Part shown: positions 1-38,279 of the stretch, piece by piece | Position numbering within the stretch: position 1 is the stretch's first letter | Layout: each line of letters opens with the position of its first letter | Assembly (NCBI GenBank): GCA_937138345.1 | Contig: CAKZOW010000158.1 | Location: 1 to 38,279 of the forward strand | Source: an uncultured archaeon | GTDB lineage: Archaea; Nanobdellota; Nanobdellia; Woesearchaeales; UBA583 | Reading direction: 5' to 3' | Length of the DNA: 38,279 bases | The notes under the pieces: model-generated | What the model saw: only the letters and a program-made list of their open reading frames with translations | Database searches by the model: none | Told to the model about the DNA's origin: nothing | Position numbers and translations under genes: made by a program

Positions 1-504
1 GCTCTAATGGATCCACTAACATTAACATACAACAGACGTGCGTTAAATCTCTCATTTGAAAAGTTTTCATCAAGAGCAAAAAGAGAAAAAAATTTTGAGG
101 TTTCCATGTTGCTTTTTGATTTAGATTATTTTAAAAAAGTAAATGATACTTATGGACATGATATTGGAGATAAAGTGCTTAGAAAATTATGTAAAGTTGT
201 TAAACAAACCCTTAGAAAAGATGACAATCTCTATAGAGTAGGAGGTGAAGAATTTTTAATTTTATTTTTTAAATTACCTAAGAAAAAAGAAGAAGAAATT
301 TTTAAGAGAATTAAAAAAGAAATATCCTATACTATTAAAAAAAAGATACCTGAAATAAAACAAGAAATTACAATTAGTGGTGGTTTTGTAAGATCCAAAC
401 AATATGATTTAAATGAAGATGGTATTTTTGAGTCAATGTATAAAGATGCTGATGAACTTCTCTATGAAGCTAAGCAAAAAGGGAGAAATAAAATTTTAAG
501 TTAG
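1..504 (+). CDS. GGDEF-domain diguanylate cyclase, 3' part (runs off the left edge)
   Basis: The frame is open to base 1, so the true start and any N-terminal sensor domain lie outside the window. Counting from the Met at base 7, the visible 165 residues form one GGDEF domain: DPLT..NRR at the start, the metal-binding FDLDYFK at 37-43, the signature GGEEF at 79-83, and YEAKQKGRN near the end. An inhibitory-site RxxD (RKDD, 70-73) sits exactly five residues before GGEEF, as in feedback-inhibited enzymes. This family makes cyclic di-GMP from two GTP. Active and inhibitory sites look intact, so a working enzyme is likely, which is unusual in an archaeon. The stop is followed after one base by the next ATG, suggesting cotranscription. 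Confidence 0.88.
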   Translation, partial: ALMDPLTLTYNRRALNLSFEKFSSRAKREKNFEVSMLLFDLDYFKKVNDTYGHDIGDKVLRKLCKVVKQTLRKDDNLYRVGGEEFLILFFKLPKKKEEEIFKRIKKEISYTIKKKIPEIKQEITISGGFVRSKQYDLNEDGIFESMYKDADELLYEAKQKGRNKILS

Positions 505-505
505 A

Positions 506-742
506 ATGGTTCTTGTATACAAACTAGTTAGATGTTCAAATTGCGGATTATTTCAGGTAACTACTTCTGAAAAATCACTTAAATGTCAAAAATGTCAAAA
601 GTCAAAAGTTCTCTCATCATTGAAGATATTTTATCGAACTGAAGATGGAAGAGATGCTGCAAGAAAACTCTCAGAGCTAAAAGAAGAAGAAGCTATTAAA
701 AAAGAGAAATTTAGTATGGAATTCTCCCACTATACTAGATAA
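506..742 (+). CDS. Small zinc-ribbon protein (DUF1922-like)
   Basis: This 78-residue protein has two CxxC pairs (C9/C12 and C27/C30) that would hold one zinc ion, then a charged helical tail. The order YKLVRC..CG, CxxC, and an FYRTEDGRDAARKLSELK-like segment resembles the archaeal DUF1922 zinc-ribbon family, whose role is unknown. The ATG follows the GGDEF stop by one base, so it is probably translated from the same transcript. The next gene has its own TATA box, so this is likely the last gene of the unit. Confidence 0.7.
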   Translation: MVLVYKLVRCSNCGLFQVTTSEKSLKCQKCQKSKVLSSLKIFYRTEDGRDAARKLSELKEEEAIKKEKFSMEFSHYTR

Positions 743-755
743 GATATAACAAAAA

Positions 756-764
756 CTTATAAAT
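756..764 (+). promoter_or_regulatory. TATA box of the 785 gene
   Basis: CTTATAAAT begins about 28 nt before the ATG at 785. That is the spacing expected for a leaderless archaeal transcript, and there is no purine-rich Shine-Dalgarno before the ATG. Confidence 0.6.
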
Positions 765-784
765 TACATTTTTACTATTTAGTT

Positions 785-1141
785 ATGGCTGAAAAAGTAA
801 ATTACTATAAGTATTCAACATATGCACTCATTTTAGTTTTAATTTTAGGAGGGATATTATACTCACATATTTCAATTAAAAATCAAGCTTACGAGAGAGG
901 AATTATGTTTGGGCAAGAAAATGCAGTAACTATTATTTTAAATGAAATTAGTTCAGAGGGTGAAATTACAATTGAGACTGGGAGTGGAAATGTTACATTA
1001 ATTCCACTTGTATCTTATACTAATGGATTAATTGATTATACTAATTCAATTATTGAAACTGCGCAAGAACAAGGTTATGTTACACTTAGAACAAATGAAG
1101 GAGAAGTTTCTCTTCTTAGACTCGATAGTATTATTGAGTAA
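785..1141 (+). CDS. Single-pass membrane protein of unknown function
   Basis: 118 residues. A hydrophobic helix at about residues 12-30 is preceded by lysines, so the C-terminal part should face outside. The rest is beta-rich, with repeated short patterns such as GEITIETGSGNVTLIPL and GYVTLRTNEGEVSLLRL. I do not recognise a family. The start is supported by a TATA box 28 nt upstream. The stop abuts the converging HTH gene. Confidence 0.6.
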   Translation: MAEKVNYYKYSTYALILVLILGGILYSHISIKNQAYERGIMFGQENAVTIILNEISSEGEITIETGSGNVTLIPLVSYTNGLIDYTNSIIETAQEQGYVTLRTNEGEVSLLRLDSIIE

Positions 1142-1492
1142 TCATTGATGGCAAATAGTACAATTTGTCAAATTATTTTTATGAGAACAAATTAAACAGA
1201 GATCTTTTGATTTTTGAAATTGAGCAATTAATTTGTTTGTTTCTTCAAATGGAGTACTTTTTTTTGAGAGTATTTCTAAAACTGAAATTTTAATTTTTTC
1301 TTTAAATGGTTTTGAAAATTCGTAGGTTCCCCTTTTTTGATTGAGATACTGAGAAATTGCTGCAGGAGTTACACCGAGTACTTCTGCAATTTCTTTTTGT
1401 TTTAAATTATGTTCTTCTTTCATCTCAAATACAAAAGATGAACGAATTGCTGGAAGAATTTCCCAATACATAATTTCTGTTGGTGTTTGCAT
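1142..1492 (-). CDS. HTH transcriptional regulator with C-terminal zinc knuckle (COG2522-like)
   Basis: The open frame reaches 1573, but family resemblance begins at the internal ATG at 1492: MQTPTEIMYWEILPAIR matches the N-terminus of archaeal COG2522-type regulators, giving 116 residues. A Cro/XRE-type helix-turn-helix follows (LKQKEIAEVLGVTPAAISQ). The C-terminus carries CLIC and CTIC pairs, probably a zinc site. The residues between 1573 and 1492 lack the family pattern and overlap the probable promoter region shared with the divergent gene at 1581. It is likely a DNA-binding regulator; its target is unknown. It converges on the 785 gene with no gap. Confidence 0.78.
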   Translation of the reverse strand: MQTPTEIMYWEILPAIRSSFVFEMKEEHNLKQKEIAEVLGVTPAAISQYLNQKRGTYEFSKPFKEKIKISVLEILSKKSTPFEETNKLIAQFQKSKDLCLICSHKNNLTNCTICHQ

Positions 1493-1580
1493 AATAGTAA
1501 TAGCATTTAAAAATTTATAAACATACTTGTTATTTCTAATTAATACATAAGTATTTATAGAATATTTTCTCATATTTATT

Positions 1581-2000
1581 ATGAATGAATTTTTAATAGT
1601 TATTGGAATTATTTGTTTTGTAGTATTGGTATTTTTAGCATTTTTTGCTGGGAAATCTTTAGGTAAAAGATATATGTTTGATGTTATGCAACATGTTGTT
1701 GAAGAGGAGAAAAAAAAAGCAATTGAAAAATCAAGACATGTTTTAAAGGGTCAATTTAATGAACACCTATCTCCATTTATGGAAAACTTTCCTGTAAAAG
1801 CATCCGAGTGTAGATTTATGGGAGCACCAATTGATTTTATTTGTTTTTCAGGACTAGATGAGAAAAATGTAGAAGAAGTTGTTTTTATTGAAGTAAAATC
1901 AGGTAAAGCTCAAATGAATGCTACAGAGAGGTCAATTAAAAGAGCAATTGAGAATAAAAATGTTCGTTTTGAGACATATAGGATTAGTGACAAGGAATAA
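1581..2000 (+). CDS. Membrane-anchored Holliday junction resolvase-like endonuclease (Endonuc_Holl family)
   Basis: 139 residues. The N-terminus is a strong transmembrane helix (about 4-24) ending in GKSLGKRY. After a charged helix comes a nuclease-like core: ECRFMGAPIDFICF, then VVFIEVKSGKA with the E-x-K pair expected of this fold, then ERSIKRAIENKNVRF. This fits the family described as endonucleases related to archaeal Holliday junction resolvase. A canonical soluble Hjc lies at 24442, so the two probably have different jobs. Anchoring a DNA nuclease in the membrane could suit DNA uptake or conjugation, but that is inference. Confidence 0.75.
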   Translation: MNEFLIVIGIICFVVLVFLAFFAGKSLGKRYMFDVMQHVVEEEKKKAIEKSRHVLKGQFNEHLSPFMENFPVKASECRFMGAPIDFICFSGLDEKNVEEVVFIEVKSGKAQMNATERSIKRAIENKNVRFETYRISDKE

Positions 2001-2028
2001 AAAGATTTGGGCTTGTTGATCTATGATA

Positions 2029-3039
2029 TTATTTTTTAGATTTTGGAGCTACTCTTAAAGCTTGAGCTTCTAAATCGTCTAGTATATAAACATCAGAAGA
2101 TACCATTGCACTACTTATTGCATCATTTAAATCACTATTTGTTTTTCTTCCCTTTACATTTCTAGATTTTCTTCTTAGTATCTGATGCATCTTAGAAATC
2201 ATATTCTCCCCTTCTTTGAAAAAGGAAAAAGAAAATTTGCCCTCTGGAGAGATTTCTAGAATGTTGTGTCCTTGAGATAATGTTTCATAATAATATGAAA
2301 ATCTTTCTATGAGATTAGATTTATGAGGAACTACTCTGACATACTTACCTGATTTATTTTTTGAAGGAATTCTACTAGTAATATCATAACAATAATGAAA
2401 TTTTTTACCATTTGCTTGGAGTCCATTTGGATGAACAACTAAAAACTCATAATCTGATCTTTTCCTTGAAAGTATTTTTTCAATTACGGATTTTGAAAAT
2501 ACATAAGGAGCTTGAGTACTAAATGAGATAGTATCATCCCAATTTGGAAAATAGGAATTTACTAATATAAATTGCTCTGAGAATTCTCTATTAATTTCTA
2601 GAGATACTTCTGAGAGTTTTTTATCATTACTTATCAATGCTACTTTGTCAGTGTCTGATTTTCTTAATAACTCATGAGTTATTGATGCTAAGCAAGTATC
2701 TGAAAAATCTAATTTTTCCCTTCTAGAATAAAAATCTTTTAATTTTCCATACGATGTAACACTTTTTTCAATTCTTTGAACTTCATCATTAAACAATTTT
2801 GAATCTTTTACTAATTCTGAATCTTCAAGTAAGAGTGAGATATCAGGTCTTTGAATGGGAGTTGATCGTTTATAGTTATCACTAAAACTAGAAATATAAT
2901 CAAATTGATCAAATACAGTTAAAGGAATTATTTTTTGAAACCCATTATTTGAAAAGAAATGGTGAGCCTGTATGGTACTAAAATGAGAAAACTGTAAATT
3001 AATTAATGCATTAGTATCATAGAGTACATAATTTGTCAT
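2029..3039 (-). CDS. PIN-domain protein with long C-terminal extension
   Basis: 336 residues. An N-terminal PIN-like nuclease domain shows the acidic pattern of the fold: YDTNALI (D8), DFSDTCLA (D111, D114) and ALISNDKKL (D139). Such domains usually cut RNA. The middle (about 190-290) matches nothing I know; it is rich in aromatic and basic residues and could bind RNA. The tail, with SDLNDAISSAMVSSDVYILDD, looks like the second half of a PIN fold, so a degenerate second domain is possible. No antitoxin-like gene is adjacent, so a toxin role is not supported. Confidence 0.65.
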   Translation of the reverse strand: MTNYVLYDTNALINLQFSHFSTIQAHHFFSNNGFQKIIPLTVFDQFDYISSFSDNYKRSTPIQRPDISLLLEDSELVKDSKLFNDEVQRIEKSVTSYGKLKDFYSRREKLDFSDTCLASITHELLRKSDTDKVALISNDKKLSEVSLEINREFSEQFILVNSYFPNWDDTISFSTQAPYVFSKSVIEKILSRKRSDYEFLVVHPNGLQANGKKFHYCYDITSRIPSKNKSGKYVRVVPHKSNLIERFSYYYETLSQGHNILEISPEGKFSFSFFKEGENMISKMHQILRRKSRNVKGRKTNSDLNDAISSAMVSSDVYILDDLEAQALRVAPKSKK

Positions 3040-3073
3040 TGATAAATAGTAATTTTTTTACTATTATAAAGTT

Positions 3074-3095
3074 TAGTAATTAAAAACCATTACTA
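3074..3095 (-). terminator. Hairpin across the stop codon of the KH gene
   Basis: A perfect 7-bp stem (TAGTAAT with ATTACTA) and 8-nt loop contains the stop codon. It is one of a recurring class of stop-spanning hairpins in this window. Confidence 0.5.
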
Positions 3096-3613
3096 TTTAC
3101 TTTATTTCTCTCTAAATACCCATACATACTTTTATGAGATCCACCTTTAATGAGCATATCTAATGCTTCATGAACTAGCCCTACATTTTCAAAAGCCCCA
3201 ATAATTGATACATAATGATCTTTTACTGCAATATTACATTTTGTAATTTCTTCGATTGCTTTTCTTGTTGAACCTTCTTTTCCTATGATTCTTCCCATTA
3301 CAGTTTTTAATCTTAAATGATCCTTTACCATAGGTTTCACATCAATGATGTCAAAAACCATGTTCTCATCTTCTAATACTAGTGTTTTTTCTGGGTTATG
3401 TCCAAAGTTAATTGCCTGAATTACCTGAGATAACACAAATCCATCTACTGCATTTTCACTCTCAACTAATACCTCTCCTGTTTTTGAGTCTACATCAATT
3501 TCTGAGTTGAAATGTTTAGATATTGTTTTTTTAGTTTCTCCTTCTTTTCCAATAAAAACTGAGATTCTATCTTTTTCTAAATAAAATTTTTCTTCGTGAA
3601 TGTCAAATGTCAT
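3080..3613 (-). CDS. KH-domain RNA-binding protein, archaeal Pno1/Dim2 type
   Basis: 177 residues with two KH domains. The first has IGKEGETKKTIS (from residue 21); the second has IIGKEGSTRKAIEEIT (from 109) followed by AVKDHYVSIIG. Both keep the GxxG loop that contacts RNA. The layout and the linker segment match archaeal Dim2/Pno1 homologues. In eukaryotes and archaea these bind near the 3' end of small-subunit rRNA during ribosome maturation. Length is typical. It appears to be a single-gene unit. Confidence 0.85.
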   Translation of the reverse strand: MTFDIHEEKFYLEKDRISVFIGKEGETKKTISKHFNSEIDVDSKTGEVLVESENAVDGFVLSQVIQAINFGHNPEKTLVLEDENMVFDIIDVKPMVKDHLRLKTVMGRIIGKEGSTRKAIEEITKCNIAVKDHYVSIIGAFENVGLVHEALDMLIKGGSHKSMYGYLERNKVNSNGF

Positions 3614-3688
3614 AATAATACTAATAAAAGTTCATTTAAAAATATTGAGAATACTATTGTAGAAAAATAAAAGAAATAAGAAAAAAAT

Positions 3689-3710
3689 ATTAAAGTATTA
3701 GTACTTTAAT
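3689..3710 (-). terminator. Hairpin terminator across the lipoprotein stop codon
   Basis: A perfect 9-bp stem (ATTAAAGTA with TACTTTAAT) and 4-nt loop includes the TAA stop. Seven T residues follow almost directly on the coding strand, so it has the form of an intrinsic terminator. Confidence 0.65.
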
Positions 3711-4707
3711 TTGCGTGTTCAATTAAAAGGTTTGTTTGGATTCTTTCTAAGTAATCATAAGTTAAATCGATTTTTAGTAATTTTTGTTGCTCTGTTAATC
3801 CTGTTGTATCTTGAGTACAATATACTGTCGCTCTATTGTCATAGAGTCTTGCTGTTCCAGTATTTGGAGTTTCCCCTTGAATTTCTGATGAACATTCAAG
3901 ATTTAATGATGATTCTAAACCAGTTGATACTTCAAAGTAAACATAATCTTCAAAATTTGTTGCTGATGAACTTGTAGGTGAATTGTTTCCAATAAAACAC
4001 TCAGAACCAATAGAGTTTTCTCTGAATAGTCTTCCAAGGTTTGATGTTGGTGAGTGAACAATATCAAATTGAAATTCTACTGTTGATTCTCCTGCAGCTC
4101 TTTGTTCTAAATTCTCAACTCTCACAGGTGCACCTGAACTAGCTGAATCTCTTGTTGATTCAATATCACAAATTGCGACATCTGAGTCGTAATCTTGATA
4201 AGTATTTCCAGATAGACACAGAGATCCTTGTACTTGAGTTTTGTAAGGATAACATGCATATGCTAGAAGAGGTACTGTAGCAGTTCCTGCTCCAATATTT
4301 TCTGTGTATTTAAGGCCTGTAAATGAGACTGCCTGTCTACCTCCTGATCTAACATCAGTTCCTGTTTTTTGAACTCCTCTTAACTGTGGTATGAATCTTG
4401 AAGTTTCATTTAATCCTAAGACGGAAGCATCAGTTCCTGCTAGAGCAACATATGCAGTATTTTCTTCAATATCATATTCTCCAACATTTTCAACTAAAAT
4501 TCTCACTGAGAAAGGAAATCTTCCTTGATCTCTAATTTTCTCTGGTGGAGCTTCTGGTGCAAATTCTAATGTTAGGGCTTGAGAACCTCCAGTATAAGAA
4601 TCTACATTAATACCTGAACCTCCTGAACTTCCAGAATTTCCTCCTGAACTACAACCTGCTAGAATTACTAGCAGACTCATCATCATAATTATTACTTTAT
4701 TTTTCAT
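3706..4707 (-). CDS. Secreted lipoprotein of unknown function
   Basis: Starting at the ATG at 4707 gives 333 residues with a clean lipoprotein signal: MKNK, a hydrophobic stretch, then LAGC and a Gly/Ser-rich linker. The frame extends to 4764, but those codons overlap the upstream gene and would bury the signal peptide. The ATG follows the upstream TAA by one base (TAAAATG). The mature part begins with a beta-sandwich-like segment (FPFSVRILVENVGEYDI) and has six or more cysteines, suggesting disulfides. I do not recognise a named family. It probably works with the two membrane proteins upstream in the same operon. Confidence 0.72.
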   Translation of the reverse strand: MKNKVIIMMMSLLVILAGCSSGGNSGSSGGSGINVDSYTGGSQALTLEFAPEAPPEKIRDQGRFPFSVRILVENVGEYDIEENTAYVALAGTDASVLGLNETSRFIPQLRGVQKTGTDVRSGGRQAVSFTGLKYTENIGAGTATVPLLAYACYPYKTQVQGSLCLSGNTYQDYDSDVAICDIESTRDSASSGAPVRVENLEQRAAGESTVEFQFDIVHSPTSNLGRLFRENSIGSECFIGNNSPTSSSATNFEDYVYFEVSTGLESSLNLECSSEIQGETPNTGTARLYDNRATVYCTQDTTGLTEQQKLLKIDLTYDYLERIQTNLLIEHAN

Positions 4708-4708
4708 T

Positions 4709-5335
4709 TTAACTATCACCTTTTGGTTTATCTTCTGAGCTAATCCAGAAGAAAATCGCTCCAAATATAATTAACATATATAGTAGAGGGTCACTGAGTA
4801 GATCAAAGAACCAATTATTTCTTGTAAATCCATCTTGAATAAAACCAAAACCTTTTGCATAATAATATACTACCACAATTAGTCCTAGAGCTCCTAAGAT
4901 GTATTTCATGATTTGTTGATTTTTCTCATCTTTACCTAAAAGACTAATAAGATCAACACCAAGCATTGCAGCTACAATGTAGAGAGCTAAAATTCCAATT
5001 GTAAAAGCAGTAACTCCTGGGAATAATATAATCATGAAATCTCCTAAAGTACAACCATAGGAATTAACTGCAGGTACACCCTGAGCATAACAAGAATTAT
5101 CTGTAATTGGGAAACTTACTGCAAATAAACCAAACACTAATGCGATGATTACTCTTACAGCCTTATTATCTTTGAATATTTCAACCTTATTCATAATAGT
5201 TAATACAATTGCATAAACTAAGAGAAAAGGGAAAAGATAATGGTAAAAACCACCATCTAGCATTACATTGACTCCTTCAAAAAAATCAATATCTTCAATC
5301 CAATCACTAAGACGACTCATATACATGATTTTCAT
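4709..5335 (-). CDS. Multi-pass membrane protein, paralogue of the 5390 gene
   Basis: 208 residues, about five transmembrane helices. It shares a pattern with the next gene upstream: FFEG, LFPFLLVYA, VEIF, GDFMIILFP, LYIVAAMLGVD. The pair is therefore a tandem duplication that has diverged. A likely start is the ATG at 5335, with later Mets at 5326 or 5320 also possible. No catalytic motif is visible. The lipoprotein gene starts one base after the stop, so the products may form a membrane complex. Confidence 0.68.
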   Translation of the reverse strand: MKIMYMSRLSDWIEDIDFFEGVNVMLDGGFYHYLFPFLLVYAIVLTIMNKVEIFKDNKAVRVIIALVFGLFAVSFPITDNSCYAQGVPAVNSYGCTLGDFMIILFPGVTAFTIGILALYIVAAMLGVDLISLLGKDEKNQQIMKYILGALGLIVVVYYYAKGFGFIQDGFTRNNWFFDLLSDPLLYMLIIFGAIFFWISSEDKPKGDS

Positions 5336-5389
5336 GAGAAGAATTTAAAAAAGTAATTTATAACTTGCCAGTAGTATTTTTAAGAAATA

Positions 5390-6265
5390 TTAGTATTTTT
5401 CATTACCATAGTTCTTTTCCCACTCTTTTTTATTGTTTTGATAACTCTCATCTAAAATATCAAATACTCTAGATTCATATTTCTCTGGTAATTTTCCTGC
5501 ATATTGCTTAGTATACTCTTCTCTTGTTTTTTCAGCATCTTTGAGTTTTTTTGCAAGTTCTTTTTTTTCATCTTTTGGATTCCCAACTACTACTACTAAT
5601 ACTACAAATAGAATAATAATAAATATCACTGGGTCGATAAAAGAAAGTAAGATACTTTTTTCTTGGTCACCTAATATAAAAGTAATTACTACAAATAACA
5701 AAATAAAACCTAGAACAAAACTTCCTGCAAGTAAAAAAACAACTCCTAAAATACCCAATCCTAAAGCTAGAGTTACATTCCAAAGCGACAATGAACTAAA
5801 TGGATCATATGACCAAAAACCAAGAACAATCCCTGTATAGAAAACAACTGCTCCTAACCCAATAGCTGCAACAATAAAGAATAGATAGGCACTTTGATCT
5901 TTTTTAAATAAACCTCTAAATACATCAACTCCTAGAATTGCACCTACAATGTAGAGCATCAAAATTGCAATTGTTAGAGAAGAAATATTTGGAAAGAGCA
6001 TCATCATTAAATCTCCTACACTATATCCTGAAGGTAACTTAAACGATACTCCAAAAAATGTCACAATAAAAGAAATCACAATAATAATTGATTTCATCGG
6101 ATCTCCCGATTTATTTTGAAATATTTTTACTCTTGGTAAAACAGTTACTAGTAAAGCATAAACTAAAAAAAACGGGAAAAGGATGTCAAAAAATTGAGAA
6201 TCTCTTAAAATATCCATACCATCAAAAAAATTTATATTTGAAATAGCATCAGATATTGGGTTCAT
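5390..6265 (-). CDS. Multi-pass membrane protein with charged cytoplasmic tail
   Basis: 291 residues, about six or seven transmembrane helices, then a charged coiled tail (about 230-291, rich in K, E and D). The first 150 residues are paralogous to the 4709 product: FFDGMDIL, LFPFFLVYA, VKIF, GDLMMMLFP, LYIVGAILGVD. The tail is absent from the paralogue. Family unknown to me. A weak hairpin (AAATA/TATTT) surrounds its stop. Confidence 0.68.
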   Translation of the reverse strand: MNPISDAISNINFFDGMDILRDSQFFDILFPFFLVYALLVTVLPRVKIFQNKSGDPMKSIIIVISFIVTFFGVSFKLPSGYSVGDLMMMLFPNISSLTIAILMLYIVGAILGVDVFRGLFKKDQSAYLFFIVAAIGLGAVVFYTGIVLGFWSYDPFSSLSLWNVTLALGLGILGVVFLLAGSFVLGFILLFVVITFILGDQEKSILLSFIDPVIFIIILFVVLVVVVGNPKDEKKELAKKLKDAEKTREEYTKQYAGKLPEKYESRVFDILDESYQNNKKEWEKNYGNEKY

Positions 6266-6326
6266 AAAGAATTAATGAAAATTGTATTTAAATATTTATC
6301 TTTTCATATAAAAGAAGTTAATTGGA

Positions 6327-6632
6327 TTATTTTCTTTTTTTAGGAGTTACTCCTTCTTCTAAATCTTTGATAATTCTTTCTTCATCAAGTAATGTTTGTC
6401 TCACCATTTTTTGAATATTTTGATCAATACTCTCGATGTGTTTTTGTGATTTATTTACAACACTTAACATGTATAAAATTACAAGCATAATTGCAAGAAC
6501 TGTCCAAAACATTACCTTTACTAAAAAATCAGCATTTTCCATACTTAGTAATACAATTGAGACTATATATAAGTATGCTGTTATCAAGAAGTAAAAAATA
6601 GTTGAATCTAAACGACCCACGGAGGGATTCAT
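6327..6632 (-). CDS. Small two-helix membrane protein
   Basis: 101 residues from the ATG at 6632: two transmembrane helices (about residues 12-31 and 38-58), then a charged coiled tail ending in PKKRK. The open frame begins at a GTG at 6641, but that GTG is part of the repeated GTGTCTGG motif, so the ATG is preferred. The first nine or so codons lie in a displaced copy of the tRNA-Arg 3' end, so the present N-terminus was probably created by that event. Function unknown. Confidence 0.5.
   Translation of the reverse strand: MNPSVGRLDSTIFYFLITAYLYIVSIVLLSMENADFLVKVMFWTVLAIMLVILYMLSVVNKSQKHIESIDQNIQKMVRQTLLDEERIIKDLEEGVTPKKRK
6607..6630 (-). repeat. Displaced copy of the tRNA-Arg 3' end
   Basis: TCTAAACGACCC at 6607-6618 is identical to 6701-6712, which covers the last bases of the tRNA plus six bases beyond it. 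GGGATTC at 6624-6630 matches the T-arm at 6717-6723 with nearly the same spacing. In the tRNA reading direction the copy follows GTGTCTGG directly, as at the GTPase and thermosome loci. Confidence 0.7.
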
Positions 6633-6633
6633 G

Positions 6634-6664
6634 CCAGACACTACACTCTGTTTCGTTCTTGCAC
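6634..6664 (-). repeat. Shared insertion motif, copy A
   Basis: Read on the minus strand, the segment opens with TGCAAGAACGAAA and closes with GTGTCTGG. The same two blocks occur at 20119-20150 and, more diverged, at 22423-22451 and 6817-6841. Each sits immediately before a displaced gene end. A small GAAC/GTTC hairpin lies just upstream on the same strand. Confidence 0.6.
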
Positions 6665-6706
6665 AAATAAATTTGAACTAAAGTTCTCATCCCTTAGGAT
6701 TCTAAA

Positions 6707-6781
6707 CGACCCCTGCGGGATTCGAACCCGCGATTTACAGCTTAGGAGGCTATCGTCATATCCAGACTAGACCAAGGGGTC
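6707..6781 (-). tRNA. tRNA-Arg (anticodon CCU)
   Basis: A complete cloverleaf on the minus strand: a 7-bp acceptor stem (GACCCCT with AGGGGTC), a D-arm with the GG pair, a 5-bp anticodon stem with loop CTCCTAA (anticodon CCT, reading AGG), and a T-arm GCGGG TTCGAAT CCCGC. The discriminator is G, CCA is not encoded, and there is no intron. Both flanks carry partial copies of the tRNA ends next to GTGTCTGG motifs. Confidence 0.95.
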
Positions 6782-6969
6782 GTGAGGTTATTATCACAGT
6801 GCTTCAAAGAAGCACGCACAAGAGAGCTTGCGAGTGTCTGGTGTATCCAAGCTATGCTCAACAATGCTTACACATTCTTGGCATCTTGCTCGTTACCTCG
6901 CAAGAGACCAAGGAGTCAGTATAATTATAGTTGAATTAATTTCGTATTAAAAAGATTTGTCTTTATTTT
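6782..6969. other. Structured intergenic region upstream of tRNA-Arg
   Basis: No convincing gene. The stretch is dense in hairpins, including a perfect GTGCTTC-AAA-GAAGCAC stem at 6799-6815 and a TCTTGC/GCAAGA stem near 6880-6905. It contains CACAAGAG...GTGTCTGG on the plus strand (6817-6841), followed by a sequence resembling the antisense tRNA. At 6905-6917, AGACCAAGGAGTC matches the tRNA 5' end (6769-6781) at 12 of 13 bases. It looks like the remains of one or more insertions around the tRNA. A short frame crosses it but has no recognisable product. Confidence 0.5.
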
Positions 6970-6979
6970 TTAAATAAAG
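6961..6979 (-). terminator. Hairpin across the stop codon of the pilus operon
   Basis: A perfect 8-bp stem (CTTTATTT with AAATAAAG) with a 3-nt loop includes the TAA of the last pilus gene. Confidence 0.55.
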
Positions 6980-7854
6980 AAAAAGAAACCTATAAATGAC
7001 ATGACGACCAAAAGGACAACATGAGGTGCACCGGCGATTAAATTATTTTCTTGCATTAAACCAAATAAGAAACCTGAGAGAATTGCTAGTTCATAAGTGA
7101 GCAAAATAAAGAGTGTTAAATACAAATTTAATATCCTATCGCCTCTACTTAATTCTCCAGTTTCAGTTGGAATTGATTGTGCTAACTCACTTGTTGGATC
7201 TACTTGTGCTCCTAGACCTACAAATAAATTGTTGTATACTAAAATAATGATTCCTAAAAAAATTAGAAATGAAATATATCCAGTAAAAGTATTTGAAGCA
7301 AGATTACTTGTCCTCTCTTTTGTTCTTAGAAGTTCTGTTGTAATTTTTAAAGAAAGCTCCCTTAAAATTTTTTCAACATGACCTCCAACTCTTCTTGCTT
7401 CAATTACTAATCTTAGATCTCTTTTCAAATCCTTTGAACCAACATTATCTGCAAAATTGAGTAATGCTTGCTCAAAATCAACACCCCAGGAGAGTTGATT
7501 AGATAATTTTTTAATATCTTCATTTAATACACCATATTGGTTTTTTACAGAATTTCTAATTGATGAGACAATATCTGTTCCACTCTCAACTGAATCTACA
7601 ACATCTCTTAAAAAACGAGGAACTACCTCCATTTTACTTGCAACAGATTTAACTTCATATAAACTCAAAGAAAGATAGGGTACTAAAAATACTACTGCTG
7701 GAACTACTAAATATAGATTTACTTTTTGTGCATCTAAAATAGAAATCTGAGTGAAAATTAAAAATAGAGCTACTAAAAAACCTAAAATACTTAATCCTAA
7801 AAATAGATATTTTAGAATTTCTTTAATTTTTTTATCACTATTATTGTTGTCCAT
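6970..7854 (-). CDS. Pilus assembly membrane protein, TadC/ArlJ (T2SF) family
   Basis: 294 residues. Two N-terminal transmembrane helices are followed by a cytoplasmic T2SF domain: VPRFLRDVVDSVESGTDI, then WGVDFEQALLNFADNV and ARRVGGHVEKILREL. Three or four C-terminal helices follow. This is the polytopic platform protein that couples the secretion ATPase to pilin insertion. It is the second such protein in the operon, after 7858; paired TadB/TadC-like proteins are usual in Tad-type systems, whereas archaella use a single fused ArlJ. It starts three bases after the stop of the 7858 gene. Confidence 0.85.
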   Translation of the reverse strand: MDNNNSDKKIKEILKYLFLGLSILGFLVALFLIFTQISILDAQKVNLYLVVPAVVFLVPYLSLSLYEVKSVASKMEVVPRFLRDVVDSVESGTDIVSSIRNSVKNQYGVLNEDIKKLSNQLSWGVDFEQALLNFADNVGSKDLKRDLRLVIEARRVGGHVEKILRELSLKITTELLRTKERTSNLASNTFTGYISFLIFLGIIILVYNNLFVGLGAQVDPTSELAQSIPTETGELSRGDRILNLYLTLFILLTYELAILSGFLFGLMQENNLIAGAPHVVLLVVMSFIGFFFFI

Positions 7855-7857
7855 TTT

Positions 7858-8883
7858 TTATTTCATAGGTGTGAGTCTAGAGTATAGAGGTTTTGAATAA
7901 TAAACTAACATCATAAACCCTGCATATGCAAAAGGAAGAGCTGCAAGAAGCATTAAAAGCATAATAAATGTGCTTCCTCCAGATGCTGCTGAACCACTAC
8001 TGCTAATTTGTACCATATTTAAAATTGAAGACATGATTGCAAAAAATAGAGGAGCAATAAGTAAAATTACGACATAAATTTGAGAATAAATTAAAAGCGT
8101 GTCAATATTTTTTTTCTCGATTGCTTCAATTTCTTCATTTAAATTATTTAATTTTCTCTCTAAATATGAATGGATGTTACCTCCCGAATTTGAAATTGTA
8201 ACTAGATCATTTAATACATCTGAGAGTTGTTTAGAAGGACAACTTTTCATTGCTTCTCTAATAGAGGAATTAATATCGAGACCTAGAAAATTAGTATAAT
8301 GTTTGATTTTTTTAAATTCAATTTTCAATTCTTTGTAAATAATAAAATCATCAATAATATCTACTATTTTTGAGAGACTTAATTCTTTTGAGAGTATTTT
8401 CATATAAGGAAGAAGATAAGGTATTGCTGCATCAATTTCTGCTTTTCTAGTAGATGATATTAAAATTGGATAATTGTAAAGTAAGATACCTATTAAGGCA
8501 ACACCCATAATCCCTCCATAAAAAATTGTTGCACTTAAAAAAACATTTTTAAAACCAAATAATGTGACTAATGTTCCAATGATTACACTTAAAGAGACAA
8601 AGAAAAGAATAATTAACACTGATGAAAAATATTCTTCAGGCATAACTTTCATATTTGCTTCTTGAAGAAGTTTTTCATATCTATTGTTGTAGATGTTTTT
8701 TTGAAAGAATTTTTTGAATTTTTTGTTTTTAATTAGTTTTCTTCCAAATAGTCTGTATATTTGATGAACTACTACTGCTAGAAAATCATATGATTGAAGT
8801 TGAGATTGAGGTATTTTTCCTTTTTTTCTATCTTCTTTTGTTTTTTTGTCTTCAATTCCTAGAAACCATGTCCAAAAACTCAT
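7858..8883 (-). CDS. Pilus assembly membrane protein, TadB/ArlJ (T2SF) family
   Basis: 341 residues. A basic, cytoplasmic N-terminus (about 1-85) precedes two transmembrane helices, then the T2SF core (AAIPYLLPYMKILSKELSLSKIVD; LNDLVTISNSGGNIHSYLERK) and two or three helices at the end. The N-terminal region is longer than in minimal TadB. Its start overlaps the ATPase stop by four bases (ATGA type), so translation is probably coupled. Confidence 0.85.
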   Translation of the reverse strand: MSFWTWFLGIEDKKTKEDRKKGKIPQSQLQSYDFLAVVVHQIYRLFGRKLIKNKKFKKFFQKNIYNNRYEKLLQEANMKVMPEEYFSSVLIILFFVSLSVIIGTLVTLFGFKNVFLSATIFYGGIMGVALIGILLYNYPILISSTRKAEIDAAIPYLLPYMKILSKELSLSKIVDIIDDFIIYKELKIEFKKIKHYTNFLGLDINSSIREAMKSCPSKQLSDVLNDLVTISNSGGNIHSYLERKLNNLNEEIEAIEKKNIDTLLIYSQIYVVILLIAPLFFAIMSSILNMVQISSSGSAASGGSTFIMLLMLLAALPFAYAGFMMLVYYSKPLYSRLTPMK

Positions 8884-10937
8884 TGTTCTCTCTCCTTAAG
8901 TTGATATGTTTCTAAATATGAAAAAATATCTGAGGGTGCTTTGTAATATGCCTTAATTACGGAACTTACATCTCTGAATTCAATAATTGATTTTTTGTGC
9001 ATAATATCTAAAATCCTTCTTCTTTTCTCAATTTCACTCCACAGAGCATCCTCACTACCACCTCTTAATTTAAGAAGGTTTGATATAATTGATGAGTTTT
9101 CTGAGAAAGAAAATTCATCTGTTGAGGGGTCAAATTCTACAAAATCATTTGTTGTAAATTGATCTTTTTTAGAACTGTATTCAACTACTTCTACAACTGC
9201 TGAACACCTTCTTACAATATTACTTTTAATTTTCATCTGTTTCATAAAAATTGCAATATCCATTTCAGTAATTAATTGTTTTGGTAAATTAATAGGGTCA
9301 ATTGTCATACGATTTACAAGGTCTTCAAATTTCTCTGCGTGTACTGTTCCAAGACCCGCGTGACCTGTTGCCATACCTTGGAAAAGAATTGATGCTTCTT
9401 CTCCTCTAATTTCTCCCACAATAATGAAATCAGGCCTCTCTCTTAAGGATGCTTTAAGTAAGTCAAACATAGTAACAGTTGCTTTTTCTTGAGATTCTCT
9501 TGCAATCATAGGTAGCCAGTGTTCGTGAGGAAGGTTAATTTCAGGAGTATCTTCAATAGATACAATTTTTGAAGTTGGAGGCACAAAAAGAGAAAGTGCA
9601 TTTAAAATAGTTGTTTTTCCAGTTGCCGTTCCTCCTGAGACTAAAATTGATTGTTTATTTTCCACAGCAAGCCATAGATATGCTAATAAAAATGGAGGCA
9701 TTGTACCAAAATCAATTAAATGGATTGGAGTGAATGGTTCTGCTCTAAATTTACGTAATGTGTAAGATGAACCTTTTTCTGAAATCTCTTTACCATAGAT
9801 TGCCTCAACCCTAGAACCATCGGGTAGTGCTCCTTGTAAAATTGGTTTAGATAATGAAATTTCTTGATTTGTTTTTTGTGCAAGCTTTACAATAAATGAA
9901 TTTAATTTTTCTGGAGAAGTATATTTTCTATTTACTTCAAGAGGACCATATTTTAGATGATTTACAAAAATTGGAATTCCTAAACCATCACATGATACAT
10001 CTTCAATATAGGGATCATGCATAAGAGGTTCAATCATCTCTAAACCTAAGAAATCTCTTTTTAGATAATAGATTAATTTCTCTAGACTCTCAGGAGATAA
10101 TTTTATTTTATATTTTGCACAAAGCCTACGAGCACCTTGAACAATAATTTCTTGAGGTCCTTCTTCTAGGTCTTCTGATGCTACCCTCTCAAAAACATAA
10201 ATAAAGCCTCTTCTTAATTCCTCATAATATTCTTTTTCATCATCTGTTAATTCTGGCTCTATGATTTGATAGAGAACTTTTTGATCTTCTTCATCATAAG
10301 TAATATGTGTTTTTGCAAGTTCAAAGAGATCATATTTTTCATTAACATTTCTATAGTTAATAGGCTCCCAATCTGTTGCTGATTTTTTAAGTAGGTTGTC
10401 AGGTATTTTAGCTAAACTAACTGATTTTCTTGGTTTTGCTTCTTTTTTTTCTTCCTCATCAAAGGAATCTGGATTAAAGTAGTTTTTTGCAACAATATTA
10501 ATTGGAGTATTAGATGCCGGAGTATTTGAAATTACTTGTATTGGTGGACCATTATATGGCATAGCTTGAGTTTGCATAGGTGTCTGTTGGAGTTGAGAGT
10601 TTGCTGTAAAATTACTAGCATCTGGGAGTTGATTTGGATCTGAAGATACTGGAACATCTGAAGATTCTATTTCTAAACTTGAGAGACCTTTTTTATCAAC
10701 ATGTTCTGAATCACTTTGATATTGCTGCTCTTGCATAGGTACTGTTCCAAATTGCTGTTGTGGATTTTGATTGGAGTAGAGTTGTGGATTTTGAACTGTT
10801 GGTGTAGCATATGCTGGATTTCCCCAATTTTGAATTCTTTGGTTTGAATATGTAAGAATTACATCATATTTGTGAGAATTTGTTGAATAGTGTTTCTTAG
10901 CTTTTGCTATGAGTTCTGCTATTTTTTTTTTATCCAT
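8880..10937 (-). CDS. Type IV pilus/archaellum-type secretion ATPase (TadA/ArlI family)
   Basis: About 685 residues. Counted from an upstream in-frame Met at 10949, Walker A is GGTATGKTT (439-447), Walker B is FIIVGEIRG (508-516) and the histidine box is GHAGLGTVHAE (529-539). This hexameric ATPase powers pilin polymerisation at the inner face of the membrane. I chose the ATG at 10937 because it follows the upstream TAA by one base, the TAAAATG arrangement also seen at 4707. Residues 40-160 form a Gln/Asn/Pro/Ser-rich low-complexity linker absent from typical relatives, perhaps a flexible docking arm for the coiled-coil partners. Confidence 0.92.
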   Translation of the reverse strand: MDKKKIAELIAKAKKHYSTNSHKYDVILTYSNQRIQNWGNPAYATPTVQNPQLYSNQNPQQQFGTVPMQEQQYQSDSEHVDKKGLSSLEIESSDVPVSSDPNQLPDASNFTANSQLQQTPMQTQAMPYNGPPIQVISNTPASNTPINIVAKNYFNPDSFDEEEKKEAKPRKSVSLAKIPDNLLKKSATDWEPINYRNVNEKYDLFELAKTHITYDEEDQKVLYQIIEPELTDDEKEYYEELRRGFIYVFERVASEDLEEGPQEIIVQGARRLCAKYKIKLSPESLEKLIYYLKRDFLGLEMIEPLMHDPYIEDVSCDGLGIPIFVNHLKYGPLEVNRKYTSPEKLNSFIVKLAQKTNQEISLSKPILQGALPDGSRVEAIYGKEISEKGSSYTLRKFRAEPFTPIHLIDFGTMPPFLLAYLWLAVENKQSILVSGGTATGKTTILNALSLFVPPTSKIVSIEDTPEINLPHEHWLPMIARESQEKATVTMFDLLKASLRERPDFIIVGEIRGEEASILFQGMATGHAGLGTVHAEKFEDLVNRMTIDPINLPKQLITEMDIAIFMKQMKIKSNIVRRCSAVVEVVEYSSKKDQFTTNDFVEFDPSTDEFSFSENSSIISNLLKLRGGSEDALWSEIEKRRRILDIMHKKSIIEFRDVSSVIKAYYKAPSDIFSYLETYQLKEREQ

Positions 10938-10938
10938 T

Positions 10939-11331
10939 TTATGAGTCACAACGAAATGTTGAGTTGTATATGATATGTGAATTATTAATTACATAATTCA
11001 TTTCAAATTGAGATATATTGAGATAAGACCAATTACCTAGAGGAGGAATAGTTGTTATGTTTTCAATAGCAAATATGCAACCAATCCCATAAGAGGTACA
11101 ATAACTATTAATTGAATTTTCTACAATAGGTATTGTATCATTGAGAATAGTCCCATTTCTTGAATTAAGTATAGGGCATATCTTCTCTTCTATATCGTGT
11201 ATATAGAGTAAATCTCCATTTTCAAATTTATAAGTATTCACCGTCTCTAAAGAATAAATAAAAACAAGTAAGAGAAATAAAAAAAATACTGAAAAAATCA
11301 TAAATTGTCCTTTTTTTGATTTCATGTGCAA
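10939..11331 (-). CDS. Pilin-like protein (minor pilin candidate)
   Basis: 130 residues. The N-terminus SKKGQFMIFSVFFLFLLLVFIY is the class III signal form: basic residues, a G-Q cleavage site, then a hydrophobic helix that packs the pilus core. The exposed domain is small, with four cysteines and many N-x-S/T sequons, suggesting disulfides and N-glycosylation. The start overlaps the preceding gene by ten bases, typical of this cluster. Confidence 0.72.
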   Translation of the reverse strand: MHMKSKKGQFMIFSVFFLFLLLVFIYSLETVNTYKFENGDLLYIHDIEEKICPILNSRNGTILNDTIPIVENSINSYCTSYGIGCIFAIENITTIPPLGNWSYLNISQFEMNYVINNSHIIYNSTFRCDS

Positions 11332-11726
11332 ACCCCCAATTCTACAACTCTTAATTCTAATGAAGAATTATCAATAATAAAATCTCTTGTAGGTATATTT
11401 TGAGTGAAAGGAGGGCATGAGAAAAGAGTTTTTTCTTCACTAGAATTTGATACTTTTAGAAAAATCGAAGTTGTTGTAAAACCTGTTTTTTTAATTATTG
11501 ACCAATTTTGAGTTGAGCTCTGAGTTGAGAGGTCTTCTAAAAATATTTGATTTGTAAAGTTTTGTTCTAAAAATAAATAAGAAAGAATTTTATCTGGTTG
11601 GTTTGAATAATCTTTGGTGAGAACTATTGTATTTGAATTCTCATGAACAAGTACTAAAAACGAAGATACTAAAAGCAAAGAAAGTAAAACATCAAAGAGA
11701 ATAAATTGAGCTTTTTTCATTCCCAC
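11322..11726 (-). CDS. Pilin-like protein (minor pilin candidate)
   Basis: 134 residues. MGMKKAQFILFDVLLSLLLVSSF is a pilin-type N-terminus with KKAQF at the likely processing site. The head is short, Ser/Thr/Asn-rich and has two cysteines near the end. It overlaps both neighbouring pilin-like genes by ten bases. Sequence similarity to the other heads is low, so it may be a tip or initiation subunit. Confidence 0.7.
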   Translation of the reverse strand: MGMKKAQFILFDVLLSLLLVSSFLVLVHENSNTIVLTKDYSNQPDKILSYLFLEQNFTNQIFLEDLSTQSSTQNWSIIKKTGFTTTSIFLKVSNSSEEKTLFSCPPFTQNIPTRDFIIDNSSLELRVVELGVCT

Positions 11727-12211
11727 ACCCCCAATTCTAATTGATATAAACCAGAAGTATTTTTAATAAAACACTTTGAAGAAATTATAACAGAGTTTGT
11801 AGGTGGTTGTTCCCCAAAAGACATCATAACAGAACCTGAAGTATTACTTAATTTCCCATAGAACAATGATGTTAAGTTGTAATGATTATATATTTCTAAA
11901 AAATTACTCTCATTGAAAAATGTATTAATCTTAGTTGAGTCTACATTTGAAGTATTTTCTTCAAGTAAACCAATTGCTGATGTTGAAGCTAATGAAGTTG
12001 CATTCCAATTACTTGGAACTCCTGGGGTTGTTGAGAGAATGTTACATAGTTGATGTAATATCTCTTGTTGTTCTCGAGTTTCTAAATGAGATACTTGAGC
12101 ATCATATCTTTGAGAATATGTTGTATAGACAAAAGAAAAAATAACAAAAAAACATAAAAGAACAAATAAAAAATCAATTTGCAGATATCCTTTTTTTGTT
12201 AGTAGTTTCAT
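11717..12211 (-). CDS. Pilin-like protein with G-x-P-x-N-W motif
   Basis: 164 residues. The N-terminus TKKGYLQIDFLFVLLCFFVIF is pilin-like. The segment LCNILSTTPGVPSNWN carries a GxPxNW motif that I associate with archaeal pseudopilin-like proteins. Several sequons (N-x-S/T) suggest glycosylation. It follows the 12213 gene after a single base. Confidence 0.7.
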   Translation of the reverse strand: MKLLTKKGYLQIDFLFVLLCFFVIFSFVYTTYSQRYDAQVSHLETREQQEILHQLCNILSTTPGVPSNWNATSLASTSAIGLLEENTSNVDSTKINTFFNESNFLEIYNHYNLTSLFYGKLSNTSGSVMMSFGEQPPTNSVIISSKCFIKNTSGLYQLELGVWE

Positions 12212-12212
12212 C

Positions 12213-12683
12213 TTATTGTATGTTAATTAATAATTCGGAGTTATTTTTATTAGAGATAAATTGCATCATATATGAACCCGGAATTAATGTAATATTTGAA
12301 GTAAAATTAAACTTAGAAAAATTTACTTTTAATCTCTCAAACCCATTATTATTTTCATAGCAGAAATTTTCAATACAAATACCTTGAGAACTAAAAGGTA
12401 ACTCTGATTGATATTGTAATGAATTTTCTTCTATAATAAAAGCTCCTTTTTGAAATGAGATAAAGTACATCTCACTACTTTGATCATAATTGAGTAATTT
12501 CGGTAAGTTTTCTTGTGAAGTTTCTAGAAATAATTTCATTGAAGTATAATCATTTTCTCTAGTAATTTCTTCAAAAGATGTTGAAACAAAATAATAAGAA
12601 CTCACAGAAGTAATAGCAACTAATAATGTTAATAATGTAAAAGATACTAATTCACTAACTGCTTTTTTATTGAGCCTTTTCAT
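12213..12683 (-). CDS. Pilin-like protein
   Basis: 156 residues. MKRLNKKAVSELVSFTLLTLL fits the archaeal pilin leader (KKAVSE, with the conserved Glu at position +5 or so, then hydrophobic residues). The head is mostly beta, with two cysteines and several sequons near the end. It lies in the middle of the run of pilin genes on the minus strand. Confidence 0.72.
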   Translation of the reverse strand: MKRLNKKAVSELVSFTLLTLLVAITSVSSYYFVSTSFEEITRENDYTSMKLFLETSQENLPKLLNYDQSSEMYFISFQKGAFIIEENSLQYQSELPFSSQGICIENFCYENNNGFERLKVNFSKFNFTSNITLIPGSYMMQFISNKNNSELLINIQ

Positions 12684-12739
12684 AATAGTATTTCAAAAGA
12701 TAGCTATAACATAATTAGCTGTCATTAACTAGTGATTAT

Positions 12740-13177
12740 CTACTGAGAATAACTAATACAAACCCCATTAAAAGAGAGAGACCCACTGTCTTGGAGATAT
12801 ATTACATAATCATTACAAAAATCAGGTAAAAATGTTTTAAATCTTGTCTCTAAAAAAACATCTTCTTTCTGCGTTTGAATAAGTAGTGAATTATTTTGTA
12901 ATCCTATTGTTGAAAATTCATACATCATAGTTTTTTCAAGAATAATACTTTGATTTTCAAGCGAAATTGTTTTTGTAAGCGCTGGTAAAAGATATGAGTA
13001 AATGTCTTGGTGCATATATTCTAATTCTAGCTTAAAAACATCTTGAGAATTATCTACATAAAAAAAATAAGAAAATCCAAGTAATGAAAAATATAAAATA
13101 AGAAGTAAAACAAATGTTGTTTGTGAATAAACAGCTTTTTTATGTAAAAAAAAACTAGAAAAAAATCTCATTTTCAT
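12740..13177 (-). CDS. Pilin-like protein
   Basis: 145 residues. HKKAVYSQTTFVLLLILYFSL is a basic-then-hydrophobic N-terminus of the pilin kind, though an aromatic-rich stretch precedes it. The head has two cysteines near its C-terminus and no domain I recognise. It is separated from the major pilin gene by eight bases and shares its operon. Confidence 0.66.
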   Translation of the reverse strand: MKMRFFSSFFLHKKAVYSQTTFVLLLILYFSLLGFSYFFYVDNSQDVFKLELEYMHQDIYSYLLPALTKTISLENQSIILEKTMMYEFSTIGLQNNSLLIQTQKEDVFLETRFKTFLPDFCNDYVIYLQDSGSLSFNGVCISYSQ

Positions 13178-13185
13178 GAGTCTCT

Positions 13186-13590
13186 TTATTGAACTGTTCC
13201 TGTGAAGGAATAAACTTCGGAATCTGTGAACACTCTAATTGATTTAGATGAACCCTGTGTCATAGTACCACAATTTGTAATAGATACATTTTCTAAATCT
13301 CCTCCAGAGTTTGATGGTGATGCCCAAGACTCAGTTGCTTCATCACAAGAACCAACTTGAACTCTAACATCCCCAGTATAACCAGTATTTTTTAAGAATA
13401 CTGTATCATTAGTTAATAATTGAAAGTTAATTGCTGAACCTGCTGCTGTTTGTTCATTTAATTTTGCGAAGTTTTCTGATTGGTATGTGTTAAACCATGT
13501 TTGAAAACCTACAACAGCAACTACGGCTACAACTAATAATAGTGCTGTTGCAACAACAGGACTAATTGCTTTTTTTTGTGTATTTACCAT
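13186..13590 (-). CDS. Probable major pilin (archaeal pilin/flagellin N-terminus)
   Basis: 134 residues. The N-terminus KKAISPVVATALLLVVAVVAVVGF is a textbook archaeal class III pilin leader: lysines, then ISPVVA starting the hydrophobic helix. The helix continues into WFNTYQ. The head is small, with a disulfide candidate (C79/C109 region) and Ser/Thr/Gly-rich loops. It is first in the pilin run and has the best leader, so it is the likely main subunit. A TATA-rich segment (13591-13615) lies directly upstream, so it can probably be expressed separately from the coiled-coil genes. Confidence 0.85.
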   Translation of the reverse strand: MVNTQKKAISPVVATALLLVVAVVAVVGFQTWFNTYQSENFAKLNEQTAAGSAINFQLLTNDTVFLKNTGYTGDVRVQVGSCDEATESWASPSNSGGDLENVSITNCGTMTQGSSKSIRVFTDSEVYSFTGTVQ

Positions 13591-13644
13591 TTTTTATATA
13601 TATATACATAAACATAGTTAGTGTTTTTGTAGTAATTTTTCAAT

Positions 13645-13674
13645 AAAAGACAATATATATTTTATTTGTCTTTT
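13645..13674 (-). terminator. Hairpin between the coiled-coil genes and the pilin genes
   Basis: A perfect 10-bp stem (TAAAAGACAA with TTGTCTTTTA; the outer pair uses 13644 and 13675) and a 12-nt AT loop. It sits just downstream of the 412-residue coiled-coil gene and upstream of the pilin promoter, so it probably ends that transcript. A smaller CTTTA/TAAAG hairpin at 13685-13700 also spans the stop codon. Confidence 0.6.
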
Positions 13675-13686
13675 AATAGTGATACT

Positions 13687-14925
13687 TTATTTAAGTAAAG
13701 ATAATTTTTTTATTCTTGAATCAATATCTAAAATTTTTTCCTGAGTATTTCTATCTGGTTGTGTATCTTTTTCAATTGTAGCTAATGATGTTATATCTAT
13801 TACTTTTTGAGAATTATTTTTTTTTTGAGTTTGAGTTACAGGTTGATTTTTAAGAGTTTCTTGCTCATTTATATTTGAAATTTCAGAGAGTTTTTTTGCT
13901 AATTGAGAATCATGAGAGCTTTGATTTTTTGAAATTCTGTCCTCAAATGAACTCATTTGTTTGTAAAGTAAATTCTCACTTTGTGCTGAAGACTCTAATA
14001 CTTCTTGTTTTGTTGAAGATAATTCTTTATCTATTTGAGATAATTTTTTATTTAATTCATCAATATGAGATTCTTCAAAATTAGAAATCCTATCTTCAAA
14101 GGAAGTAAGCTGTTTGTAAAGTAGATTTTCACTTTGTGCTGTTGAGTTGAGAAGTTCTTTTTTTGTTTTAGAAATATCCCTAGTTACTTCACTTACTTTT
14201 GTTTTTGTTTCTTTTGAGAGTTGATCTATTTTTTCTAATTTTTTTGAGAGTTTGTCCAATTCTTTTTTTGAATTAGGAATTGTTTTTATTGCTAATTCTT
14301 GTTTTCTCTCAATTGATTGCTGCATAGAGAGAAGTGAATCCTTAAGAATCATTTCAAAATTTTCAAATTTCATTTTTTCTTTTGAAAATAAATGTTCCAT
14401 GTGAGATTCTAATTCATTATGTTTTGAATTAACTTCCATAAAGTAAGGTTCTAAAAGTAATTTTAAATCTAATTCATCATGTTGTGTTGTACTGGTAGCA
14501 AGTGAGTCTATTGAAGATTGAATTTTTTTCATCTCTTCTTTAATTTCCCTTTGATCAGAAGATACCCTATTAATTTCAGAAGTTATTTCTTTAAGTTGGG
14601 ATGGATCAAATACTTTTAAAATTGAAAATGTTTTTTCCTGAAACTCTCTCATCTCATCTCTAAATTGTTTTTGCTGTGTTGTCATAAGAGATTTTAACAT
14701 TACCTCAGTATCTGAGGCCATATGTTTTCTCATTAAATTCATCTCCATTCGAATGTCTTTTAGAGATTGCGTTAATAATAATAGTTGCTCATATTGGTCT
14801 GAGGGAAGTGATGAAGAACTAATTGATAAATCACTTAGCATATCAACACCAACACCCTGTAGGTGTTTATCTAATTGCTTATTAAATGAATTTAATTCTT
14901 CTTGTAATTTAGTTTTTGATACCAT
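13687..14925 (-). CDS. Long coiled-coil protein with internal repeat
   Basis: 412 residues, almost entirely predicted helix with heptad-like Leu/Ile spacing and abundant K, E, Q and S. No signal peptide or membrane segment is visible. An internal repeat of about 51 residues occurs twice: AQSENLLYKQLTSFEDRIS (from 263) and AQSENLLYKQMSSFEDRIS (from 314). The gene lies between the small coiled-coil gene and the pilins, on the same strand, so it may be a cytoplasmic scaffold or a counterpart of the ArlC/D/E proteins of archaella. That role is inferred from position only. Confidence 0.72.
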   Translation of the reverse strand: MVSKTKLQEELNSFNKQLDKHLQGVGVDMLSDLSISSSSLPSDQYEQLLLLTQSLKDIRMEMNLMRKHMASDTEVMLKSLMTTQQKQFRDEMREFQEKTFSILKVFDPSQLKEITSEINRVSSDQREIKEEMKKIQSSIDSLATSTTQHDELDLKLLLEPYFMEVNSKHNELESHMEHLFSKEKMKFENFEMILKDSLLSMQQSIERKQELAIKTIPNSKKELDKLSKKLEKIDQLSKETKTKVSEVTRDISKTKKELLNSTAQSENLLYKQLTSFEDRISNFEESHIDELNKKLSQIDKELSSTKQEVLESSAQSENLLYKQMSSFEDRISKNQSSHDSQLAKKLSEISNINEQETLKNQPVTQTQKKNNSQKVIDITSLATIEKDTQPDRNTQEKILDIDSRIKKLSLLK

Positions 14926-14930
14926 TTTTA

Positions 14931-15455
14931 TTATTTAGAGAACCAACCCTTTTTTTTAGGCTCTTCTTTTACTTCAAAATCTGGTTTTGGTATTTCATTG
15001 GGTAAATTTTGAGTATTTGAAATTCCAGATACTTTTTCCTCAACTACTTCTTTTTCACCTAGAACTTCTTGAACTTCTTGCTCAGTAATTGTTTCAGGAT
15101 CTCTTGGCACTTCATCAACAATTGTCTCTTGAGACTGAATTGAAATTGAATCTATTTTTTTTTCAAGTAAATCCATTCTCTCAAATAAAGCTGTTTTCAT
15201 TGAATCTAATTTCTTAGAGATTTGTTCAGTTTGATTTTTATTTTCTTCTTCAATATCTTTGCCATCATTTGAATTAACTTCTTTAAAAATCTCTACTAAA
15301 AATTGAATTTGAGCAGACATTGACTCCAAGATTTTTTCTTGAGTATCTTCTTGCTCTTTTTCTTTAAGTGCTTTTAAAAGTAATTTCTGCTTAATTTTTA
15401 ACTGTTCTATTTCTTTAACTAAATCTAAGTCAGAACTTAATTGTGCTTTTGTCAT
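14931..15455 (-). CDS. Coiled-coil protein, first gene of the pilus region
   Basis: 174 residues. The first 110 are heptad-rich helix (EIEQLKIKQKLLLKALKEKEQ; QISKKLDSMKTALFERMDLLEKKI). An acidic, Pro-rich disordered tail follows, ending in KKKGWFSK. It precedes the larger coiled-coil gene by five bases and is probably cotranscribed with it. No family recognised. The basic-aromatic C-terminus could be a docking peptide. A TATA-like TTTTTAATA lies about 25 nt before the ATG. Confidence 0.68.
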   Translation of the reverse strand: MTKAQLSSDLDLVKEIEQLKIKQKLLLKALKEKEQEDTQEKILESMSAQIQFLVEIFKEVNSNDGKDIEEENKNQTEQISKKLDSMKTALFERMDLLEKKIDSISIQSQETIVDEVPRDPETITEQEVQEVLGEKEVVEEKVSGISNTQNLPNEIPKPDFEVKEEPKKKGWFSK

Positions 15456-15570
15456 CTATATAATTTCTATTAAAAATAAATATAATATTTCTTAACTACT
15501 TTTAAGAGAGAAGAACATATAAAAGATGAGATAATTGAGAAAGAGGACGAATGAGAAAAGACGAGAGAAA

Positions 15571-15644
15571 AAATACTCAAAACTCAAAAGAGTTTTGATT
15601 TAGTTATTGTGATAGAGTTCAAGTAATCAATTATATTTAGCTAC
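15571..15644 (-). repeat. Displaced 3' end of the enolase gene
   Basis: 74 bases match 15750-15823 with seven mismatches, all inside the last 15 codons. The stop codon and the hairpin after it are identical. The copy reads VAKYN-stop-LLELYHNN-stop. Changes from the gene are TAC to TAT, AGG to TGA, TTA to CTT and TTA to CTC: all silent except the nonsense change. This is the pattern of a formerly functional gene end. Confidence 0.88.
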
Positions 15645-15755
15645 GATCTTTTTCTTTACCGTTTACTTCGCTAAAGCTCAGGGCACTAAGAAAAAGTAAG
15701 TTCACTTACGTTCTCTTAAACTCAACAAGTTGAGATTTCTCACCAAAAGAAATAC

Positions 15756-15777
15756 TCAAAACTCAAAAGAGTTTTGA
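15756..15777 (-). terminator. Hairpin directly after the enolase stop
   Basis: A perfect 9-bp stem (TCAAAACTC with GAGTTTTGA) and 4-nt loop starts one base after the stop. An identical hairpin follows the displaced copy (15577-15598). Confidence 0.6.
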
Positions 15778-15778
15778 T

Positions 15779-17068
15779 TTAGTTATTGTGATATAATTCT
15801 AATAACCTATTGTATTTAGCTACTCTCTCTCCTCTTGCTGGAGCTCCTAGTTTTATTGAACTCTCGAGTGCATATGCAAGGTCTGCGATGAAATCATCTG
15901 GAGTTTCTCCTGATCTATGAGATACAATTGTGTGCCATCCTGAAGACTCTGCTAATTTGTGTGCTTGGATTGCTTCTGTTAGTGTACCAATTTGATTAAT
16001 TTTTAACAATAATGAATTGCATAACTTTTCTTTTTGTGCTTCTAAAATTCTTTTAGGATTAGTTACTAATAAATCATCTCCTACAACTAATACTTTTTTT
16101 TTATTCGAGAAGATATTTTTTTCTTTTGGTTCTAATGAATTTGCCATGAAGTACATAAACCCTTCAAAATCATCTTCAGCCATTGGATCTTCAATACTAA
16201 TTAGAGGATATTCTTTTAGTAATTCATTATAGTACTGCGTTAATTCTTTATAGTCTAGATGTAAATCTTTTTCAATTTGATATTTTTTTGTCTCAGTATT
16301 ATAAAAATCACTTGCTGCAGCATCTAAAGCAAATCCTATTTCTTCAGAATATCCGCATTGTTTTGTTGCTTCAACTAATAAGTCTAGAGCTTCTTTTGAT
16401 TTTGAGAGTGCTGGTGCAAACCCTCCTTCATCACCAATTGCAGTTGATTCTTTTCCATATTGTTTTTCAATTAATGATTTTAATGTATGGTAAATTTCAC
16501 TCACAACTCTCGTTTTGTATGTAAAATCTCCTTTTAGAGGAATGATCATAAATTCTTGAACTTGAAGGTCATTTCCTGCATGAAGACCACCATTAATTAC
16601 ATTTGCAAATGGAGTCACTTGAGGTTTTACTTGTCTTTTCTTATTAGAGTAAGAAATTGAGTGTTTCATACGATAGAGATATTCATGTAGAGGTAAGTTG
16701 TAAAACTTAGCTGAAGCTCTTGCAAATGCACAACTCAAACCAAGAATAGCATTAGCTCCTAAAATTTCTTTATTTTCTGTAGCATCTAACTCAATTAGTG
16801 CTTTATCAAAACTTTCTTGAGTAAATTCTCTAAAATAGAGCTTTTCTGAGATTGATAGAATGTTTTGAACAGCTTTTTGAACACCCTTACCATGATATCT
16901 TTGTTTGTCATTATCTCTTAACTCATGAGCTTCATGAATTCCAGTAGAAGCACCTGAAGGTACCATAAATGTTCCTTTTGACCCATCTTGAAGAACTACT
17001 GTTGCTTTTAGAGTTGGATTTCCTCTTGAATCTAAAATTTCAATTGCATCAATTGATATAATTTCCAT
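15779..17068 (-). CDS. eno: Enolase
   Basis: 429 residues, full length. It converts 2-phosphoglycerate to phosphoenolpyruvate in glycolysis and gluconeogenesis. Visible signatures: the N-terminal DSRGNPTLKATV, the flexible loop VPSGASTGIHEA, the metal-ligand regions GFALDAAASDFY, SIEDPMAEDD and VVGDDLLVTN, the lysine segment LLLKINQIGTLTEA, the SHRSGETPD loop, and the C-terminal KLGAPARGERVAKYNRLL. A TATA box lies about 25 nt upstream of the ATG. A diverged copy of its last 15 codons lies 179 bases further downstream. Confidence 0.96.
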   Translation of the reverse strand: MEIISIDAIEILDSRGNPTLKATVVLQDGSKGTFMVPSGASTGIHEAHELRDNDKQRYHGKGVQKAVQNILSISEKLYFREFTQESFDKALIELDATENKEILGANAILGLSCAFARASAKFYNLPLHEYLYRMKHSISYSNKKRQVKPQVTPFANVINGGLHAGNDLQVQEFMIIPLKGDFTYKTRVVSEIYHTLKSLIEKQYGKESTAIGDEGGFAPALSKSKEALDLLVEATKQCGYSEEIGFALDAAASDFYNTETKKYQIEKDLHLDYKELTQYYNELLKEYPLISIEDPMAEDDFEGFMYFMANSLEPKEKNIFSNKKKVLVVGDDLLVTNPKRILEAQKEKLCNSLLLKINQIGTLTEAIQAHKLAESSGWHTIVSHRSGETPDDFIADLAYALESSIKLGAPARGERVAKYNRLLELYHNN

Positions 17069-17084
17069 AAGAAGTTTTAGGTGT

Positions 17085-17093
17085 TTTATTATA
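17085..17093 (-). promoter_or_regulatory. TATA box of enolase
   Basis: TATAATAAA on the minus strand starts about 25 nt before the enolase ATG, fitting a leaderless transcript. Confidence 0.5.
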
Positions 17094-17123
17094 TGTAGTT
17101 TTAGTACTCTTTAAAGAGAGTAA

Positions 17124-17147
17124 AGAATAAAATTTAGATTTATTTCT
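17124..17147 (-). terminator. Hairpin across the stop of the 74-residue gene
   Basis: An 8-bp stem with one bulged base (AGAAATAAA with TTTATTCT) and a 7-nt loop; the stop codon lies in the 5' arm. Confidence 0.5.
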
Positions 17148-17364
17148 CTTTGAATTTTTGTAAGATATCGATTAATTCATCTAATTTTTCAGGAGAAAAT
17201 AGAATATTTGCCTTGTATCTTTTTTCTTCTTGTGGTGTTTTCCATCCTTTTGAAATACCTACTAGTGTATTCTCACCTTCAGGAGGCTGTTTTAAATTTA
17301 CTTCAATAAAATTATTTCCTCCAGCGTCAATTTCAAATGTTTCTAAGGTTTTCCAGTCTCCCAT
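17140..17364 (-). CDS. Small conserved-looking protein, possibly PC4/YdbC-like
   Basis: 74 residues, MGDWKTLETFEID...RYKANILFSPEKLDELIDILQKF. Four strands then a C-terminal helix fits the small single-strand nucleic-acid-binding PC4/YdbC type, but the match is only by shape and a few residues (ISKGW; RYKANILF). It could equally be an unrelated small beta-alpha protein. It is a single-gene unit, divergent from S17e. Confidence 0.55.
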   Translation of the reverse strand: MGDWKTLETFEIDAGGNNFIEVNLKQPPEGENTLVGISKGWKTPQEEKRYKANILFSPEKLDELIDILQKFKEK

Positions 17365-17461
17365 TTTAATCGTATAGAATTCATAGATTTTAAAGTTTAA
17401 ATAACTTTTGATTATATATTTCGTATATATTACATATAAAGTACTAAGAGAGGAGAAAAGT

Positions 17462-17470
17462 TTTATAAAG
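17462..17470 (+). promoter_or_regulatory. TATA box of S17e
   Basis: TTTATAAAG begins 30 nt before the chosen ATG (17492), supporting the short S17e start and a leaderless transcript. The GTPase gene has the identical box at the identical distance. Confidence 0.65.
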
Positions 17471-17491
17471 AAAAATTTACTTCTTTTTGTT

Positions 17492-17701
17492 ATGGGAAGA
17501 ATTAAATCCAGATTTGTGAAAGCTTCAGGACAAAAAATTTATGATAAAGTTAAAACTGAAATTACTGAAGATTTTCAAAAAAACAAAGAAATTGTTGCTA
17601 AATACGCACAAATTCCATCAAAAAGACTTAGAAACTCAGTTGTAGGTTATGTAACAAGACTTAACAAACAAGAGCAAAAAGAAGAAGCTATGGAAGCATA
17701 A
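17492..17701 (+). CDS. rps17e: Ribosomal protein S17e (eS17)
   Basis: 69 residues from the ATG at 17492: MGRIKSRFVKASGQKIYDK, then FQKNKEIVAKYAQIPSKRLRNSVVGYVTRL. This is the standard eS17 N-terminus and the IPSKRLRN.VVGYVTRL signature of the archaeal small-subunit protein. The frame stays open upstream to 17408, but those codons cover the promoter and are not like S17e. A T-run (TCTTTTTT) just after the stop could serve as an archaeal terminator. Confidence 0.93.
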   Translation: MGRIKSRFVKASGQKIYDKVKTEITEDFQKNKEIVAKYAQIPSKRLRNSVVGYVTRLNKQEQKEEAMEA

Positions 17702-17958
17702 GCCCAATCTTTTTTACAATCACAATATATTTTCTTATCAACAAACTTATAAACACATATTCTTTACTATTTTCTAAGTCTCTGGATAACACCAGAATTA
17801 GCTTTGTTTAGGCGACTCTTAGCTACATTGATAATTCTTTATTGAGACTAAACACTACATTTATTTCATTTAGATTAATAAATGGTGCTCTATTAAACTA
17901 TTATTTAATGGAGTTCATTTGTTAAATAATCTGAACGAAGTGAATATTTAAATCAAAA
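17702..17958 (+). ncRNA. Structured intergenic region with its own promoter: candidate leader of L14e or small RNA
   Basis: A strong TATA-like CTTATAAAC at 17746-17754 predicts a start near 17775. Three foldable parts follow: CTAA..TCTGG/CCAGA..TTAG (about 17775-17800), a long-range GTTTAG/CTAAAC pair, and a long imperfect hairpin at 17880-17920 pairing AAATG, CTC and ATTAAA with TTTAAT, GAG and CATTT. No coding frame is convincing. It may be a regulatory leader of the L14e mRNA, a separate RNA, or an old insertion: AAGTCTCTGGAT at 17776-17787 resembles the GTGTCTGGCAT motif. Confidence 0.35.
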
Positions 17959-18285
17959 ATGGTATTAGAAGTAGGAAGATTAGTAGTAAAAACTGCAGGT
18001 AGAGACGCAGCTAACCATGCTGTAGTTGTTGAAGTATTAGACGACAAATTTGTAACTATTGATGGAAATGTGAGAAGAAAAAAAGTAAACGTAGCTCATA
18101 TTGAACCATTAAACAAAACATTAGATGTTAAAAAAGGAGCATCAACTAAAGATGTTTTAGCAGCTTTTGAAAAAGAAGGAATTAAAGTTACTAAAAAAGT
18201 AGAAGATAAGAAAAAATCAACTCCAAAAGCTCAAGAAAAAAAAGCTAAAAAAGGAGCTGATAAATCAGCTAAAGCTGAAAAATAA
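17959..18285 (+). CDS. rpl14e: Ribosomal protein L14e (eL14)
   Basis: 108 residues. The first 65 or so match archaeal L14e: VLEVGRLVVKTAGRDAANHAVVVEVLDDKFVTIDGNVRRKKVNVAHIEPL, an SH3/KOW-like RNA-binding fold of the large subunit. The C-terminal 35 residues are a Lys/Ala-rich tail, longer than in minimal versions and probably disordered on rRNA. No canonical box sits 27-30 nt before the ATG, so the transcript may have a leader. Confidence 0.92.
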   Translation: MVLEVGRLVVKTAGRDAANHAVVVEVLDDKFVTIDGNVRRKKVNVAHIEPLNKTLDVKKGASTKDVLAAFEKEGIKVTKKVEDKKKSTPKAQEKKAKKGADKSAKAEK

Positions 18286-18303
18286 TGAATTAACATTATT
18301 TTT
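18278..18303 (+). terminator. Hairpin across the L14e stop codon
   Basis: A perfect 10-bp stem (AAAAATAATG with CATTATTTTT) and 6-nt loop contains the TAA in its 5' arm. Confidence 0.6.
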
Positions 18304-18326
18304 AATAAACTATATTCTCATCAAAA

Positions 18327-18335
18327 TTTATAAAG
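18327..18335 (+). promoter_or_regulatory. TATA box of the YchF-type GTPase
   Basis: TTTATAAAG begins 30 nt before the ATG at 18357. Confidence 0.65.
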
Positions 18336-18356
18336 TATATACATTTACTATTTTCT

Positions 18357-19553
18357 ATGATTATTGGACTAGTTGGAAAACCAAATGTTGGAAAGTCAGC
18401 ATTTTTTAGAGCACTTACATTAGCTGCAGCAGAATCAGGAAATTTTCCTTTTACTACAATTGATGCTAATTCTGCTATTGGATATGTTAAAATTAAGGAC
18501 CCTGCTCAACATTTTGATAAAAGCTCAAATCCTAGAGAAGGATATGTGTTAGGAGAATATAGATTTGTACCTACAGAAGTAATTGATGTTGCAGGACTTG
18601 TTCCTGGAGCTTCAGAGGGTAAAGGTCTTGGAAATCAATTTTTAAATGATTTATCTCAAGCTGATGCATTGATCCATGTTATTGATTTGTCTGGATCAAC
18701 TAATGAGAAAGGAGAGCCTGTTGATTTAAATTCATATGATCCTGCAGAGGATATTAAGTTCTTAGAAGTAGAGTTAAATCAATGGTATCTCAATATTATT
18801 GAGAAACATTGGGCAAATATTGATAAAAAAATTAGAATGCAAGATATGAAAATTGAAGATGCTCTAATTACCGTTTTATCAGGTTTAAATATTAAAGAGA
18901 GACATATTTTTCAAGCAATTTCTGAGTTAAAATTAGATAAGACAAATATTTCTGATAATTTAAAAGAACTCGCTTCAAAGCTTAGAGAAATTTCTAAACC
19001 AATGGTAATTGCAGCAAACAAATGTGATGCTATTTTAGATAATAACTTATGGGAAGAAAAATTAAATGCATTAAAAGAACAATTTCCTGGATATATTATC
19101 ATGCCAGTAATTGCTGAATATGAATATAATTTGAAAAAAGCTGCTGAAGCAGAAATTATTTCTTACATTCCAGGAGAGAAGAGTTTTGATATTAAAGATG
19201 AGTCTAAATTAAATGAAGCACAAATTAATGGACTCAATAAAATTAAAGATACTATTTCCTTAATGCCAAATGGAACTGGAGTTCAAGATTGTATTAACTC
19301 AGCAATGTTTGACTTACTTAAAATGATTGCAATTTGTCCAGGAGGAGTTAAACTTGAAGATAAAAATGGAAATACTCTCCCTGATTGTTTTTTAATGCCA
19401 AATGGAACTACTGCACTAGATTTTGCATTTAGATTACATACTGATTTTGGTAAAAACTTTGTAAAAGCAATTGATATTAAAACAGGAAGAATGGTTGGAA
19501 AAGATCATCCCGTAAACATGGGAGATATTATCGAAATCAAGGCAGGGAAGTAA
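18357..19553 (+). CDS. OLA1/YchF-type translation-associated GTPase
   Basis: 398 residues. The Obg-class G domain has G1 GKPNVGKS (7-14), G3 DVAG (77-80) and G4 NKCD (221-224). A helical insert separates it from the C-terminal TGS domain (about 320-398, ALDFAFRLHTDFGKNFVKA). Archaeal members bind ribosomes, though their exact step is not settled. The gene has its own TATA box 30 nt upstream. Its last codons (...DIIEIKAGK, stop) recur twice downstream, at 20059 and 20150, with silent changes. Confidence 0.92.
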   Translation: MIIGLVGKPNVGKSAFFRALTLAAAESGNFPFTTIDANSAIGYVKIKDPAQHFDKSSNPREGYVLGEYRFVPTEVIDVAGLVPGASEGKGLGNQFLNDLSQADALIHVIDLSGSTNEKGEPVDLNSYDPAEDIKFLEVELNQWYLNIIEKHWANIDKKIRMQDMKIEDALITVLSGLNIKERHIFQAISELKLDKTNISDNLKELASKLREISKPMVIAANKCDAILDNNLWEEKLNALKEQFPGYIIMPVIAEYEYNLKKAAEAEIISYIPGEKSFDIKDESKLNEAQINGLNKIKDTISLMPNGTGVQDCINSAMFDLLKMIAICPGGVKLEDKNGNTLPDCFLMPNGTTALDFAFRLHTDFGKNFVKAIDIKTGRMVGKDHPVNMGDIIEIKAGK

Positions 19554-19598
19554 TTATTTCAATTCAAGAAAAACTTTGTTACTACTAAAAAGAGTAAC

Positions 19599-19607
19599 TT
19601 TATAAAA
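19599..19607 (+). promoter_or_regulatory. TATA box of the 111-residue gene
   Basis: TTTATAAAA lies 29 nt before the ATG at 19628. A GTTACT/AGTAAC hairpin (19577-19597) precedes it and may end the GTPase transcript. Confidence 0.55.
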
Positions 19608-19627
19608 TTTATTATATATATTTAAAT

Positions 19628-19963
19628 ATGTTAGATATAAATGAAATAAATAATGGGTCATTATATATTTGGAGAGAAAAACATACCAAATACAATTTTT
19701 TAGGAAATACTCATTCCTATTCTTTCCATTATGTTGCTAAAGAACTAGATGGTGAGATGGTAAGTCAAGGATCCTTTGGTTCTGGGATGAGTGCTCAAGA
19801 AATACTTGGAAAAAGTTTAAATCTAGTAAAAGAATTTAACATTACAGAGTTAGTAAATGGGATTCCAGTTATATCAAATACTGCTGTGGATTCAGATTTT
19901 TTAGATCCTGTAGTAAAAGTAGAAGGAGAACTTGAAAGTGCTATCAGGCAAGCATTAAATTAG
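19628..19963 (+). CDS. Unknown 111-residue protein between the live and displaced GTPase ends
   Basis: No family recognised. The protein is soluble, with no signal or membrane helix. An aromatic-rich first half (LYIWREKHTKYNFLGNTHSYSFHYV) precedes GSFGSGMSAQEILGKSL and an acidic C-terminal helix. It has its own TATA box, and a 14-nt palindrome spans its stop (19957-19970). Its position is notable: it sits between the current GTPase stop and the displaced GTPase end at 20059, where cargo of an inserted element would be expected. Confidence 0.55.
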   Translation: MLDINEINNGSLYIWREKHTKYNFLGNTHSYSFHYVAKELDGEMVSQGSFGSGMSAQEILGKSLNLVKEFNITELVNGIPVISNTAVDSDFLDPVVKVEGELESAIRQALN

Positions 19964-19970
19964 TTAATTT
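19957..19970 (+). terminator. Palindrome across the stop of the 111-residue gene
   Basis: AAATTA-GT-TAATTT is perfect and contains the TAG stop. It is short, so its stability is low. Confidence 0.35.
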
Positions 19971-20058
19971 TGAAAACATCTTCTTGAGAATCCTTGATTC
20001 GAAAAGGATAGTTTTTACGGAGTGTTTTTTAGCGAAGCGTCTAAAAAAGTTCTGGAGG

Positions 20059-20088
20059 GATATTATCGAAATCAAGGCAGGTAAATAA
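20059..20088 (+). repeat. Displaced GTPase 3' end, copy 1
   Basis: The 30 bases encode DIIEIKAGK and stop, identical in protein to the GTPase end. Two silent changes: GGG to GGT and AAG to AAA. AAAAAAGTTCTGG, a variant of the AAGTGTCTGG motif, lies just before it. A CAGGT/ACCTG hairpin spans its stop. Confidence 0.85.
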
Positions 20089-20118
20089 ACCTGACTTTAT
20101 TGTAAACATCATTTATGG

Positions 20119-20150
20119 TGTGCAAGAACGAATGAAATAAGTGTCTGGCA
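20119..20150 (+). repeat. Shared insertion motif, copy B
   Basis: GTGCAAGAACGAA and, ten bases on, GTGTCTGGCAT match the minus-strand segment beside tRNA-Arg (6634-6664) over both blocks. It separates displaced GTPase ends 1 and 2. Confidence 0.7.
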
Positions 20151-20167
20151 TTAAAGCTGGAAAGTAA
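20150..20167 (+). repeat. Displaced GTPase 3' end, copy 2
   Basis: The 18 bases encode IKAGK and stop with silent changes from the gene: ATC to ATT, AAG to AAA, GCA to GCT, GGG to GGA. They sit directly after GTGTCTGGC. A perfect 9-bp stem (ATTAAAGCT with AGCTTTAAT) folds around the stop. Similarity to copy 1 continues about 25 bases past the stop (TTGTAAAYATC). Confidence 0.82.
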
Positions 20168-20192
20168 TAGAAGCTTTAATTGTAAATATCTT

Positions 20193-20558
20193 TTAAAAAT
20201 ATCTTCTATAAAGTTCATACACTACAAATGCCGTGATTAATTCTTCTTTATTTAATGAATCTATTCTTGCTAATTTATCTTCTAAAAAATCTTTTGATTC
20301 AACTCTAAATTCATAAAAATTATTTTGGTATTGGGAAATTTTTAAACCTGAATTCAAAGAATTAATACCCATTACGTTTGAACTATGTTCTTTTAAATTT
20401 GAAATAATCTCACTTAGTACTAAATATTCATAATCCCTATATTTTGAATCTGAACTTAAAAAATAATTTCTATAAGTAGAATAATCTTCTTTAGATAACT
20501 TACTTTGAAAGGGGTTTGTTGATTTATTTTTTTCAAAAATAAGCTTTTCAGTATCCAT
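20193..20558 (-). CDS. Unknown 121-residue soluble protein
   Basis: From the ATG at 20558 the product begins MDTEKLIFEKNKSTNPFQSKL. The open frame reaches 20600, but an AT-rich TATA-like box (ATTTAAAAA) lies within the extension, about 27 nt before the second ATG, so the shorter start is preferred. Mostly helical and charged, with no motif I recognise. It converges on the displaced GTPase ends; a near-perfect palindrome (ATATTTTTAAAAGATAT) spans its stop. Confidence 0.55.
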   Translation of the reverse strand: MDTEKLIFEKNKSTNPFQSKLSKEDYSTYRNYFLSSDSKYRDYEYLVLSEIISNLKEHSSNVMGINSLNSGLKISQYQNNFYEFRVESKDFLEDKLARIDSLNKEELITAFVVYELYRRYF

Positions 20559-20708
20559 TAAGAGAATAAAACTTATTTTGTTTTTAAATATTTTTACCAA
20601 TCAATATTATTTGATTACTCAAAGTTTATAAAAAACATAAACCCATAATTTTTAGATGAAAAAACATAAATTAAAAATTTATGAATTACATTTTTCAAAC
20701 CTCTAAAA

Positions 20709-22292
20709 ATGAAAAAACAAGATATACTTCAAGAAGATACGCAAAGAACTAAAGGACTTGATGCACGAGAGTCAAACATTCAAGCTGCAATTGCACTATC
20801 TGAACTTTTAAAAACAACACTGGGACCACAAGGACTTGATAAAATGCTAATTGATTCTATGGGAGAGAGTATTGTTACAAATGATGGTGTTAAAATTCTC
20901 AAAGAAATGGAAATTGAACATCCTGGTGCAAAAATTTTAGTTGATGTTGCAAAAACTCAAGAATCTCAAGTTGGAGATGGTACAACTTCTGCAGTTTTGA
21001 TTTCCGGAGAATTGTTAAAAAATGCAAAAGGATTACTAGCACAAAATATCCATCCAAATTTAATTGTTAAAGGTTTTAAAGAAACTTCTAAAGAAATTTT
21101 GAAACTTTTACATAGTTCTTCAACTGAAGTCAAAAAAGATTCTAAAAAATTAATTGAAGATATTGCAAAAACAGCAATGACTGGAAAAATTGCTGAGCTT
21201 GATATGGAACAGTTAAGTAGTATATTATTTGAGATTACACAAGAATTAAGAGATAAAGACACACTACATTTCAATAAATTAAAAGTACAAAAAATACCTG
21301 GTAGTTTAGAAGATAGTGAAATTATCAACGGAGTTGTTTTAGATAAAAATCCTGCACATCCAAATATGACAAAACATCTTAAAAATCCAAAAGTTTTACT
21401 TGTTGATTTTGCACTTGAAATACAAGAGCTTGAATCTGATGCAAAAGTAAATATTAATTCATTAGAAGAATATGAACAATTTATTGAATCTGAGAAAAAT
21501 TATCTTAAAAATTTGGTGTATAAAATTAAACAAACTGGCGTTAATTTTATTGCATGCCAAAAAGGAATTGATGACTCTGTTGCATATTATCTTGCAAAAG
21601 AAGGTATTTTAGCTACAAGAAGAACTCGAAAATCAGATCTTGAGAAATTATCTCTTGCACTTAATTGTCCAATTGTTTCATCTTATGAAGATGTTTCAAA
21701 GGAAAATCTAGGTACATGCTCTGATGTAACTGTTAAAGAGATTGAAAATGAACTCTATGTGTTTGTTGAGGGCGTTAAGAATTCTAAAGCATTAACACTT
21801 CTTCTTAAAGGATCTACAAAACATTTCAGAGATGAATTGGAGAGGGCAATTGATGATGCTCTAGGTGATATTGCATCCATATTAAAATCAAAGAGAATTG
21901 TTGCTGGAGGAGGAGCAATTGAGTGTGAACTTGAATTTCAATCACAAGAATACTTGAACTCTCTTGAGGGTAAATCTCACATTATTGCAAAATCATTTAT
22001 TGATGCTCTTTTAGTTATTCCAAAAACCCTATGTTTAAACTCAGGGTTTGATGAAATTGATATGTTATCCAAATTATCTAAAAATCATAGAGAAGGAAAT
22101 GCTCACTCAGGTATCAATGGATTTAAAGGAATTGTAAAAGATACTCTAAAAGAATCAATTATTGAACCAATAAATGTGAAAGAGCAGGCAATTAAATCTG
22201 CAACTGAAGCTACTTGTATGATTTTAAGAATTGATGATATCATTGCAGCTAGAAAGTTAGATAAAGTTCAAGACTTCTCTGGAGATTTTTAA
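20709..22292 (+). CDS. Thermosome subunit (group II chaperonin)
   Basis: 527 residues. It is an ATP-dependent folding chamber subunit. Nucleotide-site signatures: [10 protein letters not shown] (from 37), VTNDG (from 56), [16 protein letters not shown] (from 88) and [13 protein letters not shown] in the C-terminal equatorial half. The end is unusual: QDFSGDF, without the Gly/Met-rich tail common in archaeal thermosomes. Two further copies of this 3' end follow. It appears to be a single-gene unit with a TATA-like AT box about 35 nt upstream. Confidence 0.94.
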
Positions 22293-22359
22293 AAATTAGT
22301 GAAGCTTGAGAAACAATAGTTTCGAAACTTCAGCCATTCTTGGTTTTGGCACAAAATAC

Positions 22360-22404
22360 GATGCAGATTATCGCTGCGAGAAAGCTATACAAAGTTCAAG
22401 ATTT
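22360..22404 (+). repeat. Displaced thermosome 3' end, copy 1
   Basis: From 22367 it reads IIAARKLYKVQDL against the gene's [13 protein letters not shown]. Silent changes include ATC/ATT swaps, GCA to GCT, GCT to GCG, TTA to CTA and GAC to GAT; there are one or two replacements. The homology then breaks at the next inserted segment (22405-22451). Confidence 0.82.
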
Positions 22405-22451
22405 ATTTTTCAAAGAAAAATATACAAGAACAAATTTTAATTTGTGTCTGG
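22405..22451 (+). repeat. Inserted segment with shared motif, copy C
   Basis: A perfect ATTTTTC-AAA-GAAAAAT hairpin (22405-22421) is followed by ACAAGAACAAATT and GTGTCTGG (22444-22451). The order hairpin, CAAGAAC, GTGTCTGG matches the other loci. The hairpin shares the TTC-AAA-GAA core of the one at 6799-6815. Confidence 0.68.
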
Positions 22452-22455
22452 TATT

Positions 22456-22470
22456 TCAGGAGATTTCTAA
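22456..22470 (+). repeat. Displaced thermosome 3' end, copy 2
   Basis: Encodes SGDF and stop with TCT to TCA and TTT to TTC changes, both silent. It follows GTGTCTGGTATT. It is short, but its position and its fit to the rest of the locus make chance unlikely. Confidence 0.7.
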
Positions 22471-22473
22471 GAA

Positions 22474-22507
22474 TTTATTTTAATGAAGTTTGAAAAATTA
22501 AAATAAA
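22474..22507 (-). terminator. Hairpin across the stop of the 84-residue gene
   Basis: A perfect 10-bp stem (TTTATTTTAA with TTAAAATAAA) and 14-nt loop; the stop codon of the minus-strand gene lies in one arm. Confidence 0.55.
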
Positions 22508-22752
22508 AAAATCAAACTTACAATACATACAAATAAAATAAAGAGTAAGAGGTACGGAACAATGCTTGAGTTAGTATGATGCATTTTTTGAGAGGGTTTT
22601 AACATTTTTTTAATTGTTGATTTGTAAATTTGATTAGCATCATCTCTGGAGAGACCAGATTTTATTAATTCATTTACTAGAACTTCTTTTGAATAATCCT
22701 GATAATTTGTTAAGATATATAATTCTATTTGTTCTTGTAATGATTCATCCAT
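22498..22752 (-). CDS. Small C-terminally anchored membrane protein
   Basis: 84 residues. The first 55 form a helical soluble domain with a short-hairpin look (DYSKEVLVNELIKSGLSRDDANQIYKS), resembling small membrane proteins of DPANN genomes. The last 22 are one hydrophobic helix. Family not identified. Tail-anchored topology would leave the N-terminal domain in the cytoplasm. Confidence 0.6.
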   Translation of the reverse strand: MDESLQEQIELYILTNYQDYSKEVLVNELIKSGLSRDDANQIYKSTIKKMLKPSQKMHHTNSSIVPYLLLFILFVCIVSLIFLF

Positions 22753-22838
22753 AAACCATATACATATTTTTTTAATTTAAAGTTATTGATTCACTGGTCC
22801 GGAACGTACTTAATCTTTATATACTTTAATTCAAAGGA

Positions 22839-24386
22839 ATGCCTATGAACATTTCTTCTCTCAAAGAATTATTTGAACAATGTTATCCTCATGAAAATAG
22901 CTCTGATTTTATTACTATCATTAAGAGAATTAAGAAAAAGTATCCTATTACATTATTAAAAGGACCTATACTTTTGACATATCCTAATTCTGTAAAAAAT
23001 TTATCTAACCTTACTAAGTTATTAACTCAGGATTCACTACACTCTTATTTTAAATCAGTCCATATATTACCCATGTTCGAGAGTAATGCAGATGGTGGTT
23101 TTGCAGCATCTAGTTATAGAGATATTGATGTTTCATTTGGAACATGGAAAGATATTAAAGAGATATCTAAAACATATGAAATAATGATTGATGCTATTTT
23201 TAATCACACTTCAGATGAACATATATGGTTTCAAAAATTTCAAAAAGAAGAAAAGTATTACAAAAAATTTTATATCACATATGATGAAAAGTTTGATTAT
23301 ACTTCTATTGTAAGGCCAAGAACAACACCATTATTTACAACAATTAAAAACAAAAAAGTACTTACTACCTTTAGTCCTAACCAAGTTGATTTGAATTTAA
23401 AAGAAGTTAAGGTTTTTTATGAATTATTACATATTATTGAGTACTATATTAGCCAATCTATATCTGGCATAAGACTTGATGCTATTCCTTATATTATCAA
23501 AAAATCACACACTAGTTGTTCTAATTTAAAAGAAACCTATGAGTTTACTAAATTACTTATTGGATGTATTAAATACCTAAATAATACAATTTCAATTGTA
23601 ACAGAAGCTAACTTTTCAGATAAGGAAAATTTTGCATATTTATCTAAATCTAATTCCGATTATATTTATCAATTTTCATTTTCTCATTTATTATTTTATT
23701 GTATGTATCATAGAGATTTTTCTTATTTTGTTAAATGGTTTAATAAAACTAAAAAAGTACATAAACAATCATTATTTTATATATCAAACCATGATGGATA
23801 TGCACTTTCAGGAATTAAACGAATTTTAAAAGAAGAAGAATTTAATACATATATTTCTTTACTTAAACAAAAAAAAATAAAAATTAATTACAGACAAAAT
23901 CAAAAAACTAATGTTGAAGAACCCTATGAAGTTAATTCTACTTTTTACTCATATTTAAAAGACTTAGATGGGAGTTATGTTAGAGAAAAATATCTTTTAA
24001 TGTTGCATATATTAACTCAAATGAGTGGAGAAATTCTTTTTTATTATTTAGATTTAATTGGTGAAGAAAACGATGTTGAATCATATAAGAAAACTAAAGA
24101 AAATAGAATTCTTCATAGAAAGAAATTTACTCTTGAAGAATATGAGAATAAACTTGAGACTTCTGAGTTTTTTCCTCACATTCAAAACTATTTGAAAGAT
24201 AGAGAATTAACTCAAAATATAGATATTGGTGTTTTCTTTTCTAAACCTTTTTTGAAAATTATCAAAAGTAATTCTGAAAAAAAGTTCGTTACTTACTATA
24301 ATATTTCAAATGAAAAACAAGAAATAAAAAAAGAAAAAATTATTTTAGAACCCTTTGCATTTATTTCAATTAAGAAAAAATTATAA
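22839..24386 (+). CDS. GH13 enzyme resembling sucrose/glucosylglycerate phosphorylases (GH13_18-like)
   Basis: 515 residues with the alpha-amylase-type barrel motifs: DAIFNHTS (118-125), GIRLDAIP with nucleophile D214, IVTEANFS with acid/base E256, and ISNHDG with D319. LPMFESNADGGFAASSYRDID (about 78-97) is typical of the sucrose-phosphorylase subgroup, which uses phosphate to release glucose 1-phosphate or runs in reverse. The exact acceptor cannot be read from sequence. No signal peptide, so it is intracellular. A second ATG at 22845 lies 29 nt from a TTTATATA box and may be the real start. It stands alone, without sugar-transport genes. Confidence 0.82.
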   Translation: MPMNISSLKELFEQCYPHENSSDFITIIKRIKKKYPITLLKGPILLTYPNSVKNLSNLTKLLTQDSLHSYFKSVHILPMFESNADGGFAASSYRDIDVSFGTWKDIKEISKTYEIMIDAIFNHTSDEHIWFQKFQKEEKYYKKFYITYDEKFDYTSIVRPRTTPLFTTIKNKKVLTTFSPNQVDLNLKEVKVFYELLHIIEYYISQSISGIRLDAIPYIIKKSHTSCSNLKETYEFTKLLIGCIKYLNNTISIVTEANFSDKENFAYLSKSNSDYIYQFSFSHLLFYCMYHRDFSYFVKWFNKTKKVHKQSLFYISNHDGYALSGIKRILKEEEFNTYISLLKQKKIKINYRQNQKTNVEEPYEVNSTFYSYLKDLDGSYVREKYLLMLHILTQMSGEILFYYLDLIGEENDVESYKKTKENRILHRKKFTLEEYENKLETSEFFPHIQNYLKDRELTQNIDIGVFFSKPFLKIIKSNSEKKFVTYYNISNEKQEIKKEKIILEPFAFISIKKKL

Positions 24387-24392
24387 TTTTTC
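24374..24392 (+). terminator. Hairpin across the GH13 stop codon
   Basis: GAAAAA pairs with TTTTTC around a 7-nt loop that contains the stop; the inner 16 bases are a perfect palindrome. Confidence 0.5.
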
Positions 24393-24441
24393 TACCTTCC
24401 ATAGACATTTCTTTTAAAAAGGAAAAAGATGATAATATAGT

Positions 24442-24849
24442 ATGGCATTTAAATCTCCAAGACAAAGAAAAGCAGCAGGTACTAAAGCAGAAAATGAACT
24501 TATCCATAAATTCTGGGAAGAAGGGTGGTGTTGTATAAGAGTTGCGGGATCTGGTTCTACAAAGTATCCTGCTCCTGATTTACTTGCGGGGAATTCACAT
24601 AGAAAAATTGTTTTTGAAATTAAAGTTATTTCAGCAAAGAAAAAATATTTTACAAATCAAGAAATATTAGATTTAGAATATTTTGCAAGAACTTTTGGTG
24701 CTGAAGCTTGGGTTGGAGTTCAATTTGAAACAAAAGAGTGGTTTTTTTGTCCAACTTCTGAACTTGAGAAAACAAAATCTGAAAACTATGTTGCAGATTT
24801 AATAAAGATGAAACAAACTGGATTTAAGTTTGAAGAGATGTTACAATGA
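24442..24849 (+). CDS. hjc: Holliday junction resolvase Hjc
   Basis: 135 residues. The archaeal Hjc catalytic set is present: E17 (GTKAENEL), the AGSGS segment (35-39), D46 (APDLLAG) and E59-x-K61 (FEIKV). These enzymes cut four-way junctions during recombination and fork repair as homodimers. Length is normal. A TATA-like TTTTAAAAA lies about 31 nt before the ATG. The stop overlaps the next ATG (ATGA). Confidence 0.93.
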   Translation: MAFKSPRQRKAAGTKAENELIHKFWEEGWCCIRVAGSGSTKYPAPDLLAGNSHRKIVFEIKVISAKKKYFTNQEILDLEYFARTFGAEAWVGVQFETKEWFFCPTSELEKTKSENYVADLIKMKQTGFKFEEMLQ

Positions 24850-25280
24850 TTATTTTAAATGAAATTGACTATTTATGGATTTTAATTATAATAATACTTT
24901 TAGTATTAAGAGGATATCAAAGATTAAAATTAGGGGAAAAAATTATTTTATTTTCATATAAAAATAAGTATAATGAGGATAACAGTGCTTCACTATATGC
25001 CAATGGAATTACAAGAAGTGGAAGCCTTTTTAGTAGAGAATTTTCCATGATTTTTTTTAATCAAATTAAATCTTATTCAGTAAAAAATAACACTTTAACA
25101 ATCTACTCTAAAAATGAGGATTTTTTTAGAGAATATCAAAGCTTTAAAGAAAAAATATTTTTTAATAATCGTGAAGATGACCTTTCGAATATAGATTATT
25201 ATCATTTTCAAATCAATGATAAATCAACTATGAATAAAATTGAATTTCATCTAAATAAAAATAGGATAGATAAGAATTAA
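24846..25280 (+). CDS. Membrane-anchored protein of unknown function
   Basis: 144 residues. One N-terminal transmembrane helix (about 9-22) precedes a beta-rich soluble domain (KIILFSYKNKY; SLYANGITRSGSLF; IKSYSVKNNTLTIYSK), which could be a PH-like fold. No family recognised. It overlaps the hjc stop by four bases, so translation is likely coupled, but a link to recombination is not evident. It converges on apt, overlapping by four bases. Confidence 0.6.
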   Translation: MIILNEIDYLWILIIIILLVLRGYQRLKLGEKIILFSYKNKYNEDNSASLYANGITRSGSLFSREFSMIFFNQIKSYSVKNNTLTIYSKNEDFFREYQSFKEKIFFNNREDDLSNIDYYHFQINDKSTMNKIEFHLNKNRIDKN

Positions 25281-25789
25281 TACTTAAGTAAACTCTCAAC
25301 TTGATAGTTATCAAATAATTTTTTACCTTCAAGAAATTCTAGCTCAATGATGAAGGCCAAAGATTTAACTTCACCTCCTAATTTCTCAACTAAATCACAA
25401 CCAGCTTTTGCAGTTCCACCTGTTGCAAGCAAGTCATCAATTAATACTACTTTTTCACCTTTTTGAATTGCATCTTCTTGTATTTCAATTTCTGCAGATC
25501 CATATTCTAAATCATAAGATACGCCAATACATTGTCCAGGTAGTTTTCCTTTTTTTCTAATCATTACAAAAGGAATTCCTAATTCAACTGATAGCAGAGG
25601 TCCAAATAAAAAACCTCTTGCATCAAAGCCTGCAATTTTATCAACTTGAGAGAAATCAATTCTCTCTTTTAATTGGTTAACAACTTCTTTTAATGCTTCA
25701 GGTGATGAAACTAATGGAGATATATCTTTAAATGAAATTCCTGGTTTTGGGAAATCTTCAACTGTTCTAATGTATTCTTGTAAATTCAT
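25277..25789 (-). CDS. apt: Adenine phosphoribosyltransferase
   Basis: 170 residues. It makes AMP from adenine and PRPP (purine salvage). The PRPP loop is VVLIDDLLATGGTA (114-127). Other family signatures are FPKPGISFKDISPL, IAGFDARGFLFG and IRKKGKLPG. Full length for bacterial-type Apt. It converges with the membrane protein gene on the plus strand. Distinguishing Apt from a hypoxanthine enzyme by sequence is usually safe at the ARGF and KLPG motifs. Confidence 0.92.
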   Translation of the reverse strand: MNLQEYIRTVEDFPKPGISFKDISPLVSSPEALKEVVNQLKERIDFSQVDKIAGFDARGFLFGPLLSVELGIPFVMIRKKGKLPGQCIGVSYDLEYGSAEIEIQEDAIQKGEKVVLIDDLLATGGTAKAGCDLVEKLGGEVKSLAFIIELEFLEGKKLFDNYQVESLLKY

Positions 25790-25854
25790 AAAATGAAATG
25801 AGAAAAAATTATTTATATATGTTTGTTGTCTAGAAATTATATTAAATTAAAAAA

Positions 25855-25869
25855 AGATAATTAATCTTC
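25855..25869 (-). terminator. Hairpin terminator across the MscS-like stop
   Basis: A 5-bp stem (AAGAT with ATCTT) loops around the stop codon, and a run of seven T residues on the coding strand begins in its second arm. Confidence 0.5.
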
Positions 25870-26946
25870 TTTCTTCAGCTCAATAGTCTGCGTTGGGAAT
25901 GCAAACTCGAGTTTTGCTTTTTCAAATTCTTCCATGATTCCTAAGTTAACATCTTCTTTCATCTGAGTTCTTTGTGCCCAGTCTGCCATAGTTAACTTTT
26001 TAGCATAGTAATATACATCAATGTCTAATGAATATGCACCAAAATGATTAAAGTAAATTGTCGTTGATTTCTCATCTACATCTGGGTGATTATCAAGTAC
26101 TTTTTGAATGAGTTGCTTAGCTTTTTTCATCTGCTTTGAAGATGTTCCGTACACTAAACCTAAAGTCATTTTTACTTTTACCCTAGGAACTTTAGTTACA
26201 TTTTCTACAATATTGTCTGCAAGCATTGCATTTGGAATTGTTAAAAGTGTTCCGTCATAAGTTCTTAATTTTGTAGATCTTAATTTTAGCTCTTCAATAA
26301 TTCCCGAATTACCTTCAAATTGTACTCTCTCTCCTTTTCCAAATGTTTTATCAAAAATTAATGCGATTCCTGCAAAAAAGTTTTTTAAGATATCTTGTGC
26401 TGCTAGAGCAAAGGCAAGACCTCCTACTCCAAGTCCTGTTAAAAGAGCAGTTACATTGTACCCTAAATTTGAAATAACAAGTAAAATTCCTATGATAAAA
26501 AGTGCAATTCTAATGATTTGCATTAAAAGATCAATTGCTGCTTCATTTACTTTTCTTTTTCTCATTGTCTCTTTATCTCCTTTAAGATAAAAAGCAATTG
26601 CTTCAGTTGAAAATTTAATTAAAAAGTATACTACTGGAAAGATTAATAATAAGTTAAATGCTGAATCAAAAACTGCAGAATAATCTCCTTGATTTAATTG
26701 TTGAGTTCCAATATAAAACATACCTGCAAATACAAACATAGTCATAGAAGGATTTAATGAATTAAATAAAATATCATCAAAGTGAACTGCTGTTTTATCT
26801 GCCCATTTTTTAAGAAAATTGTTTAGTATAAAATTTAATATTTTAGCAATTAATGGTGCTAAAACTAATGCTAGTACTGCAAATAAAATTCTCCAAATTT
26901 CATTTCCTAATACTGTGTAATTTAATAATTGAATAAGTACTTCCAT
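25861..26946 (-). CDS. Small-conductance mechanosensitive channel, MscS family
   Basis: 361 residues. Four or five transmembrane helices end in the pore helix segment ALLTGLGVGGLAFALAAQDILKNFFAGIALI, followed by the MscS beta domain (FGKGERVQFEGNSGIIEELKLRSTKLRTYDGTLLTIPNA) and the alpha/beta vestibule. It opens under membrane tension on osmotic downshock. It starts two bases after the mbf1 stop, so the two share a transcript. Confidence 0.92.
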   Translation of the reverse strand: MEVLIQLLNYTVLGNEIWRILFAVLALVLAPLIAKILNFILNNFLKKWADKTAVHFDDILFNSLNPSMTMFVFAGMFYIGTQQLNQGDYSAVFDSAFNLLLIFPVVYFLIKFSTEAIAFYLKGDKETMRKRKVNEAAIDLLMQIIRIALFIIGILLVISNLGYNVTALLTGLGVGGLAFALAAQDILKNFFAGIALIFDKTFGKGERVQFEGNSGIIEELKLRSTKLRTYDGTLLTIPNAMLADNIVENVTKVPRVKVKMTLGLVYGTSSKQMKKAKQLIQKVLDNHPDVDEKSTTIYFNHFGAYSLDIDVYYYAKKLTMADWAQRTQMKEDVNLGIMEEFEKAKLEFAFPTQTIELKKED

Positions 26947-26948
26947 TT

Positions 26949-27422
26949 TTATTTGTTATTTTTTTCTTTTAATTGTTTCATCAATAAATCACCTAATGAA
27001 GAAGCTTCTTCTTGAGATTCTTCGTCCATATAATCCTGAACATTTACTGATTCTACTTCTTTTGTTAATGATAACTCTAAATACTTTTCTATCTTTTTTG
27101 CAGTGAGAACATCTATTTTGATTTTGTTACTAAGATACTTGTTTAGTGAACTTTCTTTAATATTTACAGCTCTTGCTAGTTGTTGAACATTCATTGATCG
27201 CTTTGAGAGTTCTGAATTAATCATGCTCGCATAATTATCAACTACTGCTAATTCAATTGCCTGAGCTTTCTTTTTTTTATAGAATGTTTTACTTGGCTCT
27301 ACTTTCTCTTCAATTGAGTTTCCATGTCTTAAACATGATGAGCATACTTTCATTTGTGTTCCTGCAACAACTGCATTGTTTAGAGTTGGTACATCTTTTC
27401 CGCACATTTCACAAGCTACCAT
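26949..27422 (-). CDS. mbf1: Multiprotein bridging factor 1 (archaeal MBF1)
   Basis: 157 residues. The N-terminal zinc ribbon has C4/C7 and C27/C30. The helix-turn-helix (about 70-120) includes NVQQLARAVNIKESSLNKYLSNK. That architecture is the archaeal MBF1 one, a factor found with ribosomes and linked to stress or translation control. A TTTATAAAT box lies 29 nt before the ATG. It is divergent from aIF6 and heads a two-gene unit with the MscS-like channel. Confidence 0.88.
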   Translation of the reverse strand: MVACEMCGKDVPTLNNAVVAGTQMKVCSSCLRHGNSIEEKVEPSKTFYKKKKAQAIELAVVDNYASMINSELSKRSMNVQQLARAVNIKESSLNKYLSNKIKIDVLTAKKIEKYLELSLTKEVESVNVQDYMDEESQEEASSLGDLLMKQLKEKNNK

Positions 27423-27442
27423 AAGATTACTTATGATTTGAA

Positions 27443-27451
27443 ATTTATAAA
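27443..27451 (-). promoter_or_regulatory. TATA box of mbf1
   Basis: TTTATAAAT on the minus strand starts 29 nt before the mbf1 ATG. Confidence 0.6.
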
Positions 27452-27530
27452 CATTTATGATTTGGTCCGTCCATAAATTATTTTAATTTGATTAAAACTG
27501 TTTTCTATTAAGAATTTGAAAGAAGTTATA

Positions 27531-27539
27531 TTTATAATA
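27531..27539 (+). promoter_or_regulatory. TATA box of aIF6
   Basis: TTTATAATA starts 29 nt before the aIF6 ATG. Confidence 0.6.
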
Positions 27540-27559
27540 TCAAACATACTCTTTTTTCT

Positions 27560-28231
27560 ATGACAAACAAAGTAGCATTAATGGAATTTGAAGGAAATGC
27601 AAATATTGGACTCTTTTTTTTTGTAAATGATAAGTTTGCAATTTTAGGTAAACAAGTTGATGAAAAAAAGAAAAAAGAAATTGAAAATGTTTTAGATGTT
27701 CCTGTATATACTCTTCAAGTATTGAGTACAGACTTAATTGGAGTTTTTTTGAGTGGAAATAATGATATATTACTATCTCCACAACTCTATGAACATGAAT
27801 TAAAACAATTAGAAGAAATTTGTTCAAAACACGATATGAAATTAATTCAAATTGAAGATAAATTGAATACTTTAGGAAATAATATTTGTGTAGGGGATGA
27901 AGAGATTCTAATTAATAGTAATTACTCTCGTCAATTTAAAGATCATATTAAAAAAGCAACTAACCTTAAGGTTATTGAATTAAACCACTCTGAATTTTCT
28001 TCAGCAGGTGCTGTATGTACTTTTGTTAAAGGAAAATATTATGTATCACAAGAACTCAATGAGGAGATGGTTAAAGATTTTATTGATAAAATTGCAGGAG
28101 TAGGTTCTATTAACTCCGGTTCACCTTTTGTTGCATCAGGTATTGTTGCAAATAACAATGGAATTTTAATTGGATCATTATCGTCAACAGTTGAAATCCA
28201 AGAAGTGGTAGAAAATTTAGATTATTTATAA
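27560..28231 (+). CDS. Translation initiation factor 6 (aIF6)
   Basis: 223 residues, the usual length for the five-fold pentein. It binds the 50S subunit and prevents premature joining to 30S. Family stretches: FEGNANIGLFFFVNDKFAI near the start, then GNNDILLSP, LNTLGNNICVGDEE and NNNGILIGS. The frame starts at an ATG 29 nt from its TATA box. The final 27 bases, stop included, recur exactly at 28268-28294. Confidence 0.93.
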   Translation: MTNKVALMEFEGNANIGLFFFVNDKFAILGKQVDEKKKKEIENVLDVPVYTLQVLSTDLIGVFLSGNNDILLSPQLYEHELKQLEEICSKHDMKLIQIEDKLNTLGNNICVGDEEILINSNYSRQFKDHIKKATNLKVIELNHSEFSSAGAVCTFVKGKYYVSQELNEEMVKDFIDKIAGVGSINSGSPFVASGIVANNNGILIGSLSSTVEIQEVVENLDYL

Positions 28232-28236
28232 ATTTT
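28212..28236 (+). terminator. Hairpin across the aIF6 stop
   Basis: A perfect 8-bp stem (AAAATTTA with TAAATTTT) and 9-nt loop; the TAA lies in the 3' arm. A second perfect stem, TCAAAAATT-TTT-AATTTTTGA, follows at 28244-28264. Confidence 0.5.
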
Positions 28237-28267
28237 ATAGCGATCAAAAATTTTTAATTTTTGAATA

Positions 28268-28294
28268 TGGTAGAAAATTTAGATTATTTATAAA
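28268..28294 (+). repeat. Displaced aIF6 3' end
   Basis: 27 of 27 bases equal 28206-28232, running through the stop codon; beyond it the sequences diverge. The spacer holds a TCAAAAATT/AATTTTTGA hairpin nearly identical to the CAAAAATC/GATTTTTG spacer hairpin at the Ca2+ ATPase locus, with a paired C-G to T-A change. The exact match suggests a recent event. Confidence 0.88.
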
Positions 28295-28334
28295 TAATAC
28301 AAATATTTATTAGTGTTCTAAGTGTAAAACAAGT

Positions 28335-28499
28335 ATGAATATTATTTTAGAAATTTTGTTAACAATCTTTTTTTTATTTGTTATAATTATCGTCATGTAC
28401 TCTAGATTTATTTTTTATAAGAAATTTAATCTTATTAAATATGTTAGTTCAAAACGTAAAGAAAAAGAAGAAACATATTCTTATTCTAGAAGGAAATAA
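28335..28499 (+). CDS. 54-residue membrane protein
   Basis: MNIILEILLTIFFLFVIIIV starts a single transmembrane helix; the rest is basic (KKFNLIKYVSSKRKEKEE). The ATG is about 31 nt from an ATTTATTA-type TATA box, and the stop lies in a perfect 8-bp hairpin, both like other real units here. Function unknown. Confidence 0.5.
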   Translation: MNIILEILLTIFFLFVIIIVMYSRFIFYKKFNLIKYVSSKRKEKEETYSYSRRK

Positions 28500-28516
28500 A
28501 GTCAAGAGTTTATTTC
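28493..28516 (+). terminator. Hairpin across the stop of the 54-residue gene
   Basis: A perfect 8-bp stem (GAAATAAA with TTTATTTC), 8-nt loop, stop codon in the 5' arm. Confidence 0.5.
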
Positions 28517-28566
28517 TCCATATAAGAATTACAAATCTTTTTAAATAGAATTAATAAAATTTAACT

Positions 28567-28869
28567 ATGATACCAGCAATACCATTTGCAGTAGGATTTG
28601 TAATATATGTTTTATTTTGTTTAGTTACATTTAATATATATTCAAAGACCAAAGGAATGACTATGGGACCCGTGCTATTTTTTATTTATTTTTATTATTC
28701 ATTTTTAGCATGGTATGTAATTGATTTAGTTTCAGGAAGTGATGCTAGTTTTTTTATTGTAGGAATTCAAACATTAATTTATTTGATTCCATGTGGATTA
28801 TTGTTACTAAATTTTTACAAAACTACAATTAAACCACAAGATGAATCCATGATTGGACAAAATGTTTAA
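28567..28869 (+). CDS. Small membrane protein with three helices
   Basis: 100 residues, three hydrophobic helices (about 4-25, 33-55, 62-84) and a short polar tail. No family recognised. A TATA-like TTTTTAAAT about 29 nt upstream supports the start. It is probably its own unit, next to another tiny membrane protein. Confidence 0.55.
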   Translation: MIPAIPFAVGFVIYVLFCLVTFNIYSKTKGMTMGPVLFFIYFYYSFLAWYVIDLVSGSDASFFIVGIQTLIYLIPCGLLLLNFYKTTIKPQDESMIGQNV

Positions 28870-28884
28870 ATTAGTGTTTTAAAC
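28864..28884. terminator. Hairpin between convergent genes
   Basis: A perfect 7-bp stem (GTTTAAA with TTTAAAC) carries the stop of the plus-strand gene and lies eight bases from the minus-strand gene's stop. It could serve both. Confidence 0.5.
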
Positions 28885-28891
28885 TTATTAA

Positions 28892-29467
28892 TTATTTTTT
28901 TCTCAAAAATTCTTCAATAAATACTCCATCGTGATTTTTCATAGAATAACTAAAATGATTTTCTTTTTCAACTCTTTTTTCTAAGAATTTGATATATTCT
29001 AATTTTTGTGATTCTGAGAGTTTAGCGTATTTTTTGAATGTAATACACTCATAATTCACATCACAAGGCCGAACGCGCAAATCAGAACTGGGACCACGAA
29101 CTTCTGACTCAGGAACAAGAGCATTTATGCTCTTGTGAAGTGGACATGCGAGACAACCGCTTTCGAATTGTACAAGATTGAGACAGACTCCTGAAGGACC
29201 TAAAGTTGTTCCTGCATACCTGTCCCTAAATTCTACAAGTGCCTTATCTTGATCTTCTTGTGAATTTGATTCTTTATAGCTAAGTGACTCTTCAAGTTCA
29301 ATTGTGTTTTGAATAATATCTTTTTGAGCTTGATTCTTATTTGTAAAATCATTTCCACAACATCCATAACATGATAAGTTTAATTCTGGAATTTGACATG
29401 GAGAGATAGGCGGTGAGTCTGCTGTCTGTTGTCCGGAAGCTGAAAGGTCTGGTGACTTGTGTTTCAT
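28892..29467 (-). CDS. Cysteine-rich protein, probable metal or Fe-S binder (YkgJ-like?)
   Basis: 191 residues with clustered cysteines: SPCQ, LSCYGCCGNDF, GVCLNL, SGCLACPLH, RPCDVNYECITF. About eleven in all, a set that could hold a zinc or iron-sulfur site. The YkgJ-type CxxCC clusters are similar, but I cannot assign the family. The stretch 29061-29170 is clearly more GC-rich than its surroundings, which could mark transferred DNA or strong protein constraint. It starts 31 bases after the metG stop and may be cotranscribed. Confidence 0.55.
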   Translation of the reverse strand: MKHKSPDLSASGQQTADSPPISPCQIPELNLSCYGCCGNDFTNKNQAQKDIIQNTIELEESLSYKESNSQEDQDKALVEFRDRYAGTTLGPSGVCLNLVQFESGCLACPLHKSINALVPESEVRGPSSDLRVRPCDVNYECITFKKYAKLSESQKLEYIKFLEKRVEKENHFSYSMKNHDGVFIEEFLRKK

Positions 29468-29498
29468 TTTTGATTTATTTTTGTATTTAAGACAAGAT

Positions 29499-31514
29499 TT
29501 ATCTCACATTACCTACAACATTTTTTTCCACTAGAAGTTCGTGGTCTCCAGCTGTTATTTTATTCCCCTCAAATTCTACATGTGAACCTAGAGATTTTAG
29601 TTCATATTTGAAGAATTTATCAACTTTTATTTTATTTGGATTATCTGCTGCAATATTATTACATACTAAATTTGTACCAACTGGTGCATTTGGAGATTCG
29701 AGGAAGCCAAGAGACCCACTCTCATCTTCTGCTAAAAGTACCATTCCTTGGGATTCAACTCCTCTGAGTTTTGCAGGTTTAAGATTTGATGCGACAATTA
29801 CTGATCTTCCAGTCATCTCTTCAATTGTGTAATAATCTTTTAATCCTGAGACAATTTGTCTTACATCTCCATTTCCTAAATCAATTTTTTCTACATAAAG
29901 TTTTTCTGCTTCAGGATGTTGCTCTACTGAGAGAATCTTTCCTACTTGGAGATTTAACTCCGCGAATCCACTTCGTTGTGGAACTGTGTCTTTTTTATCC
30001 TTGGAGTCTTGTGATTCTTTTTTTACTTTTTGAAATAAGTTTTCTTTTTCTCCTAATCTATGACCTTGAGGAATTTTTTCTAATGAGTTGAAATCACCTA
30101 ATTTAAAATTGTATTGTTTTCTAAGGATTTCTGCTTTTTGAGGCATGAATGGATTAATATAATCACCAATTACTTTTACCGCAAAATTAAGAGTAGAAAT
30201 AATTGTAGCTAATCTTTGTTTATCTTGTTCTTTCCATGGTTCAACTTTGTTGATATAAGCATTTACTGATCTAATTGCTGTAAATAATACATCTAAGGCT
30301 TTATGAAAATCTAATTGTTGCATTAATTCGTTGAATTGAGTAAAAATATTTAATGACTCAATAAGTTCATTTTCATGCTCTGTTACCTGAGTAGATTCTG
30401 GAACTACGCCATCAAAGTATTTGAATGTCATTGTATGAATCCTTGATACTAAATTTCCTAAATCGTTATTTAAATCATTGTTAATTTTATCAATAAACCC
30501 TTGCTCTGTGTAATCTAAATCATCTCCAAAAGATGAAATCGCAAACATGTAATATCTAAACTCGTCAATTCCAAACTCTTGAGCTACTTTTACTGGATCA
30601 ATGGTATTTCCCATAGATTTTCCCATTTTTTCTCCTTCAACAGTCCACCAACCATGTGCAAATACTTTTTGTGGCATTTCATATCCAGAACTCATTAAAA
30701 ATGCAGGCCAGAATACTTTATGGAACCACATAATGTCTTTTCCTACAACATGAACTTGAGCAGGCCAGAATTCTTCTTTATTATTTGTTCTTAAAGCCGA
30801 TAAATAATTATATAATGCATCAAACCAAACATAACTTACATGGTTTTGATCAAAGGGAAGGTCAATTCCCCATGAAAGGTTTTCTTTTGACCTAGAAATT
30901 GAGATATCCTCAAGTCCGTCTGCGACACGATTAAGAGTCTCACGAGACTTTGAGACTGGCGAGAGGAATTCTGGGTGTTTGTCGTAAAATTCAAGTAATT
31001 TATCTTGATATTTTGATAATTTGAAAAAGTAATTCTCTTCTTTCATAAGCTCTGCTTTTTTCTTATGATCTGGGCAAATATTTCCATCTAGGAGTTCATC
31101 TTCTTTGTAATATTTTTCACAATCCACACAATAGAGGCCTTCATAGGTATCTTTGTAGATATCTCCATTATCAAAAGATTTTTGAAACATTTCTTGAACA
31201 AATGTTTTGTGTTCTTCATCAGTTGTTCTAATGAAATAATCATAAGAAATATTCATTTTCTTAAGCGTCTTTTGAAATTTCTTAACTAATGAATCTGTGT
31301 AGAGTTTAGGATCTATGTTTAACTCTTGAGCTTTTTTTGCTACTTTTTGTCCATGTTCATCTGAACCTGTTAAGAAAAAAACATCTTTTCCTAACTGTCT
31401 ATTCCATCTAGCTAAGATATCACATGCTGTTGATGTATATACATGACCTAGGTGAAGTGGTCCTGAAGTGTAAAAGATTGGTGTTGTAATAAAAAATGTA
31501 TCTTTTTTTGTCAT
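29499..31514 (-). CDS. metG: Methionyl-tRNA synthetase with C-terminal tRNA-binding domain
   Basis: 671 residues. Class I signatures are HLGH (21-24) and KMGKS (296-300, for the usual KMSKS). The connecting-peptide zinc site is C129/C132 with C147 and H150. An anticodon-binding helical domain follows. The end (about 560-671) is an EMAPII/Trbp111-type OB fold (LQVGKILSVEQHPEAEKLYVEKIDLG), which some archaea encode separately; here it is fused, as in many bacteria. It charges tRNA-Met. The KMGKS change is mild. Confidence 0.95.
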   Translation of the reverse strand: MTKKDTFFITTPIFYTSGPLHLGHVYTSTACDILARWNRQLGKDVFFLTGSDEHGQKVAKKAQELNIDPKLYTDSLVKKFQKTLKKMNISYDYFIRTTDEEHKTFVQEMFQKSFDNGDIYKDTYEGLYCVDCEKYYKEDELLDGNICPDHKKKAELMKEENYFFKLSKYQDKLLEFYDKHPEFLSPVSKSRETLNRVADGLEDISISRSKENLSWGIDLPFDQNHVSYVWFDALYNYLSALRTNNKEEFWPAQVHVVGKDIMWFHKVFWPAFLMSSGYEMPQKVFAHGWWTVEGEKMGKSMGNTIDPVKVAQEFGIDEFRYYMFAISSFGDDLDYTEQGFIDKINNDLNNDLGNLVSRIHTMTFKYFDGVVPESTQVTEHENELIESLNIFTQFNELMQQLDFHKALDVLFTAIRSVNAYINKVEPWKEQDKQRLATIISTLNFAVKVIGDYINPFMPQKAEILRKQYNFKLGDFNSLEKIPQGHRLGEKENLFQKVKKESQDSKDKKDTVPQRSGFAELNLQVGKILSVEQHPEAEKLYVEKIDLGNGDVRQIVSGLKDYYTIEEMTGRSVIVASNLKPAKLRGVESQGMVLLAEDESGSLGFLESPNAPVGTNLVCNNIAADNPNKIKVDKFFKYELKSLGSHVEFEGNKITAGDHELLVEKNVVGNVR

Positions 31515-31569
31515 AAAAATAGTAGATAAAGCTCTATTATAAGTTTAAGTATTTAGAAAAAAGAAAACA

Positions 31570-31591
31570 TACAATTTATTGATAAATTGTA
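31570..31591 (-). terminator. Hairpin across the stop of the 181-residue gene
   Basis: A perfect 10-bp inverted repeat (TACAATTTAT with ATAAATTGTA) around two bases contains the stop codon. Confidence 0.6.
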
Positions 31592-32121
31592 GTTAAGTAA
31601 ACTGTGTTATCTTTTGATGCATCGTACTCTACAACTAAAGATTTACATAAATCCATTTCTCTTATTTCATTGTAGAAACATTGTTGTTGTTTTTGAGCAT
31701 AGAGAGAAAAGCCATCGAGAACAATTTCATCGAAATCTTCTTTTTCTAAAAACTGTTTTACCTGTAAAATATTTTCAATTTGCTCTCCAGTTAGAGAAGA
31801 GAACTGTTCTAGTGAATATTTCATAATTCTTACATCTTGGTATGAATATAATGTTTCTAATTCATCTCTTAATTCTTGATTTTCAAGAGTTGTGGATTTT
31901 AATAATTCTGAGGTATAAAATAACACTCCACTAATTAATAAAACAACTACTGAGAGAAGATATACTAAAATATAGAGATTGAATTCTATGTCTTGAAAAA
32001 AACCTTTTTGTTCTTTTACAGCCTTTGTTTCTGATACTTTTATTTGTTTTTGTTCAGATACATTTTTCTTTGTTGAAACTTTTTTTTTTGTATTTTTTGA
32101 AGTAGTTTCTTTTTTTACCAT
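31576..32121 (-). CDS. Single-pass membrane protein with Lys-rich N-terminus
   Basis: 181 residues. A basic, Thr/Lys-rich segment (1-35) precedes one strong transmembrane helix (about 49-69), then a heptad-like coil (LLKSTTLENQELRDELETLYS) and a globular end with two cysteines. No family recognised. The topology resembles bitopic cell-envelope proteins. It lies upstream of metG with its own stop hairpin. Confidence 0.58.
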   Translation of the reverse strand: MVKKETTSKNTKKKVSTKKNVSEQKQIKVSETKAVKEQKGFFQDIEFNLYILVYLLSVVVLLISGVLFYTSELLKSTTLENQELRDELETLYSYQDVRIMKYSLEQFSSLTGEQIENILQVKQFLEKEDFDEIVLDGFSLYAQKQQQCFYNEIREMDLCKSLVVEYDASKDNTVYLTTIYQ

Positions 32122-32160
32122 AGTATATTTTGATGAGGTTTGTTTAAATAGTTTACTGAA

Positions 32161-32170
32161 TATTTAAAAA
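32161..32170 (+). promoter_or_regulatory. TATA box of the lysozyme-like gene
   Basis: TATTTAAAAA begins 31 nt before the ATG at 32192. Confidence 0.55.
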
Positions 32171-32191
32171 TTCGAGAATATTACTGATCTT

Positions 32192-33253
32192 ATGAGATAT
32201 ACTTTACCCAAACTAATGGCATTGGCTACATGTTACTCTTCTTTTAGTTTAGGTAACGAATATATTTATGAAACATTATATGAAATGAGTTACAATCATG
32301 CATTTGAGATTATAACTCCTGGTGTTGCAAAAAGGTGGGAGGATAATAGGAGAAATATCTTTTTAGGTGAAGGATTTTGTAGCGATAAAAAAACACATGC
32401 ATTCTTTGATTTCAATGGAGAATATTTAGGTTCTATTGAAAATAGCTCTGACCCAATAGAAAATCAAAATAGAATTAACAATAAAAGAAAAGAACTCTCT
32501 GATAAATTATCTATTCCAATGTATGAAGGAAGCTTAAGTGAGTGGGGATATCCTATTGCAATTTCATGTGATTTTGATACAGATAAGAAAATTTATCATG
32601 GACTCAAAATTCATTATGGAGAAGTTGAAGAAGGGCTTATGACTGGAACGATTAGGGATGATAACATCAACTATTTCTCTGTTCAAAGAAAGCCTTTAGA
32701 ATTTGTTTTTAATGGAATGCTTAAAAAAGGAGATTATAATTTATCTGATTATACTCTCTCTCTTGTTAAAGGACAATGCTTTATTGAGAGTAGTGGAAAT
32801 AGAGAAACCCGTTCTAATTCTGCATATGGCATTTGTCAAATCTCAAAAGAAGTATTTCATAATGAATGTGAAAAAAAGTCAGTAGATATTTACCATAGAA
32901 TGGAGCAAGTTAGTTGTCAACTTTCAACTCTTGAAAGGCTAGAGAGAAATTTCAAAAATAAAGTGAAAAATCTTTTCTCTCATTTAGACGAGGAAGAACA
33001 AGAAGTACTCACATCTATTTTTGCGTTGCAAGCATATCATACTGGATATGGAAATATTAGGTCATTATTATTTAATTCCAAACTTCCTGAAGATATTGAA
33101 AAATATAGTCCTGAAGATCTTCACCTAACTTTGATTTTGTCTAGTTATGGTGCAAATTCTGTTGGTGTTAATTCTATTACTTATGTAACAGATACTAAGA
33201 TAGCTTCAAAACTAATTAGAGAATATGTCCCAAATAAAGAGGGTGAAGAATAA
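32192..33253 (+). CDS. Lysozyme-like protein with SLT-type transglycosylase fold
   Basis: 353 residues. The region 185-320 matches the lytic transglycosylase/goose lysozyme pattern: LVKGQCFIESSGN with catalytic-type E199, then SNSAYGICQIS, then ALQAYHTGYGNIRSLL and LILSSYGANSVGV. Such enzymes cut the glycan of bacterial peptidoglycan. Archaea lack murein, so the target is either a bacterial neighbour or another glycan. The N-terminal 180 residues match nothing I know. The start has only a weak signal-like stretch (LPKLMALATCYSSFSLG), so export is uncertain. Confidence 0.72.
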   Translation: MRYTLPKLMALATCYSSFSLGNEYIYETLYEMSYNHAFEIITPGVAKRWEDNRRNIFLGEGFCSDKKTHAFFDFNGEYLGSIENSSDPIENQNRINNKRKELSDKLSIPMYEGSLSEWGYPIAISCDFDTDKKIYHGLKIHYGEVEEGLMTGTIRDDNINYFSVQRKPLEFVFNGMLKKGDYNLSDYTLSLVKGQCFIESSGNRETRSNSAYGICQISKEVFHNECEKKSVDIYHRMEQVSCQLSTLERLERNFKNKVKNLFSHLDEEEQEVLTSIFALQAYHTGYGNIRSLLFNSKLPEDIEKYSPEDLHLTLILSSYGANSVGVNSITYVTDTKIASKLIREYVPNKEGEE

Positions 33254-33264
33254 AATATTTTTAT
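33250..33264 (+). terminator. Hairpin across the stop of the lysozyme-like gene
   Basis: A perfect 6-bp stem (ATAAAA with TTTTAT) and 3-nt loop; the TAA is in the 5' arm. Confidence 0.4.
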
Positions 33265-33272
33265 GAACAGAA

Positions 33273-33293
33273 TTAAACCTTTGGTTTAATTAT
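33273..33293 (-). repeat. Displaced Ca2+ ATPase 3' end, copy 2 (outer)
   Basis: On the minus strand it encodes IIKPKV and stop; the live gene ends IIKPNKG. The fold is a perfect 9-bp hairpin (AATTAAACC with GGTTTAATT). Relative to copy 1 it differs at ATC/ATT, CCT/CCA, AAA/AAG and TGA/TAA, all silent, plus GTT/ATA. Confidence 0.75.
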
Positions 33294-33300
33294 ATAACAG

Positions 33301-33318
33301 AAATTTGTCTACAAATTT
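33301..33318 (-). repeat. Spacer hairpin between displaced ends
   Basis: A perfect 8-bp stem, AAATTTGT with ACAAATTT, and 2-nt loop. It lies between displaced copies 1 and 2. Confidence 0.6.
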
Positions 33319-33328
33319 ATGAATGTCA

Positions 33329-33349
33329 TCAAACTTTAGGTTTGATAAC
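33329..33349 (-). repeat. Displaced Ca2+ ATPase 3' end, copy 1
   Basis: On the minus strand it encodes VIKPKV and stop (TGA). It folds as ATCAAAC/GTTTGAT (7 bp). The stem differs from copy 2 by paired changes, so the hairpin is kept while the bases move. Confidence 0.75.
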
Positions 33350-33353
33350 ACAA

Positions 33354-33372
33354 CAAAAATCAAAGATTTTTG
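33354..33372 (-). repeat. Spacer hairpin CAAAAATC/GATTTTTG
   Basis: A perfect 8-bp stem with a 3-nt loop. The same hairpin, with one compensated pair, is the spacer at the aIF6 locus (28244-28264). Confidence 0.65.
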
Positions 33373-33374
33373 AG

Positions 33375-33404
33375 CATAATTAACCTTTATTAGGCTTAAT
33401 TATG
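33375..33404 (-). terminator. Hairpin across the Ca2+ ATPase stop
   Basis: A 12-bp stem with one bulged base (CATAATTAACCT with AGG-c-TTAATTATG) and 5-nt loop contains the stop codon. It is the longest such stem in the window. Confidence 0.6.
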
Positions 33405-36061
33405 AACCACTTTGTGATGAAGGTTATAGCTACGAAGATTAAAGCACCAACACCCACTGCCCCTAATTGCGCAAGAGTGAGTGGAACTAAATTAAAAATT
33501 TGGTTAACACTTGTGTACATAATTAAAAATTGCAGACTAATTGATCCTAAAATTGCAAACCAAATCCACTTATTAGAAAATAGAGGAGTACCATAATAAT
33601 CTCTAATTAATAATACTAAGATTATTTCTGAGAGTACAACAAAGAGAAATGTCATTGTTTGAGCTAAAACAGGGTCATTAGTTGTTCCACCAAATGTTTT
33701 AAAGATTACAAGGGAAATAATTGTTGCTGCAACTCCTAAAATAGAAATTAAGGCTAATTTTCTTTTAGGTAAAATCCCTTCTTTTGCTTTTTTAGGTTTC
33801 TGTTTCATTGTATCTTGTGAATATGGATCTACTGCTAAGGCTAAAGCTGGAGCTCCATCTGTAATTAAATTAATCCACAATAACATAATTGCAGTTAGAG
33901 GTAAGTTCCAACCAAAGAGCACTGCTAAAAAGATAATTAATACTTCGGATAAATTTCCTGAGAGAAGATGCATAATTGTTTTTTGAATATTATCATAAAT
34001 TCCTCTTCCTTCTTCAATTGCATCAACAATAGTTGCAAAAGAATCGTCTAAGAGAACAAAATCACTTGCTTCTTTAGCTACATCTGTTCCAGACCCAACA
34101 GCTACACCAATATTTGATTTTTTAAGAGCAGGTGCATCATTTACTCCATCTCCTGTCATTGCTACGATATGTCCTTGTCTCTGAAGTTCTGCTACAATTC
34201 TTTGTTTGTGTTCAGGAATTACTCTTGCAAAAATATTTGTTCCTCTTTTTAGCGCAACTCCTAATTCGTTATTTGTCATTTTTGAGAGTTCATCACCAGT
34301 GATTGCTTCACCAGTAATTCCAATTCCATTACCAATTGCCTGAGCTGTTGTTTTGTAATCTCCTGTAATCATAATTACTCTAATTCCTGCATCATTTGTT
34401 TTTTTAATTGCTTCAATAACATCAGGTCTTGGTGGATCAATCATTGCTTGGAATCCAACAAAAATTAATTCTTTTTCTGTAAAATCTTTTTTAGTTTTTG
34501 ATTCTTTATATGCAAAAGCTAATACTCTTAGGGCTTGTGATGCAAAGTTTTCATTTTGATTTGAAATTTCTTCTTTTAGTTCTTTTGTTAGTTTAACTTT
34601 TTTACTGTCTTTAATAATATGTGTACATTGGCTAATTATTTTATCTGGAGCACCTTTTACATAAGTTGAGAGTTTTTTATTTTTCTCAATTAAAACACTC
34701 ATCATTTTTCTATCTGAATCAAAAGGCTCTTCATCAATTTTTTTAATTCCTTTTATTGAACAGTTTGCTTTTTGAGAACTCACAAGAAGAGCTGCTTCTG
34801 TTGGATCTCCTGAAATTTGCCAGAGATTATCTTTTTCATATACTGATGCATTATTACAAATTTCACCAATTTCAAATAAAAGAGAATCTACTTTTTTAGA
34901 TACTTTTCCTTCTGGTGAATAACCAACACCTGATACTTCTACAACTCCTGAATCTAATGTATATACTTTTTCTACAGTCATCTCATTTTTTGTAAGTGTT
35001 CCTGTTTTATCTGAACAAATTACATCACAAGAACCTAGTGTCTCAACTGAAGAGAGTTTTCTCACAAGTGCTTTTTTCTTAAGTAATTTCTTAACACCAA
35101 TTGAGAGAGTAATTGTAACAACTGCTGGGAGCCCTTCAGGCACAGCCGCAACTGCAAGGGCTACTGCTACCATAAATATTGCTAGAAATACTGAGAGAGT
35201 TAAAGTATTACCTGCAGATACCTCTGAGAAAAGATATACACCAAATACAATTAAACAAATTACTATTACTCCATATCCTAGTTTTTCTCCAAAAGAGTCT
35301 AATTTTTTTTGAAGTGGTGTTAATTCTTCTTTTGTATCTCTAATTGATGAGGTGATTTTACCTATTTCAGTTTCCATACCTGTTTTTACAACTACTGCTT
35401 TTGCACTTCCCTCTAAAACTGGAGTTGATGAAAAAACCATATTTTTTTGATCTCCAATTTGCAGATCTCCTTCTAAGACATCAACTGTTTTTTCTACTGG
35501 AAGACTCTCACCAGTAAGAGCAGCTTCACCTGATTTAAATTTAGTTACTTCAATTAATCTACAATCTGCTGGAACTTTATCTCCTGCCTCTAAAAATATA
35601 ATATCTCCTTTAACTAAATATTTTGAATCAATTTCAATTAATTTTTCATCTCTGTACACCTTTGCTTTTACTATTGAGAGTTTTTTTAAAGCATCAAGTG
35701 ATTTTTGTGCACTGAGTTCTTGAAAAAAACCTATGAGTGCATTTGCAATTAAAATAAATAAAATAATGAGTGCGTCAATCATATGAAAGAAAATATTACT
35801 TGAACCTAGTTCTACTAGCTCATGTTTGTATTCTTGATATCCTGTGAAAAATGATAATAGTACGGCAAATAATAAAATATAAATAATAAAAGATTTGAAT
35901 TGATCAAGAAATAATTTAAATTTGTTTATATCATTTTGAACTTGAAGTTCATTGAGCCCTTGAGTCTTTATTTTTTGATCTGCTTCTTTTTGAGAGAGAC
36001 CTTTTTTTGATGTTGAAAGTGAAGAATAAATTGATTCTAATTTCTCTTTATAAAATAACAT
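33380..36061 (-). CDS. P2-type Ca2+-transporting ATPase
   Basis: 893 residues. Phosphorylation site D351 in CSDKTGTLTKNE, dephosphorylation motif TGES (183-186), M4 ion-site PEGLP (308-312), hinge TGDGVNDAPALK, and a C-terminal cation-ATPase domain with MLLWINLITDGAPALALA. These features place it with SERCA/PMCA-like calcium pumps rather than K+ or H+ pumps. It would expel Ca2+ (or Mn2+) from the cytoplasm. Full length, about ten transmembrane helices. Two displaced versions of its 3' end lie just downstream. Confidence 0.93.
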   Translation of the reverse strand: MLFYKEKLESIYSSLSTSKKGLSQKEADQKIKTQGLNELQVQNDINKFKLFLDQFKSFIIYILLFAVLLSFFTGYQEYKHELVELGSSNIFFHMIDALIILFILIANALIGFFQELSAQKSLDALKKLSIVKAKVYRDEKLIEIDSKYLVKGDIIFLEAGDKVPADCRLIEVTKFKSGEAALTGESLPVEKTVDVLEGDLQIGDQKNMVFSSTPVLEGSAKAVVVKTGMETEIGKITSSIRDTKEELTPLQKKLDSFGEKLGYGVIVICLIVFGVYLFSEVSAGNTLTLSVFLAIFMVAVALAVAAVPEGLPAVVTITLSIGVKKLLKKKALVRKLSSVETLGSCDVICSDKTGTLTKNEMTVEKVYTLDSGVVEVSGVGYSPEGKVSKKVDSLLFEIGEICNNASVYEKDNLWQISGDPTEAALLVSSQKANCSIKGIKKIDEEPFDSDRKMMSVLIEKNKKLSTYVKGAPDKIISQCTHIIKDSKKVKLTKELKEEISNQNENFASQALRVLAFAYKESKTKKDFTEKELIFVGFQAMIDPPRPDVIEAIKKTNDAGIRVIMITGDYKTTAQAIGNGIGITGEAITGDELSKMTNNELGVALKRGTNIFARVIPEHKQRIVAELQRQGHIVAMTGDGVNDAPALKKSNIGVAVGSGTDVAKEASDFVLLDDSFATIVDAIEEGRGIYDNIQKTIMHLLSGNLSEVLIIFLAVLFGWNLPLTAIMLLWINLITDGAPALALAVDPYSQDTMKQKPKKAKEGILPKRKLALISILGVAATIISLVIFKTFGGTTNDPVLAQTMTFLFVVLSEIILVLLIRDYYGTPLFSNKWIWFAILGSISLQFLIMYTSVNQIFNLVPLTLAQLGAVGVGALIFVAITFITKWFIIKPNKG

Positions 36062-36099
36062 AGATAAAATCTAATTATTTACTATTTAAGCTTATTTCA

Positions 36100-36792
36100 T
36101 TACGATAAAATAGATTCAAGATATGCTAATGTTAATTTAGAGGAGTTTTTTGCAGCAATTTCTACAAATTCATCAAAGTTCTCTGGTGCATCTCCGTTTG
36201 CTTTATCTGAAATGGACCTGATAATGATACAAGGTATATTGAGTTCTTGACAAACTTGTGCTACTGCTACCCCTTCCATTTCAATTGCTGAAGCATTAAA
36301 TTCTGAGATTATTTCTTCTTTTTTTTCTTTAGATGACATAAATTGATCTCCTGTTGCAATTATCCCTTCTTGTAGAGATATTGAATTTTGTTGTGCAATA
36401 GTTTTTAGATGCTCTCTTAGAGTATTTGATGTTTTTATCTCTCTTCCAATATCAGGAATATGTCCTTTTGGATGGCCAAATGCAGTAATGTCCACATCAT
36501 GATGAACAAGAGATGTTGCTACAATAATATCTCCAATTTCTAATGAATCGCTAAGCCCCCCTGCAACTCCTGTAAAAAAAATTTGTTCACTATTAAAATG
36601 ATTGATAAGTAATGTTGATGTCATAGCGGCAGCTACTTTTCCAATATTGCTTTGTACAATAATAATTTCATGGTTATTATGTTTTATTTTATAGTATGTT
36701 TGGTTTGCAAGTACTACTTCTTCATATGTACTAAATTTCTCTAAAAGAGGTTCAATTTCTTTTCTCATAGCTCCTATTATTCCAATAATCAT
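36100..36792 (-). CDS. mtnN: 5'-methylthioadenosine/S-adenosylhomocysteine nucleosidase
   Basis: 230 residues. MIIGIIGAMRKEIEPLL places the catalytic-type E12; FFTGVAGGLSDSLEIGDIIVAT, SAIEMEGVAVAQVC and IIRSISDKANG complete the MTAN family signatures, with the late Asp that protonates adenine N7. It cleaves adenine from MTA and SAH. Most archaea use an MTA phosphorylase instead, so this looks bacterial-type and may have been acquired. The released adenine would feed the apt product encoded at 25277. Confidence 0.92.
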   Translation of the reverse strand: MIIGIIGAMRKEIEPLLEKFSTYEEVVLANQTYYKIKHNNHEIIIVQSNIGKVAAAMTSTLLINHFNSEQIFFTGVAGGLSDSLEIGDIIVATSLVHHDVDITAFGHPKGHIPDIGREIKTSNTLREHLKTIAQQNSISLQEGIIATGDQFMSSKEKKEEIISEFNASAIEMEGVAVAQVCQELNIPCIIIRSISDKANGDAPENFDEFVEIAAKNSSKLTLAYLESILS

Positions 36793-36842
36793 AGAAATAT
36801 TAAAAAAACTTTAATTTATAAACACTTTGAGAGTAAAGTAAT

Positions 36843-37439
36843 TTATTTTTCTTTTTTAATTGATACTCCATCATCAGTGATTAACAATGTTTCTATATTT
36901 TTTGAGGATAACCTCCTTTGTAACTCAGCCGGTGTTTTTTTGTTATTGATGACTTCAAGGCGTTGTGGGAATTTCCAAGCTGGATGTATATCATTTGTAT
37001 TTTGATATAATGCATGTAAAAATTGTTCTACATAAAGATTAATACTCCAATCAAATACTTCTTTAGAATTTAAACTCGGAATTTCTTCTCCGTGGCAATG
37101 GTAGAAATTATATAGAGAAACTATATCTTCTAATACTTTTTTTGTTTCTGATGACAAGTCAATTTGTACTTGATTTGTCTGAGATGAAACAGCAATATGT
37201 TTCATAAATAAAGGAGAGGGAGAAAAAGTATACTCCCAAACTGCTTGAGAAGGTTGTTGTGAGTAGGTGTAAAACCTATCTACTGCGTCATGATAGAGAG
37301 CTCCTAATTCTTGTTCTTGATTTAAAAGATAGACATTGATGAAAGAAAAAGCTTCTGCAATATATCTTGGAATATTATAATAGTTTTCTTGTTGTTGCTT
37401 TTTCTTAAAAGAAGTAAAGTCAATGACATTCTCATCCAT
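36843..37439 (-). CDS. Unknown 198-residue soluble protein
   Basis: Mostly helical, aromatic-rich, with no signal or membrane segment. Stretches such as YIAEAFSFINVYLLNQEQELGALYHDAV and VFDWSINLYVEQFLHALYQNTN suggest a helical bundle. FHPAWKFPQR-like and NNKKTPAELQRRLSSKN segments lie near the end. No family recognised. Neighbours (MTAN, MGMT-like) give no functional hint. Confidence 0.55.
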   Translation of the reverse strand: MDENVIDFTSFKKKQQQENYYNIPRYIAEAFSFINVYLLNQEQELGALYHDAVDRFYTYSQQPSQAVWEYTFSPSPLFMKHIAVSSQTNQVQIDLSSETKKVLEDIVSLYNFYHCHGEEIPSLNSKEVFDWSINLYVEQFLHALYQNTNDIHPAWKFPQRLEVINNKKTPAELQRRLSSKNIETLLITDDGVSIKKEK

Positions 37440-37514
37440 ATTACTTATATATATTTAAACTATATATACTTTGTCCATAGGAATTATTAAATAGATTTAT
37501 TTCTTAAGTAAGTT

Positions 37515-37835
37515 ATGGATAACGATTCTTTTCAAATGAGAGCTCTAAACTTACTTTTACAAATTCCAAAAGGAAGAGTTACTACATATCAAGAACTTGC
37601 ACATGCCATGGGAACACGTGCTTATAGGGCAGTTGGAACTGCAATGGCTAAAAATCAATTTTTAGGAAAATATCCTTGTTACAAAGTTGTGAAATCAAGT
37701 GGAGAAGTAGGACAATACGCAGGTGAGACTTGGAAAAAAATTGAATTGCTCAGAGACGAGGGACTTGAGATTCGAGATGGTAAGATTGTTGATTTTAAAA
37801 AGGTGTTGTTTAGAGCAGATGAATTTAAAGTATGA
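37515..37835 (+). CDS. MGMT/ATL-family DNA alkylation protein
   Basis: 106 residues: only the DNA-binding domain of the O6-methylguanine methyltransferase family (IPKGRVTTYQELAHAMG; RAVGTAMAKN; PCYKVVKSSGEVGQYAG; KIELLRDEGL). The acceptor cysteine is kept (C55), but the usual PCHRV is PCYKV, so His and Arg are changed. With Cys present it may still repair alkylated guanine; alkyltransferase-like proteins normally lack that Cys. The N-terminal domain of full MGMT is absent, as in the short COG3695-type members. Confidence 0.82.
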   Translation: MDNDSFQMRALNLLLQIPKGRVTTYQELAHAMGTRAYRAVGTAMAKNQFLGKYPCYKVVKSSGEVGQYAGETWKKIELLRDEGLEIRDGKIVDFKKVLFRADEFKV

Positions 37836-37841
37836 ATAACT

Positions 37842-38279
37842 TCACAAACTCAAATTCCTAAGTCCATATAATGAAACAGCATAATCTAGGATTATTTTTG
37901 CAGATTTATTATTTTCTTGAAATTTTTTTTCCCATATCTCTTTTGTTTGAACTGTGAATTTATGCATGTTTTTCATAATTATTCCACCTGCAATATATGC
38001 TGTTGAGAGAGAATGTTTTTCTAAAAAATATAAAATTGATTTAAGATAAAATGAATAAAATAAATTAAATGTTTCTTGAGATGATACTGTATCAAATTGA
38101 GATATTTCTTGTGCAGTTAAATTTGACCCTGCTACATATTGATAAATTCTCTCTAAACCATTCCCTGAGAGAATATCTTCAAATTCTAAACTTTCTTTTC
38201 CTAAGTTTTCTTGGATTTTAGTCATACAATCAAATTCTCTAGGCGTTAATTGATTTTTAATATGGTGTAATGATATGTG
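37842..38279 (-). CDS. Glucokinase (Glk family), C-terminal part, runs off the right edge
   Basis: The frame is open to the last base, with no stop between 38225 and 38279, so the Met at 38225 is internal. The visible 145 residues match the end of Glk-type glucokinases: FEDILSGNGLERIYQYV, LTAQEIS, ETFNLFYSFYLKSI, AYIAGGIIMKN and a final VSLYGLRNLSL. Glk phosphorylates glucose with ATP. The N-terminal ATP-binding half is outside the window. Together with enolase and the GH13 enzyme it points to sugar use. Confidence 0.82.
   Translation of the reverse strand, partial: HISLHHIKNQLTPREFDCMTKIQENLGKESLEFEDILSGNGLERIYQYVAGSNLTAQEISQFDTVSSQETFNLFYSFYLKSILYFLEKHSLSTAYIAGGIIMKNMHKFTVQTKEIWEKKFQENNKSAKIILDYAVSLYGLRNLSL

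Follow-up and report, generated by a model that had tools for sequence, protein, structure and literature searches.

A few elements that bear an integrase or a nuclease are already known to insert into protein genes and restore the gene end. In E. coli, prophage e14 and phage 21 insert inside the 3′ end of the protein gene icd and displace the old end (PMC6379469, PMC11148124), with the 165-bp displaced end of e14/icd differing by 12 nt and two conservative replacements (PMC11148124, PMC6379469). In genomic islands located in tRNA genes (Islander), the regenerated target and the displaced fragment mark the ends of the island (PMC4383910). Mobile ORFs of fungal mitochondria (in Allomyces atp6 and in Glomus atp6, atp9, cox2 and nad3) carry a foreign carboxy-terminal end, the native end being displaced, and the two ends diverge more in DNA than in protein (PMC3630166).

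The archaeal loci described here resemble e14/icd in that an equivalent end is supplied, mostly with silent changes, and the old end is displaced. Prophage e14 encodes its own integrase. It is, however, a prophage with one site, whereas the archaeal elements are mostly under 150 nt, non-coding and found at dozens of genes. The regenerated target end and the displaced fragment typical of islands are present in the archaeal elements, and tRNA targets occur in both, but islands use tyrosine integrases, whereas the archaeal elements are gene-free and frequent at protein genes. Likewise, the archaeal loci have a diverged but equivalent end at the gene and a second end downstream, as fungal mobile ORFs do, although the latter encode LAGLIDADG or GIY-YIG endonucleases, while the sole ORF found here in an insert, namely in insert 1 of the YchF locus, has no known domain. 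No integrase is contained within the inserts, which at ~30–280 nt are too short for one, with the YchF insert holding a 111-aa orphan only, and no homing endonuclease was found in them either, the genome search having been made for LAGLIDADG_3. Having neither integrase nor endonuclease, the elements are not members of the e14, tRNA-island or mobile ORF groups, although by analogy they appear to work like them.

Rickettsia palindromic elements, MITEs, REP and RU sequences are also small, structured, non-coding, multi-copy and tolerated in or beside genes. Rickettsia palindromic elements are located in frame inside genes. Descriptions of these and other miniature palindromic repeats do not, to our knowledge, mention recoded ends or long repeats that duplicate a gene end, and it is on this description that the archaeal elements are set apart from the Rickettsia ones.

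The YchF locus

The window, i.e. the whole stretch of 38,279 nt analysed, is contig C158 of genome G000, a draft assembly of 1.80 Mb in 162 contigs (95% complete), about half of which was read. All the genomes compared are draft assemblies, and ORFs were called mechanically. The gene coding for a YchF/Obg-like GTPase with YGR210-like_G4 and TGS domains (Pfam) occupies positions 18357–19553 on the forward strand, and its live end, DIIEIKAGK-stop, lies at 19524–19553. The initial annotation described this 3′ end as present in three versions in a row with silent differences only, and both the coordinates and the changes were confirmed exactly.

Copy 1 (20059–20088) matches the live end in 28 of 30 nt, 23 nt of them exact, the changes being GGG/GGT and AAG/AAA. 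The exact 23-mer has two occurrences in the whole genome and none in 39 relatives. The match, scored as 25/27 nt, is far beyond chance, as permuted pairs of gene ends and downstream regions from the same genome never exceeded 20/27. Copy 2 (20150–20167) differs from the live end by four changes (ATC/ATT, AAG/AAA, GCA/GCT and GGG/GGA), all four silent, and its match of 14/18 nt is weak if taken alone. Further support comes from a type B element (AAGAAC..GTGTCT, 20124–20146) directly before it, whose 3′ edge lies three bases 5′ of the copy, from its own 9-bp stop-spanning palindrome ATTAAAGCT..AGCTTTAAT (20150–20180), and from the same three-in-a-row layout in the YchF orthologue of genome G004 (locus L004), where three ends reading IIEIRSGK, IIEIRSGK and IIEIRAGK, each followed by a stop, lie ~69 nt apart.

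Insert 1, located between the live end and copy 1 (19554–20058), is the longest among the inserts found and contains the orphan ORF of 111 aa (19628–19963), for which there was no Pfam match and no relative in 12 related genomes. This ORF was considered as a transposase and rejected, being single-copy and without a family. At 20012–20054, almost flush with copy 1, there is a degenerate type A element: the type A model R1, built without the YchF locus, matches it weakly (19.2 bits, E 0.06), and the match stops four bases 5′ of copy 1. As a degenerate type A element precedes copy 1 and a type B element precedes copy 2, the locus is best read as two serial insertions.

Relatives of the YchF protein that carry a name come from bins of Candidatus Woesearchaeota and Nanoarchaeia. 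One bin, G005, contains two YchF-like genes (contigs C12 and C29) with 70% and 65% identity to that of the window, which represent either a paralogue or a mixed bin. At the first of them (L002, G005:C12), a copy of the gene's 5′ head precedes its start, with a hairpin element inside, a mirror image of the 3′ case.

Other displaced ends in the window

The enolase gene (15779–17068, reverse strand; live end 15779–15823) has a displaced end at 15600–15644 with silent changes and one in-frame TGA, and a type A element lies between the two at 15645–15751, on the same strand. The thermosome gene on the forward strand, with a live end at 22239–22292, is followed by a first piece of the displaced end (22367–22404), a type B element (22426–22449) and the last displaced codons, SGDF-stop (22454–22470). 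Downstream of the forward ORF at 27560–28231, a short type D element of the form GCGATC-hairpin-GAATA (28239–28267) is followed by a displaced end with 26 nt exact (28268–28293). On the reverse strand, the tRNA-Arg(cct) gene (6706–6782) has a type B element at its 3′ side (6636–6660) and a displaced, decayed 3′ part at 6604–6630.

Displaced ends across the genome

A search for displaced gene ends throughout the genome, proposed in the initial annotation, was run as a scan for exact matches of at least 13 nt of the last 75 nt of an ORF repeated within 600 nt downstream, with permuted ends and downstream regions as the control. In 841 kb of G000, displaced ends were found at 42 of the 744 ORFs compared to 3.8 expected by permutation. 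By a score computed on translated, stop-aligned ends, 10 ORFs exceeded the cut-off in 270 kb of G000 and eight in 404 kb of the sister genome G004 (0.4 by chance in each case), while a clear excess was absent from the samples of G002, G003 and other genera of the order. The genes hit are mostly core ones, including those for enolase, thermosome, YchF, IF-2, eRF1, SecY, MutL, pyruvate kinase and XerA. Direct repeats numbered 71 versus 6 in order-2 shuffles, half of the 71 being repeats inside proteins. A 203-nt exact internal repeat (L205, 6431 and 6707) was observed within a protein of ~1500 aa.

Families and structure of the elements

Between the live and the displaced end there is a small structured element, and covariation supports at least two families of such elements. 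Type A is ~65–75 nt long and has the form TTCTTTTGGTG..TTTTCTTAGYGAC..hairpin..CTAAGAAAAGATCGATG; ten aligned copies give 16 pairs, 10 of them with compensatory changes. Model R1, derived from these ten copies, finds 22 copies in G000 and one to four in each of five sister genomes, with none at E 0.01 in 34 genomes from as many other genera.

Type B has the form NNC-A-AGA-AC-hairpin-GU-G-UCU-R-GNN. The pattern AAGAACN{4,16}GTGTCT has 21 matches in G000 and nine in G004 compared to one each for the reversed pattern, and in other genera it is at chance level. Among 31 aligned copies chosen by their core, in which AAGAAC/GTGTCT is invariant, the outer stem covaries, with AU replaced by GC in 11 and UA by CG in five, and is paired at 93.9% versus 19–58% when slid. 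The type B consensus appears to be genome-specific (GG/AG in G000 and mostly CG in G004). In L144, L148, L149, L152, L157 and L159, one type B element is nested in the loop of another, and a further arm, CTTTGAGA..GAACAAAG, recurs there. Inspection by eye also revealed a third kind of element, which is shorter and has the form GCGAYC-hairpin-GARTATG.

A search of the window against Rfam 15 (E up to 1) gave no match to the elements, the sole matches, located elsewhere, being to tRNA and, weakly, to the S15 leader, and the exact patterns of types A and B had no match in IMG/VR. Stop-spanning hairpins such as that of copy 2 are enriched at genes with displaced ends (6/36 vs 4.2%). A role as the general terminator of G000 was rejected for this hairpin, as it is not general and is enriched only at displaced-end genes.

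Layout and targets

The order at these loci is X-Y-Z′-stop-element-Y-Z, with the live gene located 5′ of the element and the right copy flush with the 3′ edge of the element. For old events, the boundaries hold to within a few bases. Of the two copies, the left one is the end in use and the right one is displaced. The elements are found mostly at gene 3′ ends in the sense orientation, tRNA genes included, a bias that was counted without a formal model of random placement. The direct repeats around them that bear the gene end measure about 12–150 nt. In type A, the direct repeat (21–149 nt) holds the stop of the sense gene in 19 of 30 loci, and several further loci have a sense ORF stop close by. 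Type B has the same layout, also at tRNA-Pro, tRNA-Arg, tRNA-Leu and tRNA-Trp, and is sometimes located antisense at gene starts (L153, L042, L160 and L161), where the start (ATGGCAAAA..) is duplicated upstream.

In the recent insertion at L205, ~108 nt are duplicated around an element of ~70 nt, and other long duplications reach 149 nt (L324) and 70 nt (L080). Two identical copies extending past the stop codon are seen in L205, L080 (15402−), L225, L158 and L004. The inserts are ~30–280 nt long, mostly under 150 nt, with insert 1 of YchF alone being longer. An autonomous long version of the elements was looked for and rejected, a displaced end more than 400 nt away being found in 841 kb only at YchF itself.

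Certain genes are hit in more than one species: YchF in G000, G004 and G002, the DRG GTPase at the same codon in L155 (2235–3362) and L046 (14778–15902), SecY in L044 and, judging by its tail, L317, and Hef in L212 and, again by its tail, L322. The two ends within one genome are more alike than ends between genomes, and together with the shared target genes this implies that insertions recur at the same sites or that the sites are kept young. Insertion into DRG and YchF, which share the TGS end D-I-I/V-E-I, is at the same codons; the element may recognise this sequence. Self-BLAST among the contigs of the same assembly, of which part was read, revealed no allelic empty sites.

Divergence between live and displaced ends

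In events with an exact block of at least 15 nt, the changed codons were 57 synonymous and 36 non-synonymous, with ~16% synonymous at random (P 3e-22). In a cleaner test, with loci chosen by their element and not by their tail, 27 synonymous and 12 non-synonymous changes were found versus 8.2 and 35.9 expected (P 7e-12). A hand-picked list gave 106 synonymous and five non-synonymous changes and is biased by the picking. As the differences are mostly synonymous, the two ends were both protein-coding for most of the time over which they diverged and were under purifying selection. Some displaced ends decayed later, namely those of enolase (TGA), L066, the second copy in L155 and tRNA-Arg. The earlier claim that selection on protein left silent drift only is consequently retained as a strong tendency, given the synonymous excess, and abandoned as a rule.

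In the older cases, block Y is exact over ~10–50 nt and the remainder up to the stop is recoded. On a hand-made list, the switch from the identical to the recoded block is abrupt (combined P 8e-6).

Search for an enzyme

Y1 transposase (PF01797) is absent from all six genomes of the genus, and neither TnpB (PF07282) nor the reverse transcriptase (PF00078) of a DGR, retron or group II intron was found in the 95% complete draft of G000. LAGLIDADG_3 occurs in the genus only in G000 and G002 and is absent from four of the six carrier genomes. Tyrosine recombinases are present everywhere. In L103 (G004:C35), the C-terminal part of a Cas12a-like nuclease is encoded beside a BRO-like gene and Cas4, this gene fragment being found only in G004. 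A phage-like contig with stand-alone LAGLIDADG ORFs (L239, G000:C74) is binned with G000. These ORFs were rejected as a mobiliser, the contig being phage-like with no flanking gene-end duplication evident.

Discussion

The reading we prefer, with a probability of about 0.5, is that the YchF locus results from two serial insertions of miniature structured non-coding elements from families found throughout the genus, which are probably mobile and would have been imported together with the gene end by recombination. The element would travel joined to the end of the gene, for example as a small circle, and, by way of the identical block Y, recombine with that gene in a different strain. The end brought in would then become live and the resident one be shifted downstream, in the manner of prophage e14 in icd and of the fungal mitochondrial mobile ORFs, while two identical copies would be obtained if donor and recipient were the same strain. 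A join of resident and incoming DNA would leave the abrupt transition between identical and recoded sequence that is observed. Several observations count against import. Neither a circle nor an empty site nor a donor allele was encountered. At enolase, a diverged patch is located between two identical blocks; no enzyme common to the carriers emerged from the TnpB, Y1, reverse transcriptase and LAGLIDADG searches; and the genome-specific type B consensus suggests spread within a genome over gene-bound lineages.

The account given in the initial annotation, of serial insertions at the end of the gene with an equivalent working end supplied and the old end displaced, agrees with the genome-wide excess, the purifying selection and the conserved elements before displaced ends. 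It further supposed that each insertion had brought a diverged end, a part that does not extend to L205, L080 (15402−), L225, L158 and L004 with their copies identical past the stop, and the agent turned out to be a miniature non-coding element instead of the usual integrase-bearing island. For the identical copies in L205, L080 and L225, a long target-site duplication is an equally good explanation.

Such a duplication is central to a possible, though less probable, alternative, according to which the element inserts within the genome with a target-site duplication of 12–150 nt and is often removed precisely by DNA recombination or RNA splicing. Both ends would then be in use, so selection on protein would act on both and the drift would be silent only. 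The recent long duplications, identical or nearly so (~108 nt in L205, 149 nt in L324 and 70 nt in L080), agree with this, as do the nesting and genome specificity of the elements and the block Y that stays exact beside the element while the remainder drifts. On the other hand, stops or amino-acid changes are found in some displaced ends (enolase, L066 and the second copy in L155), the displaced end of tRNA-Arg has decayed, and no excised allele was seen.

It is rather improbable that the elements are functional host signals, of the 3′ UTR or of processing, that are not mobile and were duplicated along with the gene ends. Their 3′ position, sense orientation and the stop-spanning hairpins enriched at these ends (6/36 vs 4.2%) would fit host signals. 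The elements occur, however, at no more than a few per cent of genes, some of them antisense at gene starts or nested in each other, and the duplication of the end would be left unexplained.

We consider very unlikely an RNA-guided homing system, a natural cleave-and-rescue drive, in which the element would be the scaffold and the displaced end, i.e. the old end of the gene, the guide aimed at alleles without the insertion, while the live end, silently recoded, would escape and the host gene survive. A covarying scaffold flush with the old end, silent recoding between the two ends, core, essential targets and a purine-rich flank upstream of the target, noted by eye, would all fit such a drive. 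The 10–20 nt beside the scaffold, where the seed is expected, are nevertheless identical in the live and displaced copies, silent recoding is impossible for tRNA targets, and no effector common to the carriers was found, with TnpB absent from G000 and the Cas12a-like gene found only in G004. Complementarity between an element and its own target is in slight excess (18.1 vs 16.6 in permuted pairs). As this excess over permutation is modest, the model in which every element contains a guide complementary to its target was rejected.

Slippage giving a plain tandem duplication that then drifted neutrally, or an assembly artefact of metagenome bins, is the least credible origin: tandem repeats are a common artefact of draft assemblies such as these, but a conserved covarying element stands at the junctions in six separate genomes, synonymous changes are in excess, and direct repeats number 71 versus 6 in the shuffles, even with half of the 71 within proteins.

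Taken as end replacement by mobile elements, the loci suggest mobile DNA of an unusual kind, one by which the genes of the host are spared. What would be new is end replacement as a genome-wide habit of miniature non-coding elements at core-gene ends in an uncultured archaeal genus. The C-termini and tRNA 3′ ends of such genomes may accordingly be recent replacements, and caution is needed in reading them. The loci would also provide dozens of natural replicates of the harmless replacement of the end of an essential gene by a mobile element, and they allow one to ask whether a gene keeps two synonymous forms of its end in use.
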